NCBI RefSeq assembly: GCF_003591005.1
Contig: NZ_QYYD01000013.1
Location: 1-64,000, forward strand
Length of the DNA: 64,000 nt
Direction of reading: 5' to 3'
Source of the DNA: Rhodopseudomonas palustris
GTDB lineage: Bacteria; Pseudomonadota; Alphaproteobacteria; Rhizobiales; Xanthobacteraceae
Shown here: in pieces, positions 1 to 64,000 of the stretch
How positions within the stretch are numbered: position 1 is the first letter of the stretch
Layout of the letters: each line of letters opens with the position of its first letter
The notes under the pieces: generated by a model
Told to the model about the DNA's origin: nothing
The model's database searches: none
What the model saw: the letters and a program-made list of their open reading frames with translations, nothing else
Made by a program: the position numbers and the translations under genes

Positions 1-221
1 CAGCCCTCTCCCGCTTGCGGGAGAGGTCGGCGCGAAGCGCGGCGGGTGAGGGCACTCCGCTCCGCGAGTCGTGAGTTGAATGCCTGCGTGGGGCGGCCCC
101 CCCCCCCCCCCCCCCCCCCCGGGCGGGGGGGGGGGGGGGGGGGGGGCCCCCCCTCCCCGGGCACTGTGCCTGCGTCGCCCTCACCCCAGCCCTCTCCCCC
201 ACGCGGGAGAGGGAGCGCGCA
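1..221. repeat. Family C palindromic repeat, split by a homopolymer tract
   Basis: The left part (1-60) carries a CTCTCCCGCTTGCGGGAGAG hairpin followed by GGTGAGGGC. The right part (about 175-221) carries the mirror arrangement CCCTCACCCCAGCCCTCTCCC. Together they form one bipartite inverted element of the kind found again at 30.8, 46.3, 47.7 and 47.9 kb. The centre is replaced by a long poly-C/poly-G run, described separately. Confidence 0.75.
97..146. other. poly-C / poly-G tract, possible assembly artefact
   Basis: Twenty-four C residues (97-120) are followed directly by a run of G (121-146) with one C at 124, then C-rich sequence to 158. Such a tract could fold into a perfect hairpin and is very hard to sequence. 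It sits in the centre of a repeat whose other copies have ordinary 60-90 base centres, so a low-quality consensus is the simplest explanation. Confidence 0.7.
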
Positions 222-230
222 GTGCCTGGG

Positions 231-1532
231 TTAGGCTTTGCGCTTCAATACGCTGACGAAAAATCCGTCCGTGCCGGTCCGCAGCGGCGTCATCAGCAGC
301 CCTTCCGGCGAGGTGTGGACGGTGGACAGGAAGGCATCGGCCTTGTCCCACAGCGCGGCGGCGAGTTCGGCGGGCGGGGTCGGGGTGAAGTCTGGGTGCG
401 CGGCGATGAACACCCTCACCTGATCGATGTTTTCGGCCGGCAGCACCGAGCAGGTCACATAGGCGATGCGGCCGCCGGGCTTTACCAGCCTGGCGGCGCG
501 GGCCAGCACCTCGGCCTGGTCCTTCCGCCGGATCTCCAGCGCGCCGGGGCGCATCCGCCATTTGGCGTCGGGATTGCGGCGCCAGGTGCCGGTGCCGGTG
601 CATGGCGCGTCGACCAGCACCAGATCGGCGCTGCCCTTGATGTCGGCGAGCGGATCGGCGTCGCCCTTGGGCGCGCGCACCTCGGCATTGTGCACGCCGG
701 CGCGCGACAGCCGCTCGTGGATCGGGGCGAGCTGGCGCTTGTCCGAATCGGTCGCGATCAGCCGGCCCTTGCCCTGCATCATCGCCGCCAGCGCCAGCGT
801 CTTGCCGCCGGCGCCGGCGCACAGATCGATCACCTGCTCGCCGGGTTTGGCGCCGGACAGCAGCGCCGCGAGTTGCGAGCCCTCGTCCTGCACCTCGACG
901 GCGCCCTTGATGAAATCCTGCTCGGCCTGGATGCCGGGGTTACGGGCGTCGGCGCCAAGCGCGATGCGCAGCCCCAGCGGCGACCACGGCGTCTCCGTTG
1001 CGCCGAGATGCTTCAGCGACGCCAGCGCCTTGTCGCGCTTGCTCTTCAGCGTGTTGACGCGCAGATCGAGCGGCGCGCGGCTGGCCATCGCGGCGGCCTC
1101 GGCGACGCGCTGGTCGCCGAACAGGCTAGCGAGCTGCTCATCGAGCCAGTCCGGATAGTCGCCGGCGATCGGCGGCGGCGCGCCATCGAGAGACCGCGTC
1201 GTCAGCGCGGCGCGCTCGGCCTCGGTCAGCGGCTCGGGCGCGAACCGACCGCCGTCGCACAGCGCCGCGATTGCCTCGACATCCAGCCCACGCTCCAGCT
1301 TCAGCATGCCGAGCACGCGGGCGCGCGGCGTGTCGGCGTCCATCAGATACGCGCTGGAGGCGCGGCGGCGCAGCACGTCCCACACCAGCCCGGCAATCGC
1401 TGCACGGTCACCGGAGCCGGCGTAGCGATGCGCGGTGCCCCATTCCTTGAGGGCCTTGGCGGCCGGGATCCGCTGCGCCTCGACGGCGGCGATCAGGTCG
1501 ATGGCTGCGGACAGCCGGGCAGCGGGGGTCAT
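231..1532 (-). CDS. rsmB: RsmB/NOP-type 16S rRNA (cytosine-C5) methyltransferase
   Basis: This is a SAM-dependent RNA m5C methyltransferase of the RsmB/NOL1-NOP2 family, 433 aa and close to the family's usual length. Residues 1-80 resemble the NusB-like RNA-binding region. The Rossmann SAM motif DLCAGAGGKT lies at 236-245, the motif IV cysteine is C311 in DAPCTGTG, and the motif VI catalytic cysteine is C361 in TCSV. The two cysteines are the diagnostic pair of m5C RNA methyltransferases. The family acts on 16S rRNA C967 in E. coli; this target is inferred here. Family assignment is firm, but the exact rRNA position is less certain because alphaproteobacteria carry several paralogues. The gene is followed downstream by a repeat and preceded by a MAPEG gene on the same strand 23 bp away, so the two may be cotranscribed. 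Confidence 0.9.
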   Translation of the reverse strand: MTPAARLSAAIDLIAAVEAQRIPAAKALKEWGTAHRYAGSGDRAAIAGLVWDVLRRRASSAYLMDADTPRARVLGMLKLERGLDVEAIAALCDGGRFAPEPLTEAERAALTTRSLDGAPPPIAGDYPDWLDEQLASLFGDQRVAEAAAMASRAPLDLRVNTLKSKRDKALASLKHLGATETPWSPLGLRIALGADARNPGIQAEQDFIKGAVEVQDEGSQLAALLSGAKPGEQVIDLCAGAGGKTLALAAMMQGKGRLIATDSDKRQLAPIHERLSRAGVHNAEVRAPKGDADPLADIKGSADLVLVDAPCTGTGTWRRNPDAKWRMRPGALEIRRKDQAEVLARAARLVKPGGRIAYVTCSVLPAENIDQVRVFIAAHPDFTPTPPAELAAALWDKADAFLSTVHTSPEGLLMTPLRTGTDGFFVSVLKRKA

Positions 1533-1555
1533 AGCAGACTTTCAGTCACAACAAA

Positions 1556-1912
1556 TCAGATCAGCAGCAGGATACGCAGCGCGAAGTACAGCCACATCGC
1601 CAGCAGCACCAGTGCACCGGCCAGCCACACCGTGCCGCTGCGGCGATCGTCGCCAGCCGTCATGAACACGCCGGCATGCGCGAAGCGCGCCACCACGAAC
1701 ACCCAGGAGAGCAGCACCAGCACCAGGTCCATCTTGCGCAGCGGCAGCGCGATCGCCACCAGCGCATAGAACAGCACCGGCAGGTCGAACGGCTCACGCG
1801 GGCCGTCGGCCGTCGGCCGGTCCGCACCAGTGGACCGCATCCGCAACAGCATCAGCGCGAACGCCAGCCCGACCAGCGCGAATACCGGCAGCAGCACCAT
1901 CTGGACCGACAT
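1556..1912 (-). CDS. MAPEG family integral membrane protein
   Basis: This 118-residue protein is very hydrophobic, with about four membrane segments (roughly residues 4-24, 44-58, 60-78 and 95-115). The signature region FDLPVLFYALVAIALPL followed by a conserved ARFAHAGVF-like stretch is typical of the bacterial MAPEG (membrane-associated eicosanoid and glutathione metabolism) family. Members are small trimeric membrane proteins; some are glutathione transferases or peroxidases, but bacterial members of this sub-type have no established substrate. The start ATG has a good ribosome site (GAGGGAGC about 6 bases upstream). It lies immediately upstream of the rRNA methyltransferase gene. Fold assignment is good; activity is unknown. 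Confidence 0.8.
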   Translation of the reverse strand: MSVQMVLLPVFALVGLAFALMLLRMRSTGADRPTADGPREPFDLPVLFYALVAIALPLRKMDLVLVLLSWVFVVARFAHAGVFMTAGDDRRSGTVWLAGALVLLAMWLYFALRILLLI

Positions 1913-2137
1913 CGAAAGCTCCCTCGATCGTTCGGGCCCTCATAGCCGCGCCGCTGGACTATGACAAATTGGTCCCCCGGCTGGAACCGGCGCGGACGCA
2001 GCCCGGCCCCTCGCCTGGCGAGGTCCAGGACGGCCGGGCCCGTGGTCCCGGCCCGGTGTTTTGGGCGAGCGCGAGATGTCACGGGCAGGACCGAACCTAC
2101 CCGGACACCACGCCCTCCGCGATGCTGTGACGAAACG

Positions 2138-3163
2138 CTAAGCCTTGTCGGCGCCGATGCGGACCAGCTGCTTGCCGAAATTGGCGCCCTTCAAGAGGCC
2201 GATGAATGCCTCCGGCGCGCTCTCGACGCCCTCGGTAACGAACTCCTTGTACTTCACCTTGCCGTCGCGCACCCATTGCGACATGTCGCGAAGAAACTCC
2301 TGCCGGCGGCCGGCGAAGTCGCTGACGATGAAGCCGCGGATGGTGAGCCGCTTGGTCAGCACATGGCGCATCAGCGCCGTCGCCCATTTCGGCGTCGGCG
2401 GCGTTTCGAACGCATTGTACTGCGCGATCAGGCCGCACACCGGGATGCGGGCGAAAGCGTTGAGCAGCGGAAACACCGCCTCGAACACTTCGCCGCCGAC
2501 ATTCTCGAAGTACACGTCGATGCCGTTCGGGCATGCCGCCTTCAGCTTGGCGGCGAGGTCCGGATCGCGGTGATCGAGGCAGTCGTCGAAGCCGAGCTCG
2601 TTCTTGACGTAGTCGCACTTCTCCTTGCCGCCGGCGATGCCGACCGCGCGGGCGCCCTTGATCTTGGCGATCTGCCCGACCGCCGAGCCGACCGCGCCGG
2701 AGGCGGCGGCGACCACCACGGTCTCGCCTTCCTTCGGCTGGCCGATGTCTAGCAGGCCGGTGTAGGCCGTCATGCCGGGCATACCGAGCACGCCGATTGC
2801 GGTCGAGATCGGCCCCAGCGAGGTGTCGATCTTGCGCAGCGGCTTGGCGTCGGCCACTGCATGAGTCGCCCAGCCGCTATGCGCCAGCACGATGTCGCCC
2901 TTGGCAAAGCCCGGACTCTTGCTGTCGATCACTTCGCAAACCGTGCCGCCTTCCATCACGCCGCCGACCGGCACCGGCTGCGCGTAGGACGGCCCGTCGC
3001 TCATGCGGCCACGCATATACGGATCGAGCGACAGCCAGATCGTCCGCAGCAGCACCTGCCCCTCGCCCGGCGTCGGCATGTCGACTTCCTCGAGACGGAA
3101 ATTCGCCGCGGTCGGCTCACCGACCGGACGCGAGGCAAGAACGATACGCTTGGCCTTGGACAT
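2138..3163 (-). CDS. NADP-dependent medium-chain oxidoreductase, CurA/prostaglandin-reductase type
   Basis: The protein is 341 aa and belongs to the zinc-independent medium-chain reductase branch that includes E. coli CurA and mammalian prostaglandin reductases. These enzymes reduce the C=C bond of alpha,beta-unsaturated ketones with NADPH. Visible landmarks are the N-terminal SLDPYMRGRMSD motif, the nucleotide-binding AAASGAVGSAVGQIAKIKG around residues 150-170, and the C-terminal GFIVSDF region. The ORF is open further upstream, but I chose the ATG at 3163 because AAGGAAA lies just upstream and the preceding codons are repeat sequence without homology. The physiological substrate is unknown. 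The gene stands alone, flanked by intergenic repeats. Confidence 0.85.
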   Translation of the reverse strand: MSKAKRIVLASRPVGEPTAANFRLEEVDMPTPGEGQVLLRTIWLSLDPYMRGRMSDGPSYAQPVPVGGVMEGGTVCEVIDSKSPGFAKGDIVLAHSGWATHAVADAKPLRKIDTSLGPISTAIGVLGMPGMTAYTGLLDIGQPKEGETVVVAAASGAVGSAVGQIAKIKGARAVGIAGGKEKCDYVKNELGFDDCLDHRDPDLAAKLKAACPNGIDVYFENVGGEVFEAVFPLLNAFARIPVCGLIAQYNAFETPPTPKWATALMRHVLTKRLTIRGFIVSDFAGRRQEFLRDMSQWVRDGKVKYKEFVTEGVESAPEAFIGLLKGANFGKQLVRIGADKA

Positions 3164-3269
3164 TGCGTTTCCTTTTTGATGCTTGTTGGAAGCGGACTTG
3201 GAGGCCGGATTGTATGCGATTGCATCCAATTCGCCAACCGTGGCGGGCAGCATCAAAATTCTCTCTTTT

Positions 3270-3422
3270 GTCATTCCGGGTCGCGCCTCTTGGCGCGAGC
3301 CCGGAATCCATAGTCTCTGAACTCTCGACAAGACACGGAGCCGCACCACCGTGCGTCACAACGCAGCTCGGTGGTTATGGATTCCGGGCTCGCGAGCTGC
3401 GCTCGCGCCCCGGAATGACGAA
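3270..3422. repeat. Family A palindromic element (copy A1)
   Basis: Two hairpin arms in inverted orientation flank a spacer of roughly 70 bases. The left arm reads GTCATTCCGGGTCGCGCC and closes with CCCGGAATCCATAG. The right arm is the reverse complement pattern TATGGATTCCGGG to CCCCGGAATGACG. Each arm is itself a hairpin. The same architecture recurs about eight more times in the window. Confidence 0.85.
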
Positions 3423-3505
3423 CGTGAGGTGGTGAGCAGAACTAACGTTTCGGCAATCAGCCGTATGACGACCGCCGATCGACGGCCTGCCATATGCCGC
3501 AGCGC

Positions 3506-3626
3506 CGTCATTCCGGGGCGCTCGCGCAAGCGAGCGAACCCGGAATCTGCGACGGGCACGGATGTGCCCCAGTTCGTCGGGATTTCGGGTTCGCGCGCAA
3601 AAGGGCGCGCGCCCCGGAATGACGAA
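3506..3626. repeat. Family A palindromic element (copy A2, divergent centre)
   Basis: CGTCATTCCGGGGCGC opens the left arm and GCGCCCCGGAATGACG closes the right arm. The centre lacks the usual CCATAGCCCC bases, so this is a degenerate copy. With A1 it fills most of the gap 3164-3647, which shows no gene. Confidence 0.8.
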
Positions 3627-3647
3627 CGTGGTGTAGTTAGCGCGGCC

Positions 3648-5983
<2,336 letters not shown>

Positions 5984-6000
<17 letters not shown>

Positions 6001-6304
6001 CGAACGTCCTTTGCGGCGGCTCCTCCGGGATCGGCCGGCCGGTCGCGCGTTGCAGGCGGCCGCGCCACAGCTCCCAGGATCGCGGGTCGATCCAGCCCGG
6101 CTGCGCCGCCAGCATCACGTCGGTCAGTGCTTCCGGGCCGAGCACGGTCTCCAGCTGGCGGATCTCGGCGAAATTCGCAAAGCTCATGGCCTGAGCCACG
6201 ATCCGGCTCGCGGACCGCGGCGCGTCACCGATCGGCTCCCACCAGAAATGCTTCCGCTCGAGCTCGGCTAGGAAATCGGCAGGTAGCGAAGGCGCGAGGT
6301 TCAT
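5984..6304 (-). CDS. Small partner (putative antitoxin) of the AbiEii-like gene
   Basis: A 106-aa soluble protein of unknown fold with no obvious helix-turn-helix. Visible features are an aromatic KHFWWEP stretch near residue 20, an acidic/aromatic DPRSWELWRGRLQRATGR segment, and an acidic C-terminus ending DADDL. It is translated first and overlaps the nucleotidyltransferase gene by 17 bp, so the two are probably translationally coupled. I infer an antitoxin or chaperone role purely from this position. Similar small ORFs accompany short AbiEii-like genes in proteobacteria, possibly annotated as a DUF; I am not certain which one. It is much smaller than the canonical AbiEi antitoxin. Confidence 0.6.
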
Positions 6305-6360
6305 GGTGGCAGACTATCACAAATCCCCCAGCGCGGCGACGCCGGCCGCCGCGCGGAGCG

Positions 6361-6609
6361 TCAGCGCCGATAGCCCTGCGGCGGGCCGTATTGCCGGATC
6401 GCCTCGACCACTTCGCGGTGCATCCTCTTCTCGCGCTGCATCCGCACCGCAATCAGCGCGTGCAGCGAGGGGATCACCAGCAACGGGTGGAAGATCAGTC
6501 CGAGCAGCAGGCAGACCACCAGCAGCGCCAGGTTGAACACCGCCGATAGCGGCTGGCCGTTGAACAAGAGACCGAGCGGCGGCAGGAAGGCAGCAAGCAG
6601 ATAGATCAT
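6361..6609 (-). CDS. Pmp3/YqaE-like small membrane protein
   Basis: An 82-residue protein with two hydrophobic segments (about 1-20 and 25-52) joined by a short NGQP turn, then a basic tail MQREKRMHREVV. The PPLGLLF motif at the start of the first helix resembles the Pmp3/YqaE (UPF0057) stress-membrane family, which affects membrane potential in plants and fungi. The match is partial: the second helix is longer than usual and the C-terminal cytoplasmic extension is atypical. No partner gene is evident. I regard it as a real gene because of its start context, hydrophobic pattern and lack of overlap with others. Confidence 0.6.
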   Translation of the reverse strand: MIYLLAAFLPPLGLLFNGQPLSAVFNLALLVVCLLLGLIFHPLLVIPSLHALIAVRMQREKRMHREVVEAIRQYGPPQGYRR

Positions 6610-6758
6610 CGGCGAAACTCCCAGCCCAACGAGCCCCGGCAGATGCGCAAGGGAACGCGCCGGTCACGCAGGATTTAGGTAGCGAGCCCGCTTCCGCAAT
6701 AGCGACCGCTCGGCGCAGGTGCTACACGCCGCCCACCCCTCCTCCGACCCCATCCGGC

Positions 6759-8246
6759 ATGCAAAAAGAACGACTGATCCCGCTGATCGTGGCTTCCGCG
6801 CTGTTCATGGAAAACATGGACGCCACTGTGATCGCGACCTCGCTGCCGGCGATCGCGGCTGATATCGGCACTTCGCCGCTGACGCTGAAGCTGGCGATCA
6901 CCTCGTATCTGCTGTCGCTGGCCGTCTTCATCCCGGCGTCGGGCTGGGCCGCCGACCGGTTCGGCGCCCGCACCGTCTTTTCCGCGGCAATCGCGGTGTT
7001 CATGGTCGGCTCGATCGGCTGCGCGCTGGCGCATTCGATCAACGACTTCGTCGCCGCCCGCATCCTGCAGGGCCTCGGCGGGGCGATGATGACGCCGGTC
7101 GGGCGGCTGGTGCTGCTGCGCTCGATCGACAAGGCGGCGCTGGTCGGCGCGATGGCGTGGATGACGGTGCCGGCGCTGATCGGCCCAGTGATCGGGCCGC
7201 CGCTCGGCGGCTTTATCACCACCTATTTCTCGTGGCACTGGATCTTCCTGATCAACATTCCGATCGGGCTCGCCGGCATCTTCTTCGCGCAGCGCTACAT
7301 CGACCCGATCCGCAGCGAAAATCCCGAGCCTCTCGACGTCACCGGCTTGGTGCTGGCCGGCATCGGCGTCGCCGGCATCGCGTTCGGCCTGTCGGTCGCC
7401 GGGCTCGGCCTGCTGCCATGGCCGGTCGTCACCGGGCTGATCGTGGTCGGCTGCGGCTCGATGCTGCTGTATCTGCGCCACGCCCGCCGTACCGCCTCGC
7501 CGGTGCTCGATTTTTCGCTGATGCGGCTGACGACGCTGCGCGTATCTCTGACCGGAGGCTTTCTGTTCCGGCTCGGCATCGGCGCGCTGCCGTTTTTGCT
7601 GCCGCTGTTGATGCAGATCGGCTTCGGCCTGTCGCCGTTTCAGTCCGGCCTCGTCACCTTCGCTTCCTCCGCCGGCGCGATGGGCATGAAGGTGCTGGCG
7701 GCGCGGATCATCCGCGCCTTCGGCTTCCGCCGCATCATGACCATCAACGCGCTGGTCAGCGCGGCCTTCCTGGCCGCCTGCGCGCTGTTCACGCCGGGCA
7801 CGCCGCTGCTGCTGATCATGATCATCCTGCTGGTCGGCGGTTTCTTCCGTTCGCTGCAATTCACCGCGATGAATACCGTGGCCTATGCGGAGGTGGAGAC
7901 GCCGCAGATGAGCCGCGCCACGACGCTGGTCAGCGTCGGTCAGCAGCTGGCAATCTCGGCGGGCGTTGCGGTCGGCGCATTCTCGGTCGAAGCCACCATG
8001 GCGCTGCGCCATTCGACAACGCTCACCGCCGACGATTTCGCCCCGGCCTTCCTGGTTGTCGCGGTGCTGTCGGCGCTGTCGGCATTTTCGTTCTGGCGGA
8101 TGCCGGACGACGCCGGCAGCGAGATCTCCGGCCGCAAGGCCATCGACATCTCCAGCCGCAAGGGCGAAGTCAGCGCGGTCACAAAGACTGCGACCAAAAA
8201 GGCCGTGGAAGAGACCCAGGATGCGCGCGATCAGCGGCTGGGTTGA
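6759..8246 (+). CDS. DHA2-type MFS multidrug exporter (EmrB/QacA subfamily)
   Basis: A 495-aa proton-antiport drug exporter predicted to span the inner membrane 14 times. Helix 1 carries the conserved acidic residue in MENMDATVIATSLPAIA (motif D1). The loop 2-3 motif GWAADRFGARTVF (motif A) and the antiporter motif C, PALIGPVIGPPLGG, identify the DHA2 family rather than the 12-helix DHA1 group. There is no adjacent membrane-fusion protein or outer membrane channel, so it likely works alone, and no regulator gene flanks it. The C-terminal 40 residues are hydrophilic and lysine-rich. Substrate unknown. Confidence 0.88.
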   Translation: MQKERLIPLIVASALFMENMDATVIATSLPAIAADIGTSPLTLKLAITSYLLSLAVFIPASGWAADRFGARTVFSAAIAVFMVGSIGCALAHSINDFVAARILQGLGGAMMTPVGRLVLLRSIDKAALVGAMAWMTVPALIGPVIGPPLGGFITTYFSWHWIFLINIPIGLAGIFFAQRYIDPIRSENPEPLDVTGLVLAGIGVAGIAFGLSVAGLGLLPWPVVTGLIVVGCGSMLLYLRHARRTASPVLDFSLMRLTTLRVSLTGGFLFRLGIGALPFLLPLLMQIGFGLSPFQSGLVTFASSAGAMGMKVLAARIIRAFGFRRIMTINALVSAAFLAACALFTPGTPLLLIMIILLVGGFFRSLQFTAMNTVAYAEVETPQMSRATTLVSVGQQLAISAGVAVGAFSVEATMALRHSTTLTADDFAPAFLVVAVLSALSAFSFWRMPDDAGSEISGRKAIDISSRKGEVSAVTKTATKKAVEETQDARDQRLG

Positions 8247-8249
8247 GCG

Positions 8250-8429
8250 CTATCTCAGCGCCTCTTGCTCGCCCTCGCCGCCTTCGTCGTGCCGAACCGC
8301 CAGGCGCAGGACGTCGGCGCAGATCGGGCAGCGATAATGCGGCACGTCGAAACTTGCATTGGCGTGTTCGACCTCGACGAGTTCGCGGTCGACGCCGCAT
8401 GCCCGACACATCGGGGTTAGAATATCCAT
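8250..8429 (-). CDS. Small zinc-ribbon-like protein
   Basis: A 59-residue protein with two CxxC knuckles, C8-x2-C11 and C34-x2-C37, spaced like a zinc ribbon, followed by a short acidic tail. The reading frame is open 12 codons further upstream, but the ATG at 8429 has an AGGGGC ribosome site and begins right before the first knuckle. It converges on the exporter gene with only 3 bp between stop codons. No specific function can be assigned; a DNA- or protein-binding role would be speculation. Confidence 0.6.
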   Translation of the reverse strand: MDILTPMCRACGVDRELVEVEHANASFDVPHYRCPICADVLRLAVRHDEGGEGEQEALR

Positions 8430-8639
8430 CGCCCGCCCCTTGCTTGATTTCAGCCCCGTGGACAAGCGTAGGAGAAACTGCGGATTCGCCTTTGTAAATT
8501 CATACCTAATGTAATAAATCGCGCGTTATTCGGCCGAAATTTATGCAAGTAGCTCGCAGCTGGGCTCCTGAGAGCCCGCATCAAAACTGAGGCGGAGTTG
8601 CAGCCATGTTTGCAGTCGGTCGGTTTGCTCAAATGTTCC

Positions 8640-8711
8640 GTCATGGCCGGGCTTGTCCCGCCTGCGCGGCCGAAGCCGCTTCGGCGCGGCGAAGGCCCGG
8701 CCATCCACGCC
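8640..8711. repeat. Family D palindromic element (copy D1)
   Basis: TCATGGCCGGGCTTGTCCCGCC is followed by a CGGCCGAAGCCGCTTCGGC hairpin and then GGCCCGGCCATCCACG in inverted orientation. The rest of 8430-8804 shows no gene. An AT-rich stretch at about 8490-8545 is a likely promoter region for the minus-strand zinc-ribbon gene. Confidence 0.65.
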
Positions 8712-8804
8712 TTTTGTGCTTTTCCGTGACGCGTGGAGAGTAAAGTGTCTGATCTGAGAGGACGCGTTTCTAGTTAGGCTGGTCTGGAAGCAAACGCCGC
8801 GCAG

Positions 8805-9500
8805 TTAGTCCGCCGTGACAGCGGGCGTGCCACGAAACCCCATTGCCAGCACGTAGCGCTCCGACGAGTCCTTGCGGCTCGCGGCCGGTTTGACGTGCTT
8901 GACGGTGGCGAAATCCTGCTTGAGCTGGGCCATCAGCGTCGCGTCGGCGCCGCTCTGAAACACCTTGGCGACGAACGTGCCGCCGGGCTTCAGCACCTCG
9001 CTGGCGAACTGCGCGGCGCTTTCGACCAGTCCGACGATGCGGAGCTGATCGGTCTTGCGATGGCCGGTGGTGTTGGCCGCCATGTCGCTCATCACCACGT
9101 CGGCGCCGCCGCCGAGCATCTCGCGGAGCTTGTCCGGTGCGTCATTGTCGAGAAAATCGAGCTGCGCGAATGTCACGCCCGGGATCTCGCCCATCTCCAG
9201 CAAGTCGATCGCCACCACCTTGCCGCGGCCTTCGGACGCGCGGGTCCGCCTGGCGGCGATCTGGCTCCAGCCGCCCGGCGCCGCGCCGAGATCGACCACC
9301 GCGAGGCCCGGCTTGAGCAGATGATACTTGTCGTCGATCTCCAGCAGCTTGTAGGCGGCGCGCGAGCGATAGCCGTCGCGCTTGGCCTGCGCCACATACG
9401 GATCATTGAGCTGGCGCTCGAGCCAGAGCTTCGACGACAGCTTCATCCTGCCGGCGCTCTTGACGGTGACGCGCATCCGTCCGGTGGTGTCTTTGGCCAT
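8805..9500 (-). CDS. rlmE: 23S rRNA 2'-O-methyltransferase (U2552), RrmJ/FtsJ type
   Basis: RlmE methylates the ribose of 23S rRNA U2552 late in 50S assembly using SAM. The 231-aa protein has the SAM motif VVDLGAAPGGWSQ at about 68-80. The K-D-K-E catalytic tetrad is at K51, D139, K179 and E214, with spacings of 88, 40 and 35 residues that match the E. coli enzyme closely (86, 40, 35). The open frame extends 63 codons upstream through repeat DNA; the ATG at 9500 is chosen because homology begins there. The gene follows a Ppx/GppA gene on the same strand, an arrangement common in alphaproteobacteria, although a family B repeat separates them here. Confidence 0.95.
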   Translation of the reverse strand: MAKDTTGRMRVTVKSAGRMKLSSKLWLERQLNDPYVAQAKRDGYRSRAAYKLLEIDDKYHLLKPGLAVVDLGAAPGGWSQIAARRTRASEGRGKVVAIDLLEMGEIPGVTFAQLDFLDNDAPDKLREMLGGGADVVMSDMAANTTGHRKTDQLRIVGLVESAAQFASEVLKPGGTFVAKVFQSGADATLMAQLKQDFATVKHVKPAASRKDSSERYVLAMGFRGTPAVTAD

Positions 9501-9607
9501 GGCCCTGTCTGTGCGTGGTGAACCCGCGTTGCTTAGCAGATGAGCGGGGAAAAGACAGCGCGGAACCGCTGTCTGCTGAGATTGCGGCCCGATTGACCAC
9601 CTCTCCC

Positions 9608-9725
9608 CGTCATTGCGAGGAGCACCCGGATCGGCGCTTTGCGCCGTCCGAGTACAGGCTCCGCGACGAAGCAATCCAGCCCCGTGCACCGCGCTCTGGA
9701 TTGCTTCGCTTCGCTCGCAATGACG
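9608..9725. repeat. Family B palindromic element (copy B1, expanded left arm)
   Basis: CGTCATTGCGAGGAGC begins the left arm and GCTCGCAATGACG ends the right arm, with CAATCCAG and CTGGATTG near the centre. The left arm contains an extra module of about 40 bases ending ACAGGCTCCGCG that is absent from the short copies. It lies between the gppA-like gene and rlmE. Confidence 0.85.
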
Positions 9726-9751
9726 AGGAGAGGCTGTACCCCAATTACGGC

Positions 9752-10813
9752 TCAGCCCAGCGCGCCGTCCGCCTGCATCATCTCGACCAGCATGCCCTCG
9801 CGCAGGCCGCGGTCGGCGACGCGCAGGCGGGGCAGCGGGAATGCGGCGCGGACGGCGTCGAGGATGGCGCAGCCGGCCAGCACCAGATCGGCGCGCTCGC
9901 TACCGATGCAATGGTTCTGGGCGCGGTCGTGATAGGTCATGCCGCGCAGCCGGTCGATCGTCGTGGTCAGCTCCGCGTCATCCATCCAAATGCCGTCGAC
10001 CCGGCGGCGGTCATAGCGGATCAGATCGAGATGCAGCCCGGCCAGCGTCGTCACCGTGCCGGAGGTGCCGAGCAGATGCAGGCCGTCCAGATCATCGCCA
10101 TGCGCCGCGGCGAACGGCGCGACGTGTTTGGCCACTTCCGCCACCATCGCCGTATAGCTGCCGGGCGTCACCACTTTGCCGCCGAAATGCTCGGCAAGCG
10201 TGACGACGCCGAGCGGGATCGACATCCAGGCGCGGATTTCCGGCGGCTGGTCCGGCCGTGCCGGATCGCGCGCCAGCCGCACCAGTTCGCTGGAGCCGCC
10301 GCCGATGTCAAACAGGATCGCGCCGCGGCCGGCAGTGTCGACCAGCGGCGAGCAGCCGGTGGCAGCCAAGCGCGCCTCGGTTTCCCGGTCGATGATTTCG
10401 AGCTGGATTCCGGTCGCCCGCGCCACCTTGTCACAAAACTCGTCGGCGTTGACCGCAGCCCGGCACGCCTCGGTCGCGATCAGCCGCTGCCGGTTGACGT
10501 GACGCTGTTTGAGCTTGTCACGGCACACCGCCAGTGCCGAAACCGCCCGGGTGATCGCAGCGTCGCTGATCCGTCCGGACGCGGAGACGCCCTCGCCCAG
10601 CCGGATGATCCGGGAGAACGAGTCGACGACTCGGAAGCTGTCGCCGGCCGGCCGCGCGATCAGCAGGCGACAATTGTTCGTGCCGAGATCGAGCGCCGCA
10701 TAGACGGCGCCGTGTGCCGCCATCGTGTCATGCTCATCCTCGGCCGCCGCGAAATGCGCCTGCGGGGCATGGCCCAGCGCAGGAGCGGCGCGGAGCGGCG
10801 TCTGCTCGTCCAT
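9752..10813 (-). CDS. Exopolyphosphatase / guanosine pentaphosphate phosphatase family protein
   Basis: The protein (353 aa from the ATG at 10813) is a Ppx/GppA member of the actin-like ASKHA phosphatase superfamily. The phosphate 1 motif is AALDLGTNNCRLL near residue 40, the catalytic Glu region is IATEACRAA, and the phosphate 2 motif FDIGGGSSELV is near 170. LLGTSGTVTTLAG matches the adenosine motif. Such enzymes hydrolyse inorganic polyphosphate and/or pppGpp and tune the stringent response. The length is that of the short, HD-domain-free branch. It precedes rlmE on the same strand. A later ATG at 10723 would remove an unconserved N-terminal extension and is a fair alternative. Confidence 0.88.
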   Translation of the reverse strand: MDEQTPLRAAPALGHAPQAHFAAAEDEHDTMAAHGAVYAALDLGTNNCRLLIARPAGDSFRVVDSFSRIIRLGEGVSASGRISDAAITRAVSALAVCRDKLKQRHVNRQRLIATEACRAAVNADEFCDKVARATGIQLEIIDRETEARLAATGCSPLVDTAGRGAILFDIGGGSSELVRLARDPARPDQPPEIRAWMSIPLGVVTLAEHFGGKVVTPGSYTAMVAEVAKHVAPFAAAHGDDLDGLHLLGTSGTVTTLAGLHLDLIRYDRRRVDGIWMDDAELTTTIDRLRGMTYHDRAQNHCIGSERADLVLAGCAILDAVRAAFPLPRLRVADRGLREGMLVEMMQADGALG

Positions 10814-11041
10814 CAATTCGGTCTTTCGTGGCCGTCCGGCCGACGTCGTGTTCAGGTTTTCACGGAAAGTTTAGCAGCGCCGCGCTGCGGCGCAACCCAC
10901 CGCACGGCCAGCATTCCGGATCGTGCGTTGTCGCGCCGGGCGCGCCGTCCTATTTGGAGATGATTGCCCTCCCCGCCAAGCCCTTGCGGACCCTGCGCGC
11001 CAGCGGCGGTCTGCGCCTCTCACGTGCTGGAAAAGAACCGG

Positions 11042-13417
11042 ATGCAGGACCACACCTCGAACGCGTCGCTCGACACCGCCATCGCGCTGCAAAAATACGG
11101 CGTCGGCCAGCCGGTGCGGCGCAAGGAGGACGACACGCTGCTGCGCGGCAAAGGCCGCTACACCGACGATTGCAGCCTGCCCGGGCAGCTCTATGCCGTA
11201 ATGGTCCGCAGCCCGCATGCCCACGGCGTCATCCGCGGCATCGGGACCGATGCGGCGCGCGGCATGCCCGGCGTCCGCGGCGTCTACATCGGCGCGGACC
11301 TCGCCGCCGCCAACTATGCCCCGTTCGCCTCCGGCCTGCCGCTGAAGAACCGCGACGGCACGCCGCTGCTGCAGACCAACCGCCTACCGCTCGCCACCGA
11401 CAAGGTTCGCTTCGTCGGCGATCCGGTGGCGTTCGTGGTCGCCGACACGCTGGCGCAGGCGCGCGACGCCGCCGAGGCCGTCGAACTCGACATCGAGCCG
11501 CTCGACGCCGTCACCGACGCGGAGGCCGCGATGCAGCCGGGCGCGCCGCAGCTCTACGACCACATCCCGAACAACATCGCGCTCGATTATCACTTCGGCG
11601 ACACCGACGCCGTGAACGCCGCGTTTGCGTCGGCCGCGCACGTCACCACGCTCGACATCGAGAACACCCGCGTCGCCGCCGTGCCGATGGAGCCGCGCGT
11701 CGGCCTTGCCTCTTACGATGCCAAGACCGAGCGCTACACCATCCAGCTGCCGACCCAGGGCGTCACCGGCAACCGCAACACGCTGGCGAAGCTGCTAGGC
11801 GTGCCGAACGACAAGGTCCGCGTGCTGACCTATCAGGTCGGCGGCTCGTTCGGCATGAAGAACAGTTCGTATCCGGAGTACATCTGCATCCTGCACGCCG
11901 CGAAGGCACTCGGACGGCCGGTGAAATGGACCGACGATCGCTCCAGCGCATTCCTGAGCGACAGCCACGGCCGCGGCCAGCAGATCCGCGCCGAGCTGGC
12001 GCTCGATGCCGCTGGCCATTTCCTCGCCATCCGGCTCAGCGGCACCGGCAATCTCGGCGCCTACATCACCGGCGTGGCGCCGCTGCCGCTGTCGCTCAAC
12101 ACCGGCAAGAACATCGGCAGCGTCTATCGCACGCCGTTGCTCGGCGTCGACATCAAATGCGTCGTCACCAACGTGACGCTGATGGGTGCCTATCGCGGCG
12201 CCGGGCGGCCGGAAGGCAATTACTTCCTCGAGCGGCTGATCGACCGCGCCGCCGACGAAATGGGAATCGACCGGCTGACGCTGCGCAAGCGCAACTTCAT
12301 CAAGCCGGCGCAGCTGCCGTTCACCGCCTGCTCGGGCGTCACTTACGACTCCGGCGACTTCGGCGGCGTGTTCGCCGACGCTTTGGAGCGCGCCGACTAT
12401 GCCGGCTTCGCCCAGCGCAAGAAGGACAGCCGCAAGCGCGGCAAGCTGCGCGGCATCGCGGTCGGCTCCTATCTGGAAGTCACCGCGCCGCCGAGCGCCG
12501 AACTCGGCAAGATCGTGTTTGAAGACGGTGGCACGGTGCGGCTGATCACCGGCACGCTCGATTACGGCCAGGGCCACGCCACGCCGTTCGCGCAGGTGCT
12601 GAGCGCGCAGCTCGGCGTGCCGTTCGAAGCCGTGCGGCTTGAACAGAGCGACAGCGACATCGTCCACGCCGGCAACGGCACCGGCGGCTCGCGCTCGATC
12701 ACCGCCAGCGGCCAGGCGATCGTCGAAGCCTCGCAGCAGGTGATCGCCAAGGGCAAGGTCGCGGCGTCGCATCTGCTCGAGACCGCCGAAGCCGATATCG
12801 AATTCGAAGCCGGCCGTTTCACCGTCGCCGGCACCGACCGCAGCATCGGCATCATGGAGCTGGCGCAGCGGCTGCGCGGCGCCAAGCTGCCGGACGGCGT
12901 GCCGGCGTCGCTCGACGTCGACCACACCACGCAGGGGCCGCCATCCGCTTTCCCTAACGGCTGCCACGTCGCCGAAGTCGAGATCGATCCCGACACCGGC
13001 GTCACGCAGGTGGTGCGCTACACTGCGGTCAATGATTTCGGCACGGTGATCAACCCGATGATCGTCGCCGGCCAGCTGCATGGCGGGGTCGCCCAGGGCA
13101 TTGGCCAGGCGATGATGGAGAAGATGAGCTACGACGCCAGCGGCCAGCCGCTGACCGGCTCGCTGCAGGACTACGCGCTGCCGCGCGCCGAAGACATCCC
13201 GGTGATGAGCGTCGCCGACCACCCGGTGCCGACCCTCACCAATCCGCTCGGTACCAAAGGCTGCGGTGAAGCCGGCTGCGCCGGCTCGCTCGCCAGCGTC
13301 GTCAACGCCGTGCTCGACGCGCTGAAAGACGTCGGCGTCAAGTCGCTCGACATGCCGCTGACCTCGGAGAAGGTCTGGCGGGCGATCAAGGAGGCGAAGG
13401 GAAGCGCGGCGGCGTGA
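11042..13417 (+). CDS. Xanthine dehydrogenase family molybdopterin-binding (large) subunit, CoxL-like
   Basis: A 791-aa molybdenum-hydroxylase large subunit. It contains the N-terminal RKEDDTLLRGKGRYTDD segment typical of the family, the substrate-pocket motif AYRGAGRPE at 383-391, and the catalytic glutamate E743 in GTKGCGEAGC. AYRGAGRPE, rather than the AYRCSFR loop of true aerobic CO dehydrogenase, places it with form II/aldehyde-oxidase-like enzymes, so CO oxidation is unlikely. Such subunits normally need FAD and 2Fe-2S subunits, but neither is encoded nearby, nor is a maturation factor. The start at 11042 is chosen over an upstream in-frame ATG because homology starts at residue 10 or so after it. 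Substrate unknown. Confidence 0.88.
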   Translation: MQDHTSNASLDTAIALQKYGVGQPVRRKEDDTLLRGKGRYTDDCSLPGQLYAVMVRSPHAHGVIRGIGTDAARGMPGVRGVYIGADLAAANYAPFASGLPLKNRDGTPLLQTNRLPLATDKVRFVGDPVAFVVADTLAQARDAAEAVELDIEPLDAVTDAEAAMQPGAPQLYDHIPNNIALDYHFGDTDAVNAAFASAAHVTTLDIENTRVAAVPMEPRVGLASYDAKTERYTIQLPTQGVTGNRNTLAKLLGVPNDKVRVLTYQVGGSFGMKNSSYPEYICILHAAKALGRPVKWTDDRSSAFLSDSHGRGQQIRAELALDAAGHFLAIRLSGTGNLGAYITGVAPLPLSLNTGKNIGSVYRTPLLGVDIKCVVTNVTLMGAYRGAGRPEGNYFLERLIDRAADEMGIDRLTLRKRNFIKPAQLPFTACSGVTYDSGDFGGVFADALERADYAGFAQRKKDSRKRGKLRGIAVGSYLEVTAPPSAELGKIVFEDGGTVRLITGTLDYGQGHATPFAQVLSAQLGVPFEAVRLEQSDSDIVHAGNGTGGSRSITASGQAIVEASQQVIAKGKVAASHLLETAEADIEFEAGRFTVAGTDRSIGIMELAQRLRGAKLPDGVPASLDVDHTTQGPPSAFPNGCHVAEVEIDPDTGVTQVVRYTAVNDFGTVINPMIVAGQLHGGVAQGIGQAMMEKMSYDASGQPLTGSLQDYALPRAEDIPVMSVADHPVPTLTNPLGTKGCGEAGCAGSLASVVNAVLDALKDVGVKSLDMPLTSEKVWRAIKEAKGSAAA

Positions 13418-13429
13418 CCGCCGGCTTTT
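13407..13429 (+). terminator. Possible intrinsic terminator of the molybdenum hydroxylase gene
   Basis: A CGGCGG / CCGCCG stem with a five-base loop containing the TGA stop is followed by GCTTTTGTTT. The stem is short and the T-run imperfect, so the call is moderate. Confidence 0.4.
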
Positions 13430-13484
13430 GTTTATTGACGCTTGCGTGCGCCAACTTATGCGCACCGCGCATCCTCGATTAAAA

Positions 13485-13587
13485 TGGTCATGCGCGGGCT
13501 TGACCCGCGCATCCATCGCGCGCGGAGCGCGCCAACTTGACACTTTACGAAGAGCGATGGATCGCCGGGTCAAGCCCGGCGATGACG
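13485..13587. repeat. Family D palindromic element (copy D2)
   Basis: TGGTCATGCGCGGGCTTGAC with CCGCGCATCCATCG forms the left hairpin arm. GATGGATCGCCGGGTCAAGC with CCGGCGATGACG forms the right arm in inverted orientation. It lies in the convergent gap between the molybdenum hydroxylase and the binding-protein gene. Confidence 0.75.
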
Positions 13588-13633
13588 TTTGTTGTTGACG
13601 CGACGCGTCGGTTCACGACGCGCGCAGCGATCG

Positions 13634-14851
13634 CTACTGCGCCTTCACTAGCGGGCAGCCACCGTCTTTCAGCGGGCGAAACGCCTGATCGCCGGGCACC
13701 TCCGCCAGAACCTTGTAGTAATCCCACGGCGCCTTCGATTCTTCCGGCTTCTTCACCTCGAACAGGAACATCGAATGCACCATGCGGCCGTCCTCGCGCA
13801 GGAAGCCGTTGTCGGTGAAGGCGTCGCGCACCGGCATTTCGCGCATCTTCGCCAGCACCGTCTTGGTGTCCTTGCTGTTCGCTGCCTTGACGGCCTTTAG
13901 ATAATGCAGCGTCGCGCTGTAGGTCGCAGCCTGGTTCATCGTCGGCATTCGCTTCATACGTTCGAAGTATTTCTTGCCGAACGCGCGGGTGCGGTCGTTG
14001 AGGTCCCAGTAATACGCCTCGGTGATGATCAGCCCGTTGGCCATCTTCAGCCCGAGGCTGTGGATGTCCGAGATGAACATCACGATGCCGGCGAGCTTCT
14101 GGCCGCCGGCGACGATGCCGAATTCGGCAGCCTGCTTGATCGTGTTGATGGTGTCGCCGCCGCCATTGGCCATACCGATGATCTTGGCCTTGGACGACTG
14201 CGCCTGCAGCAGGAACGACGAGAAGTCTGCATTGTTCAGCGGATGCCGCGCGCTGCCGACGATCTTGCCGCCATTGGCCTTCACCACCTCGCCGGTGTCG
14301 CGCTCGATCGAATGACCGAACAGATAATCCGCGGTGATGAAGAACCAGGTGTCGCCGCCGTTCTTGACGATTGCCGAGCCGACGGTGTGGGCGTTGGAGT
14401 ACGTGTCGTAGGTCCAGTGCGCCGTGTAGGGCGAGCACGATTTGCCGGTGATGTCCGACGACGCCGCGTCGGTGACGATCATGATCTTCTCGAAACGCTT
14501 ACTCATCTCCATCGCGGCGAGCGCGGTGGCCGAGGTCGGCAGGTCGACGATCATGTCGACGCCCTCGTTCTCGTACCATTTACGTGCCAGCGACGCGGCA
14601 ATGTCGGGCTTGTTCTGGACGTCGGCCGAGATGAATTCGATCGGCTGGCCGAACATCGTGCCGCCCATCTCCTCGATTGCCATCTTGGCCGCTTCGACGT
14701 TGCCTGCGCCGCCGATGTCCGAATACACCGACTGGAAGTCGCCGAGCAGACCGATCTTCAGCGGACCCGGTTGCTGCGCGAACGCAGATCCTCCGAGTAG
14801 CAGCGGCGCGGCCAGCGTCACCGCTGCCGCCGCACGTTGAATGAAGTGCAT
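13634..14851 (-). CDS. ABC transporter periplasmic substrate-binding protein, Leu/Ile/Val-binding type
   Basis: A 405-aa type I periplasmic binding protein of the branched-chain amino-acid/HAAT family. Residues 1-25 form a clear signal peptide with AFAQQ at the cleavage site, followed by PLKIGLLGDFQSVYSDIGG, the usual first strand. The start is fixed by a strong GGAGGAAAC ribosome site; the open frame upstream is not coding. Rhodopseudomonas and Bradyrhizobium carry many such proteins for aromatic, amide or carboxylate ligands. No permease or ATPase genes are adjacent, so it either serves a distant transporter or is an orphan. The ligand cannot be read from the sequence. Confidence 0.88.
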   Translation of the reverse strand: MHFIQRAAAAVTLAAPLLLGGSAFAQQPGPLKIGLLGDFQSVYSDIGGAGNVEAAKMAIEEMGGTMFGQPIEFISADVQNKPDIAASLARKWYENEGVDMIVDLPTSATALAAMEMSKRFEKIMIVTDAASSDITGKSCSPYTAHWTYDTYSNAHTVGSAIVKNGGDTWFFITADYLFGHSIERDTGEVVKANGGKIVGSARHPLNNADFSSFLLQAQSSKAKIIGMANGGGDTINTIKQAAEFGIVAGGQKLAGIVMFISDIHSLGLKMANGLIITEAYYWDLNDRTRAFGKKYFERMKRMPTMNQAATYSATLHYLKAVKAANSKDTKTVLAKMREMPVRDAFTDNGFLREDGRMVHSMFLFEVKKPEESKAPWDYYKVLAEVPGDQAFRPLKDGGCPLVKAQ

Positions 14852-15039
14852 GTTTCCTCCGGAAGTCTTTTTTGATGTGTTTGTGTCGGCCTTGTCGCCG
14901 GCCTCGCGCATGCGTGCTGTGCTTTTCCCCCGTGTGCCGCTTGTTTCCAGACGCCATTCTGCGCGCTTGCGCACGACGCGCGAGTGGCAGAACGTCGCAG
15001 GCCGCGATCCTCCTATCCGCGCCGCGGAATAAGCGCGAA

Positions 15040-15840
15040 CTACGCGGCGGCCTGCTGCCGCGGCAGGAAGATCGCGACGTGGTGACAATGCGCCACCGGC
15101 GTCGTGCCGTTGGCGACGATCAGCGCGTCGAACTCGGCGAAGCGGTGGCCCTTTTTGTCGTAGTTCGCCGTCACCTTGGCGCGGGCGGTCAGCACGTCGT
15201 CGCCGCTGGCGGCGGCCAGCAGTTGCATCTTTGAGCCGACATGGATCCACGGCTGCAGCACGACATTGTCGACACAGACCCGGTTCATGATCCGCTGCAG
15301 CGTGCCGGGATGCACCAGATTGTGCTCACGATAGATCGGGTCGGTCTCGCGGATCTCGCCCAGATACTCGCGCAGTCTGTCGCCGCCCCAGCTCACCGGC
15401 GCGGTGCCGAACCAGTGACCTTCCGGAAACGCCTCGGGGCTGACCGGAGGCCGCGTCGCCACCACCGGCGTGTCCGGATAGGCGGCGAGATCGACCGCTG
15501 GCGCCCGCTCAGGCAGCGACGCCTGGCCGGTGGCGCATAGCTGATTTTGGCTTTCGACCTGCAGCGCGACGCCGTCGCCCTGCTTCTCGCCGGTCACCGT
15601 GGCGATTTCGCCGTCATACACCGGCTTGACGAACCGCGCCTCGATCAGCCCGCGCTCCAGGAAATCACGGCCCCAGCGCGTCACCGGCAGGTGCATCATG
15701 TAGGCCATCACCTCGACGCCGGGGACGAGACCGCCGGTGAAGCCGTAGCGCCGGGCCACGGTGTCGTCGTGCATCTTGTTTTCCGACTGGGTGGCGGTGT
15801 TGAAGGCGCGGACGCGCCAGGGCTCGAACGGAGCGGCCAT
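15040..15840 (-). CDS. Hot-dog/MaoC-like protein of unknown function
   Basis: A 266-aa soluble protein. The segment [20 protein letters not shown] near residues 30-47 resembles the active-site helix region of hot-dog fold thioesterases/dehydratases (compare the DxxxH region and GG turn). A second half (about 140-260) ending in [18 protein letters not shown] and [20 protein letters not shown] has the look of a second hot-dog repeat. I therefore infer a double hot-dog fold acting on an acyl-CoA-like substrate. The catalytic residues cannot be assigned with confidence. It is followed 188 bp downstream on the same strand by the binding-protein gene, so the two may be coexpressed. Confidence 0.6.
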
Positions 15841-15945
15841 GGATTCTCCCGGTTTGTTCGATCTTGTTGGCGATCGTGTCCGGCGATGCTACGCCAGCGC
15901 CGCGGCGGGCGTAAAGCGCCTCGCCACCCCTTGCACCGAGAGCGA

Positions 15946-16422
15946 ATGACCGAACCCGCGCCCACCCGCATCTATGTCGACGCCGACGCCTGCCCGGTGA
16001 AGGATGAGATCTACAAGGTCGCGGAGCGCCACGGCCTGCCGGTCAGCGTCGTTGCCGGAGGCTTCATCCGCGTGCCGCAGCATCCTCTGATCGAGCGGAT
16101 CGCGGCGGGTTCCGGCATGGATGCGGCCGACGACTGGATCGCGGAGCGGGTCCAGCCGGGCGATATCGTGATCACCGCCGATATTCCGCTGGCCAGCCGC
16201 TGTGTCAAAGCCGGCGCCGCGGTGATCGCCCCGAATGGCAAGCCGTTCACCGAGGAATCGATCGGCATGACGCTGGCGGTGCGCAATCTGATGACCGATC
16301 TGCGCTCGTCCGGCGAAATCACCGGCGGCCCGCGCGGCTTCACCCCGCGCGACCGCTCGACCTTTCTTTCGGCGCTCGACAGCGCGATCCGCCGGATCGC
16401 GCGTCGCCGCGCTTCGACTTGA
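15946..16422 (+). CDS. YaiI/YqxD family (UPF0178) protein
   Basis: A 158-aa protein with the family's hallmark N-terminus [14 protein letters not shown], the central [15 protein letters not shown] acidic motif and the C-terminal [14 protein letters not shown] segment. The fold is related to PIN/FLAP nucleases, with conserved aspartates that could bind metal, but the biological function is not established. The ATG at 15946 is selected because the upstream frame is antisense to the divergent gene. The stop lies 10 bp before the ABC-F start, so the two genes are probably one transcript. Confidence 0.9.
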
Positions 16423-16432
16423 TGGACCCGAT

Positions 16433-18241
<1,809 letters not shown>

Positions 18242-18286
18242 GTCTGCCTCGAACAATGCACCAGCAAAATAATCAAAGCCTCTCCC

Positions 18287-18407
18287 CGTCATTGCGAGCG
18301 AAGCGAAGCAATCCAGAAGCTCCGTGCACGGTGCGCTGGATTGCTTCGTCGCGGAGCCTGTACTCGGACGGCGCGAAGCGCCGATCCGGGTGCTCCTCGC
18401 AATGACG
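18287..18407. repeat. Family B palindromic element (copy B2, expanded right arm)
   Basis: CGTCATTGCGAGCGAAGCGAAGCAATCCAG forms the left arm. The right arm carries the expanded module in the orientation opposite to copy B1 (CGCGGAGCCTGTACTCGG...GGTGCTCCTCGCAATGACG). It ends 19 bases before the next gene, so it lies in that gene's leader. Confidence 0.85.
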
Positions 18408-18425
18408 CAGCTCACGGAGCCCCCG

Positions 18426-19508
18426 ATGACCACATCCCTCGCCGCCAAGATCGCGCGTGAGGTCGGCACACCGGCGCTGGTGATCGACATGGAGCGGGTC
18501 GAGCGCAACATCGCGCGGGTGCAGGCGATGTGTGACGCGGTGGGCGTCGCCAACCGGCCGCATATCAAGACCCACAAGTCGCCGCTGCTGGCGAAGATGC
18601 AGATCGACGCCGGCGCGCGCGGCATCACCTGCCAGAAGCTCGGCGAGGCCGAAGTCATGGCCGAGGCCGGCATCGACGATATCCTGATCAGCTACAATTT
18701 GCTCGGCGACGAGAAGATGGCCCGGCTCGGCGCGCTGCATGAACACGCGACGATGACGGTGGCCGCCGACAACGAGGTGGTGATCGCCGGCCTGCCCGCG
18801 GCCGCCGCGCGCGCCGGACGCCCGCTCGGCGTCGTGGTCGAATGCGACACCGGCCGCCAGCGCGCCGGCGTCGAAACGCCGGCCGAAGCGATCGCACTGG
18901 CGCGGATGATTGCCGCGTCCGACGGCCTCATCTTCAAGGGCTTCATGCTATACCCGACCGAAGACGGCTGGCCGCGCGCGCAGCGCTTCTTCGACGAGGC
19001 GCTCGCCGGCATCCGCGCCCACGGCCTCGACGCCGCGATGGTCTCGACCGGCGGCTCACCGAACCTTAAGAATCTCGGCCAGCTCAGCGGCGCGACCGAA
19101 CATCGCCCCGGCACCTACATCTACAACGACCGCATGCAGGTCGCCGCCGGCGTCGCGGGCTGGGACGACTGCGCACTGACCGTGTACTCCACCGTCGTCA
19201 GCCGCGCCGGCCCGGAACGCGGCATCCTCGACGCCGGCTCCAAGACGCTGACCTCCGACCCCGGCGGCGGCCTCGACGGCTACGGCCTGATCCTCGACCA
19301 CCCCGAAGCCCGCATCGCCAGATTCGCCGAAGAACACGGCTTCCTCGACCTCTCCCGCAGCAACTCCCGCCCCGCCATCGGCGACGTCGTGCGGATCGTG
19401 CCGAACCACGTCTGCGTGGTCGTCAATATGGTCGACGACGTGGTGATGGTGCGCGGCGAGGAGATTTTGGGGCTCTTGCCGGTCGCGGCGCGGGGCAAGC
19501 TGAAGTAA
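18426..19508 (+). CDS. D-threonine aldolase / D-serine dehydratase family PLP enzyme
   Basis: A 360-aa fold-type III PLP enzyme with an alanine-racemase-like N-terminal barrel. The Schiff-base lysine is K48 in RPHIKTHKS, and the phosphate-binding region is VSTGGSPN (about 206-213). The C-terminal metal site reads PNHVC, giving His328 and Cys330. A His-x-Cys pair is described for eukaryotic D-serine dehydratase, while characterised D-threonine aldolases use His-x-Asp, so the substrate could be either D-threonine/D-3-hydroxyamino acids or D-serine. The start ATG follows a repeat and CACGGAGCC, a usable ribosome site. It is a lone gene followed by a stretch of repeats. Confidence 0.82.
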   Translation: MTTSLAAKIAREVGTPALVIDMERVERNIARVQAMCDAVGVANRPHIKTHKSPLLAKMQIDAGARGITCQKLGEAEVMAEAGIDDILISYNLLGDEKMARLGALHEHATMTVAADNEVVIAGLPAAAARAGRPLGVVVECDTGRQRAGVETPAEAIALARMIAASDGLIFKGFMLYPTEDGWPRAQRFFDEALAGIRAHGLDAAMVSTGGSPNLKNLGQLSGATEHRPGTYIYNDRMQVAAGVAGWDDCALTVYSTVVSRAGPERGILDAGSKTLTSDPGGGLDGYGLILDHPEARIARFAEEHGFLDLSRSNSRPAIGDVVRIVPNHVCVVVNMVDDVVMVRGEEILGLLPVAARGKLK

Positions 19509-19572
19509 TCACGAGGTACACGCGCGTGTAGTTCTTGCGCGGCGTATATGCAATCGCCCATGACACCCTCTC

Positions 19573-19726
19573 GTTCGTCATTCCGGGGCGCTCGCGCAGC
19601 GAGCGAACCCGGAATCCATATCCCCTAGACTCGCGGCGGACAAAGATGGCCCGAAGCCTGGGCGACGCCGCAAACACAGGGGGTATGGATTCCGGGCTCG
19701 CGCTTCGCGCGCCCCGGAATGACTCG
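19573..19726. repeat. Family A palindromic element (copy A3)
   Basis: Left arm GTCATTCCGGGGCGCTCGCG with CCCGGAATCCATA, right arm TATGGATTCCGGGCTCGCGC with CCCCGGAATGAC, spacer about 80 bases beginning with CATATCCCCTAG. Confidence 0.87.
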
Positions 19727-19750
19727 TGGAGAGGATCCCGGCCCATCGTC

Positions 19751-19830
19751 CGTCATTGCGAGCGAAGCGAAGCAATCCAGCGCAGCGCACGACGCTGGAT
19801 TGCTTCGTCGCTTCGCTCCTCGCAATGACG
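19751..19830. repeat. Family B palindromic element (copy B3, short form)
   Basis: A nearly perfect 80-base hairpin: CGTCATTGCGAGCGAAGCG to CTCCTCGCAATGACG with the CAATCCAG/CTGGATTG core. Together with A3 it occupies most of the 364-base gap 19509-19872, which contains no gene. Confidence 0.87.
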
Positions 19831-19872
19831 AAACGAACTACTCGACTTCGAGCAACCGCACCGCTGGTGGCA

Positions 19873-21105
19873 TCATCGCCCCAGATACTTCGCCGCTCCC
19901 CGTCCCGCCGCGACACCTGTAGCGAAACATGCGGTCAGCAGATAGCCGCCAGTCGGCGCTTCCCAATCCAGCATCTCGCCCGCGGCGAATACGCTGGGCA
20001 GCTTGTGCAGCATGTAGCTGTCGTCGATCTCGTCAAGCACGATGCCGCCCGCTGTCGAGATCGCCCGCGCGATCGGTGCGACGCCGGTGAGGCGTAGCGG
20101 CACGGCGTTGATCAGGGCGGCGAGTTCGGGCGCGGACAGCGTCGCCAGCGCGCGGCCGGACGCCTGCGCGGCTTCGTGCAACAGCCCGATGCCCACCGGC
20201 GTCAGTCCCACCGCTTTACGCAAATACGTCGACAGCGATTGCTTTCCCTTCGGCTTGGCCAGCCGCGCCGCGAGCTGATCCGGGCCGAGGTCAGGCCGCA
20301 ATGCGATCAGCAGCCGCGCCTCGCCGCGCGCCAGCACCGCATCGCGCAGCGGCGCCGACAGCGCGTAGATCGTGCCGCCTTCGATGCCGTCCCGCGTGAT
20401 CACCGCCTCGCCGCGCAGGGTGCGGTCGCCGAACGACAGCGCGACATTCTTCAGTGGCGCGCCCTGATACTTGCCCGCGAATGGCGCCGACCACGCGGTG
20501 ATGAAGCCGCAATTCGCCGGCCGTAGCGTCGCGATCGCGACGCCCTTGCCGGCGAGCAGCGGCACCCAGCCGCCGTCCGAGCCGAGCCGCGGCCAGCTGG
20601 CGCCGCCGAGCGCCAGCACGGTCGTGCGCGCCGCGACGGTCGCGGCGCCGGTCGCGGTGTCGAAACGCAGCCGGCCCTGCTCGTCCCAGCCGGTCCAGCG
20701 ATGCCGCAGCCGCAGCTGCACGCCTTGCGCATCGAGCCGGCGCAGCCAGGCGCGCAGCAGCGGCGAAGCCTTCATCGCGGTCGGAAACAGCCGGCCGCTT
20801 GAGCCTACGAAGGTCGGCTGGCCAAGCTCGTCCGCCCAGCGCCGCAGCGCGTCCGGCGAGAACGCCTCGATCGCCGGCGCGAGCCGCGATTGCGCGGCGC
20901 CGTAGCGCGCGAGAAAGTCCGACAGCGCCTCGCTATGCGTCAGATTGAGCCCGCCGCGTCCGGCGAGAAGAAACTTGCGCGCCGGCGCCGCCATGCCGTC
21001 GAACACGACGACCCGCGCGCCCGCGCGCGCCAGCTGCTCAGCCGCCATCAGGCCGGCCGGCCCGGCCCCGATCACGGCGGCGTCGATGTCGAGGATGTCA
21101 GCCAC
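19873..21105 (-). CDS. BaiN/HI0933-like FAD-dependent oxidoreductase
   Basis: A 410-aa flavoprotein with an N-terminal FAD-binding GAGPAGLMAAEQLAR motif, a FLLAGRGGLNLTHSE motif typical of the HI0933 (BaiN-like) family, and a C-terminal FAD-contacting GGYLLTACFATGVAAGR. HI0933-like proteins are soluble flavoenzymes of mostly unknown substrate; BaiN acts on bile-acid derivatives in clostridia, but that activity should not be carried over here. The first codon is GTG at 21103-21105 with GCAGG upstream. The gene is separated from the SDR gene upstream by family A repeats, so it is probably its own unit. Confidence 0.85.
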   Translation of the reverse strand: MADILDIDAAVIGAGPAGLMAAEQLARAGARVVVFDGMAAPARKFLLAGRGGLNLTHSEALSDFLARYGAAQSRLAPAIEAFSPDALRRWADELGQPTFVGSSGRLFPTAMKASPLLRAWLRRLDAQGVQLRLRHRWTGWDEQGRLRFDTATGAATVAARTTVLALGGASWPRLGSDGGWVPLLAGKGVAIATLRPANCGFITAWSAPFAGKYQGAPLKNVALSFGDRTLRGEAVITRDGIEGGTIYALSAPLRDAVLARGEARLLIALRPDLGPDQLAARLAKPKGKQSLSTYLRKAVGLTPVGIGLLHEAAQASGRALATLSAPELAALINAVPLRLTGVAPIARAISTAGGIVLDEIDDSYMLHKLPSVFAAGEMLDWEAPTGGYLLTACFATGVAAGRGAAKYLGR

Positions 21106-21160
21106 GATGGCCTGCGCTGCAAATCATCCGGCGCTTATACACCACGCGGGGCCAGCGCAG

Positions 21161-21200
21161 AGATTCCGGGTTCGCCCTACGGGCGCCCCGGAATGACTCG
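21161..21200. repeat. Family A half element
   Basis: A single right-type arm, GATTCCGGGTTCGCCC with GGGCGCCCCGGAATGAC, without its left partner. It shows that single arms exist as independent units. Confidence 0.7.
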
Positions 21201-21222
21201 GGGAGAGGCTTCGCCCCAAGCA

Positions 21223-21328
21223 CGTCGTTCCGGGGCGCTCGCACTCGCGAGCGAACCCGGAACTTCGAGGAGTTCTGCGACTCAGAGATTCCGGGTTCGC
21301 CCGCAAGTGCGGGCGCCCCGGAATGACC
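21223..21328. repeat. Family A palindromic element (copy A4)
   Basis: CGTCGTTCCGGGGCGCTCGC with GCGAACCCGGAA on the left and GATTCCGGGTTCGCCC with GGGCGCCCCGGAATGACC on the right, separated by a shortened spacer of about 25 bases. Confidence 0.8.
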
Positions 21329-21333
21329 CAAGC

Positions 21334-22251
21334 TTACAGCTTGATCCCAAGCCGCGCCGCCGCCTGCGCGACGTATTTCTGCGTCTGCTGGAAGGCGCCT
21401 TCGAGTGCCTGGGCCTTGGAGTCGTCGGTGATCTCGGCGAAATGCGCCGCGACGCCGTCGGGGGTCCACTCGTTTTCCGGCAGGTTGACGCCTTCGGTCT
21501 CGATGATCTTGATCTGCGCGAACGAGCCGGCGCCGGCGCCGAGCGTGGTGCGGGTGGGGGCGTTGTCGCTGAGCAGGAACAGCACCGCGGGCGTGATCGC
21601 CTCCGGCTTCATCAGCTGCAGCGCCTGCGGCGGCAGCAGCTCTTCGGTCATGCGGGTCGCGGCGGTCGGCGAGATGGTGTTGACGCGGATGTCGGTCTTG
21701 CGGCCTTCCTGCGCCAGCACGTTCATCAGCCCGACGATGCCGGCTTTCGCCGCGCCGTAATTGGCCTGACCGAAATTGCCGAACATGCCGGACGACGACG
21801 TTGTCAGCACGATGCGGCCGTAGTTGCGCTCCTTCATGCCGTCCCACACCGCCTTGCAGCAGTAGAACGTGCCGGCCAGATGCACGTCGATCACCTTCTG
21901 GAAATCGCTGAGCTCCATCTTGCCGAACGACTTGTCGCGCAGGATGCCGGCATTGGCGACCAAGAGATCGACGCTGCCCCACTCCTTCGTCGCCTTGGCG
22001 ACCATCGCCTGGACCTGCTCGTAGTTCGAGACGTCGGCGCCGTCCGCCATCGCAGTGCCGCCGGCCTTCTTGATTTCCTCGACCACTGTCTCGGCCGCGG
22101 TCATCGAGCCGCCGGTGCCGTCGCGCGCGCCGCCGAAATCATTGACCACCACCTTGGCGCCGAGCGCCGCAAGGCCGAGCGCATGCGCGCGTCCGAGACC
22201 ATTGCCCGCGCCGGTGACGATAGCGACGCGTCCGTCGAACCTGATAGCCAT
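21334..22251 (-). CDS. SDR family dehydrogenase, 17-beta-HSD4/MFE-2-like
   Basis: A 305-aa short-chain dehydrogenase related to the N-terminal hydroxyacyl-CoA dehydrogenase domain of multifunctional enzyme 2. The NAD(P) motif TGAGNGLGRAHALGLA starts at residue 11. NDFGG follows the second strand, as in MFE-2 proteins, VANAGIL is the NNAG-type motif, and the catalytic Ser-Tyr-Lys triad appears as SSSGMFG plus YGAAK. A C-terminal extension of about 60 residues after the Rossmann fold is a feature of this branch. It lies 17 bp downstream of a MaoC-type hydratase, a pairing that repeats the hydratase/dehydrogenase couple of beta-oxidation. The acyl substrate is not known. Confidence 0.88.
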   Translation of the reverse strand: MAIRFDGRVAIVTGAGNGLGRAHALGLAALGAKVVVNDFGGARDGTGGSMTAAETVVEEIKKAGGTAMADGADVSNYEQVQAMVAKATKEWGSVDLLVANAGILRDKSFGKMELSDFQKVIDVHLAGTFYCCKAVWDGMKERNYGRIVLTTSSSGMFGNFGQANYGAAKAGIVGLMNVLAQEGRKTDIRVNTISPTAATRMTEELLPPQALQLMKPEAITPAVLFLLSDNAPTRTTLGAGAGSFAQIKIIETEGVNLPENEWTPDGVAAHFAEITDDSKAQALEGAFQQTQKYVAQAAARLGIKL

Positions 22252-22268
22252 GTGTGTACTTCCCCGAT

Positions 22269-22736
22269 TTATTGTTCGAAGTAGATCAGGCCGAGCCAGT
22301 CGGCGACCAGCGCCGAGCGCTTCTCGCCTTCGATCTCGACATTGACGCTGGTGCGCGACAGCAATTCGCCCGGTTTGCGCCAGCTGGCTTCCGCCAGCAT
22401 GAACCGGCCGCGCACGCGCATGCCGGCCTTCACCGGCGAGATGAAGCGCAGCCGGTCGAAGCCGTAATTGACGCCCATGGTGACGCCCTTGATCTTCGGC
22501 ATCGCCTCGTAGCTGAACACGCTGAGCATCGACAGCGTCAGGAAGCCGTGGGCGATGGTCGAGCCGAACGGCGTCTCGCGCGCGGCGCGCTCCGGATCGA
22601 CATGGATGAACTGCCAGTCTTCGGTGCAGTCGGCGAAAGTGTCGATCCGCTTCTGATCCAGCACGTGCCATTCCGACACGCCGATTTCACTGCCGACCAT
22701 CTTGAGATACGCGTCGCGTTCGACTTCAGCGCCCAT
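22269..22736 (-). CDS. MaoC family (R)-enoyl-CoA hydratase-like protein
   Basis: A 155-aa single hot-dog protein. The hydratase signature appears as FADCTEDWQFIHVDPERA, with the catalytic Asp and His in the DxxxxH arrangement (D and H about five residues apart), followed by GSTIAHGFLTLSM. It is a short MaoC member of the kind that hydrates 2-enoyl-CoA. The ATG at 22736 is chosen because the upstream codons overlap the neighbouring gene's 3' region and lack homology. It precedes the SDR gene by 17 bp and follows the quinone-reductase gene by 89 bp, consistent with one operon. Confidence 0.9.
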   Translation of the reverse strand: MGAEVERDAYLKMVGSEIGVSEWHVLDQKRIDTFADCTEDWQFIHVDPERAARETPFGSTIAHGFLTLSMLSVFSYEAMPKIKGVTMGVNYGFDRLRFISPVKAGMRVRGRFMLAEASWRKPGELLSRTSVNVEIEGEKRSALVADWLGLIYFEQ

Positions 22737-22825
22737 TCGATCCTCGTTGTTTGCGCCGCACATTCCACATTTGACGAACCCGCGCCAAGCGAAATCTTCG
22801 CCGGCGCGGGCCGCAAAGTTCCGTG

Positions 22826-23800
22826 TTACGGGATGAGCGCGACCCGGCCGATCGCCTTGCGGTCGATCAACAGCCGCATGCCGCGCGCCCATTCGGTGAG
22901 CGGCACGCGGTGCGAGATATGCGGCCGCAGCACGCCCTGTTCGGCGAGTTCGAGCAGCTTGGCGATGCGCTGCTCACCGAGCGCGGGATCGCGCCGCACC
23001 GCTTCGCCGGCACGCACGCCGACCACGCTGGCGCCCTTCATCAGGATCAGATTGGTACGCGCCAGCCCGATGCCGCCGGTGAAGCCGACCACGAGCAGCC
23101 GCGCGCCCCAGTTGATACAGCGCACGCTGTCCTCGAAGATCTCGCCGCCGACCGGATCGAACACCACGTCGGCGCCGCGGCCACCGGTGATGCGCTTCAC
23201 CGCGTCGCGGAACGGCTCGGCGCCATACAGCACGCCGTGATCGGCGCCGCGCGCTCGCGCGATCACCAGCTTCTCCTCGCTCGACGCCGCCGCGATCACC
23301 GTGGCGCCGAGATATTTGCCGACCTCGACCGCCGCGAGCCCGACGCCGCCGCCGGCGCCATGCACCAGCAGCACCTCGCCCTTTTTCAGGTGGCCGCGCT
23401 CGACCAGGCCGTGCCACGCCGTGCCGTGGCCGGCGAGATACGTTGCGGCCTCCGCGTAGTCGAAGGTCGACGGCGCCGGCGTCAGCTGCGACGCGGCCGC
23501 GACGACTTCCTCCGCATAGGCGCCGAACCGCAGCTTGACGATGACGCGGTCGCCGAGCTTGACGGCACTCACGGCGCTTCCGAGCTCGATCACGTCGCCG
23601 GCGGCTTCCATGCCGGGAATGAACGGCAGCTCCGGCTTGAGCTGGTACTCGCCGGCGCACATCAGGATGTCGGGGAAGTTGATGCCGGCGGCGCGGATCG
23701 CGATCCGCACCTCGCCGGGCTGTAACGCCTTGCGCTCACTGTCTTCCAGCCGCAACGCCTCGGGAGGCCCGAGTTCGCGGCAGATCACAATTTTCGGCAT
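22826..23800 (-). CDS. NADPH:quinone oxidoreductase-like MDR protein
   Basis: A 324-aa zinc-independent medium-chain dehydrogenase/reductase. Conserved features are NFPDILMCAGEYQ near residue 42, the PGMEAAGDVIELG strand, VHGAGGGVGLAAVEVGK (NADPH-binding AXXGXXG region, about 146-162) and FDPVGGEIFE. Zinc-binding cysteines of alcohol dehydrogenases are absent. Its start overlaps the stop of the upstream gene as TGATG, implying translational coupling with the HCCA-isomerase-like protein. Probable role: reduction of an enone or acyl-CoA derivative; the substrate is not determined. Confidence 0.88.
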   Translation of the reverse strand: MPKIVICRELGPPEALRLEDSERKALQPGEVRIAIRAAGINFPDILMCAGEYQLKPELPFIPGMEAAGDVIELGSAVSAVKLGDRVIVKLRFGAYAEEVVAAASQLTPAPSTFDYAEAATYLAGHGTAWHGLVERGHLKKGEVLLVHGAGGGVGLAAVEVGKYLGATVIAAASSEEKLVIARARGADHGVLYGAEPFRDAVKRITGGRGADVVFDPVGGEIFEDSVRCINWGARLLVVGFTGGIGLARTNLILMKGASVVGVRAGEAVRRDPALGEQRIAKLLELAEQGVLRPHISHRVPLTEWARGMRLLIDRKAIGRVALIP

Positions 23801-24420
23801 CAGGCGGCGCTCGCCTTGCGCCGCGCCAGCGCTTCACGAACCAGCGGCAAGCGATCGTTGCCGAAATACATGTCGGTCTTGTCCACGAAGATCGTCGGCG
23901 AGCCAAAGCCACCGCGCGCGATCACTTCGTCGGTGTTCTCTTTCAGCTGCTCCTTGATCGCCGGCTCGGCGATCGCGGCGAAGAACGCGTCCGGATCGAG
24001 CCCGACGCTCTGGCAGATCTCGTGCAGCACCGCGTCCATCGAGATGTCGAGGTCGCGGCCCCAATAGGCTTCAAACACCGCGGTCGCGAACGGCACCATC
24101 TTGTCGGCATCGTCGCGCAGCAGCCACAGGCAGCCGCGCATCGCCTTGACGCTGTTCACCGGAAACACCCGCGGCGGCATCTTGATCTCGAGCCCCGACG
24201 AGCGCGCCCAGTCCGCCAGGTCCTTCTTCATGTAGCGCGCCTTCAGCGGCACCGGCGTCTTGCGCGATTCATACACGCTCGGATTGACCGAATTGAAGAT
24301 GCCCCCGACCAGGATCGGCTTCCAGACAATCTCCTCTCCCATCTCCTTCGCCAGCGGCTGGATGTTGTGAAAGGCGAGGTACGTCCACGGACTGGAGCAA
24401 TCGAAAAACACTTCAAGCAT
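23800..24420 (-). CDS. 2-hydroxychromene-2-carboxylate isomerase / DsbA-family (kappa GST-like) protein
   Basis: A 206-aa thioredoxin-fold protein of the HCCA isomerase/kappa-GST group. The N-terminal FFDCSSPWTYLA holds the conserved Ser used in place of a redox cysteine. The C-terminal GGFGSPTIFVDKTDMYFGNDRL contains the cis-proline (SPT) and the GND glutathione-binding motif typical of the family. HCCA isomerases act in naphthalene-type aromatic degradation, but most homologues are general glutathione-dependent isomerases. It is first in the operon running to the SDR gene and overlaps the next start by one base. The ATG at 24420 is preferred over an upstream open frame made of repeat DNA. 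Confidence 0.88.
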   Translation of the reverse strand: MLEVFFDCSSPWTYLAFHNIQPLAKEMGEEIVWKPILVGGIFNSVNPSVYESRKTPVPLKARYMKKDLADWARSSGLEIKMPPRVFPVNSVKAMRGCLWLLRDDADKMVPFATAVFEAYWGRDLDISMDAVLHEICQSVGLDPDAFFAAIAEPAIKEQLKENTDEVIARGGFGSPTIFVDKTDMYFGNDRLPLVREALARRKASAA

Positions 24421-24482
24421 CGGCGTTTCCTTTTCTTGGTTGTTGTTGGTTGTTGGTTGTTCGTTTTCATCAAACTCTCGTT

Positions 24483-24634
24483 CGTCATTCCGGGGCGCGC
24501 GCAGCGCGAACCCGGAATCCATAACCCCTATGCTCTCGGCTAAGCACAGCGCAGCGCCCGCCGTGCTCCACCACCCACACTGCGGCGTATGGATTCCGGG
24601 TTCGCGCAGCTTCGCTGCGCGCCCCGGAATGACG
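24483..24634. repeat. Family A palindromic element (copy A5)
   Basis: CGTCATTCCGGGGCGCGCGC with GCGAACCCGGAATCCATA, then a spacer starting ACCCCTATG, then TATGGATTCCGGGTTCGCG with GCGCCCCGGAATGACG. It separates the GST gene from the HCCA-isomerase gene. Confidence 0.88.
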
Positions 24635-24661
24635 AAACGCAAATGTGGGCGTCCGCATCCC

Positions 24662-25375
24662 TCACTGCTGCTGCGCGCTTTGCGCATCCGCATGCGCCGG
24701 TTTGTCGACGCCGAACAGCAGTTTGCGGGCCTGTTCGTCCATCGGTTTGCGGTCTTCCTTGCCGAGCGCGAGGCCGGCCTGCAGCTTGGGGCGTTCGCGC
24801 AGGCGTGCGTACCAGCGTTGCACATTGGGGAATTCGTCTAGCGAAATGCCCTGCGCCTTGTGGGTCATGATCCAGGGAAAGCACGCCATGTCGGCGATCG
24901 AGTAGTCGGCGGCGATGTAGTCGCGGCCATCCAATTGCGTATTGAGCACGCCGTACAGCCGCTTCGCCTCGCGGGTGTAGCGATCAATCGCATATGGGAT
25001 CTTCTCCGGCGCGTAGAGCAGGAAATGGCCGTTCTGGCCGAGCATCGGCCCGAGCCCAGCCATCTGCCACATCACCCACTGCATCACCTCGAACCGCGGC
25101 CGGGTGGCGGCCGGCATGAACTTGCCGGTCTTCTCCGCCAGATAAATCAGGATGGCGCCGCTCTCGAACACGCTGAGCGGCGCGCCGCCATCGGCCGGGG
25201 CGTGGTCGACGATCGCCGGCATCCGGCCGTTCGGCGACAGCTTGAGATAGTCCGGCTTGTGCTGGTCGCCGCGGCCGAGCTGCATCGGCACCAGCTTGTA
25301 CGGCAGGCCGCATTCTTCCAGCATGATCGAAATCTTCCAGCCGTTCGGGGTCGGCGCGTAAAACAGCTCGATCAT
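24662..25375 (-). CDS. Glutathione S-transferase (YfcG/Ure2p-like)
   Basis: A 237-aa cytosolic GST. The N-terminal thioredoxin fold begins MIELFYAPTPNGWKI, in which the TPNGxK motif is characteristic of the nu/YfcG-like class, and the Ser/Thr-rich region FESGAILIYLAEKTG binds the gamma-Glu of glutathione. The C-terminal helical domain carries DYSIADMACFPWI. YfcG-type enzymes have disulfide-bond reductase activity with glutathione. AGGGAGC before the ATG supports the start. It lies upstream of the HCCA-isomerase gene on the same strand, but a repeat intervenes. Confidence 0.93.
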   Translation of the reverse strand: MIELFYAPTPNGWKISIMLEECGLPYKLVPMQLGRGDQHKPDYLKLSPNGRMPAIVDHAPADGGAPLSVFESGAILIYLAEKTGKFMPAATRPRFEVMQWVMWQMAGLGPMLGQNGHFLLYAPEKIPYAIDRYTREAKRLYGVLNTQLDGRDYIAADYSIADMACFPWIMTHKAQGISLDEFPNVQRWYARLRERPKLQAGLALGKEDRKPMDEQARKLLFGVDKPAHADAQSAQQQ

Positions 25376-25513
25376 GCGGGCTCCCTGCTTCTTGTCGACG
25401 GGCTTGGGCCGATCCTAGCCCGGCTGCCGCGGACTTGTCACCTTCGTCGCGGCCGGCTGTACGACGGGGCCGAGACATGGCAGAGAGATCGCCCCCAACC
25501 TGCGGAGTGACCG

Positions 25514-26536
25514 ATGCTGTTTCCGACCACGATCGCCGGCTCGTTGCCGAAGCCCGAATGGCTCGCCGAGCCCAACAAGCTGTGGGCGCCGTGGCAATCC
25601 AGCGGCGAGGAACTCGCCCGCGCCAAGCGCGACGCCACCATCCTGGCGCTGAAGCTGCAGGAAGATTACGGCGTCGACATCGTCACCGAGGGCGAGCAGG
25701 CGCGACAGCATTTCGTCCACGGCTTTCTCGAGGCGGTCGAAGGCATCGACTTCGCCCACAAGGTCGAGATGGGCATCCGAAATGATCGTTACAAAGCAAT
25801 GGTGCCGCAGGTCGTTGCGCCGCTGCGGCTGAAGGGCCGCGTGCATGGCTTCGAGGGCCAGATCGCGCGGGCGCATACCACGCACAAGATCAAGTTCACC
25901 CTGCCCGGCCCGATGACGATCATCGACACCATCGCGGATCGCTTCTACGGCGACCGCGTCAAGATGGCGTTCGCCTTCGCCGAGCTCTTGAACGAGGAAG
26001 CCAAGGCGCTGGAAGCCGACGGCATCGACATGATCCAGTTCGACGAGCCGGCGTTCAACGTCTACATGAGCGACGCCGCCGACTGGGGCGTCAAGGCGCT
26101 GGAGCGCGCCGCGCAGGGCCTCAGTTGCGCCACCGCCGTGCACATCTGCTACGGCTACGGCATCAAGGCCAACACCGACTGGAAAGAGACGCTGGGCGAT
26201 CAGTGGCGGCAATACGAGGACATCTTCCCGGCGATCGATGCCAGCTCGATCCAGCAGGTCGCGGTCGAGTGCCGCAACTCCAAGGTGCCGCTCGAGCTGT
26301 TGTCGCTGCTGAAGGGCAAGATCGTCCAGGCCGGCGTCATCGACGTCGCCAGCGACGAGGTCGAGACCGCCGAAGACGTCTGCGCCACCATCGAGGCGGT
26401 GATGCGCTACGTGCCGAAAAGCAACATCGTCGCCACCACCAATTGCGGCATGGCCCCGATGCGCCGCGATATCGCCGAAGCCAAGCTGGCGGCGCTGGGC
26501 GCCGGCGCGGAGCTGGCGCGGGAGCGGTTCAAGTAA
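25514..26536 (+). CDS. Methionine synthase II C-terminal-domain (core MetE-type) protein
   Basis: A 340-aa protein equal to the catalytic barrel of cobalamin-independent methionine synthase without the N-terminal barrel of the 750-aa enzyme. The zinc ligands line up as His210, Cys212 (HICYGYG), Glu252 (VAVEC) and Cys311 (TNCGMAP), and FDEPAF matches the substrate loop. The spacing between Cys212 and Glu252 is about 18 residues longer than in E. coli MetE. Core-MetE proteins in archaea and some bacteria accept methyl groups from methylcobalamin or corrinoid proteins rather than folate; whether this one does is inference. GGAG lies 8 bases before the ATG. No methionine genes are adjacent. Confidence 0.85.
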   Translation: MLFPTTIAGSLPKPEWLAEPNKLWAPWQSSGEELARAKRDATILALKLQEDYGVDIVTEGEQARQHFVHGFLEAVEGIDFAHKVEMGIRNDRYKAMVPQVVAPLRLKGRVHGFEGQIARAHTTHKIKFTLPGPMTIIDTIADRFYGDRVKMAFAFAELLNEEAKALEADGIDMIQFDEPAFNVYMSDAADWGVKALERAAQGLSCATAVHICYGYGIKANTDWKETLGDQWRQYEDIFPAIDASSIQQVAVECRNSKVPLELLSLLKGKIVQAGVIDVASDEVETAEDVCATIEAVMRYVPKSNIVATTNCGMAPMRRDIAEAKLAALGAGAELARERFK

Positions 26537-26625
26537 GCGGGGCAGTGCTGGCGAGCGGACGGTTCAAGTAATTGGACGCCAGCGCCGTTGCATCGCCGGC
26601 CTCGCGTTCGCCACCGCCCTCTCCC

Positions 26626-26773
26626 CGTCATTCCGGGGCGCCGCGTAGCGGCGAGCCCGGAATCCATAGCCCCTGACCTTAATTGTTAGAGCGAGTCCTA
26701 GCCCCGGTGCTCATCGCACGCACGGGGGCTATGGATTCCGGGCTCGCGCCAAGAGGCGCGCCCCGGAATGACG
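26626..26773. repeat. Family A palindromic element (copy A6)
   Basis: CGTCATTCCGGGGCGCCGCG with GCCCGGAATCCATAGCCCC, then a spacer, then GGGGCTATGGATTCCGGGC with GCGCCCCGGAATGACG. The arms pair over an unusually long stretch including the CATAGCCCC bases. Confidence 0.88.
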
Positions 26774-26776
26774 GGG

Positions 26777-27409
26777 TTAGGTGGTGCCTGCGCTCGGATG
26801 CAGCGCTGGCTGATAGCCTGCACGAAGCGTCCGCAACGTCGATGGCGGTGTGAGTAAGACTGGCGTCGGTTGGCGATTTAGCGTGCTGCGGTCGATTGGA
26901 TAATAGCCGTCGAAGGACCAGCGCAGCGGCGTCCCTTGCGCGATCAGATAACATTCGTCGTCCGCTGCCACCATCGCCCCATCCGGCAACGCGCTGATCG
27001 CGCACGGCAGCGGATGCAGCCGCTTGGCCTTGCCGTCGAGCCGCTCGCGATGCAGCACCGCATCGATCTCCTTCGCGCTCACCCGTGCAAGGCCGTTGCC
27101 TTGCGCCCAGGCCGCGGCGAAGCGGCTCGCGTCGTCGCGGCGGCAGAAGTAACAGGGGCGATGCCCCGCCGCGAGCGCGGTGGCCTCGTCGAGGAAGAAC
27201 AGCTCGGTCCAGCTCCGCGTCGCCATCACGGCGCGGCGGCGGCCGCGGAAGTCGCAGACGCAAATGAGCCACGCCGGGTTCGACCAGCGCCGGCTCAGCA
27301 GCGTCCGCGTCGCCGGATCATGGATGATGCCGCGATTGCCGGTGAATAGTCCGCGCGCCGCCACCGCCAGGATGTCCCCGAACGGCGTCACGCGGTTTTG
27401 CAGCGGCAT
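26777..27409 (-). CDS. Conserved hypothetical protein with a CxxC knuckle
   Basis: A 210-aa protein I do not recognise. The start ATG at 27409 has a strong AGGAG site. Features are an N-terminal LFTGNRGIIHDP segment, a WSNPAWLICVCDFRGRRR strand region, the motif GHRPCYFCRRDD near residue 85 (one CxxC pair, possibly half a zinc site), and a histidine/proline-rich LHPLPC segment. The C-terminal 40 residues are low-complexity and overlap the edge of repeat A6, so the original stop may have been altered by repeat insertion. No partner gene suggests a function. Confidence 0.65.
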   Translation of the reverse strand: MPLQNRVTPFGDILAVAARGLFTGNRGIIHDPATRTLLSRRWSNPAWLICVCDFRGRRRAVMATRSWTELFFLDEATALAAGHRPCYFCRRDDASRFAAAWAQGNGLARVSAKEIDAVLHRERLDGKAKRLHPLPCAISALPDGAMVAADDECYLIAQGTPLRWSFDGYYPIDRSTLNRQPTPVLLTPPSTLRTLRAGYQPALHPSAGTT

Positions 27410-27432
27410 GAGAACTCCTGATCTCGCGCACG

Positions 27433-27632
27433 GCTTCTCCCCGCGCACGGCGCGCTCCTTCTCCCCGCGCGCGGGGAGAAGGCTGGGATGAGGGGGCGTT
27501 CCCGCGCGGCCGAGCGCCTGCGATGTATTCATCCGCACTCACACGAGCCGCCCGAAAAGCTCAGGCCCGCGGAGGCGCCCCCTCACCCGGATTGCTGCGC
27601 AATCCGACCTCTCCCCGCGCGCGGGGAGAGGT
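27433..27632. repeat. Family C palindromic element (copy C2)
   Basis: TTCTCCCCGCGCGCGGGGAGAAGG with GATGAGGGGGCG on the left and CGCCCCCTCACCCGG with CTCTCCCCGCGCGCGGGGAGAGG on the right, about 100 bases apart. It fills most of the 5' flank of the hypothetical gene. Confidence 0.8.
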
Positions 27633-27653
27633 TAGGCTGCGACGCGCTCTCCG

Positions 27654-27733
27654 CGTCATTGCGAGGAGCGAAGCGACGAAGCAATCCAGCTTCGTGCTCG
27701 GGGCTGGATTGCTTCGCTTCGCTCGCAATGACG
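27654..27733. repeat. Family B palindromic element (copy B4, short form)
   Basis: An 80-base hairpin from CGTCATTGCGAGGAGCGAAG to GCTCGCAATGACG immediately downstream of gpt; its stem abuts the stop codon and could serve as a transcription stop. Confidence 0.87.
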
Positions 27734-27737
27734 GATG

Positions 27738-28244
27738 CTACGCCGCCCCATCCTTCAGCGGCGGCTGGAAGCTGAGGCCGGTGTCCCACGGGAAGAAGAT
27801 CCAGGTGTCCTGCGAGACTTCGGTGATGAAGGTGTCGACCAGCGGCTTGCCTTGCGGCTTGGCGTAGACGGTGGCGAAATGCGCGTCGGGCAACAGGTCG
27901 CGGACCATGCGGCCGGTTTTGCCGGTGTCGACCAGATCGTCGACAATCAACAGGCCCTTGCCGGTGCCGCCTCCGAGCGCGGCGGTCTGCTCGGAGACGC
28001 CTTTCAGCACCTGCAATTCGCCCTGCTTGTCGTGCGCGTAGCTGGCGATGCAGATGGTGTCGATCACCCGCAGCCCGAGTTCGCGCGCCACGATCGCGGC
28101 CGGCACCAGCCCGCCGCGGGTGATGGCGATCACCGCGTGAAACGGGCCGACCTCGTTGAGCCGCCAGGTCAGCGCCCGGCAGTCGCGGTGAAACTGATCC
28201 CACGACACCGGAAACGGCCGGCCGGCGCGCTGCTCGTTTTCCAT
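27738..28244 (-). CDS. gpt: Xanthine phosphoribosyltransferase
   Basis: A 168-aa type I phosphoribosyltransferase that converts xanthine (and guanine) plus PRPP to XMP/GMP. The PRPP-binding signature [15 protein letters not shown] lies at about 96-110. [15 protein letters not shown] near the N-terminus and the C-terminal WIFFPWDTG are diagnostic for the Gpt/XGPRT branch. The length matches the family. It is flanked on both sides by family B repeats, so it is an isolated transcription unit in purine salvage. Confidence 0.94.
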
Positions 28245-28262
28245 TCACAACTCCAGTTTCTC

Positions 28263-28342
28263 CGTCATTGCGAGGAGCGAAGCGACGAAGCAATCCAGCA
28301 CCGTGCACGGAGCTGGATTGCTTCGCTTCGCTCGCAATGACG
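28263..28342. repeat. Family B palindromic element (copy B5, short form)
   Basis: An 80-base hairpin almost identical to B4, located on the other side of gpt. Two near-identical hairpins bracketing one gene could recombine to delete or invert it. Confidence 0.87.
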
Positions 28343-28355
28343 GAAGCGAGGTGCC

Positions 28356-29099
28356 TCAACCAGTCCGCGCGCCCTGCAGCTCCGCCAGCATCTGCTTCAC
28401 CGCGGTCATCGCCGCCTGCAGCTTCTCCGGGTCGCGCGAGCGCACCACGAGGTTGGTGTTCGGCTTGCGCTCCTCGTCGAGGAACGGGTAGCTGCCGATC
28501 ATCGTATCCGGATGCGCCGCGGCGATTGCCCGCAGCGGTCCGCCGATGTCGCCCTCGCGGGCGTCGGCCTTGACGGTCTCCGACAGCATCTTCACGCCGG
28601 ACTTCAGCTTCGGCGCGACGATGTCCATCATCGCCTGCATGATCGACGGCACGCCGGCCATCACGATGACATTGCCGATCTTGAAGCCGGGCGCGATGAT
28701 GGTGGCGCTCTGGATCAACTCGGCGCCCTCCGGGATCCGCGCCATCCGCAGCCGCGCCTCGTTGAGTTCGGCCTCGGAAAACCGCTCGCGGAACCGCGCC
28801 ACCACCTCGGGGTGATAGCCGATCGCCACGCCGAACGCCTTGGCGACACAATCGGCGGTGATGTCGTCGTGGGTCGGGCCGATGCCGCCGGTGGTGAAGA
28901 CGTAGGTGTAGCGATGGCGCAGCGCGTCGAGCGCCTCGATGATCGCGTCCTCGTCGTCGGCAACGACGCGCACCTCGCGCAGATCGATAGCGATGTTTGT
29001 GAGGTATTCGGCGATGAAGCCGATGTTCTTGTCCTTGGTGCGGCCGGACAGGATCTCGTCGCCGATCACCAGAATACCCGCCGTGACGATGTCGCTCAT
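28356..29099 (-). CDS. CinA-like MoaB/Mog-domain protein (competence/damage-inducible protein A family)
   Basis: A 247-aa protein consisting of the molybdopterin-binding-like (MoCF) domain of CinA without the C-terminal amidohydrolase. AGILVIGDEILSGRTKDKN opens the domain, and TTGGIGPTHDDIT is the conserved GGxGPTxDD motif. In CinA this domain is linked to ADP-ribose pyrophosphatase activity, while the lost domain is the NMN deamidase. The ATG at 29099 is preferred because the upstream frame lies in the divergent promoter region. It is transcribed divergently from the ATP-grasp cluster. Confidence 0.88.
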   Translation of the reverse strand: MSDIVTAGILVIGDEILSGRTKDKNIGFIAEYLTNIAIDLREVRVVADDEDAIIEALDALRHRYTYVFTTGGIGPTHDDITADCVAKAFGVAIGYHPEVVARFRERFSEAELNEARLRMARIPEGAELIQSATIIAPGFKIGNVIVMAGVPSIMQAMMDIVAPKLKSGVKMLSETVKADAREGDIGGPLRAIAAAHPDTMIGSYPFLDEERKPNTNLVVRSRDPEKLQAAMTAVKQMLAELQGARTG

Positions 29100-29310
29100 G
29101 ACGTCCCTTGTCCCTCCCGGCTGGGGTCCAGCCGTCTCAACTTGCACTTTGGCACTTATTTGAGCGGGCCGTCGCCCGTTTTTCGGGCAACCTTGCGCCG
29201 CGCTCGCAGAAATCGCTCGGGTCCATCCATATCTTGCTGGCCCGGCGCTTGCTACCACCGTGTTCCGTGCTGCACTCTGGTGCAAACAGCTTTGGAATCA
29301 ATTTGGCGAC

Positions 29311-30729
29311 ATGGCAGTTGCGTTTGATGAGATGAACGGCCCCGGCGGCGAGCCCCGCCAGGCCTACCAGGAATTGTCCCGCTGGCTTGCCGACACCCCG
29401 TCCGAGGCGCTCGCCCACCGGCGCGAGGAAGCGGAGATGCTGTTCCGGCGGATCGGCATCACCTTTGCGGTCTACGGCGACGCCGAAGCCCAGGAGCGGC
29501 TGATCCCGTTCGACGTCATCCCGCGCATCCTGTCCGGCCGCGAATGGGCCCGGATGGAACTCGGGCTGAAGCAGCGGGTGCGCGCGCTCAATCTGTTTCT
29601 GCGCGACATCTATCACGGCCGCGACATCCTGCGCGCCAATATCATCCCGCACGATCTGATCTTTCAGAACCCGGTGTTCCGCCCGGAGATGAACGGCCAG
29701 GCCGTGCCGCACGACGTCTACGTCCACATCGCCGGGATCGATCTCGTCCGGGTCGACGACGAGGATTTCTACGTCTTGGAGGACAACGCGCGGACGCCGT
29801 CCGGCGTGTCCTACATGCTGGAAAACCGCGAAGTGATGATGCGGCTGTTTCCGGACCTGTTCGCCCGCCACCGCATTGCGCCGGTCGAGCGCTATCCGGA
29901 CGAACTCCTGACCGCGCTGCGCTCGGTGGCGCCGGCGCATTCGTCCTCGGAGCCGACCGTCGCGCTGATGACGCCCGGCGTCTACAACTCCGCGTATTAC
30001 GAGCACTCGTTCCTCGCCGACAAGCTCGGCATCGAGCTGGTCGAGGGCCGCGACCTCATCGTCAAGAACGACGAGGTGTTCATGCGCACCACCGAGGGGC
30101 TGAAGCGCGTCGACGTGATCTATCGCCGGGTCGACGACGATTTCATCGATCCGCTCACCTTCCGTCCGGATTCGGCGCTCGGCGTGCCCGGCCTGATGTC
30201 GGCGTACCGCGCCGGCAATGTCACGCTCGCGAATGCGGTCGGCACCGGCATCGCCGACGACAAGGCGGTTTACAGCTACATGCCGGAGATCGTGAAGTTC
30301 TACCTCGGCGAGGAGCCGATCCTGAAGAACGTCCCGACCTGGCGCTGCCGTGAGCCGGCGGACCTCGCTTACGTGCTCGATCACTTGGGCGAACTCGTCG
30401 TCAAGGAGGTGCACGGCTCCGGCGGCTACGGCATGCTGATCGGCCCCGCCGCCACCAAGGCGACGATCGAGGCGTTCCGCGACAAGCTCAAGCGCGAGCC
30501 GGAAGGCTTCATCGCCCAACCGACGCTGGCGCTGTCGACCTGCCCGACCTGCACCGATGCCGGCCTCGCCCCGCGCCACGTCGACCTGCGTCCGTTCGTG
30601 CTCACCGGCCGCGACCACGTCACCATCGTCCCCGGCGGCCTGACCCGCGTCGCGCTGAAAGAAGGCTCGCTGGTCGTCAACTCCAGCCAGGGCGGCGGGA
30701 CCAAGGACACGTGGATTTTGGATGAGTAG
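29311..30729 (+). CDS. Circularly permuted ATP-grasp protein (Anbu cluster)
   Basis: A 472-aa member of the permuted ATP-grasp family (DUF404/DUF407 type). The N-terminal half contains RRIGITFAVYGD and ERLIPFDVIPRIL. A conserved LEDNARTPSGVSYMLENR block (about 165-182), PGVYNSAYYEHSFLA, and the ATP-grasp phosphate loop region VVKEVHGSGGYGML (near 375) follow. The family is predicted to ligate an amine to a carboxylate with ATP, and the EDN and GSGGYG stretches support an active site. An in-frame ATG lies 17 codons upstream; I chose 29311 because the upstream residues are not family-like. It heads a four-gene plus-strand cluster with alpha-E, transglutaminase and Anbu genes, a known neighbourhood. 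Product unknown. Confidence 0.9.
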   Translation: MAVAFDEMNGPGGEPRQAYQELSRWLADTPSEALAHRREEAEMLFRRIGITFAVYGDAEAQERLIPFDVIPRILSGREWARMELGLKQRVRALNLFLRDIYHGRDILRANIIPHDLIFQNPVFRPEMNGQAVPHDVYVHIAGIDLVRVDDEDFYVLEDNARTPSGVSYMLENREVMMRLFPDLFARHRIAPVERYPDELLTALRSVAPAHSSSEPTVALMTPGVYNSAYYEHSFLADKLGIELVEGRDLIVKNDEVFMRTTEGLKRVDVIYRRVDDDFIDPLTFRPDSALGVPGLMSAYRAGNVTLANAVGTGIADDKAVYSYMPEIVKFYLGEEPILKNVPTWRCREPADLAYVLDHLGELVVKEVHGSGGYGMLIGPAATKATIEAFRDKLKREPEGFIAQPTLALSTCPTCTDAGLAPRHVDLRPFVLTGRDHVTIVPGGLTRVALKEGSLVVNSSQGGGTKDTWILDE

Positions 30730-30768
30730 CTTCGCCCAGAACGGTCAGCGCCGTCGCAACCGCTGCCT

Positions 30769-30872
30769 GCTCCCCTCCCCCTTGCGGGGAGGGGTCGGGG
30801 GTGGGGGTCCACAACGGGAGCCTCACCTCGCGTCACCCCCCACCCCGCCCCTCCCCCGCAAGGGGGGAGCGA
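30769..30872. repeat. Family C palindromic element (copy C3) inside the Anbu cluster
   Basis: CTCCCCTCCCCCTTGCGGGGAGGGGTCGG on the left and CACCCCGCCCCTCCCCCGCAAGG on the right form a bipartite inverted repeat in the 167-base gap between the ATP-grasp and alpha-E genes. Confidence 0.82.
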
Positions 30873-30896
30873 GAACGCTGTCGCCGAGTTCGCTCC

Positions 30897-31841
30897 ATGC
30901 TCTCCCGCACCGCTGAAAATCTGTTCTGGCTCGCCCGCTATGTCGAACGCGCAGAGTATCTGGCGCGGACGATCGAGGCGACGCTGCGCGTCACCGCTTT
31001 GCCCAACACCTATTCGGGCCAGGGCAACGAGTGGGACTCGGCGCTGCTGACGGCCGGCGTCGCCGCGAGCTTCTACACGCACTATGAGGAAGCCAACGAG
31101 CCCAACGTCGTCGAATTCCTGGCGTTCGCTTCGACCAACCCGTCGTCGATCCGCAATTGCATCGAGGCGGCGCGGCTCAACGCGCGCTCGGTGCGCACCG
31201 CGCTGACCGGCGAGATGTGGGCGACCATCAACAGCACCTGGATCGAATTGCAGGAGCGATGGAGCAAGGGCGCCAAGACCCGCGAACAGCTCGACGGCTT
31301 CCTGCGTTTCGTCCAGGAAGCTTCGCTGCGGTTCGACGGCTCGGCCTATCGCACCATGCTGCGCAACGACGCTTACTGGTTCTCGCGGCTCGGCGTGCAT
31401 CTGGAGCGCGCCGACAACACCGCGCGCATCCTCGACGTCAAATATCATCTGCTGCTGCCCGAGGAAGAGCACGTCGGCGGCCCGCTCGATTACTATCAGT
31501 GGTCGTCGATCCTGCGCTCGGTGTCGGCGCAGACCGCCTATCATTGGGTGTATCGGCAGACGCTGAAGCCGTGGCTGATCGCCGACCTGTTGATCCTCAA
31601 CGACAGCCTGCCGCGCTCGCTGGCCTCGTGCTACGGCGACCTCGTCCGCAATCTCGACCAGATCGGCGTCGCCTATGGCCGGCAGGGCCCGGCGCAGCGC
31701 CACGCCCGCGGCATGCGCAACCGGCTCGAACATTCCGACATGGAAGACATCTTCCAGCGCGGGCTGCACGAATTCATCCAGGAGTTCCTGGCCGACAACA
31801 GCCGGCTCGGCGAGATCATCGCCAAGCAATATCTGATCTGA
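30897..31841 (+). CDS. Alpha-E domain protein (Anbu cluster)
   Basis: A 314-aa all-helical protein of the alpha-E family. The opening MLSRTAENLFWLARYVERAEYL is the family hallmark, and a second conserved ARTIEA / LERADNTARILDVKY region repeats the same Glu-Arg-rich pattern (E-R-A-[DE]). Alpha-E proteins are nearly always encoded beside permuted ATP-grasp proteins and are thought to act with them in a peptide or amine ligation, but no activity is proven. The upstream open frame is repeat DNA, so the ATG at 30897 is chosen. It follows the ATP-grasp gene by 167 bp with a family C repeat between. Confidence 0.93.
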   Translation: MLSRTAENLFWLARYVERAEYLARTIEATLRVTALPNTYSGQGNEWDSALLTAGVAASFYTHYEEANEPNVVEFLAFASTNPSSIRNCIEAARLNARSVRTALTGEMWATINSTWIELQERWSKGAKTREQLDGFLRFVQEASLRFDGSAYRTMLRNDAYWFSRLGVHLERADNTARILDVKYHLLLPEEEHVGGPLDYYQWSSILRSVSAQTAYHWVYRQTLKPWLIADLLILNDSLPRSLASCYGDLVRNLDQIGVAYGRQGPAQRHARGMRNRLEHSDMEDIFQRGLHEFIQEFLADNSRLGEIIAKQYLI

Positions 31842-31983
31842 CGCAATTTCCCGGGCGCGTGTCGCGCCGCCGGGATCACGCGCCTTCGAAAAATGCGGGC
31901 ACGCCGGCGATTCCAGCAAAGCCCCCGCTCTTATAGCTGATATAGTCCGCGCGCCCCGCGCCGCGACGATCCGGAATGCCGAC

Positions 31984-32835
31984 ATGCGCCTGCGAATTTC
32001 CCACACCACCACCTATCGCTACGAGCCCGCCGCCACCGGTCTGATCCAGGTGCTGCGGATGACGCCCGGCAGCCATGACGGCCAATACGTTGCCGACTGG
32101 CAGATCGATATCTCGTCCGATGCCAAGCTCGACATGCACTACGACGCCTTCGGCAATATCACCCACGTGCTGACGCTCGGCGCCACCGAGGATCTCACCA
32201 TCACGGCCGAAGGCCTGATCGAGACCAACGACACCGGCGGCGTGATGCGCGGCACCGACGAGCGGTTTCCGCCGCAGCTGTTCCTGCGCTCCACCGATCT
32301 CACCGAGCCGACTCCGGCGATCGCCGCCTTCACCCGCGAGATCGGCGGCGCCGAGGGCGACGCGATCAGCTTCCTGCATGCGCTGATGTTGCGGCTCAAC
32401 GAGCACATGACGTTCGACGACGATCCGACGCATTCCGGCACGACCGCGGCCGAGGCGTTCACGCTGCGCCGCGGCGTCTGCCAGGACTACGCGCATGTGT
32501 TCATCGCCTGCGCCCGCTCCGGCGGCGTGCCGGCGCGCTTCGTGTCGGGGCACTTCCTGCGCGCCGACGGCCAGGTGCATCAGCAGGCCGGCCACGCCTG
32601 GGCCGAGGCCTATGTGCCGGCGCTGGGTTGGGTCGGGTTCGATCCGGCCAACGGCATCTGCTCCACCGACGCCCATGCCCGGGTCGCCATCGGGCTCGAC
32701 TATCTCGGCGCCGCGCCGGTGCGCGGCACGCGCTATGGCGGCGGGCTCGAGACCCTGACGGTCGCCGTCAAGGTCGACCAGGCCGGCGGCCGGCAGTCGC
32801 CATCGCAGTCGCAGTCCCAATCCCAGTCGCAATAG
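31984..32835 (+). CDS. Transglutaminase-like cysteine peptidase (Anbu cluster)
   Basis: A 283-aa protein with an N-terminal bacterial transglutaminase-like region (MRLRISHTTTYRYEP, about 1-80) and a papain-like transglutaminase core. The catalytic triad is visible as Cys166 in RRGVCQDYAHV, His204 in GHAWAEAY and Asp220 in GWVGFDPANG. Bacterial members are usually peptidases rather than cross-linkers. The C-terminus ends in a run of Ser-Gln dipeptides (about 272-283) encoded by a 6-base microsatellite-like repeat. It lies 142 bp after the alpha-E gene and 160 bp before Anbu. There is no signal peptide, so it is cytoplasmic like its partners. Confidence 0.92.
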   Translation: MRLRISHTTTYRYEPAATGLIQVLRMTPGSHDGQYVADWQIDISSDAKLDMHYDAFGNITHVLTLGATEDLTITAEGLIETNDTGGVMRGTDERFPPQLFLRSTDLTEPTPAIAAFTREIGGAEGDAISFLHALMLRLNEHMTFDDDPTHSGTTAAEAFTLRRGVCQDYAHVFIACARSGGVPARFVSGHFLRADGQVHQQAGHAWAEAYVPALGWVGFDPANGICSTDAHARVAIGLDYLGAAPVRGTRYGGGLETLTVAVKVDQAGGRQSPSQSQSQSQSQ

Positions 32836-32995
32836 GGACATCGCGCCGACAGCGCGGCCGCGCTTGCGCTGCAAGTTGCGCACAATTGCCGAGTGCCGGG
32901 CGGTTTCCCCTGCGCGGCGAAATGCTCTAGTCTGCGCGTCGCCGAGCGCACAGCCGCGCCGGTTTCCCCTGATCGACGGACGTGCCGAGGACGAG

Positions 32996-33742
32996 ATGAC
33001 TTATTGCTGCGGAGTGCTGGTCCAGGACGGCCTCGTGATGATCGCCGACACGCGGACCAATGCCGGGCTCGACAACATCTCGACCTTCCGCAAGCTGCAC
33101 GTCTTCAACAAGCCGGGCGACCGCATCATGGCGATCGCCAGCGCCGGCAATCTGTCGATCAGCCAATCGGTGCTGTCGACGCTGACCGAAGGCCTCGAAG
33201 ACCCCGAGACCGGCACGCGCGAGACGCTGATCGAGGCGCCGACGATGTTCCAGGCGGCGCAGCTGATCGGCCGCGCCATCCGCCACGTCAACGCCACCGA
33301 GGCGCAGGCGCTCAAAGCCGAAGACATCAACTACGAAGTGTCGTTCCTGTTCGGCGGCCAGATCAAGGGCGAGCGCATGCGCCTGTTCATGATCTATCCG
33401 GCCGGCAATTTCATCGAATGCACCATCGATACGCCGTACCTGCAGATCGGCGAGCACAAATACGGCAAGCCGGTGCTCGACCGCGCGATTACTTACGACG
33501 TCGAACTGTACGAGGCGCTGAAGACCAGCCTGATCTCCATGGATTCGACGATGCGCTCCAATCTCGGCGTCGGCCTGCCGATCGACGTTCTCGTCGTCCG
33601 CACCGACGTCTGCGACGCCGACCTCAACCACCGCATCGAAGCCGGCGAGCCGTATTTCCACGACCTGCGCTCGCGCTGGTCCGCCGCGCTCCGCGCCGCC
33701 CACAAAAACATCCCAAGGCCGCCGTACAAGGACGCGAAGTAG
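32996..33742 (+). CDS. Proteasome-like peptidase Anbu (bacterial proteasome homologue, T1 family)
   Basis: A 248-aa N-terminal-nucleophile hydrolase. After removal of the first Met, the mature chain starts with Thr1, and the proteasomal partners align as Asp17 (MIADTRTN) and Lys32 (FRKLHVF). IMAIASAGNLSISQ and SFLFGGQI are further family blocks. Homologues assemble into open helical or lock-washer particles rather than closed HslV-type rings, and an Anbu-specific protease activity has been hard to show. The ATG at 32996 puts Thr directly after Met, which decides the start. It is the last gene of the ATP-grasp/alpha-E/transglutaminase cluster, followed by repeat A7. Confidence 0.93.
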   Translation: MTYCCGVLVQDGLVMIADTRTNAGLDNISTFRKLHVFNKPGDRIMAIASAGNLSISQSVLSTLTEGLEDPETGTRETLIEAPTMFQAAQLIGRAIRHVNATEAQALKAEDINYEVSFLFGGQIKGERMRLFMIYPAGNFIECTIDTPYLQIGEHKYGKPVLDRAITYDVELYEALKTSLISMDSTMRSNLGVGLPIDVLVVRTDVCDADLNHRIEAGEPYFHDLRSRWSAALRAAHKNIPRPPYKDAK

Positions 33743-33783
33743 TTCGCCGCAATGGCGCCTATCGTTCCGCTCCCACCTCTCCC

Positions 33784-33932
33784 CGTCATTCCGGGGCGCG
33801 CGCAGCGCGAACCCGGAATCCATAGCCCCTGGCCTCTCAACAGGCCGACGGCCTCTCCCGCCGTGCACACCCACGCCCGTCCGTGGTTATGGATTCCGGG
33901 CCTGCGCCCTGCGGGCGCATCCCGGAATGACG
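33784..33932. repeat. Family A palindromic element (copy A7)
   Basis: CGTCATTCCGGGGCGCGCGC with GCGAACCCGGAATCCATAG and TATGGATTCCGGGCCTGCG with GCATCCCGGAATGACG, about 75 bases of spacer. It closes the Anbu cluster. Confidence 0.87.
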
Positions 33933-33954
33933 AACGTCAAGGCACTGCATCTCC

Positions 33955-34494
33955 ATGAGGGGGCAACGCCAGCGCTGGCGTACGATGACCACCGTTGACC
34001 TCCCCGCGGTCAGCGCCATCGCCGCTGCGGTGCATGTCGACTATCCCGAAGACGCCGCGGTGTTTGCCGAGCGTCTCGCGCTGTATCCGCAGGGCTGCTA
34101 CGTGCTGGCTGAGGAGGATGGCGCCGGCGCGCGCATCGCCGGCTATCTCATCAGCCATCCCTGGACCTTCGCCCAGCCGCCCGCGCTCAACACGATGCTC
34201 GGCGCGCTGCCCTCGCCGGCCACCACCTATTACATCCACGACATCGCGCTGCTGCCGGCCGCGCGCAGGAGCGGTGCGGCAGCTGCCATTGTGGCGCTGC
34301 TGATCCGGCACGCCGCGACCATCGCCGACAACATCTCGCTGGTCGCCGTGGGCGGAACGTCGCCGTTCTGGGCCGCGCAGGGATTTGCGCGTCGTGCCCA
34401 TCCGGCGCTGGACGCCAAACTCGCCAGCTATGGCGGCGACGCCTGCTACATGTCGCGCGCCCTCGCCGGCGCACCGTTAGCAGCGCCGCGCTAA
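33955..34494 (+). CDS. GNAT family N-acetyltransferase
   Basis: A 179-aa single-domain acetyltransferase. The first strand/helix reads MTTVDLPAVSAIAAAVH, the beta-4/acetyl-CoA region is YYIHDIALLPAARRSGAAAAIV (the R/Q-x-x-G-x-G/A loop), and AVGGTSPFWAAQGFARR is the C-terminal strand with the usual aromatic pair. Start choice between 33955 and the ATG at 33985 is open; the longer form keeps the first strand intact. It stands alone. Acceptor substrate unknown. Confidence 0.8.
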   Translation: MRGQRQRWRTMTTVDLPAVSAIAAAVHVDYPEDAAVFAERLALYPQGCYVLAEEDGAGARIAGYLISHPWTFAQPPALNTMLGALPSPATTYYIHDIALLPAARRSGAAAAIVALLIRHAATIADNISLVAVGGTSPFWAAQGFARRAHPALDAKLASYGGDACYMSRALAGAPLAAPR

Positions 34495-34695
34495 AGCGTC
34501 GCAGGCGGGGAGCATCTCAACCCAATGCCATCCGCATGCCGGCGCTCGCGTTCTGCCGCAACACCAGCCGATTAACTCTGTTTGCTGTTCCCCCGGCTGC
34601 GACGGTCAAAACGTCGGAGCCTCAATGCTAGATTGTCGGTTGTGGTGTACGGCTCGCGGCGCTTGCGAAAACGCCGGAGAGGAAGGACTTGGACG

Positions 34696-35862
34696 ATGAC
34701 GAGCATGCCCGGCGCAGCGCGAGCGGACGACATACGTTTCGACATCGTGCGCACCGCCGACCGCCTGCAACAGATCGGCGACGCCTGGGAAAGCCTGTGG
34801 CAGCGCGCCGATGCTTTGGTGTTTCAAAGCCACGCCTGGGTGTCGGCGTGGTGGGGTGCGCTGCCCGACCCCGAGCGGCGCGAGCTGTTCATCGTGCTGG
34901 CCTGGCGCGGCGACGAACTGATCGCCGTGCTGCCGCTGGCGATCAGCCGGCTGCACGGCGTCCGCGTGCTGGAATGGGCCGCCAAGGACTACACCGATTA
35001 TTGCGATGTGCTGCTGCAGCCCGGCGCCGATCCGGCGCTGGTGCAGCGGCTGTGGGCCCATGCCACCGCCGAGCGCGGCTTCGATGCCGCCTATCTGGGG
35101 CATCTGTTGCCGACCGCCGCGGCGATGTCGCTGACCCGCCAGACCGGCAGCAAGCTTGCGCTGCGTCCGCACCACCGCCAGGCCACCAGCCTGCGCGTCG
35201 TCGGCCCCTGGGATAGCGGCCAGGCCTGGTTCGGCCAGCAATCCGGCAACGCAAGGCGCAACTATCGGCGCTCGCTGAAGCTGCTCAACGAGGGCGCCGA
35301 GGTCAGATTTCGCAGGCTGCCGGAGGGCGAGCCGCTCGGCCCGGCGCTACAGCGCTGCGCCGAACTGAAGCGCGCCTGGTGCGCACGCAACGGCCTGGTC
35401 GCGCCGCTGTTCGACGAAGGCTCGTCAATGCTGCCGGCGCTGGCACAGGTGATGGCCGACAAGGGCGTGCTACGCATCTTCACGCTGGAGCGCGACGGCG
35501 TGATCGTCGCCATGACCATCAACTTCGTGCAGCACGACACGATGATGGCCTATGTCACCACCTACGACGCCACCTTCGAGCGCAGCTCGCCCGGCTACAT
35601 CCTGCTGTTCGACTACATCAAATGGGCAGTCGACCACGGTGCCACCACGATCGATTTCCTGTGCGGCGACGAGGACTACAAATATCGCTTCGCCAATGAG
35701 CAGGTGACGCTGCCCTCCTTCGTCGGCGGCCGCACGCTGCTCGGCAAGGCGGCGCTGCAATCCGACCGCGTCTGGCACGCCGTCCAGCAATATCGCGCGC
35801 GGTCCCAGCAAGCCCCCGCGAAGACCCCCGCCCCGACCGAAGACAAACGCGCGTCCGCCTGA
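34696..35862 (+). CDS. BioF2/FemAB-like acetyltransferase (CelD-type)
   Basis: A 388-aa protein of the FemAB-like GNAT fold, often named CelD or BioF2 domain. SHAWVSAWWGALPD near residue 48 and ARRNYRRSLKLLNEG near 190 are typical. The C-terminal GNAT half contains MTINFVQHDTMMAYVTTYD, FERSSPGYILLFDYIKWAVDHG and DFLCGDEDYKYRF, a conserved block of the family. Members are associated with polysaccharide or envelope modification, but the acceptor here is unknown. GAGAGGAAGG precedes the ATG by about 9 bases. The C-terminal 25 residues are alanine/proline/lysine-rich. No polysaccharide genes flank it. Confidence 0.82.
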   Translation: MTSMPGAARADDIRFDIVRTADRLQQIGDAWESLWQRADALVFQSHAWVSAWWGALPDPERRELFIVLAWRGDELIAVLPLAISRLHGVRVLEWAAKDYTDYCDVLLQPGADPALVQRLWAHATAERGFDAAYLGHLLPTAAAMSLTRQTGSKLALRPHHRQATSLRVVGPWDSGQAWFGQQSGNARRNYRRSLKLLNEGAEVRFRRLPEGEPLGPALQRCAELKRAWCARNGLVAPLFDEGSSMLPALAQVMADKGVLRIFTLERDGVIVAMTINFVQHDTMMAYVTTYDATFERSSPGYILLFDYIKWAVDHGATTIDFLCGDEDYKYRFANEQVTLPSFVGGRTLLGKAALQSDRVWHAVQQYRARSQQAPAKTPAPTEDKRASA

Positions 35863-35973
35863 GCGGCTGATCGGCCGACGGCGTGACAACGCACGGCTCC
35901 GCTTGTTGCGCGGCCATGCAGCCTCTACGATCGGCACCGGATCATAACGACACAGAAACATCGGGGAGAAACC

Positions 35974-36732
35974 ATGTCCGCAACCAAGATCGCACTCGTC
36001 ACCGGTGCCGGCACCGGCGTCGGCCGCGCCGCTTCGCTGGCGCTGATGCAGGCCGGCTTCACCGTGGTGCTGGCGGGTCGAAGGTTGGCGCTGCTTGAGG
36101 AGACGCAGAAGCTCGGCGAAGGCATCGGGCAAAGCCTGCCGGTGCAGGCCGACATGGCCGATCCCGCCGCGATCGCCGCGCTATTCGACAAGACCGTGGC
36201 CACCTATGGCCGGCTCGACCTTCTCTTCAACAACGCCGGCATGGGCGCGCCACCAGTGCCGTTCGAGGATCTGTCACTGCAGCAGTGGCAGACCGTGGTC
36301 GACACCAACCTCACCGCGCCATTCCTGTGCACCCAGCACGCCTTCCGCATCATGAAGCAGCAGACCCCGCGCGGCGGCCGCATCATCAATAACGGCTCGA
36401 TCTCGGCGCACGCGCCGCGGCCGTTCTCGTCCGCCTACACCACGACCAAGCACGCCATCACCGGGCTCACCAAATCGTCGAATCTCGACGGTCGCGCCTA
36501 TGACATCGCGGTTGGCCAGATCGACATCGGCAACGCCGCCACGCCGATGACCGACCGCATGGTCGACGGCCCCGGCGTGCTGCAGCCCGACGGCTCGACC
36601 CGCCACGAGCCGCGCATGGACGCCAAGGCTGTCGGCGACGCCGTCGCCTACATGGCCGGCCTGCCGCTCGACGCCAACGTGCTGTTCATGACCGTGATGG
36701 CCACCAAGATGCCGTTTGTCGGGCGGGGGTGA
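35974..36732 (+). CDS. Short-chain dehydrogenase/reductase
   Basis: A 252-aa classical SDR. The cofactor motif is [16 protein letters not shown] at residues 10-25, the NNAG motif is LLFNNAGMG, and catalytic Ser/Tyr/Lys appear as NNGSISAH and YTTTK. GGGGAGAAACC gives a strong ribosome site. It has NADP-type character (AGRR after the second strand, with basic residues for the 2'-phosphate). It is a lone gene without clues to a substrate, followed by a family D repeat. Confidence 0.9.
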
Positions 36733-36773
36733 AGCGTCCGCGGACTCTTATCACTTGATTTGCGCAACACCTC

Positions 36774-36806
36774 CTTCATGGCCGGGCTTGTCCCGGGCAT
36801 GAAGGG
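36774..36806. repeat. Family D palindromic element (copy D3, short)
   Basis: CTTCATGGCCGGGCTTGTCC followed by CGGGCATGAAGG: a short hairpin sharing the CATGGCCGGGCTTGTCCC core with D1, in the convergent gap between the SDR and cupin genes. Confidence 0.6.
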
Positions 36807-36847
36807 AGAGATCTGAGGACCTAACTCAGCTATGCGAACTTCCGGGC

Positions 36848-37342
36848 CTACCCCCGGATAAACTCCGCCACCGCCGAATTGCGGCGCAGTTCGGCGAGAT
36901 CATCGCCACCTGGTAATTGCGGCCTATCACGCGCGGCGTTGACGACGCAGAGGAAGCCGAGGCAGTCGTTGCGATTGGCGCGGAACTGATGCCAGGTCAG
37001 CGGCGGAATGAAGACGAGATCGCCGGCCGCGACGTCGCTGATCACGCTACCGACCAGGCACTGCCCCTGGCCGCGATGGATCATCACCGCATGGACATGC
37101 GCGTGGCGCTCCAGCGTCGACCAGCCGCCTTCCTCGACTTCGAAGTAACGCCATTCGCAGGCCAGCTTCGGGTCGGCGAACAGCAATTGCCGCGTCACGT
37201 CGCGAAACGGCGCCTCAGCAGATTGCTTGTAGGGCATGACGGCGACGCCGTCCCAGCGCCCGGGTGCCGTCTGGGCGCGAACCCCGGGCCTCTCGCCCGC
37301 AGGCGTTTCAGCTGGTGACGATGTCGTGCTGTGATTGGCCAT
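36848..37342 (-). CDS. Cupin protein, candidate methylthioxylulose-5-phosphate methylsulfurylase
   Basis: A 164-aa single cupin domain. Motif 1 reads ERHAHVHAVMIHRGQG with metal-ligand candidates Glu78, His80, His82 and His84. Motif 2 is GDLVFIPPLTWHQF with His118. It overlaps the upstream RuBisCO-like gene by 35 bp and must be cotranscribed with it. In Rhodospirillum rubrum the RuBisCO-like protein makes 1-methylthioxylulose 5-phosphate and a cupin next to it releases methanethiol to give 1-deoxyxylulose 5-phosphate, the isoprenoid precursor. The genetic pairing suggests the same role here, but I infer this from context; cupins are too diverse to call by motif alone. Confidence 0.72.
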   Translation of the reverse strand: MANHSTTSSPAETPAGERPGVRAQTAPGRWDGVAVMPYKQSAEAPFRDVTRQLLFADPKLACEWRYFEVEEGGWSTLERHAHVHAVMIHRGQGQCLVGSVISDVAAGDLVFIPPLTWHQFRANRNDCLGFLCVVNAARDRPQLPGGDDLAELRRNSAVAEFIRG

Positions 37343-38435
37343 GCCGCGCCACCTCCGATGTGAACGACGCCGCCTGCTCGGCCAGCCGCTCGCCGGCGGC
37401 GAGCAGGCTGCCGCCGATCAGCAGCATCACGTCTTCACCATAGAACGATAACAGGTCTGCGACGCGGTCGATCGCGATGCCGCCGGCCGGCACCGGCAGG
37501 CACGGCCGCATCCCCTCGCAATCGCCGCGCGCCGCCTCTGCCAGCGCGCGGCAGCCCTCGGCGGTCGAGGCGAACCGGCCGCCGGCGTGCGGAAACACCG
37601 TGGCGTCGGCGCCGAGCAATCGGAACAGCTTGCCGAGCAGCAGCGGCGGCGCGATCCGCGCGGCGCCGGACATCGCCGGATGCGCCAGCACCACCAGGCC
37701 CTCCGCTTCGCACACCAGCGCATGGAAGTTGGACAGTCCGACGATCATCGGGATCAGCATCAGCGCCTCGATGCCTTCGGCACGGATCAGATCGAGTTGC
37801 CGCCGCATGGTTTCGAGCGAACCGGAGACATGCGGCGCGTACAACGTCCGCCTGCCGGACTGATCATTGGCGTCGCGCACCGCGCGGCCGACGACGCGAA
37901 CGCGCTCGGCGAACGGGCTGTAGCTCTGATCAGCGATGCCGTGATCGTCCTTGATCAGATCGACGCCGCCGCGCGCCAGCCGGCCAGCGATGCCCGCCAG
38001 CGCCTTCGGCGACAGCCCCTGCGGCTTCAGCGCCGACGCGGTCAGGGCGCGGCCCTGCGCGCCGGTGCGGGCGCGGATTCCCTCGATGCCCTGGCGCGGC
38101 CCGCCGAACGCGTCGGCATAAGCGCGCGGCAGCTCGACATCGACCAGCTCGACATCCGGCTGCATCGAAGCGTTGCCGAACAGCATGTTGAGCAGCTGCC
38201 CCGGCTCGGGCGGCGCGGTGACGGCGGCAAGCGCGATGCGCACCGCGTAGCGCCCCTCGGCGATCTGTTCGATCCGCGTCACCCGGCCGAGAATCGCATC
38301 GCGCACCCACGGATCACCGATCGCCTCGAGCGGACACTCGACGCTCTGCTCGATCGCAAGATACATCGCGCGTTCGGAGATCCGCGCCGCGTCGCTGCTG
38401 AGATGATAGGTCGCGATGATGTGCTGGTCGGTCAT
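37308..38435 (-). CDS. RuBisCO-like protein (form IV)
   Basis: A 375-aa homologue of the RuBisCO large subunit that cannot fix CO2. The lysine of ALKPQGLS (K137, position 175 of plant-type numbering) and the carbamylation-site lysine of KDDH (K162, position 201) are retained, as are H252 and H283. However, Glu204 is replaced by His165, the residue after H252 is Pro instead of Arg, the loop-6 lysine is missing, and the Ser379 position is Ala317 (PVPAGG). Form IV proteins act as enolases or isomerases in methylthioribose salvage. The ATG at 38435 has GGAG about 8 bases upstream; an 18-codon extension is excluded. It overlaps the cupin gene by 35 bp. Confidence 0.88.
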   Translation of the reverse strand: MTDQHIIATYHLSSDAARISERAMYLAIEQSVECPLEAIGDPWVRDAILGRVTRIEQIAEGRYAVRIALAAVTAPPEPGQLLNMLFGNASMQPDVELVDVELPRAYADAFGGPRQGIEGIRARTGAQGRALTASALKPQGLSPKALAGIAGRLARGGVDLIKDDHGIADQSYSPFAERVRVVGRAVRDANDQSGRRTLYAPHVSGSLETMRRQLDLIRAEGIEALMLIPMIVGLSNFHALVCEAEGLVVLAHPAMSGAARIAPPLLLGKLFRLLGADATVFPHAGGRFASTAEGCRALAEAARGDCEGMRPCLPVPAGGIAIDRVADLLSFYGEDVMLLIGGSLLAAGERLAEQAASFTSEVARHGQSQHDIVTS

Positions 38436-38510
38436 CAGCGAAGCTCCAGCTTTGGCGTCATCGACCTTAAAGCGCGCCTCGAACTGCAAGCAAGCGCCTC
38501 AGCCTCTCCC

Positions 38511-38628
38511 CGTCATTGCGAGCCAACGGGTCGGCGCGAATCGCCGCCCGATGACAGGCTCCGCGAAGCAATCCAGGGCCCCGTGCACGGCGCTGGATTG
38601 CTTCGTCGCTACGCTCCTCGCAATGACG
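38511..38628. repeat. Family B palindromic element (copy B6, expanded left arm)
   Basis: The left arm CGTCATTGCGAG is extended by a module with GGTCGGCGCGAATCGCCGCC and ending TGACAGGCTCCGCG. The right arm ends GCTCCTCGCAATGACG. It lies between the RuBisCO-like gene and the exporter gene. Confidence 0.85.
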
Positions 38629-38647
38629 GCGTCTGCGGGGATGGCCT

Positions 38648-39865
38648 CTATTCCAGCCGCTCGATCTTCCGCAGCGTCGGGAACAGCTTCATCCACAACA
38701 GTGCAATCGCCACGGTACCGACGCCGCCCAGCACCGCGGCCGGCATCGCGCCGAATAGCGCCGCGGTGACGCCGCTCTCGAATTGGCCGAGCTGGTTGGA
38801 GGCGTTGATAAACAAAAAGTTCACCGCGCCGACGCGGCCGCGCATGTTGTCCGGGGTGGCGAGTTGCACCAGTGAGAACCGGATCACCACGCTGACGGTG
38901 TCGGCCGCGCCCATCACCACCAGCGCCAGCACCGACAGCCACAGCCACCACGACAGCGCGAACACGATGGTGGCGACGCCGAACACGATGACGGCCTGAA
39001 ACATCCGCAGCCCGACCCGGCTGGTGATCGAATATCGGGCGAGCACGATGGTCATCGCCAGCGCGCCGATCGCCGGCGCGGCGCGCAGCACGCCGAGGCC
39101 CCACGGCCCGGTGTGCAGGATGTCGCGCGCATAGATCGGCAAGAGCGCCGTGGCGCCGCCGAGCAGCACCGCGAACAGATCGAGCGAGATCGTGCCGAGG
39201 ATCGCCGGATTGGAGCGGACGAAGCGCAGCCCGGAATAGAGATCGTCGACTTCCGTCGAGACTTCCGTCGGTGCGGCGCGCGTCACCGCGACCAGCGGGA
39301 TCAGCAGGCTGCCGACGATCCAGAACGCCGCCATGATGGCGTAAGGCAGCGTCGGCGACACCGCATAAGCGAAGCCGCCGATCGCCGGGCCGGTGATCAT
39401 CGCCAGCTGCGCGACGCCGGTCGATGTCGCGGTCGCGCGCTGCAGCGTCCCGTCCGGCACCACCGAGGGCAGCAGCGCTGCCACCGCCGGGCTCTCGAAC
39501 GAGGTGGCAATGCCGACCACCGTCATCGCCACGAAAATCTGCGTCACGCTCAGCCAGCCGCCGAACGTACCGAGCGCCAGAAACAGCGCCGTCAGCCCCT
39601 GCGCGATCTGGCAGATCTGCACCACGCGCTTGCGGTCGTAATGATCGACCGCATGGCCGGCGACGAACACCAGCACCGCCGTCGGGATGAACTGCACCAG
39701 ACCGATCATGCCGAGCGCGAACGCGCTCGAGGTCATGTCGTAGATCTGCCAGCCGACCGCGACAGCGGCGATCTGGCTGGCGAAGCGCGAGAACGTGCGC
39801 GCGCCGAGATACAGCATCAGCGGGCGATGCCGCAGCAGCGAATCCGAAGCGGTGAGCGTCGTCAT
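38648..39865 (-). CDS. MFS exporter, EntS/DHA3-like
   Basis: A 405-aa, 12-helix major facilitator of the MFS_3 (DHA3/enterobactin exporter EntS) group. Motif A-like GHAVDHYDRKRVV follows helix 2, and SFESPAVAALLPSVVP in the helix 4-5 region is a hallmark of the EntS subfamily, with ITGPAIGGFAYA (motif C-like) in helix 5. Start: ATG at 39865, supported by homology beginning with RHRPLMLYLGARTFSRF. No siderophore biosynthesis genes are nearby, so an iron role is not implied. It is transcribed divergently from the nucleoside transporter gene. Confidence 0.87.
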   Translation of the reverse strand: MTTLTASDSLLRHRPLMLYLGARTFSRFASQIAAVAVGWQIYDMTSSAFALGMIGLVQFIPTAVLVFVAGHAVDHYDRKRVVQICQIAQGLTALFLALGTFGGWLSVTQIFVAMTVVGIATSFESPAVAALLPSVVPDGTLQRATATSTGVAQLAMITGPAIGGFAYAVSPTLPYAIMAAFWIVGSLLIPLVAVTRAAPTEVSTEVDDLYSGLRFVRSNPAILGTISLDLFAVLLGGATALLPIYARDILHTGPWGLGVLRAAPAIGALAMTIVLARYSITSRVGLRMFQAVIVFGVATIVFALSWWLWLSVLALVVMGAADTVSVVIRFSLVQLATPDNMRGRVGAVNFLFINASNQLGQFESGVTAALFGAMPAAVLGGVGTVAIALLWMKLFPTLRKIERLE

Positions 39866-40080
39866 GGAATCGCGCGACCGGCTGCGCGGGGCCGAGAATG
39901 GGTCATTTCCCATGCCATGCAGCGCCCCGCCCGCAGCGTCAAGCGGCGCTCCGGCACGCCTGCCCCGCACCGGTTGCGGATCGCGACGGCTGCTGCCACC
40001 TGCGCACAAAGTCGGTGCGCGGTGCGCCGCATCGAGGCTGGCCTCGCCGCGCCGCATCGGCATAATGGCGCGGGGGACTG

Positions 40081-41331
40081 ATGCTGCAACTGCAATCCGG
40101 ATTTGGAATTTTCGCACTGCTGATGCTCGCCTGGGCGTTCGGCGAACATCGCGACCGCGTCTCGCTGCGCCAGACCGCCATCGGTCTCGCCGTGACGCTG
40201 GCCACCGCCGCGCTGATGCTGAAGCTGCCCGGCGCCGCGCACGCCTTCGGCGCGATCAACGAGGCGGTCGGGGTGATCGGCGCGGCGACGCGCGCCGGCA
40301 CTTCCTTCGCCTTCGGCTATCTCGGCGGCGCGCAGGCGCCGTTCGACATCAAGGCGCCCGGCGCCGATTTCATCCTGGCGTTCCAAGCGCTGCCGGTGGT
40401 GCTGGTGATGAGCGTGCTGACCACGCTATTGTTCTACTGGAAAATCCTGCCGCCGGTCGTGCGCGGCATGGCGTGGCTCCTGGAACGCACGCTCGGCGTC
40501 GGCGGCGCGGTCGGGCTGTCGACCGCCGCCAATGTATTTCTCGGCATGGTGGAGGCGCCGCTGTTCATCCGGCCGTATCTGGCGCAGCTCACCCGCAGCG
40601 AATTGTTCCTGGTGATGACCGGCGGCATGGCCGGCATCGCCGGCACCGTGCTGGTGCTGTACGCCACGCTGCTGGCGCCGATCCTGCCCGACGCCGCGGC
40701 GCATTTCGTCATCGCCTCGGTGCTCGGCGCGCCGGCCGCGATCCTGGTCAGCCTGATCATGCTGCCGGAGACCGAGCCGCGACGGACGGGTGGCGCCCTC
40801 GGCGATCCGCAAGGCATCGCGGTCAGCACAATGGACGCCATCGTCAAGGGCACTGCCGCCGGCCTCGAACTGCTGCTCAACATCGTCGCCATGCTGATTG
40901 TGCTGGTGGCGCTGGTGTATCTCGCCAATGCGCTGCTTGGCGTGCTGCCGCAGCTCGGCGGCGAAGCGATTTCGCTACAACGGCTGCTCGGCTTGGTGAT
41001 GGCGCCGGTGTGCTGGCTGCTCGGCCTGCCCTGGCAACAGGCCGTGACTGCCGGTTCGCTGATGGGCATCAAGACCGTGCTCAACGAACTGATCGCCTAT
41101 GTCGAACTCTCCAAAATGCCGGCAGATGCGCTCGACGCACGATCGCGGTTGATCATGCTGTACGCGATGTGCGGCTTCGCCAATTTCGGCAGCCTTGGCA
41201 TTATGCTCGGCGGCCTCACCGCGATGGCCCCGGAGCGCCGCGAAGAAATCGCCTCGCTGGGGCTGCGCTCGATCGTGTCGGGGACGCTGACGACGTGTCT
41301 GATGGGGGCGGTGGTGGGGGTGATGACGTAG
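40081..41331 (+). CDS. Concentrative nucleoside transporter (NupC/CNT family)
   Basis: A 416-aa inner-membrane sodium- or proton-coupled nucleoside importer. Family hallmarks are GTSFAFGYLGG, AFQALPVVLVMSVLTTLLFY, the conserved GVGGAVGLSTAANVFLGMVEAPL, and MAPVCWLLGLPW followed by TVLNEL and CGFANFGSLGIMLGG. These match the substrate- and ion-binding helices of CNT structures. About 10 membrane helices are expected. It complements purine genes elsewhere in the window (guaB, gpt) but is not linked to them. Assignment is firm. Confidence 0.95.
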   Translation: MLQLQSGFGIFALLMLAWAFGEHRDRVSLRQTAIGLAVTLATAALMLKLPGAAHAFGAINEAVGVIGAATRAGTSFAFGYLGGAQAPFDIKAPGADFILAFQALPVVLVMSVLTTLLFYWKILPPVVRGMAWLLERTLGVGGAVGLSTAANVFLGMVEAPLFIRPYLAQLTRSELFLVMTGGMAGIAGTVLVLYATLLAPILPDAAAHFVIASVLGAPAAILVSLIMLPETEPRRTGGALGDPQGIAVSTMDAIVKGTAAGLELLLNIVAMLIVLVALVYLANALLGVLPQLGGEAISLQRLLGLVMAPVCWLLGLPWQQAVTAGSLMGIKTVLNELIAYVELSKMPADALDARSRLIMLYAMCGFANFGSLGIMLGGLTAMAPERREEIASLGLRSIVSGTLTTCLMGAVVGVMT

Positions 41332-41344
41332 TGGGCGCGTGAAA

Positions 41345-42028
41345 TCAGACGCGCAGCGGCCCGATCACCCTGAGCGAACCGTTTGCTTCGCGGGCCAAAT
41401 CGGCGAGTGGCGACAACAGGTACGTGCTCATCCAATCCGGGGTTACAGATGTCAGGGTCACGTCGTAGCTGTTTCCGGAGCGTCTCACTTCGCCGACCGG
41501 GCTGAGGCCGGACCGCTTGATCGACGTTTTCGTCGAGGTCGTGGAAGTTTTAGCGACCTCGAACAAGGCGCTGTTGTCGAACAGCACAGTGCGTGCGGCG
41601 ATCGAAGCGGCTCTTGCCAAAAGACTCAATGTGCGGGTGTAGCGTGCCACGATGCGGTCGACGGGCACGTCATGCCCTCCCTTGGCGACTCGATTAGCCA
41701 CGCGCGCGACATTGATCTCCGGGCGCGACGTGCAAACGAAATACAAAATCACCTCATAGCCGGCGGCGACGGCGCGTGCCATCAACTCGACTTTGCTGGG
41801 ATGCGACATCACAGTTTCGAAACTGAAATCAATCCGGCTCGCAAGACGCCGCTCCCGCTCGCGATCCGCCATCGCTTGCGCCTGAGCGGATCGCTCCGGC
41901 TCACCGAGAGATAGCGTCGTCGCGATCGCATCAGCGTTGATGTAGATGCCGAGATCGATACCCGCCTCGATCAAAGCGTCAGTCAACGTGCTCTTGCCGG
42001 ACCCATTCGGTCCAGCGATCACGACCAT
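41345..42028 (-). CDS. Zeta-toxin-like P-loop kinase (putative toxin)
   Basis: A 227-aa AAA/zeta-toxin family protein. The P-loop MVVIAGPNGSGKST begins at the chosen start, and INADAIA carries the aspartate that acts as the base in UDP-GlcNAc kinases. DFSFETVMSHPSK includes the conserved Glu/Ser block, and AVAAGYEVILYFVCTS with RPEINVARVANR follows as in the zeta core. Zeta toxins phosphorylate UDP-sugars and block wall synthesis, but many chromosomal homologues are uncharacterised. A TTG directly after the antitoxin stop at 42046 could extend it by six residues. It is directly downstream of a small antitoxin-like gene. The last 60 residues are not conserved. Confidence 0.82.
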   Translation of the reverse strand: MVVIAGPNGSGKSTLTDALIEAGIDLGIYINADAIATTLSLGEPERSAQAQAMADRERERRLASRIDFSFETVMSHPSKVELMARAVAAGYEVILYFVCTSRPEINVARVANRVAKGGHDVPVDRIVARYTRTLSLLARAASIAARTVLFDNSALFEVAKTSTTSTKTSIKRSGLSPVGEVRRSGNSYDVTLTSVTPDWMSTYLLSPLADLAREANGSLRVIGPLRV

Positions 42029-42046
42029 GAATGGCGCGACCCTCAA

Positions 42047-42286
42047 TCACCCGATTCCGCGAACCTTGCCTTTCGCGCGCTCCGGGCGGGGTGGATCCAG
42101 CAGCACGATCTCCCCGGAGGGGTGAAGCTCCGCCAGCTTGGGGAGAGTGCGACCGCCCTCAGAGACATCGACCATTCCGGTCACCGTCAGGCCCGCCGCC
42201 AACGTTTCCGATACCGCTTGGCGCGCGGCGGCAGCGCCGAGTTCGGAAAGTTCTTGCAGCGACAAATCACCGGCACGCTTGCGCAT
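42047..42286 (-). CDS. Antitoxin-like partner of the zeta-type kinase
   Basis: A 79-aa protein with a basic N-terminus MRKRAGDLSLQELSELG and an alanine-rich helix (AAARQAVSETLAAG), followed by a short strand-rich region with GMVDVSEGGRTLPKL and a basic C-terminus. The ATG at 42286 has a perfect AGGAGG site 7 bases upstream. The TGA stop is immediately followed by the toxin's first possible start codon. I infer antitoxin function from position and size; it does not resemble the three-helix epsilon antitoxin, so the neutralising mechanism is open. Confidence 0.68.
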   Translation of the reverse strand: MRKRAGDLSLQELSELGAAAARQAVSETLAAGLTVTGMVDVSEGGRTLPKLAELHPSGEIVLLDPPRPERAKGKVRGIG

Positions 42287-42369
42287 CGCCGCGCCTCCTG
42301 TATCCAAAGCGTTCAGGCCATCTCAAGATAAGACACTTCACCCTGGAAAGCGAGGTCAGCGCCACCGCC

Positions 42370-42654
42370 TCAATGCAGCCTGAACACGCCGTCGACGGCG
42401 CGCAGTTCGGCCGGTTTGATCAGCTTGGAGTGCGCGACCGTTACCGAGAACAACGGGCCTTCGAGCTCCTTTTCCCAGAACGCCAGGAAGTCTTTCAGAG
42501 CGGGAAAGTGCGGGAACAGGTCGTAGTCCTGCCAGGTGTAGCTCTGCAGCAGCCAGTGCCGATCGGGCCGGCGATAAAGAATCTCCGCCGTGGTCAGACC
42601 GTAGCCGAGCACCTGTTTCCTGAAGTCTTCAGAAACTGCACCTTTTCCGTCCAT
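42370..42654 (-). CDS. usg: Usg family protein
   Basis: A 94-aa protein with the alphaproteobacterial Usg signature: GYGLTTAEILYRRPDRHWLLQ, the aromatic SYTWQDYDLFPHFPALKDFLAFW and a C-terminal KPAELR. Usg was named from a gene near tryptophan biosynthesis operons, but its molecular role is unknown. AGGAGG precedes the ATG at 42654. It is divergent from groES, with a 434-base intergenic region between. Confidence 0.9.
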   Translation of the reverse strand: MDGKGAVSEDFRKQVLGYGLTTAEILYRRPDRHWLLQSYTWQDYDLFPHFPALKDFLAFWEKELEGPLFSVTVAHSKLIKPAELRAVDGVFRLH

Positions 42655-42842
42655 GCCAACCTCCTGGGTAGAGCGCATTCAGCAAAAGTGGGTCCGGTTG
42701 CGTGTCGATGTGCCCTACAGCTGTCCTTCCGGCCTGACCGGGTCCGGGGGTCCACTTCCCGGCCGGGCCGCGTTTAAATCTGCCGCGACGATGCTCATCA
42801 TCACAAGCTCAAAAAATTAACGTTATGTTGAAAACGCAAGCG

Positions 42843-42869
42843 TTAGCAGCGACTTAGTTCAAGTGCTAA
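42843..42869 (+). promoter_or_regulatory. Degenerate CIRCE-like operator (upstream)
   Basis: TTAGCAGCG, nine bases, then AAGTGCTAA: the 9-N9-9 geometry of the HrcA operator TTAGCACTC-N9-GAGTGCTAA, with matches concentrated in TTAGCA and TGCTAA. It lies about 220 bp before groES. Confidence 0.5.
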
Positions 42870-42976
42870 CACGCCGCGCGAAGCCTGACCGGGACCGGGC
42901 GAGCCCCGGCCGTTAATCCTGGTTCGTGGAACTGGCAGAAGTTTCACCCGAGTGCCAATTTTTCTGCTAGCCACCC

Positions 42977-43005
42977 TTGTCACTCCGAAAGCTCTGGATT
43001 ATCTC
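42977..43005 (+). promoter_or_regulatory. Candidate sigma-70 promoter of groES
   Basis: A TTGTCA hexamer at 42977-42982 and TATCTC at 43000-43005, 17 bases apart. The predicted start would be near 43012, just before the stronger CIRCE, which would then be transcribed in the leader. Confidence 0.5.
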
Positions 43006-43017
43006 CTCTGTGTCGCG

Positions 43018-43044
43018 CTGGCACTCGTCGGGTGCGACTGCTAA
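43018..43044 (+). promoter_or_regulatory. CIRCE operator of groESL (HrcA site)
   Basis: CTGGCACTC, spacer of nine bases, GACTGCTAA. This matches TTAGCACTC-N9-GAGTGCTAA at 15 of 18 arm positions and sits 45 bases before the groES ATG, the usual place for HrcA repression. Confidence 0.75.
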
Positions 43045-43088
43045 TTCCAGAAATTCTGAAATCTTTTCAGAAACTTAGGAGGATCTGC

Positions 43089-43403
43089 ATGAATTTCCGT
43101 CCGCTTCACGACCGCGTCGTGGTCAAGCGCATCGACGCCGAAGAGAAGACCGCTGGCGGTATCATCATTCCTGACTCGGCCAAGGAAAAGCCCTCGCAGG
43201 GCGAGATCGTCGCCGTCGGCCCTGGTGGCCGCGATGAAGCCGGCAAGCTGATCCCGATCGACCTCAAGGTCGGCGACCGGGTGCTGTTCGGCAAATGGTC
43301 GGGCACCGAAGTCAAGATCGACGGCAAAGAGCTGCTGATCATGAAGGAAAGCGACATTATGGGCGTCATCACTGACGTCGGCGCCAAGAAGAAGGCGGCC
43401 TAA
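43089..43403 (+). CDS. groES: Co-chaperonin GroES
   Basis: A 104-aa chaperonin-10. [23 protein letters not shown] is the family N-terminus (read in two parts: [10 protein letters not shown], then [16 protein letters not shown], the mobile loop that contacts GroEL), and [18 protein letters not shown] is the roof region. AGGAGGATCTGC gives a strong ribosome site before the ATG at 43089. Expression is probably under HrcA/CIRCE control from the leader. It is followed 165 bp later by groEL with a repeat between. Confidence 0.97.
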
Positions 43404-43416
43404 GGCTTCGCCTCGC

Positions 43417-45209
<1,793 letters not shown>

Positions 45210-45238
45210 TCCGGCCGAACAGTCGCAGAGACAACGAA

Positions 45239-45263
45239 GCCCGGCGGAAACGCCGGGCTTTTT
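45239..45263 (+). terminator. Rho-independent terminator of groESL
   Basis: GCCCGGCG, loop GAAA, CGCCGGGC, then TTTTT: an 8-bp perfect GC stem with a GNRA-type tetraloop and T-run 29 bases after the groEL stop. It is the clearest terminator in the window. Confidence 0.92.
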
Positions 45264-45292
45264 GTTGTAGCCAGCAAGCACACTCTCTCGTT

Positions 45293-45368
45293 CGTCATTC
45301 CGGGGCGCGCCACCGGGTCCGGCCTCCGGCCGGCCCGCTGACAGGCTCCGCGCGAGCCCGAAATGACG
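45293..45368. repeat. Family A palindromic element (copy A8, single-arm form with extra module)
   Basis: CGTCATTCCGGGGCGCGCCA opens and GCCCGAAATGACGG closes a single hairpin arm. The arm loop contains GGGTCCGGCCTCCGGCCGGC and TGACAGGCTCCGCG, the same module seen in the expanded family B arms. Confidence 0.75.
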
Positions 45369-45400
45369 GGGAGAGGCATGCTATAACCTCGCTCAGTCAT

Positions 45401-45486
45401 CGTAGGATGGGTTGAGCTCTTCGCGAAACCCGTCATCGACCATGCCAGCGGCCGCATGGGTATCGCTGCGCTCAACCCATCCTACG
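45401..45486. repeat. 17-bp perfect inverted repeat element
   Basis: CGTAGGATGGGTTGAGC at 45401-45417 and its exact complement at 45470-45486, with a centre containing CGCGAAACCCGTCATCGACC. It resembles the widespread proteobacterial GTAGGATGGGTTGAGCG-type repeat. It sits in the upstream region of the YecA-like gene. Confidence 0.8.
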
Positions 45487-45541
45487 ATCGGCTATCGAGA
45501 GCAAATTTCGGAGGTCGCCCTCCGCAAGACCGGACAAGCCC

Positions 45542-46240
45542 ATGACCGACCTCCCGCCCCACCTCGCCCAACTCGAAACCGAACTCGCCGACATCGGCGC
45601 CGAGGCGCTGCAGCTCGAAGAGCTCGACGGCTTCATCGCCGCGCTGCTGGTGTGCCCGGAGATGATCGCGCCCGGCGACTGGCTGCCGGCGCTGTGGGGC
45701 GGCGATGCGGACGAGCCGGCGCCGTTCACCGATCTCGATCACGCCAACGCAGTGTTCGCGCTGATCATGCGGCACTACAACGACGTCGCCACGACGCTGG
45801 CCGACCATCCCGAGCGCTACCAACCGCTGATGCTCGGCATCGGCACAGGAGACGTCGTCTGGGAGACCTGGATCGACGGCTTCGGAGCGGCCTTGGACAT
45901 GTGGCCGGAGCATTGGGAGCGTCTGCAGGACGCCGACGAGGCGACTCGCGCGGCGTTCCACGGTCTGTCGCGATTGGTCGACATTTCCGCCATGATGGCG
46001 GACATCGACGACGCAGAACGCGAAGCCCTGAACAAGACGGCCGATGCCAAAGTCGCCGGCTGGGTTGTCACACTGAACGCATGGCGGACCGCCCACGATC
46101 CCGCGTCCCGCACCATCGAATGGGGCCCCCCACCGCCGCAGCCGCTGCCAGCTGCAGCGAAGCGCACCAAGATCGGCCGCAACGAACCCTGCCCGTGCGG
46201 ATCGGGGAAGAAGTACAAGCGGTGTTGCGGGATGGAGTGA
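45542..46240 (+). CDS. UPF0149/YecA family protein with C-terminal SEC-C motif
   Basis: A 232-aa protein with an N-terminal YecA-like helical domain ([21 protein letters not shown], about 27-48) and a C-terminal zinc-binding SEC-C motif, [16 protein letters not shown] (about 215-230), the metal site found at the end of SecA that binds SecB and ribosomes. The linker [13 protein letters not shown] separates the domains. YecA proteins bind SecB and may act in translation or proteostasis; that role is inferred. The 17-bp inverted repeat lies upstream. Confidence 0.87.
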
Positions 46241-46290
46241 AAGGCTTCTTGCTCGGCTGTAGCCCGACTAATCACCCCCGCATCGCAGCG

Positions 46291-46427
46291 CGCTCCCTCT
46301 CCCGCTTGCGGGAGAGGGTTGGGGTGAGGGCGACGCAGGCATTGAGCTGATTTTTCGCGGAGCGGAGGGCCCTCACCCGCCGCACTACGCGCGTCGACCT
46401 CTCCCGCAAGCGGGAGAGGTGCGCTCG
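46291..46427. repeat. Family C palindromic element (copy C4)
   Basis: CTCCCTCTCCCGCTTGCGGG with AGGGTTGGGGTGAGGGCG on the left and GCCCTCACCCGCCGC with CTCTCCCGCAAGCGGGAGAG on the right, about 50 bases apart, in the convergent gap before the ArsR gene's 3' end. Confidence 0.88.
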
Positions 46428-46447
46428 GCCGCGCGGCGAGCGTTCCC

Positions 46448-46759
46448 CTACTCCCCGGCGTGCTTCAAAATCGCCTTGAGCAGCCCCGGAAACCGCGCGT
46501 TGATATCCGCCTCGCGCACCACGTTGCGATGCTCGACGCCCTTTTTGGTGGTGTGGATCAGGCCGGCTTCGCGCAGCACGCGGAAATGGTTGGAGAGCGT
46601 CGATTTGGGGATGTCGCACGGCGACGCCGCCGTGCACGACATGCAGGCGGGTTCGGTCAGCAGGCCCTGGATGATCTGCAGCCGCACCGGATCGGCCAGC
46701 GCGGCGAGCACGCCGGCGAGCGTGATGTCCTGACGGGCCGGATGCACGAACTGAACCAT
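46448..46759 (-). CDS. ArsR family transcriptional regulator
   Basis: A 103-aa winged-helix repressor. LAALADPVRLQIIQGLL starts the ArsR domain, SPCDIPKSTLSNHFRVLREAGLI is the helix-turn-helix with recognition helix, and KKGVEHRNVV is the wing. Cysteines 39 and 42 (CMSC) and 48 lie just before the recognition helix, where metal or thiol sensing sites occur, so redox or metal sensing is possible but unproven. It is divergent from an SDR gene with 101 bases between, which implies it controls that gene. Confidence 0.9.
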   Translation of the reverse strand: MVQFVHPARQDITLAGVLAALADPVRLQIIQGLLTEPACMSCTAASPCDIPKSTLSNHFRVLREAGLIHTTKKGVEHRNVVREADINARFPGLLKAILKHAGE

Positions 46760-46789
46760 GCAAAAGATATAGGCGCCCCCTTGCGCTGG

Positions 46790-46812
46790 TTCAATAGTCC
46801 CATATTTCCGAA
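46790..46812. promoter_or_regulatory. Candidate ArsR operator
   Basis: TTCAATAGT and ATTTCCGAA form an imperfect 9-5-9 dyad in the middle of the arsR-SDR intergenic region. Five of nine arm positions pair, so this is a suggestion from position rather than a strong motif. Confidence 0.35.
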
Positions 46813-46860
46813 CTACCGATCCAGCGAACGATCGCGGATCGACATCAGGGGATTTTGACC

Positions 46861-47610
46861 ATGACCAAGACTCTGCAAGGCAAGGTGGCGCTGGTGACCG
46901 GCGCGTCGAAGGGCATCGGCGCGGCGATCGCGCTGAAGCTGGCGGCCGAAGGCGCCGCGGTGGCGGTGAATTACGCCTCCGGCAAGGACGGCGCCGACGC
47001 CGTGGTGGCGAAGATCACCGCCGCCGGCGGCAAGGCGGTCGCCGTGCACGGCAACCTCGCCGAGCCCGGCGATGCGACGAAACTCGTCGACGAAACCGTG
47101 AAGGCGCTCGGCAACATCGACGTGCTGGTCAACAATGCCGGCGTCTACGAGATGCGGCCGCTCGACGCGATCACGCCGGAGCACTTCCATCGCCAGTTCA
47201 ACGTCAACGTGCTCGGCCTGCTGCTGGTGACCCAGGCGGCGGCGCGGTCGTTCAACGACGGCGGCAGCGTCGTCAACATCTCGTCCGGCGCCTCGACGCT
47301 GGCGATGCCCACCTCCGCGGTGTACGGCGCCACCAAGGCGGCGGTCGACCTGATCACCGGCGTGCTCGCCAAGGAACTGGCGCCGCGCAAGATCCGCGTC
47401 AATTCCGTCAATCCCGGCATGGTCGTCACCGAAGGCGTCAAGGCCGCCGGCTACGACAGCGGCGAGATGCGCGGCCAGATCGAAGCCATCACCCCACTCG
47501 GCCGCGTCGGCGAAGCGAGTGAGATCGCCGACGTCGTCGCCTTTCTGGCGTCCGACGGCACCTCCTACGTCACCGGTGAAACGCTGCATGTGACGGGCGG
47601 GCTGAAGTAG
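46861..47610 (+). CDS. FabG-like short-chain dehydrogenase
   Basis: A 249-aa SDR similar to 3-oxoacyl-ACP reductases and glucose-1-dehydrogenase-like enzymes. TGASKGIGAAIALKLA is the NADP motif, VNNAGVYE the NNAG motif, and ISSGAS plus YGATKAAVD provide the Ser-Tyr-Lys triad. The C-terminal YVTGETLHVTGGLK is standard. An in-frame TTG two codons earlier is ignored in favour of ATG. It is probably the regulated target of the divergent ArsR repressor; such pairs occur in quinone or electrophile response systems, but the inducer is unknown. Confidence 0.9.
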   Translation: MTKTLQGKVALVTGASKGIGAAIALKLAAEGAAVAVNYASGKDGADAVVAKITAAGGKAVAVHGNLAEPGDATKLVDETVKALGNIDVLVNNAGVYEMRPLDAITPEHFHRQFNVNVLGLLLVTQAAARSFNDGGSVVNISSGASTLAMPTSAVYGATKAAVDLITGVLAKELAPRKIRVNSVNPGMVVTEGVKAAGYDSGEMRGQIEAITPLGRVGEASEIADVVAFLASDGTSYVTGETLHVTGGLK

Positions 47611-47655
47611 GCGGATTGCTCGAAGTCTGCAAAGCGACAACCCGCGCTGCAGCGT

Positions 47656-47790
47656 GCTTCCCTCTGCCACTTGCGAGAGAGGACTGAGGTGAGGAACTCC
47701 AGGCGCTGAGTCAGCATGCGCGGAGCGGAGTGCCCTCACCCGCCGCGCTGCGCGCGTCGACCTCTCCCGCAAGCGGGAGAGGTCGCGCTC
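47656..47790. repeat. Family C palindromic element (copy C5, worn left arm)
   Basis: CTTCCCTCTGCCACTTGCGAG on the left is a mutated arm. GCCCTCACCCGCCGCGCTGC with CTCTCCCGCAAGCGGGAGAG on the right is intact. Together with C6 it explains much of 47611-48188, which shows no convincing gene. Confidence 0.75.
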
Positions 47791-47868
47791 GGCATCGCGG
47801 CGCTGCCGTTCATTCGTTCGCTGACGCCGCGGACAGTGCGGCTCGATTCATCACCCCGCATCGCAGTG

Positions 47869-47955
47869 CGCTCCCTCTCCCGCTTGCGGGAGAGGGTTGG
47901 GGTGAGGGAGCCCCAGGCACTGACTCAGCACGCGCGGAGCGGAATGCCCTCACCT
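47869..47955. repeat. Family C palindromic element (copy C6, right arm truncated)
   Basis: CTCCCTCTCCCGCTTGCGGG with GAGAGGGTTGGGGTGAGGG, then a centre and GCCCTCACCTGG, after which the second hairpin is missing. The sequence after 47955 is not repeat-like. Confidence 0.78.
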
Positions 47956-48188
47956 GGATCACCAGATAATCCACCGCGTACAGCGTCCGGCTCAGGGGAT
48001 CGCGGAGAGCTGGCGATACGATTAGCAGCGCCGTCGGCAGCGCGCGTCCGCGAGCGTACCCAATATATCGTCACGCGAGGCCATTGCCGCTTTCCCGCCA
48101 TGGTTCCTTCACCAGCAATTCATTCCTCGCTGGCCAAGGTCGAGAAGGTCGTTCGACCATGATCAGCATCAGTTTGAGGAGAACGCTT

Positions 48189-48440
48189 GTGAAGAAGATT
48201 GCTTTGGGAGTGGCCGCCGCCCTTGTGCTCGGCCTCGGCGCGTTCAGCGGCGCGGCGTCGGCGGCGCCTGCTTCGCCGGCGAAGAGCAGCATCGCGCAGC
48301 CGCTGACCGACGTTTCGGCGCAGCGTTACGTCGAGCGTCGTCGCGTCATCCGCCGTGGCCCGCACTGCACGGTGCGCAAGGTCGTGACCCGCGGCCCTTA
48401 CGGCAAGCGCATCGTTCGCACGTCGCGGGTCTGCCGCTGA
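48189..48440 (+). CDS. Small secreted basic protein
   Basis: An 83-aa protein starting at GTG 48189, chosen because GAGGAG lies about 8 bases upstream; an in-frame ATG ten codons earlier lacks a comparable site. Residues 1-26 form a signal peptide (KKIALGVAAALVLGLGAFSG) with an ASA|AP cleavage site. The mature part is arginine-rich (RRRVIRRGPHC, RGPYGKRIVRTSRVC) with two cysteines that could form one disulfide in the periplasm. Such short basic secreted proteins are frequent in Bradyrhizobium relatives; no function is known. Confidence 0.72.
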   Translation: MKKIALGVAAALVLGLGAFSGAASAAPASPAKSSIAQPLTDVSAQRYVERRRVIRRGPHCTVRKVVTRGPYGKRIVRTSRVCR

Positions 48441-48545
48441 TCGTTCGACCGTTCCGCGCTCCGATCTGCGGCGCGGCGATGACTTCGGAGCGGATCCCAC
48501 GGGGTCCGCTCTTTTGCGTTCTAAACGAAGATACGCAGCGATCGT

Positions 48546-48902
48546 CTACCAACGTTCGAAGCTGCGGCGCCCCCAACCTTCGTCATCAACTTCGGACTGG
48601 GCAGCCGCAGGCTGCTGTTGCTGCGGAGACTGCCCCTGGCGCCGCGCAGTTCGCTGCGATGGCTGCACCCTCTCCTGCGGCGGATTGAAGACGACATAGC
48701 ACGCCGGACTAAGCCGCGGCCCCGCGGCGCGCAGACAACTCTCGATTCGACCCGAGTCCGGAATGAACTGCCCGCACAGCCGGAACGCGTCGGGCATGCA
48801 AGCTTCGCGCTGCGCTTGAGTGCCGCGCTCCTGAGCGAACGCGACGCCGCCGCCGAGCAGCGTGGTGCAGGTGATGATGCCGACGAGAACTCGTGACGCC
48901 AT
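48546..48902 (-). CDS. Small secreted cysteine-rich protein
   Basis: A 118-aa protein. The ATG at 48902 has GGAGG 7-8 bases upstream. A signal peptide (MASRVLVGIITCTTLLGGG, cleavage near AFA|QE) precedes four conserved cysteines in CMPDAFRLC ... ESCLRAAGPRLSPAC. This pattern is similar to the Cys-rich repeat of Golgi-apparatus GLG1-type proteins and to exported proteins common in Bradyrhizobium. The C-terminal third is glutamine/arginine-rich low complexity. Probably periplasmic with two disulfides. It converges with the small basic secreted protein gene. Confidence 0.75.
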   Translation of the reverse strand: MASRVLVGIITCTTLLGGGVAFAQERGTQAQREACMPDAFRLCGQFIPDSGRIESCLRAAGPRLSPACYVVFNPPQERVQPSQRTARRQGQSPQQQQPAAAQSEVDDEGWGRRSFERW

Positions 48903-49031
48903 GGTCGATCCTCCAATGAGATCGACCAATCGCTGGAATCCGGGAATGGTTCCGGCTTCAAACGTCACACATCGTAACAACGAAACGCGCGAGCCGTCGC
49001 GCGCCGCGTAGCAGACACGGCTGCAGCCGCG

Positions 49032-50258
49032 TCAGGTCATGCTGGCGACGACCACCAGGCGCTTGACCTCGCCGCGTTTGAACGCCTGCAGGAAGGCGTT
49101 GTAGTCCTTGAACGACACGCAGCCGTTGGAATCGCCACGGGGTCCGAGCATGTAGGTGTGGGCGAGCAGGCCGGTGCGGCCGTGGATCATGTCCTCGCCG
49201 CCGACCGGCGTGAGGCGGATCGCGGCGACGCCGTGGAACAGCGCTTCGCGCATCTTCATGTCGTAGATGTGCGGCGGGGTGGCGCCGTGCATCCGGACGT
49301 TGACGTGGCGCGGATCGTCCATCTTGGGACCGAGCCCGGAATGCGCCTCGAGCTTGGTACCGTCCGGCATGTACACGGTCTTGGCGGTGATGTCGTAGAC
49401 CGCGGTGTAGCGATCGTCGTCGGACGGGCTGAAGGCTGGGTCCTTGGCTTCGCCGGTCGAGGTGACGCCGGCTTCGGCCGAGGCATAGGCCAGCGCCGGG
49501 GCGTCGGGCTTGCCGAACAGCTTGTCGAAGAAGCTCGACTTGCTCTCCGACTTCTGCGCCATCAGCACCGCCTTGGCGCGGGCGACGAGGGCTTCCTGGC
49601 TGAACGGATTGCGGGTGGGTCCGGGGGCGACGCGGCCGTTGGCCTTGCGCTCCGGCGGCGTCGGCACCGCCATTGCCAGCTTCACTGGCGGCGGCGCCGG
49701 GACGAGACCAACGGCGCGCCTGCCGGCGTCGGGCTTGATCGCCTCGGCAATCGCCGCTTCGGCATCGGCGGGAGCCGCCGAATTATTTTGGGTGGGCTTG
49801 AACCTGTCCGGCTCGAAACCGAACGAATAATTGGCATCGAGCAGCGCGTAATAGCGATGGCCCGATTTGCTCTGCGGCGGTGCGGCGTTGGCGGCCTGCA
49901 CGCTCGAGGTGACTGGGACGTCGCCGGGATCGGCGGAAGCGACCTGAACGCCGGCGCCCTGCTTGGCGACCGCGTTCTTGTAGGCCAGATGCGCCATCAG
50001 GCTCGGCGCAGCGGCGGCCGCGGCGGCGAGCGGCTCGAAACGTGAAGCGAAGTCCGACCGCGCGGTGCGGGTGACGGGCTCGTCCCCCCATGCGCCAATC
50101 GACGGATAGACGCTGGCGCCGACCGTGTTGGCATACACGGTCCAGACACAGCCGATCACCGGCAGCGCGACAGCGATCGCGCCGAGCGATTTACGAAAAC
50201 CCATCAAGCGGGCCCCACGTTGGTTGGGCAGCGAACGCGCCCTTGAACCGACAGTCAT
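49032..50258 (-). CDS. DUF2778/Tlde1-type L,D-transpeptidase-like protein
   Basis: A 408-aa protein with an N-terminal membrane anchor (about residues 22-44, SLGAIAVALPVIGCVW), a long disordered alanine/proline-rich stalk (45-290) and a C-terminal catalytic domain. The domain contains HSGLGPKMDDPRH, GRTGLLAHTYMLGP and the nucleophile region RGDSNGCVSFKDY, with the catalytic Cys in an SNGCVS context and a preceding His, as in L,D-transpeptidase-related DUF2778. It likely trims or cross-links periplasmic peptidoglycan. Tlde1 effectors of type VI secretion carry this domain, but here the membrane anchor and lack of T6SS genes argue for a housekeeping wall enzyme. A second start at 50204 would only remove 18 residues. 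Confidence 0.82.
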   Translation of the reverse strand: MTVGSRARSLPNQRGARLMGFRKSLGAIAVALPVIGCVWTVYANTVGASVYPSIGAWGDEPVTRTARSDFASRFEPLAAAAAAAPSLMAHLAYKNAVAKQGAGVQVASADPGDVPVTSSVQAANAAPPQSKSGHRYYALLDANYSFGFEPDRFKPTQNNSAAPADAEAAIAEAIKPDAGRRAVGLVPAPPPVKLAMAVPTPPERKANGRVAPGPTRNPFSQEALVARAKAVLMAQKSESKSSFFDKLFGKPDAPALAYASAEAGVTSTGEAKDPAFSPSDDDRYTAVYDITAKTVYMPDGTKLEAHSGLGPKMDDPRHVNVRMHGATPPHIYDMKMREALFHGVAAIRLTPVGGEDMIHGRTGLLAHTYMLGPRGDSNGCVSFKDYNAFLQAFKRGEVKRLVVVASMT

Positions 50259-50606
50259 ACGCCAAGCACCCAGACATCCCCACAGGCTCTGCGATGCTTC
50301 GGAACGATCTTACCGCACGCAGATGTGGCAGAACAGAGGAACGCGATTAAGGCGTGTTTTAGTTAAATGCCGCTTAAGCGCGGACCGGGCGGACCATGCG
50401 CCGCAGTGGTTAACGGCTTGTAAAGCCTCAGCACCCCGTCAGTCTTTTCGTGAAAACAAAGGCTTAACGTTCAAACTGAGCCGCACGGGAGGGTCTCGAC
50501 GGCACCAGGGCACCGCCGCGAGCCTGGTCAAGCCCACTCGGCGGACGGGCGGGCTGCCTACCGGAGGATGAAAATATTTTCAGCTTCGCTCCCGAAAGTG
50601 CCCTGC
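50259..50606. other. Intergenic region without a detectable gene
   Basis: No convincing coding frame. It contains the upstream region of the Tlde1-type gene and, near the 3' end of the DUF899 gene, a perfect AT-rich palindrome TGAAAATATTTTCA at 50569-50582. The palindrome could be a regulator site, but it lies downstream of the nearest gene. Confidence 0.5.
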
Positions 50607-51302
50607 CTAGCCGTAGCGAAGCTTCGGATACCAATCCTGACCCCGTCCCTCCGGGGTGCAGTCGAGAATCGTCCACAGCGGCATCAGGTCGGGGGCGCCA
50701 CCCGGGTCCTGGTCGGGGTCGGCGCTGGTCGCGAACATCTCGCCGGCCCAGAAATGCCGGATCGTGCCATCGCGGCGGCTGAACACGTTGAATGCCGCGT
50801 CGTCGCCGCCGTCCGGCAAGACGCCGCCATAGTCGCGGCTGTAGGCTCCGGTGAGATCGGCGAACAGAGGCAGATGCTGCCAGCCTCGTTGCCGCTTGAA
50901 GGCGAGCAACCGCGGCAGCGGCGAACGGGCGACGATCGCCAGTGCGACTCGTTGCGTGAGGTCCGGCACCTCACCATCCCAGGCGCTGAGCAGCGAGGTG
51001 CACATCGGGCACGGCTCGGCACGCTGTGGGCCGTACATGTAGCTGTAGACCACCAATGTCGGCTTGTCGCCAAACAGACCCGCGAAGCCGGTCCGGCCGC
51101 CCTCCCCTTCGAAAGCGTAGGTGCCGGTGACTTCGCCACCCGGCGGCAATCGCCGGCGCTGCTCGGCGACGCGCTCGATATGACGGCGCAATTCGATCTC
51201 CTCTGCGAGCAGATCGATGCGTGCGCGGCGATACTCCGCGCTTTCATTGGGAAAGCGGGCTTCGGCGAGGCGAGCGAGTTCAGTGGCGGGCTTCAGCGTC
51301 AT
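50607..51302 (-). CDS. DUF899 family thioredoxin-like protein
   Basis: A 231-aa protein of the DUF899 family. EEIELRRHIERVAEQRRRLPPGG near residues 34-56 is the characteristic basic helix, YAFEGEGGRTGFAGLFGDK and VVYSYMYGPQRAEPCPMC follow, the latter giving a CPMC pair at the position of a thioredoxin active site, and FNVFSRRDGTIRHFW is the C-terminal strand. DUF899 proteins are inferred to have a thioredoxin-like fold, with no proven substrate. The ATG at 51302 has GGAGG 7-8 bases upstream. It is divergent from cowN with 140 bp between. Confidence 0.86.
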   Translation of the reverse strand: MTLKPATELARLAEARFPNESAEYRRARIDLLAEEIELRRHIERVAEQRRRLPPGGEVTGTYAFEGEGGRTGFAGLFGDKPTLVVYSYMYGPQRAEPCPMCTSLLSAWDGEVPDLTQRVALAIVARSPLPRLLAFKRQRGWQHLPLFADLTGAYSRDYGGVLPDGGDDAAFNVFSRRDGTIRHFWAGEMFATSADPDQDPGGAPDLMPLWTILDCTPEGRGQDWYPKLRYG

Positions 51303-51356
51303 GACGATCCTCCGGCACGGGTGAACATTTGCCGAGGACGAACGAGACGGCGGCGA

Positions 51357-51372
51357 TCCGACAGATGTCGGA
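51357..51372. promoter_or_regulatory. Perfect dyad upstream of cowN
   Basis: TCCGACA, two bases, TGTCGGA: a perfect 7-2-7 palindrome 22 bases before the sigma-54 promoter of cowN and 55 bases from the divergent DUF899 start. Its half-sites resemble CooA-type TGTCGG elements in reversed arrangement, so a regulator site is plausible but not identified. Confidence 0.4.
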
Positions 51373-51393
51373 GTCCCCGCACATGCCACCCGA

Positions 51394-51409
51394 TGGCATG
51401 TCGCTTGCT
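51394..51409 (+). promoter_or_regulatory. Sigma-54 promoter of cowN
   Basis: TGGCATGTCGCTTGCT fits the RpoN -24/-12 consensus TGGCACG-N4-TTGCW, with exactly ten bases between the invariant GG (51395-51396) and GC (51407-51408). It lies 34 bases before the cowN ATG. Confidence 0.82.
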
Positions 51410-51442
51410 TTGCGGCGGCGATATCGCTGTTTGGGGTTAGGA

Positions 51443-51721
51443 ATGTCGGATTCGTTCGATCGCTATGTCAGCTTCAAGAACTGCAACTGGGAGGTTCGAT
51501 CGGAGCGCGTGATGGCGCGATTGCAGACTCACATCGACGCCGCGGAGAATCCCTTCTGGGCTTACTTCGCGCAAAAGCGCGTCGAACTGCGCGACAAGCA
51601 GGGGCTCGACGATCTGCGCGTGCTCCACAACTATCTGCCGACTCTGCGTGAACTGCTCGAGGACAACGGCGACCTCGAGACGCTGGCGATGCTGGAAGAA
51701 CTCGAGATGCACCTGATGTAG
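51443..51721 (+). CDS. cowN: CowN, CO-protection protein for nitrogenase
   Basis: A 92-aa protein matching CowN in length and in its landmarks: [13 protein letters not shown] at the N-terminus, [21 protein letters not shown] in the centre and an acidic [26 protein letters not shown] end. CowN sustains molybdenum-nitrogenase-dependent growth in the presence of carbon monoxide by shielding the enzyme from CO. The ATG at 51443 follows GGGGTTAGGA, and the RpoN promoter just upstream supports nitrogen-fixation control. No nif genes are in the window, so the gene is separate from the main nif cluster. Confidence 0.9.
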
Positions 51722-51743
51722 CGCCTTGCAGAGCCTGGGCCGC

Positions 51744-53453
51744 TCAGCGCGCGCTGCGCCCGGACGCGGTGAGAAAATCGAAGTCGCAACCCTCATCCGC
51801 TTGCAGGATCGTATCGTGGAACAGCTGCGCATAGCCACGCTGCGGCCGCACCGAGGCTGACGGCGGCAGAGCGGCGCGGCGGCGTGCGAGTTCGCCCTCT
51901 TCCACCAGCAGATCGATCCGGCGCGCCGCGACGTCAAGCTTGATACGGTCGCCGGATCGGACCAGCGCCAGCGGCCCGCCGTCGGCGCTCTCCGGGGTGA
52001 TGTGCAGCACGATGGTGCCGAATGCCGTGCCGCTCATCCGCGCGTCCGAGATCCGCACCATGTCCTTGACCCCTGCCCGCGCCAGCTTCAGCGGGATCGG
52101 CAGATAGCCGGCCTCCGGCATCCCCGGCGCGCCCTTCGGCCCGGCATTGCGCAGCACCAGCACGTCGTCGGCGGTGACGTCGAGCTCGGGATCGTCGATC
52201 CGCCGCGTCATGTCCTCGACCGAGTCGAACACCACGGCGCGGCCGGTGTGCTGCATCAGCGTGGGCGATGCGGCGGCGTGCTTGATCACCGCGCCGCGCG
52301 GCGCGAGATTGCCGGTGAGACAGGCGATGCCGCCTTCGCGGCGGATCGGATTGTCGCGCGAGCGGATCACGTCCTGCCCCGGCACGTGCTCGGCCTTCGC
52401 CACGACGTCGCGCAGCGCCGCGCCGGTGATCGTCCTGGCGTCGAGATCGATCAGCTCGCCGAGCTGCGCCATCAGCTTCGGCACGCCGCCGGCGTGATGG
52501 AAATGCTCCATGTAGTGCGCGCCGGACGGCTTGAGATCGACCAGCACCGGAACGTCGCGGCCGAGTGCGTCGAAGCCGTCGAGATCGATGGCGAGCGGCA
52601 CGCGGCCGGCGATCGCAGTGAGATGGATCAGCCCGTTGGTCGAGCCGCCGATCGCCTGCAGCACGATTTGCGCGTTGCGAAAAGCCGCTGGTGTCAGCAA
52701 TTCGCTCGGCTTCGGCCCTTTTGCCTTGGCCATCGCCGCGGCGACGCGGCCGCTCGCCTCGGCCGAGCAAAACCGCTCGGCATGCGGTGCCGGGATCGTC
52801 GCACTCATCGGCAGCGACAGCCCCATCGCCTCGGTGATACACGCCATCGTCGAGGCGGTGCCCATCACCATGCAGGTGCCGACCGACGGCGCCAGCCGGC
52901 CGTTGACGGCTTCGATCTCGGCTTCATCCATCTCGCCGGCGCGATGCTTGCCCCACAGCCGCCGGCAGTCGGTGCAGGCTCCCAGCACTTCACCCTTGTG
53001 ATGGCCGACCACCATCGGCCCGACCGGGATCACCACCGTCGGCAGATCGGCCGACACCGCCGCCATGATCTGCGCCGGCAGCGTCTTGTCGCAGCCGCCG
53101 ATCACCACCACCGCATCCATCGGCTGGGCCCGGATCATCTCCTCGGTGTCCATCGCCATCAGATTGCGCAAATACATCGAGGTCGGATGCGCAAAGCTCT
53201 CGCCGATCGAGATGGTCGGAAACACCATCGGCAGCGCGCCCGCCAGCATCACGCCGCGCTTCACCGCCTCGATGATCTGCGGCGCATTGCCGTGGCAAGG
53301 ATTGTAGTCGCTATGCGTATTGGTGATGCCGACGATCGGCCGGTCCAGCGCGTCGTCCGAATAGCCCATCGCCTTGATGAACGCCTTGCGCAGGAACAGC
53401 GAGAAGCCGGCGTCGCCGTAAGACGTCAGTCCCTTGCGCAAGCCGTCGGTCAT
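51744..53453 (-). CDS. IlvD/Edd family dehydratase, probably sugar-acid type
   Basis: A 569-aa iron-sulfur dehydratase. The Fe-S/Mg cysteines appear in NPCHGNAPQI, GGCDKTLPAQIMAA and VGTCMVMGTASTMACI, and CTDCRRLWGKHRAGEMDE is a conserved block. The C-terminal KDMVRISDARMSGTAFGT is the carboxyl motif. Family members make dihydroxyacid, gluconate, arabonate or xylonate dehydration products. The sequence deviates from housekeeping IlvD (for example it lacks the classic C-terminal GEGRP pattern), and there is no ilv neighbour, so I favour a sugar-acid dehydratase, but the substrate is open. It converges with cowN, 22 bp between stop codons. Confidence 0.85.
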   Translation of the reverse strand: MTDGLRKGLTSYGDAGFSLFLRKAFIKAMGYSDDALDRPIVGITNTHSDYNPCHGNAPQIIEAVKRGVMLAGALPMVFPTISIGESFAHPTSMYLRNLMAMDTEEMIRAQPMDAVVVIGGCDKTLPAQIMAAVSADLPTVVIPVGPMVVGHHKGEVLGACTDCRRLWGKHRAGEMDEAEIEAVNGRLAPSVGTCMVMGTASTMACITEAMGLSLPMSATIPAPHAERFCSAEASGRVAAAMAKAKGPKPSELLTPAAFRNAQIVLQAIGGSTNGLIHLTAIAGRVPLAIDLDGFDALGRDVPVLVDLKPSGAHYMEHFHHAGGVPKLMAQLGELIDLDARTITGAALRDVVAKAEHVPGQDVIRSRDNPIRREGGIACLTGNLAPRGAVIKHAAASPTLMQHTGRAVVFDSVEDMTRRIDDPELDVTADDVLVLRNAGPKGAPGMPEAGYLPIPLKLARAGVKDMVRISDARMSGTAFGTIVLHITPESADGGPLALVRSGDRIKLDVAARRIDLLVEEGELARRRAALPPSASVRPQRGYAQLFHDTILQADEGCDFDFLTASGRSAR

Positions 53454-53550
53454 CGTTGCCGTCCTGTGGACGTTTGCGCATCAGTTAGGAGGCGCTAACA
53501 CATAAAACCAGCGTCACGCCCGAGCGATCTCGCGCCGCGACGAGAACCCC

Positions 53551-53633
53551 CGTCATTGCGAGCGAAGCGAAGCAATCCAGAAGCTCCGTATGCGGAGCTG
53601 GATTGCTTCGTCGCTTCGCTCCTCGCAATGACG
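53551..53633. repeat. Family B palindromic element (copy B7, short form)
   Basis: An 83-base hairpin, CGTCATTGCGAGCGAAGCG to GCTCCTCGCAATGACG, with the CAATCCAG/CTGGATTG core, between the aldehyde dehydrogenase and dehydratase genes. Confidence 0.87.
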
Positions 53634-53655
53634 GCAAGGGCGTGTCCGACGCGAG

Positions 53656-55086
53656 CTACGCCGCGTTGAAGCCGGCGATCGCCTTGACCTCGAGATATTC
53701 TTCGACGCCGAACTTGCCCCACTCGCGGCCGTTGCCGGACTGCTTGTAGCCGCCGAACGGCGCGGTGCGTTCATTGGGCACGCCCTGCAGGTTGACGTTG
53801 CCGGCGCGGATCTGCCGGCCGACCTTGCGGGCGCGCTCGACCGAACCGGCCGAGACGTAGCCGGCGAGGCCATACGGCGTGTCGTTGGCGAGCCGCACCG
53901 CTTCGTCCTCGTCCTTGGCGCCCATGATCACCAGCACCGGGCCGAAGATTTCTTCGCGCGCGATGGTCATGTTCTCGGTGACGTCGGCGAACACGGTCGG
54001 ACGGACGTAGAACCCCTTGTTGACGCCTTCCGGCAGACCGGGGCCGCCGGCGACCAGCGTCGCGCCTTCCTCGATGCCCTTGTTGATCAGCGCCTGGATC
54101 TTGTCCCACTGGCCGCGATTGACCACCGGACCGATCGTGGTGCCGTCGCCGCGCGGATCGCCAGCCTTGGTCTTCTCGGCGACGCCCTTGGCGATCGCGG
54201 CGACCTCGGCCATCTTCGACAGCGGCACGATCATCCGGCTCGGCGCGTTGCACGACTGGCCGGAGTTGTTGAACATATGCATCACGCCGCCGGTCACCGC
54301 CTTGGTGAGGTCGGCGTCTTCCAGGATCACGTTCGGCGACTTGCCGCCGAGTTCCTGGCTGACGCGTTTCACCGTCGGCGCCGCGCGCTTGGCGACGTCG
54401 ATGCCGGCGCGGGTCGACCCGGTGAACGAGATCATGTCGATATCCGGATGCTCGCTCATCGCCGCACCAACCTCCGGGCCGAGGCCGTTGATGAGGTTGA
54501 ACACGCCCTTCGGCACGCCGGCTTCATGCAGGATCTCGGCGAAGATCAGCGCCGAGGTCGGGGTGAATTCGCTCGGCTTGAGGATCATGGTGCAGCCTGC
54601 GGCGAGCGCAGGCGCGACCTTGCAGGCGATCTGGTTGAGCGGCCAGTTCCACGGCGTGATCATGCCGACGACGCCGATCGGCTCGCGCACGATCATCGCC
54701 GAGCCCATCGGCTCCTCGAAGTGATAATTCTTCAGCACGTCGAGGGTCGACATGATGTGGCCGAGGCCGGCGCCGGCCTGCATCTTCTCGGCCATCGGCA
54801 GCGGCGCGCCCATCTCGTCGGAGACGGCGCCGCCGATCTCCTTCATGCGGCCCTTGTAGATCGCGACGATCTTCTCGAGCAGCGCGATGCGCTCTTCACG
54901 GCTGGTCTGCGAGAAAGTCTCGAACGCCCGCTTGGCTGCCGCCACCGCCTTGTCGACATCGGCCTTGGAGCCGAGCGCAACTTCGTACATCGCCTCCTCG
55001 GTGGCCGGGTTGACCACCGGGGTCGACTTCGGCGTGACCGGATCGACCCAGGCGCCGTCGATGTAAAATTGCATGCGGTTGACCAT
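53656..55086 (-). CDS. NAD(P)-dependent aldehyde dehydrogenase
   Basis: A 476-aa ALDH superfamily enzyme. The oxyanion-hole Asn147 lies in TPWNWPLNQ, Lys170 in ILKPSEFTP binds the cofactor, FTGSTRAG is the nucleotide loop, Glu245 in ELGGKSP is the general base and Cys279 in NSGQSCNAPSR is the nucleophile. The ATG at 55086 has AGAGG upstream, and the residues before it are non-homologous. It is separated from the downstream dehydratase by a family B repeat; a sugar-acid route (aldehyde oxidation followed by dehydration) would fit both genes but is a guess. Aldehyde substrate unknown. Confidence 0.92.
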   Translation of the reverse strand: MVNRMQFYIDGAWVDPVTPKSTPVVNPATEEAMYEVALGSKADVDKAVAAAKRAFETFSQTSREERIALLEKIVAIYKGRMKEIGGAVSDEMGAPLPMAEKMQAGAGLGHIMSTLDVLKNYHFEEPMGSAMIVREPIGVVGMITPWNWPLNQIACKVAPALAAGCTMILKPSEFTPTSALIFAEILHEAGVPKGVFNLINGLGPEVGAAMSEHPDIDMISFTGSTRAGIDVAKRAAPTVKRVSQELGGKSPNVILEDADLTKAVTGGVMHMFNNSGQSCNAPSRMIVPLSKMAEVAAIAKGVAEKTKAGDPRGDGTTIGPVVNRGQWDKIQALINKGIEEGATLVAGGPGLPEGVNKGFYVRPTVFADVTENMTIAREEIFGPVLVIMGAKDEDEAVRLANDTPYGLAGYVSAGSVERARKVGRQIRAGNVNLQGVPNERTAPFGGYKQSGNGREWGKFGVEEYLEVKAIAGFNAA

Positions 55087-55303
55087 CGTGAACCTCTTAT
55101 GTTGGTCGCGGGACGCGGTGTGCGTGAAAACAGGGTGCGGGCGGCGTGGCGAGCATCCTCGCCTGCACCGCGGGCCGAAGATCGATCCGCCATTTGCGGG
55201 AGCGGCATATAAAAACACACACGGGTGCTGAGCAAGGCTCACGCGCACAATTGCGCGTGTGAACGCCGGCTTCTTCGACCCGCATTCCGCGACGTGGAAG
55301 CTG

Positions 55304-57697
55304 TCACACCGCCATTTTGCGGTGCAGCACGGGTGCACCGCCGACCAGACTCTCCGCCGCATCGATGATCGCGTTGGTATCGATGCCGTAGTGCCGGTAC
55401 AGATCGGCGATGCTGCCGGTCTGGCCGAAATGTTCTACGCCGAGCGCTTCCATGCGATGGCCGCAGACCGCGCCAATCCAATCCAGCGTGGCCGGATGGC
55501 CGTCGAGCACGGTGACGATACCGCAGCTGCGCGGCAGCAGCGCCAGAAGGTTCTCGATGTGGCTGGTGTGGCGCGAGCCGCGATGCGCGCGGCGCAGCCG
55601 GCGCGCCGCGGTCCAGCCGGCGTGCAGGCGATCGGCCGAGGTGATCGCAAGGAGCCCGACGTCGCGGCGGCTGTCGCCGAGCAGGCCGACCGCAGCGATC
55701 GCTTCCGGCGCCACCGCGCCGGTGGTGGCGATCACCAGCTCGCAATTCGGCCCGGGTTCGCGCAGCCAATAGGCGCCGTCGACGATCGCCTTCTGCAACG
55801 CCGGCGTCATCATGCGCTGCGGCTGCTCGATGGTCCGCGTCGACAGTCGCAGATACACCGACCCGCCGGAGCGCATGCCATCCTCAGCGCCGCCGTCGAC
55901 ATCGTCGCGCTGCATATGCGCAAAGCCCCAGCGCATCATCACCGCGAGTTCATCGACGAACGCCGGCTCGAACGACGCCAGCCCATCCTGCGCGATCCCG
56001 ATCAGCGGCGTCGCGATCGACTGATGCGCGCCGCCTTCCGGCGCCAGCGTGATGCCGGACGGCGTCGCCACCACCATGAAGCGCGCGTCCTGATAGCAGG
56101 CGTAGTTCAGTGCATCGAGGCCGCGCTGGATGAAGGGGTCGTATAGCGTCGCGATCGGCAGCAGCCGCTCGCCGTTGATGCTGTGCGACAGGCCGAGCGC
56201 CGACATCAGAATGAACAGATTCATCTCGGCGATGCCGAGCTCGATATGCTGGCCCTTCGGCGAGAACTCCCAATTGAAGGTGGTCGGGATCTTCTCGCTG
56301 CGGAACAGATCGGCCTTCTCGGCGCGCGCGAACAGGCCGCGGCGATTGACGAAGGCGCCAAGATTGGTCGACACCGTGACGTCCGGCGACGCCGTGACGA
56401 TACGCGACGCCAGCTCGCTGTCGCCGCGCGCCAATTCGTTGAGGATCAGGCCGAACCCCTGCTGCGTCGACATCTCGGCTGCCGGCTTGAGCGCCAGACG
56501 CTCGGGCACTTCGATCACCGGCGCGCGCAGCCGGCGCTCGCCACCGCTGTTGATCGGCGCACTGCGTAGCACCGCCTCCAGCGCAGCTGCATCCTGCGTC
56601 AGTCCCTCGAAGCGATCCCATTCGTGGCCGGGGCGAATCTTCTGAGCGGCACGATAGGCTTCGATCTGCGCCGGCGTCATCAACCCGGCGTGATTGTCCT
56701 TATGGCCCTGAAACGGCAGGCCGACGCCCTTGATGGTGTAGGCGATGAAGCACACCGGCCGGTCGTGATCGATCGACTCGAACGCCTCCAGCAGGCTCGC
56801 CATGTCGTGACCGCCAAGATTTGACATCAGCGCCAGCAGTTCGTCGTCGCTGCGCGCATCGATTAGTCGCGACACCTCGCCCTGATCGCCGATTTCGTCC
56901 TCGAGCCGCTTGCGGAACGCCGCGCCGCCCTGGAAGCACAGCGCCGCGTACATCTGGTTCGGGCAATTGTCGATCCAGCGCCGTAGCGCTTCGCCGCCAG
57001 GCTCGGCAAACGCCTGCTGCATCAGGCGGCCGTATTTGACGATGACGACGTCCCAGCCGAAGTTGCGGAACATCGACTCGAACTTCTCCCACAATCCCTC
57101 GCGCACCACCGCATCGAGGCTCTGGCGGTTGTAGTCGACCACCCACCAGGTGTTGCGGAGGCCGTGCTTCCAGCCTTCGAGCAGCGCCTCGAAGATGTTG
57201 CCCTCGTCCATCTCGGCGTCGCCGACCAGCGCGATCATCCGGCCTTCGCGGCGGTTCTTCATCCAGCCATGCGCGGTGACGTAGTCCTGCACCAGCGACG
57301 AGAACAGCGTCTGCGCGACGCCGAGCCCGACCGAGCCGGTCGAGAAATCGACGTCGTCGGCGTCCTTGGTGCGGGACGGATAGGATTGCGCGCCCTTGAA
57401 GCCGCGGAAATTTTCCAGACGCTCGCGGCTCTGCCGGCCGAACAGATATTGGATGGCATGGAAGATCGGGCTGGCATGCGGCTTGACCGCGACGCGGTCC
57501 TCCGGCCGCAGCACCGAGAAATACAACGCCGACATGATGGTAGCGAGCGACGCCGACGAGGCCTGATGGCCGCCGACTTTGAGGCCGTCGGCGTTCGGGC
57601 GGATGTGATTAGCGTGGTGGATCATCCAGGTCGACAGCCACAGCGCCTTGCGCGTCAGCGCATTCAGCAGGTCGAGACGGTCGGGGGACTGTGGCAT
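55304..57697 (-). CDS. AceE-like thiamine diphosphate 2-oxoacid dehydrogenase E1 (MdeB-like)
   Basis: A 797-aa homodimeric-type E1 related to pyruvate dehydrogenase AceE but about 90 residues shorter. GGHQASSASLATIMSALYF and DFSTGSVGLGVAQTLFSS match the E1/transketolase N-domain; the ThDP motif is GDAEMDEGNIFEALLEG with Asn in DYNRQSLD. The second half has YDPFIQRGLDALNYACYQ. The ATG at 57697 is chosen because AGGTGAT lies just upstream; a GTG start 3 codons earlier overlaps that site. Pseudomonas mdeB, encoding a 2-oxobutyrate dehydrogenase E1 next to an Lrp regulator, has the same arrangement. No E2 gene is adjacent. Substrate (pyruvate or 2-oxobutyrate) is inferred. Confidence 0.86.
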   Translation of the reverse strand: MPQSPDRLDLLNALTRKALWLSTWMIHHANHIRPNADGLKVGGHQASSASLATIMSALYFSVLRPEDRVAVKPHASPIFHAIQYLFGRQSRERLENFRGFKGAQSYPSRTKDADDVDFSTGSVGLGVAQTLFSSLVQDYVTAHGWMKNRREGRMIALVGDAEMDEGNIFEALLEGWKHGLRNTWWVVDYNRQSLDAVVREGLWEKFESMFRNFGWDVVIVKYGRLMQQAFAEPGGEALRRWIDNCPNQMYAALCFQGGAAFRKRLEDEIGDQGEVSRLIDARSDDELLALMSNLGGHDMASLLEAFESIDHDRPVCFIAYTIKGVGLPFQGHKDNHAGLMTPAQIEAYRAAQKIRPGHEWDRFEGLTQDAAALEAVLRSAPINSGGERRLRAPVIEVPERLALKPAAEMSTQQGFGLILNELARGDSELASRIVTASPDVTVSTNLGAFVNRRGLFARAEKADLFRSEKIPTTFNWEFSPKGQHIELGIAEMNLFILMSALGLSHSINGERLLPIATLYDPFIQRGLDALNYACYQDARFMVVATPSGITLAPEGGAHQSIATPLIGIAQDGLASFEPAFVDELAVMMRWGFAHMQRDDVDGGAEDGMRSGGSVYLRLSTRTIEQPQRMMTPALQKAIVDGAYWLREPGPNCELVIATTGAVAPEAIAAVGLLGDSRRDVGLLAITSADRLHAGWTAARRLRRAHRGSRHTSHIENLLALLPRSCGIVTVLDGHPATLDWIGAVCGHRMEALGVEHFGQTGSIADLYRHYGIDTNAIIDAAESLVGGAPVLHRKMAV

Positions 57698-57829
57698 GGC
57701 GATCACCTGTGCTGCGATCGTGCCATTTTACGACGAACGCGGCCTCAGGACTTCTCAATTTTGGGCGACAGTGACCTCAAAGGTGGGATAAATTTGCCGT
57801 TCCTGAAGTTCAACAAGCGGTTTATTCCA

Positions 57830-58291
57830 ATGGCTGACCTCGACGCGATCGACCGCAAGATTTTGGCCGCGCTGCAGGCCGATGGCCGGATCACGATGCA
57901 GGAGCTCGCCGACCAGGTCGGCCTGTCGGTGTCGCCGTGCCATCGGCGCGTCAAGCTGCTGGAGAGCCGCGGCGTGATCAGCCGCTACACCGCCCAGGTC
58001 GATCAGAAGGCGATCGGCTTGCACGTCAGCGTCTTCATCTCGATCAAGCTGACGCGGCAGAAGGAGGAAGACCTCGCGCGCTTCGCCAAGGCGATCTCGA
58101 AATGGAACGAAGTTCTGGAGTGCTATCTGATGACCGGGAACCGCGACTATCTGCTGCGCGTGGTCGCCGCCGACCTCGCCGCCTACGAAACCTTCCTGAA
58201 GACCAAGCTGACCCGGCTCGACGGCATCGCCTCGATCGAATCGAGTTTCGCGCTCAGCCAGGTGAAATATTCGATTGCGCTGCCGGTGTGA
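57830..58291 (+). CDS. Lrp/AsnC family transcriptional regulator
   Basis: A 153-aa feast/famine regulator. The N-terminal helix-turn-helix is DAIDRKILAALQADGRITMQ with LADQVGLSVSPCHRRVKLLE as recognition region, and the C-terminal RAM ligand-binding domain covers about 70-150 (ECYLMTGNRDYLLRVV is a RAM hallmark). It is divergent from the E1-type gene with 132 bp between, so it probably activates that gene in response to an amino acid. Pseudomonas MdeR, an Lrp-type regulator for methionine catabolism, has this genetic position. The ligand is unknown. Confidence 0.93.
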   Translation: MADLDAIDRKILAALQADGRITMQELADQVGLSVSPCHRRVKLLESRGVISRYTAQVDQKAIGLHVSVFISIKLTRQKEEDLARFAKAISKWNEVLECYLMTGNRDYLLRVVAADLAAYETFLKTKLTRLDGIASIESSFALSQVKYSIALPV

Positions 58292-58297
58292 GGCCCC

Positions 58298-58379
58298 TGT
58301 CATTGCGAGGAGCGGAGCGACGAAGCAATCCAGCGCCGAGCACTGGTCCTGGATTGCTTCGCTGCGCCCGCAATGACGG
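58298..58379. repeat. Family B palindromic element (copy B8, short form)
   Basis: TGTCATTGCGAGGAGCGGAG to GCGCCCGCAATGACGG with the CAATCCAG/CTGGATTG core, in the convergent gap between the Lrp regulator and the EamA exporter. Confidence 0.83.
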
Positions 58380-58389
58380 AGATCGCGGC

Positions 58390-59334
58390 TTACGGACTCG
58401 GATAAGGCTCCGCCGCCACCGGCTGTTTGCGGCGGAGGCGCTCGCGGTGAGCGGTGTAAAGGCCGCTGGCGATGATCACCGCGGCGCCGACGAAGGTCCA
58501 GACATCCGGGACTTCGCCGAACAGACCGAAGCCAAGGAACGTCACCCAGACGAGCTGGCTGTAGGTGAACGGCGCCAGCACCGAGGCGTCGGCGTAGCGA
58601 TAGGCCAGCACCACGATCCATTGCCCCATGGTCGATGCGAGCCCGACCAGCACGCCGAGCATGATGCCTTCCCAACTCGGCGTCACCCACACGAACGGCA
58701 CGATGACACTCAGCGCGACGAAGCCGACCAGTGCCGAGAACGTCATGGTGACGATGGCACGGTCGGCGCCGCTGATCATCCGCGTCAGTATCAGCGTCAC
58801 AGCCCAGGTCAGCGCCGACAGAATGGGAAAGATCACCGCCGGATTGAATGCCGCCGATCCCGGCCGGATCACGATCAGCACGCCGATCAGGCCGACCACG
58901 CTGGCAGCCCAACGGCGGATCCCGATGCTCTCGCCGAGCATGACGATCGACAGCGCGGTGACGAACAGCGGCGCGACGAACGAAGTCGCCGAGGCCTCCG
59001 CGATCGGCAGGAACTGCAGGCCGCTGATGAACAGCGTCGACGAGGCAACCAGCGCCAGCCCGCGCAGCACCTGCAGTTTCGGCCGCGCCGAACGTAGCGA
59101 AGACGCCGACGACATCAGCGCGACAGGCATCATGATCAGCACGAACACCAAGAACCGGATCCAGCCGATCTCGATCGGCGGCACGGTTCGGCCGAGATAT
59201 TTCGCCAGCGTGTCGGAGCAGGCGAGAAACACGGTCGACAGCACGATCAGCGCGATGCCGCGCAGCGGCTGATCGGCGTGGCGATGCGTCAGGCGGCGGC
59301 CCGCATCGGGCGCGTTGGGCGAGGTGGCGGTCAC
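58390..59334 (-). CDS. DMT superfamily (EamA) transporter
   Basis: A 314-aa ten-helix drug/metabolite transporter with two EamA repeats. The first repeat starts near RGIALIVLSTVFLACSDTLAKYL and includes PPIEIGWIRFLVFVLIM and FLPIAEASATSFVAPLF; the second has WAVTLILTRMIS and FTYSQLVWVTFLGFGLFGEVPD. The reading frame is open further upstream to a TTG, but no ATG precedes the first helix. I chose GTG at 59334 as the nearest plausible start, though its ribosome site is weak. Exported metabolite unknown. It is separated by repeat B8 from the Lrp gene. Confidence 0.85.
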   Translation of the reverse strand: MTATSPNAPDAGRRLTHRHADQPLRGIALIVLSTVFLACSDTLAKYLGRTVPPIEIGWIRFLVFVLIMMPVALMSSASSLRSARPKLQVLRGLALVASSTLFISGLQFLPIAEASATSFVAPLFVTALSIVMLGESIGIRRWAASVVGLIGVLIVIRPGSAAFNPAVIFPILSALTWAVTLILTRMISGADRAIVTMTFSALVGFVALSVIVPFVWVTPSWEGIMLGVLVGLASTMGQWIVVLAYRYADASVLAPFTYSQLVWVTFLGFGLFGEVPDVWTFVGAAVIIASGLYTAHRERLRRKQPVAAEPYPSP

Positions 59335-59477
59335 GTATCCGGCAGTGCAATGAAAACAGATGGGACGGGCCAAGCCGCGAGCGGCGCCCTTCAACTCAGA
59401 CGGCGACAGAACGATGTTCGCAGCCCTCGCACAAGCCCGGATAGCGGGATTGCGCTATGCGCCGCGGCGGCCGGCGG

Positions 59478-60323
59478 TCACAGCATAGGCAAACTGGCCG
59501 GCTCCGGCCCGCGCGGGAACGCCTGATCGATCGCCTCCAGATCATCAGCCGAGAGGCGCAAAGAGCCGGCCGCCGCATTTTCCGCCGCATGGACCGGATC
59601 AGCCGCCTTGGGAATTGCGAAAACCGACGGCCGCCGCGTCAAGAACGCCAGTGCGACCTGACGCGGCGTCGCGCCGTGACGGTCGGCGATGCTTTGCAAC
59701 ACCCGCCCCTCCGCACTCCGCGGCGCGGGAAATTCGTCGTGGCCGAATGGTGAATAGGCAGTGACGGCGACGCCATGCGCCTCACACCACGGAATCACAG
59801 CATGTTCGATCGCGCGTTCGCGCAGATGATACAGCACCTGATTGCAGGCGATCTTGCCCGGGCCGGCGACCTTGAGCAGCTCGCGCAGGTCACCCGCGTC
59901 GAAATTGCTGACGCCCCAGGACAGAATCTTGCCGGCGGCGACCAGCTGTTCGAACGCTGCGACGGTGTCGGCCAGCCGGTATTGGCCGCGCCAGTGCAAC
60001 AGATAGCAATCCAGCCGGTCGGTCTTGAGCCGCTGCAGCGAACGGTCGCACGCCACGATTGTGCCGCTCCTCGACGCGTTGCTCGGCAACACCTTGGAGA
60101 CCAGGAACACCTCGTCGCGTCGGCCCGCGATCGCCTCCGCGACCAGCGGTTCGGCGTCGCCGTACATCTCCGCCGTGTCGATGTGGGTCATGCCGAGGTC
60201 GAGGCCGCGGCGCAGCGCGGCGATCGCCGCTGCGCGGTTGCTGCGGTCGATGTACCAGGTGCCTTGGCCGATCGGCGCCAATTGCACGCCAGTGGGGCCG
60301 AATGGGCGCAGGTTCCCGTGCAC
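59478..60323 (-). CDS. Aldo/keto reductase
   Basis: A 281-aa NADPH-dependent AKR barrel. The catalytic tetrad is visible as Asp and Tyr in DTAEMYGDAE, Lys in LVSKVLP and His in LLHWRG. SWGVSNFD and CNQVLYHLRERAIE are further family motifs, and FAIPKAADPVHAAENA is the cofactor phosphate loop. The open frame begins earlier, but GTG at 60323 has CGGAG 6 bases upstream and lies 14 bp after the dioxygenase stop, so I take this start. It is probably cotranscribed with the ring-cleavage dioxygenase. Substrate unknown; a carbonyl product of aromatic breakdown is a guess. Confidence 0.88.
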   Translation of the reverse strand: MHGNLRPFGPTGVQLAPIGQGTWYIDRSNRAAAIAALRRGLDLGMTHIDTAEMYGDAEPLVAEAIAGRRDEVFLVSKVLPSNASRSGTIVACDRSLQRLKTDRLDCYLLHWRGQYRLADTVAAFEQLVAAGKILSWGVSNFDAGDLRELLKVAGPGKIACNQVLYHLRERAIEHAVIPWCEAHGVAVTAYSPFGHDEFPAPRSAEGRVLQSIADRHGATPRQVALAFLTRRPSVFAIPKAADPVHAAENAAAGSLRLSADDLEAIDQAFPRGPEPASLPML

Positions 60324-60337
60324 GCTGAACTCCGTTG

Positions 60338-61246
60338 TTACTCCGCGGCGGCCGCCATCATTGGCCGCGGCGCGGCGCCTCTGCCCGGCTTCAGCCGGAA
60401 TTCGTAGGACATCAAATGCCACGCCCCCGGCGCCGCGCGACCATCGGGCATCACGGCGTCGTTACGCAGCTCGATGCTGGATATCAGGTCGTCCTTGACG
60501 CCGAAGACGACGTCGCTTTCGAGATATTTGTCGCCTTCGATGAAGACGTGGGTGATCAACGGCTCGTAGCCGGGAGCGTTCACCAGAAAATGCACGTGCG
60601 CCGGCCGCATCGGATGCCGCTGCGCCGCGAGGATCAGTTCACCCACCGGACCATCGATCGGGATCGGGTAACTGCACGGCAAGATCGTGCGGAATGCGAA
60701 CCGGCCCTCCGCATCGGTGACGAACTGCGCGCGCAGCGAGGGGCCGGCTTCGGCGTAGGACGGCTTCTGCGAATCGTAGAAGCCGTCGTCGTCGGCATGC
60801 CACACGTCGACGGGCACGCCGGCGAGCGGCTGGCCGCCGAGATCGACGACGCGGCACTGCACATACATCCGCTCGCCTTCGACGCCTTCGGAAATGTCGG
60901 TGCCGTTCGGCATCGGCTTGTGCTCGCCGACATAAAACGGGCCGAGCACCGTCGTCTGCGTGGCGCCGTCGCGCTCACGGTGATTGACTGCATCGACCAG
61001 CATCGAGACGCCGAGCACGTCCGACAACAGGATGAACTCCTGGCGGCTCGGCGTGCATTTCTGCCCGGTGCGGGTGAGGAAATCGATCGCCTTCTGCCAT
61101 TCCTCGAAGGTCAGCCCGGTGCGGCGGACGTAGTCGTGAAGCGATCGGACGAGTTCGCGCATCAAATGCTTCAATCTCGGATCCGGCGTCTCGTCGAAGC
61201 TTGCGACGACCGCCTCGGTCAGCTCGGTCTCGTCGAATTGCGGCAT
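60338..61246 (-). CDS. Intradiol ring-cleavage dioxygenase (catechol/hydroxyquinol 1,2-dioxygenase type)
   Basis: A 302-aa non-haem Fe(III) dioxygenase. The four iron ligands are Tyr157 (DGFYD), Tyr193 (CSYPIP), His217 and His219 (RPAHVHFLV). Their spacings, 36, 24 and 2 residues, equal those of Acinetobacter catechol 1,2-dioxygenase. The N-terminal LMRELVRSLHDYVRRTGLT is the helical dimer linker that distinguishes catechol/hydroxyquinol dioxygenases from protocatechuate 3,4-dioxygenase. ATG at 61246 is preferred over a TTG 7 codons upstream. Hydroxyquinol is a reasonable candidate because these N-terminal helices and QKCTPSRQEFILLSDVLG are typical, but the distinction needs phylogeny. An aldo/keto reductase follows. 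Confidence 0.9.
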   Translation of the reverse strand: MPQFDETELTEAVVASFDETPDPRLKHLMRELVRSLHDYVRRTGLTFEEWQKAIDFLTRTGQKCTPSRQEFILLSDVLGVSMLVDAVNHRERDGATQTTVLGPFYVGEHKPMPNGTDISEGVEGERMYVQCRVVDLGGQPLAGVPVDVWHADDDGFYDSQKPSYAEAGPSLRAQFVTDAEGRFAFRTILPCSYPIPIDGPVGELILAAQRHPMRPAHVHFLVNAPGYEPLITHVFIEGDKYLESDVVFGVKDDLISSIELRNDAVMPDGRAAPGAWHLMSYEFRLKPGRGAAPRPMMAAAAE

Positions 61247-61502
61247 CTTCCATTCCCGGTTTGGCAATGGGCGGACGCTACACCAAGCCTCGCTGTGTGA
61301 TAAGCGCGTGACTTGCAGGCCGGTCTGCGCGCGGGCTGCTTGCGGGCCACGCCGTCCATGTGCTCAAAATCGTACAGATCCAATGTTGCGCCATGACAGA
61401 TAACAGGAGAATGGCGCGTTTCGACTTATCCAGAGTTGTGGAACCGGCGAATAACATCCACCGTCGAGAGTCCCCTCGCCTGTCGTCAGCACGGAGTGCC
61501 CC

Positions 61503-62765
61503 ATGCCGGTCCAACCCCAGTTTTCCCGCCCTGCCGCCGCCGGGCCAGCCGCCGACACCGGCTTCTCCGAAACCGCGCTTCGGCGGATCGACGATCACCT
61601 GCAGCGGGCCTATCTCGGTCCGGGCAAACTCGCTGGGACACAGACGCTGGTCTATCGCCGCGGCCGGATCGCGTATCGCTCCTCGCTCGGCCATGCAGAC
61701 CGCGAACGCAACGTCCCGATCAAGGACGACACCATCTTCCGCATCTATTCGATGACCAAGCCGATCACCTCGGTGGCGCTGATGATGCTGTTCGAGGAAG
61801 GCCGCGTTCAGCTCGACGACCCGGTGGCCAAGTACATTCCGGAGTGGGCCAATCTCGGCGTGTTTCAGGCCGGCATCGCGCCGCTGTTCCTGACCAGGCC
61901 GCCGACGCGGCCGATGCAGGTGGTCGACCTGCTGCGGCACACCTCGGGGCTGACATACGGCTTCCAGAATCGCACCAATGTCGACGCCGCCTACCGCGAC
62001 AAGGGCATCGGCGCTTTCGAGAAGGCCGGCACGCTGGAGTCCTGGATCGCCGACCTTGCCCGCATTCCGCTTGAGTTCTCGCCCGGCGAAGCCTGGAATT
62101 ACTCGGTCTCCACCGACGTGGTCGGCTACCTGGTGCAGAAGATCAGCGGCATGCCGTTCGAGCAGTTCGTCAAGCAGCGCATCCTCGATCCGCTCGGCAT
62201 GGTCGACACCGACTTCCATGTCCCGCCCGCAAAGGCGCATCGCCTCGCCGCCTGCTACTCGGCCGACGGCAAAGGCGGCATGCAGCTGTCGGACGATCCG
62301 GCGACCTCGAGCTTCCTGGCGCCGCCTGATCTGATCTCCGGCGGCGGCGGCCTGGTGTCGACCACCGACGATTACCTCACCTTCTGCCGGGCGCTGCTCA
62401 ATGGCGGCGAGCTGAACGGCGTCCGCCTGCTCGGCCCGAAGACGCTGAAGTTGATGACCACCAATCATCTGCCCGGCAATCGCGACCTCACCGAGCTGTC
62501 GCGTTCGATGTTCAGCGAAGCCACCAACGCCGGCATCGGCTTCGGCCTTGGCTTCGCGGTCAACATGAACCCGGCCCAGACGCTATTGCCCGGCAGCGTC
62601 GGCGAATATTACTGGGGCGGCGCTGCCTCGACGGCGTTCTGGATCGACCCGGCCGAAGAGCTGATCACCATCTTCATGACCCAGCTCCTGCCCTCCAGCG
62701 CCTACCCGATCCGCCGCGAACTGCGCACGCTGGTGTACGGCGCGATGACGGAGAGCAATGTCTGA
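61503..62765 (+). CDS. Serine hydrolase, class C beta-lactamase-like esterase
   Basis: A 420-aa serine hydrolase of the EstB/class C beta-lactamase family. The nucleophile motif is SMTK in RIYSMTKPITSVALMMLF (about residues 82-98), the Tyr motif is NYSVSTDVVGYL with Tyr-Ser-Val in place of Tyr-x-Asn, and the C-terminal block GEYYWGGAASTAFWIDP stands where beta-lactamases have KTG. This YSV/WGG pattern is typical of EstB-type esterases rather than antibiotic hydrolases. No signal peptide is seen, so it is cytoplasmic. It is divergent from the dioxygenase gene with a gap of 256 bp. Confidence 0.9.
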   Translation: MPVQPQFSRPAAAGPAADTGFSETALRRIDDHLQRAYLGPGKLAGTQTLVYRRGRIAYRSSLGHADRERNVPIKDDTIFRIYSMTKPITSVALMMLFEEGRVQLDDPVAKYIPEWANLGVFQAGIAPLFLTRPPTRPMQVVDLLRHTSGLTYGFQNRTNVDAAYRDKGIGAFEKAGTLESWIADLARIPLEFSPGEAWNYSVSTDVVGYLVQKISGMPFEQFVKQRILDPLGMVDTDFHVPPAKAHRLAACYSADGKGGMQLSDDPATSSFLAPPDLISGGGGLVSTTDDYLTFCRALLNGGELNGVRLLGPKTLKLMTTNHLPGNRDLTELSRSMFSEATNAGIGFGLGFAVNMNPAQTLLPGSVGEYYWGGAASTAFWIDPAEELITIFMTQLLPSSAYPIRRELRTLVYGAMTESNV

Positions 62766-62785
62766 TGAGACGGCGGCCCAACGTT

Positions 62786-62967
62786 CGTCATTCCGGGGCG
62801 CGCGCAGCGCGAGCCCGGAATCCATAACCACCGTGATCGTGTGAAGCACGGCCGCAGCGAACGCAACCGTGATCGTGTGAAGCACGGCCGCAGCGAACGC
62901 AGTGCCTCACAGCTGGACACAGCGAGTATGGATTCCGGGTTCGCGCAAGAGCGCGCCCCGGAATGAC
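62786..62967. repeat. Family A palindromic element (copy A9) with an internal 36-bp duplication
   Basis: CGTCATTCCGGGGCGCGCGC with GCGAGCCCGGAATCCATA on the left, TATGGATTCCGGGTTCGCG with GCGCCCCGGAATGAC on the right. The spacer is enlarged by a tandem duplication described separately. Confidence 0.87.
62830..62901. repeat. 36-bp exact tandem duplication
   Basis: The unit starting ACCGTGATCGTGTGAAGC occurs at 62830-62865 and again at 62866-62901 with no mismatch, in the spacer of repeat A9. Two copies only; there is no spacer variation, so it is not a CRISPR. Confidence 0.93.
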
Positions 62968-63000
62968 AAAAGAGAGGCTGAACGAGGCCCGCTGGTCTCG

Positions 63001-64000
63001 TCAAATCTTCCGCTCGCGCCCCTGCCAGAACGGATCGCGCACCGCGCGGCGGAGCAGTTTGCCGACCGGGCTCTTCGGCACCTCGTCGATGAACCGCACC
63101 TGCTTGGGCACCTTGTAGCTCGCCACCCGTTCGCGCGCGAAGGCGATCAGTTCGGCCTCCTCGGCCGACGTATCCTTGCGCAGCGCCACGAAGGCCGCGA
63201 CGCTTTCGCCCCATTTGTCGTCCGGCAAGCCGACCACCACGACCTCGCGCACCGCCGGATGCGCGGCCAGCGCGTCTTCGACCTCGCGCGGATAAACGTT
63301 GTAGCCACCCGACACGATCATGTCGGAGGTACGGTCGACCAGATACAAATAGCCATCGTTGTCGAACCGACCGACGTCACGCGTGCGCAGCCAGCCGTCC
63401 GGCAGGAACATCTGCGCATTGAGCTCGGGCGCGTTGTAGTAGCCCTTCATCGCGAACGGCGTGCGCAGCGCGATCTCGCCGGCCTCGCCGGGCGCGACCT
63501 CGTCGCCGTCTTCGTTCACCAGCTTGATCTCGCAATCGATCGACGGCCGGCCGCAGGACGCCAGCCGCTGCTCGGCATGCGGCCCGACGTGATCGGCCTG
63601 CGTCAGATGGGTGATGAAGATCGGCGCCTCCGACTGGCCGTAGTACTGCGCGAAACGCGGCCCCCACACTTGCAGCGCGCGCAGCATCACCGGGCGCGGC
63701 ATCGGCGAAGCGCCGTAGATGATGCTTTTCACCGAGGAAAAATCCGCCTGCGCGATGCCGGGATGATCCAGCAACATGCCGATCATGGTCGGCACCAGAT
63801 TAAGCGCGGTCGGCTTCCAGCGCTCCACCGCGTCGAGATAGCTCGCCGGCGTGAATCCCGGCAGCACCGCGGCGACGCCGCCGCGCAGCCAATACGGCAC
63901 GATGAAGCAGCCCGAGGCGTGGATCATCGACGCGGCGTGCAGCATCACGTCGCCCTCGCCGACCTCCATGTTGATCAGCACGTTGGTGGCCATCGCGCCC
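63001..64000 (-). CDS. AMP-forming acyl-CoA synthetase/ligase (partial, 5' end outside window)
   Basis: The C-terminal 330 or so residues of an ANL superfamily enzyme that activates a carboxylic acid as acyl-AMP and transfers it to CoA. LVPTMIGMLLDHP, IIYGASPMP, YYGQSEAP (the A5 motif), GEIALRTPFAMKGYYN, LRTRDVGRFDNDGYLYLVDRTSDMI (A7/A8 with the hinge) and the catalytic lysine in PKSPVGKLLRR (A10) are all seen. The reading frame is open through the right edge, so the P-loop-like A3 motif and N-terminus are not in the window. The substrate acid is not predictable; long- or medium-chain fatty acids are common for this branch. Confidence 0.92.
   Translation of the reverse strand, partial: GAMATNVLINMEVGEGDVMLHAASMIHASGCFIVPYWLRGGVAAVLPGFTPASYLDAVERWKPTALNLVPTMIGMLLDHPGIAQADFSSVKSIIYGASPMPRPVMLRALQVWGPRFAQYYGQSEAPIFITHLTQADHVGPHAEQRLASCGRPSIDCEIKLVNEDGDEVAPGEAGEIALRTPFAMKGYYNAPELNAQMFLPDGWLRTRDVGRFDNDGYLYLVDRTSDMIVSGGYNVYPREVEDALAAHPAVREVVVVGLPDDKWGESVAAFVALRKDTSAEEAELIAFARERVASYKVPKQVRFIDEVPKSPVGKLLRRAVRDPFWQGRERKI

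Follow-up and report, generated by a model that had tools for sequence, protein, structure and literature searches.

The Anbu operon was reportedly described by Iyer et al. in 2009, whose work is known to us via later papers. In print, the operon is treated by Fuchs et al. 2017 (PMC5666114) and Piasecka et al. (PMC6376114), and the available text of both papers and of PMC8665760 gives the function of Anbu as unknown. A related set of genes, I35_5080-83 of Burkholderia cenocepacia H111, combines ATP-grasp (DUF404/407), Alpha-E (DUF403), and transglutaminase-like (TG) genes under nitrogen control, but its fourth gene encodes a large TG-domain protein and Anbu is not named in the accessible part of the paper (PMC5491218).

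The window, a stretch of 64,000 nucleotides from Rhodopseudomonas palustris, contains the published Anbu operon in a Rhodopseudomonas strain, and the cluster itself is thus already known. Pfam profile matches placed four genes on the plus strand in the order ATP-grasp, Alpha-E, TG, and Anbu, namely, a circularly permuted ATP-grasp protein of 472 aa (29311 to 30729; PF14403, E 1.1e-169, and PF04174, E 3.5e-166, with a match to the solved structure 3N6X), an Alpha-E protein of 314 aa (30897 to 31841; PF04168, E 4.9e-92), a TG protein of 283 aa (31984 to 32835; PF01841, E 3e-23, and PF08379, E 1.3e-19), and Anbu of 248 aa (32996 to 33742; PF00227, E 7.3e-07, and solved Anbu structures). The gene coordinates leave gaps of 167, 142, and 160 bp, and the neighbors on either side of the cluster are one MoCF/CinA-like gene and one GNAT gene. 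The families, their order, and the catalytic Thr1, Asp17, and Lys32 are those of the Anbu operon, with no difference in anatomy. The family assignments of the preliminary description were borne out by the Pfam and solved-structure matches, and it was right to call the co-occurrence of the four families established.

From 353 related loci found, 80 were kept, and all four genes were present in the same order and on the same strand in 67 of them. One further locus (L089) was cut off. In 12 of the 80 loci Anbu occurred without the other three genes in the DNA examined, of which only 6 included the full 7 kb upstream.

The catalytic residues, whose loss in orthologues would have spoken against the earlier interpretation, are intact in the window and were kept throughout the relatives. 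The TG residues Cys166, His204, and Asp220 were invariant in 69/69 sequences and Anbu Thr1, Asp17, and Lys32, numbered directly after the start Met, in 81/81, the window being included in both sets and sequences with a match starting after residue 1 being left out. The identity of Anbu follows from solved structures: the search gave five distinct Anbu sequences, and the window protein matched each one (5LOY, which is a designed consensus, 5NYJ, 5NYF, 5NYW, and 5LOX; E 4.5e-85 to 1.1e-62). The S1 pocket of Anbu-1 is given as T20, F30, T48, L52, and S55 in the available text of PMC5666114; by counting, the window protein has T20, F30, S48, L52, and S55, with Ser in place of T48. T20 and S55 are among the residues listed as invariant, and the other three are not in that list. 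A further mark of the Anbu-1 type is an open dodecameric ring that a C-terminal helix holds together.

The preliminary description had compared the locus to Pup-proteasome tagging. In such a scheme, the ATP-grasp and Alpha-E proteins would tag proteins, the TG enzyme would remove or transfer the tag, and Anbu would degrade the tagged proteins in nitrogen starvation, a reading that we consider unlikely. Both systems would ligate and then cleave, Anbu is a proteasome homolog, and the gene content suits this logic. According to the parts of PMC5666114 available, Pa-Anbu binds MG132 and epoxomicin and its active site resembles that of the proteasome, and the authors favored protein degradation over a peptide-synthesis role, which they took to be less likely; induction under nitrogen limitation, as given in the accessible text of PMC7801951, would suit protein turnover. 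Against tagging, none of the standard peptide substrates was cut by three published Anbu proteins in the available text of PMC6376114, and neither gene flanking the cluster is an AAA+ gene. The same portion of PMC6376114 notes that interaction among the operon proteins was not found in Y. bercovieri.

A tag gene was likewise not found in the gaps, although a tag could be a small molecule or be encoded elsewhere. The preliminary description had allowed for a small peptide substrate there and proposed a search for a conserved short open reading frame (ORF). No conserved peptide or tag ORF was found in the three gaps of the window and related loci, a search with low power for products of 15 to 25 aa. 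Gap 1 is just 3 to 5 bp in 42/67 related loci and gap 2 just 2 bp in 4/67, while the gap 3 lengths, counted from where the TG alignment stops, are upper bounds. Within the window, gaps 1 and 3 contain no complete ORF of at least 15 codons lying wholly inside the gap (again with low power at 15 to 25 aa), and gap 2 contains two of at least 15 codons, one of which matches a single sister strain. The idea of a peptide or tag encoded between the genes was rejected, given the shortness of gap 1 in many relatives and of gap 2 in a few, and the lack of a conserved ORF at the power stated.

Among solved structures the ATP-grasp protein has a single relative, 3N6X (E 1.3e-206), titled putative glutathionylspermidine synthase. 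This title, together with the nitrogen control suggested by the sigma-54 site and boxes described below and with family Pfam-domain abundances that track urea metabolism in marine metagenomes (available text of PMC3597751), would fit a glutathionylspermidine-like cycle, in which the ATP-grasp and Alpha-E proteins couple a peptide with a polyamine or another amine, and release by TG or Anbu then recovers nitrogen. We regard this cycle as improbable: the title is an annotation and not an assayed activity, and in Pfam at E 0.001 the protein matched only CP_ATPgrasp_1 and CP_ATPgrasp_2 and not the glutathionylspermidine synthase family. Release of phosphate by an ATP-grasp homolog is recorded in the accessible part of PMC6376114. 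For Alpha-E, no solved relative was found by sequence search up to E 1. The AlphaFold models of Alpha-E and ATP-grasp (mean pLDDT 51.3 and 29.7, respectively) were unusable because the alignments held near relatives only. The genome also encodes a natural fusion of the two proteins (6769 to 9270, minus strand, of locus L113). This second locus, on G000 contig 88, shares the ATP-grasp, Alpha-E, and TG families with the window but differs in this fusion, in a DUF2126 amidoligase/TG protein, and in the absence of Anbu in 14 kb.

Before the ATP-grasp gene, a sigma-54 (-24/-12) promoter, TGGCCCGGCGCTTGCT, lies at 29238 to 29253 on the plus strand. In the alignment, the -24 GG and -12 GC (the latter at 29251 to 29252 in the window) were present at the conserved position in 62/63 related loci, and the sole miss had only 68 bp of upstream sequence available. 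No comparable site was found upstream of Alpha-E (0/66), TG (0/68), or Anbu (0/80). Two putative NtrC-like boxes precede the promoter on the same strand with almost constant spacing: box A (29150 to 29166), with a TG-N12-GC core that is TGC-N11-GCA in most relatives, and box B (29173 to 29189), with the window form CGCCCGTTTTTCGGGCA. Box B was found in 62/63 sequences, its center preceding the -24 GG by 58 or 59 bp, and box A lies 23 bp upstream of box B in 61/62. Sites resembling box B also lie before both P-II genes that were analyzed, out of three in this genome, which encodes RpoN and NtrC with GAFTGA; judged from these sequences, boxes A and B may be bound by NtrC. Promoter scores were computed with our own weights on the sigma-54 consensus, and with these no site scoring at least 18.5 was present in 15/31 loci of a separate set. 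The best score at the fused second locus was 17.5 across 14 kb on either strand, with none of at least 18.5, and the loose sigma-54 pattern occurred genome-wide at chance level (7 versus 8 for the control).

The same promoter is already listed for Bradyrhizobium DOA9 in the available text of PMC13207237, and NtrC and sigma-54 control the ATP-grasp, Alpha-E, and TG genes in B. cenocepacia, according to the portion of PMC5491218 available. Loss of rpoN in P. putida did not abolish induction of the TG gene, which still rose 14-fold when nitrogen was limiting (accessible text of PMC7801951), and sigma-54 control is therefore not general.

The single transcript of all four genes assumed in the preliminary description was not indicated, the conserved sigma-54 site standing before the ATP-grasp gene only. 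In Bradyrhizobium, a separate conserved promoter-like block stands before Anbu, and unrelated genes sometimes split Anbu from the other three, or it is unlinked. A degenerate form of this block is present in the window upstream of Anbu (32917 to 32933, plus strand; window aligned with 39 loci) and may act as a promoter. The promoter evidence for transcription as one unit is mixed. Separate control of Anbu is disputed: in the available parts of the two studies, wild-type Anbu was upregulated 1.1-fold under nitrogen limitation in one (PMC7801951) versus 11.1-fold in the other (PMC3325844).

Anbu goes with the ligase genes, and not the reverse. Stand-alone Alpha-E was present in 81/82 Pseudomonadota genomes with Anbu, in 42/42 relatives with Anbu, and in 11/11 genomes that were searched and had no trio at their Anbu locus, whereas 37/118 Pseudomonadota genomes with stand-alone Alpha-E had no Anbu match, which also counts against Pup-like tagging; these co-occurrence statistics ignore shared ancestry. 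Genome G036 carries the sigma-54 site and the trio with no Anbu match. A reading of Anbu as a general starvation protease, sharing only neighborhood and nitrogen control with a trio that makes an unrelated metabolite, would draw on several Bradyrhizobium loci where Anbu stands apart from the trio, on the promoter-like block that it has in this genus, and on the absence of Alpha-E within 6 kb of Anbu in 14/82 Anbu genomes. It seems to us rather implausible, since Anbu predicts stand-alone Alpha-E whether linked or not and is weakly associated with the fused Alpha-E paralogue (P = 0.03; 0.33 outside the genus).

We give even chances to a trio of ligase and TG genes induced by nitrogen starvation through sigma-54 and NtrC, with Anbu, partly separately controlled, acting on its product. 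Nitrogen shortage would lead sigma-54 and NtrC to turn on the ATP-grasp, Alpha-E, and TG genes, probably on one transcript spanning the three. The ATP-grasp and Alpha-E proteins, presumably in a complex, would jointly form amide bonds as a carboxylate-amine ligase. The TG-like enzyme would cut or transfer an amide connected with the ligase product, and Anbu would hydrolyze an amide bond in that same product. This product may be a small amide or peptide conjugate, and the direction of the chemistry is likewise conjectural. Anbu would be under at least partly separate control and dependent on the trio, which could exist without it. This reading draws on the promoter and boxes, the one-way co-occurrence, the natural fusion, the published control in B. 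cenocepacia and DOA9, and the phosphate release by an ATP-grasp homolog. Weighing against it are the P. putida rpoN result, the dispute over separate control of Anbu, the loci of the separate set lacking a site, the chance-level genome-wide pattern, the preference for proteolysis in PMC5666114, and the lack of interaction in Y. bercovieri. The logic of ligation followed by cleavage put forward in the preliminary description may hold. A narrower proposal, which we advance tentatively and hold to be somewhat unlikely, is a nitrogen-gated cycle: the trio would carry out a non-ribosomal amide conjugation only in nitrogen shortage, and Anbu, an Ntn-hydrolase expressed separately, would reverse or complete it as a deconjugating enzyme and not a protease.

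What the analysis adds to the published Anbu operon is the conserved sigma-54 site with the boxes before the ATP-grasp gene, along with the dependence of Anbu on the trio but not the reverse. With the nitrogen-control region and the one-way link, the system could be studied in harmless laboratory bacteria under a known condition, a nitrogen shift, where deletions can be compared cleanly and the steps have a proposed sequence, and the product of the trio, once found, would reveal the target of this branch of the proteasome family.

As for a defense system or phage origin, none of the four proteins had a PADLOC match and two viral_contigs scans yielded no phage-borne relatives; the DUF403/404 domain is absent from the phage JC1 paper, where the numerals belong to accession-like numbers such as 404162 and 404897. 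Most of gap 1 in the window is occupied by an imperfect inverted repeat (30765 to 30878) with 44-nt arms that are 77% complementary.

The four plus-strand genes named in the preliminary description were confirmed in the window: ATP-grasp (29311-30729), whose protein matches the solved structure 3N6X, Alpha-E (30897-31841), the transglutaminase-like gene TG (31984-32835), whose protein matches 3ISR and 6G49, and the proteasome homologue Anbu (32996-33742). The last of these matched each of the five distinct Anbu sequences of known structure that the search returned (E 4.5e-85 to 1.1e-62), and the general Pfam proteasome model gave a weak score. For Alpha-E, no solved relative was found by sequence search up to E 1. 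The closest Anbu among named records was that of Rhodopseudomonas sp. AAP120 (98% identity), which places the genome in Rhodopseudomonas. Neighbors of the cluster are a divergent MoCF/CinA-like gene and a GNAT gene.

Relatives were compared in the best 80 of 353 loci, all from Rhodopseudomonas, Tardiphaga, Bradyrhizobium or unplaced kin. Order and strand of all four genes were kept in 67/80, one locus (L089) was cut off, and Anbu stood without the other three genes (the trio) in 12; the counts are not independent, since close kinship joins many of the loci and a single strain contributes three. The full 7 kb of upstream DNA is available for 6 of the 12 Anbu-alone loci; in the remaining six it amounts to 0.9-3.3 kb, insufficient for judging absence of the trio. 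Loss of catalytic residues in orthologues, which had been proposed as grounds for rejecting the system, was not seen: with the window counted in, Cys166, His204 and Asp220 of TG were invariant in 69/69 sequences, and Thr1, Asp17 and Lys32 of Anbu in 81/81.

Among related loci, the ATP-grasp/Alpha-E gap measured 3-290 bp (3-5 bp in 42/67), the Alpha-E/TG gap 2-197 bp and the TG/Anbu gap 67-3962 bp, the last figures being an upper bound. Most of the window's own first gap is taken up by an imperfect inverted repeat of 44 nt, and neither the first nor the third gap of the window holds a complete ORF of at least 15 codons. Of two such ORFs in its second gap, one had a match in a single sister strain when 63 gaps were searched, and the other had none. 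These lengths and searches therefore do not support the earlier suggestion of a small peptide substrate encoded in the gaps. Longer TG/Anbu gaps, inspected in eight loci, contain what we take to be acyl-CoA dehydrogenase-like with AhpD-like, chloride-channel-like, MFS-like and other ORFs, by our reading unrelated to the system.

The ATP-grasp start is preceded, at a distance of 57 bp, by a sigma-54 promoter (-24/-12, TGGCCCGGCGCTTGCT; 29238-29253). The pattern TGGCCC[GA]-N4-TTGCT occurred at -70 to -131 in 62/63 related loci with an ATP-grasp start, and the sole miss, L056, has just 68 bp of upstream DNA. No site of equal strength by the same scoring was found in the 350 bp preceding Alpha-E (66 loci), TG (68) or Anbu (80). 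A match to TGGCNCGN4TTGCW is by itself uninformative, because its genome-wide count (7) is close to that of the reversed control (8); the case for the predicted promoter rests on position and conservation, not on the pattern match. The longer TGGCCCGN4TTGCTACC occurred once in the own genome and in 0/288 further genomes from a class sample in which its family has no other member. One RpoN and one NtrC above the curated cut-off, with the GAFTGA loop intact, are encoded in this genome. The top-scoring sigma-54 sites in the window were the ATP-grasp site and that at 51394 before cowN, a nitrogen-fixation gene (NF033689, E 5.9e-31; 51394-51721 with its site), where the sigma-54-like TGGCATGTCGCTTGCT lies 33 bp before the start.

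The upstream alignment of 20 sequences revealed two more conserved blocks besides the promoter. Box B (29173-29189), present in 62/63 sequences, has its center 58 or 59 bp ahead of the -24 GG; in 61/62, box A (29150-29166) begins 23 bp farther upstream than box B. The consensus of NtrC sites is TGC-N11-GCA, which both boxes resemble as putative NtrC-like sites. As a check, the box-B profile was run over the 400 bp preceding two of the own genome's three P-II genes: one had sites of 11.3 and 10.2 bits, equalled by 1 of ~60,000 background positions, and the other weaker sites of 7.8 and 6.9 bits (~4 and ~5 positions). Downstream of the sigma-54 site and ahead of the ATP-grasp start is a palindrome, TGCACTCTGGTGCA (29271-29284), the left part of which is conserved in the 20-sequence alignment.

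In 32 further loci, three from the same or a near genus, the ATP-grasp upstream region was present in 31. A sigma-54 site scoring at least 18.5 was found in 16/31, 15 at ~46-98 bp and one at ~315 bp before the start. Among the 15 without it, four share a GT-for-GC variant at -12, and nothing convincing was found upstream of ATP-grasp in the remaining 11. The four variant loci (L124, L126, L127 and L130, from four genera) have the sigma-54-like TGGCACGATG[TC]TTGTA in common, and no Anbu occurs within the stretch examined. Genome G036 has the sigma-54 site and no Anbu match; control therefore goes with the trio.

By co-occurrence, Anbu is the dependent partner. In 61 relatives including the own genome, Anbu was present in 42 and stand-alone Alpha-E in 46, comprising 42/42 Anbu carriers and four genomes without Anbu; one genome (G007) had neither, only two fused-type fragments. 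Among 199 Pseudomonadota genomes (completeness at least 95%), 82 carried Anbu by a single-query search that may miss distant Anbu, 81 of these with stand-alone Alpha-E (exception G440), and 37 carried stand-alone Alpha-E without Anbu. The starts of Anbu and Alpha-E lay within 6 kb in 68/82. Fisher p values, which ignore shared ancestry, were 5e-11 (relatives) and 3e-25 (Pseudomonadota). Stand-alone Alpha-E was also present in all 11 genomes examined for the 12 Anbu-alone loci, in one as contig-end pieces only. G440 has Anbu and no Alpha-E match, and in G527, which carries two Anbu genes, Alpha-E is near neither of them.

When the window was aligned with 39 loci, a block of approximately GGGGTTGGA, 8-9 bp, GAAATTGGCTA[CG]TA[GA]T proved conserved before Anbu, a candidate housekeeping-type promoter. 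It was present in Bradyrhizobium rows, linked to the trio or not, degenerate in the window (32917-32933), and missing in seven rows, mainly Tardiphaga and kin (L040, L042, L043, L055, L058, L063 and L102). A dispersed 40-bp repeat occurs in the window in four copies with 0-2 mismatches (19684-19723 on the minus strand, 24484-24523, 33785-33824 and 62787-62826), one directly after Anbu, in a region that has inverted repeats as well.

In the Burkholderia cenocepacia H111 ntrC mutant, ATP-grasp, Alpha-E, TG and large-TG were down by log2 8.2, 9.4, 9.4 and 6.0, and the cluster was listed as a target shared by sigma-54 and NtrC (PMC5491218). In wild-type Pseudomonas putida under nitrogen limitation, PP_2686-2688 rose 11- to 15-fold and PP_2685 (Anbu) 1.1-fold; the trio genes still rose 14- to 20-fold in the rpoN mutant (PMC7801951), which speaks against sigma-54 dependence there. 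In another P. putida study, PP2685 rose 11.1-fold, exceeding PP2686 at 6.6 (PMC3325844), a result that argues against Anbu being controlled separately. An RpoN-site table of Bradyrhizobium DOA9, filtered to RpoN-responsive genes, lists a CP_ATPgrasp_1 gene with TGGCCCGGCCCTTGC at -113, so for one strain the ATP-grasp promoter is already on record; it is absent from the promoters named for gel shift in the available text (PMC13207237). No literature connecting this promoter to Anbu was found in a search poor in subscription journals.

A second locus without Anbu (L113; contig 88 of the own genome, 70000-84000) contains genes for a DUF2126 amidoligase/TG, an 833-aa ATP-grasp/Alpha-E fusion and a small TG, adjoining the ethanolamine ammonia-lyase genes eutB and eutC and a radical-SAM/B12-binding protein gene. 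No sigma-54 site of at least 18.5 was found in its 14 kb. Their natural fusion here supports the view that ATP-grasp and Alpha-E work as a unit. In the best-supported model, these two would form a ligase pair that is induced, together with a TG-type enzyme, by nitrogen shortage, and Anbu would act on their product. In one biochemical study, an ATP-grasp homologue released phosphate, the Anbu proteins assayed had no peptidase activity, and no interaction among operon proteins was detected (PMC6376114). Pa-Anbu binds inhibitors, and its authors therefore favor proteolysis over a peptide-synthesis system (PMC5666114).
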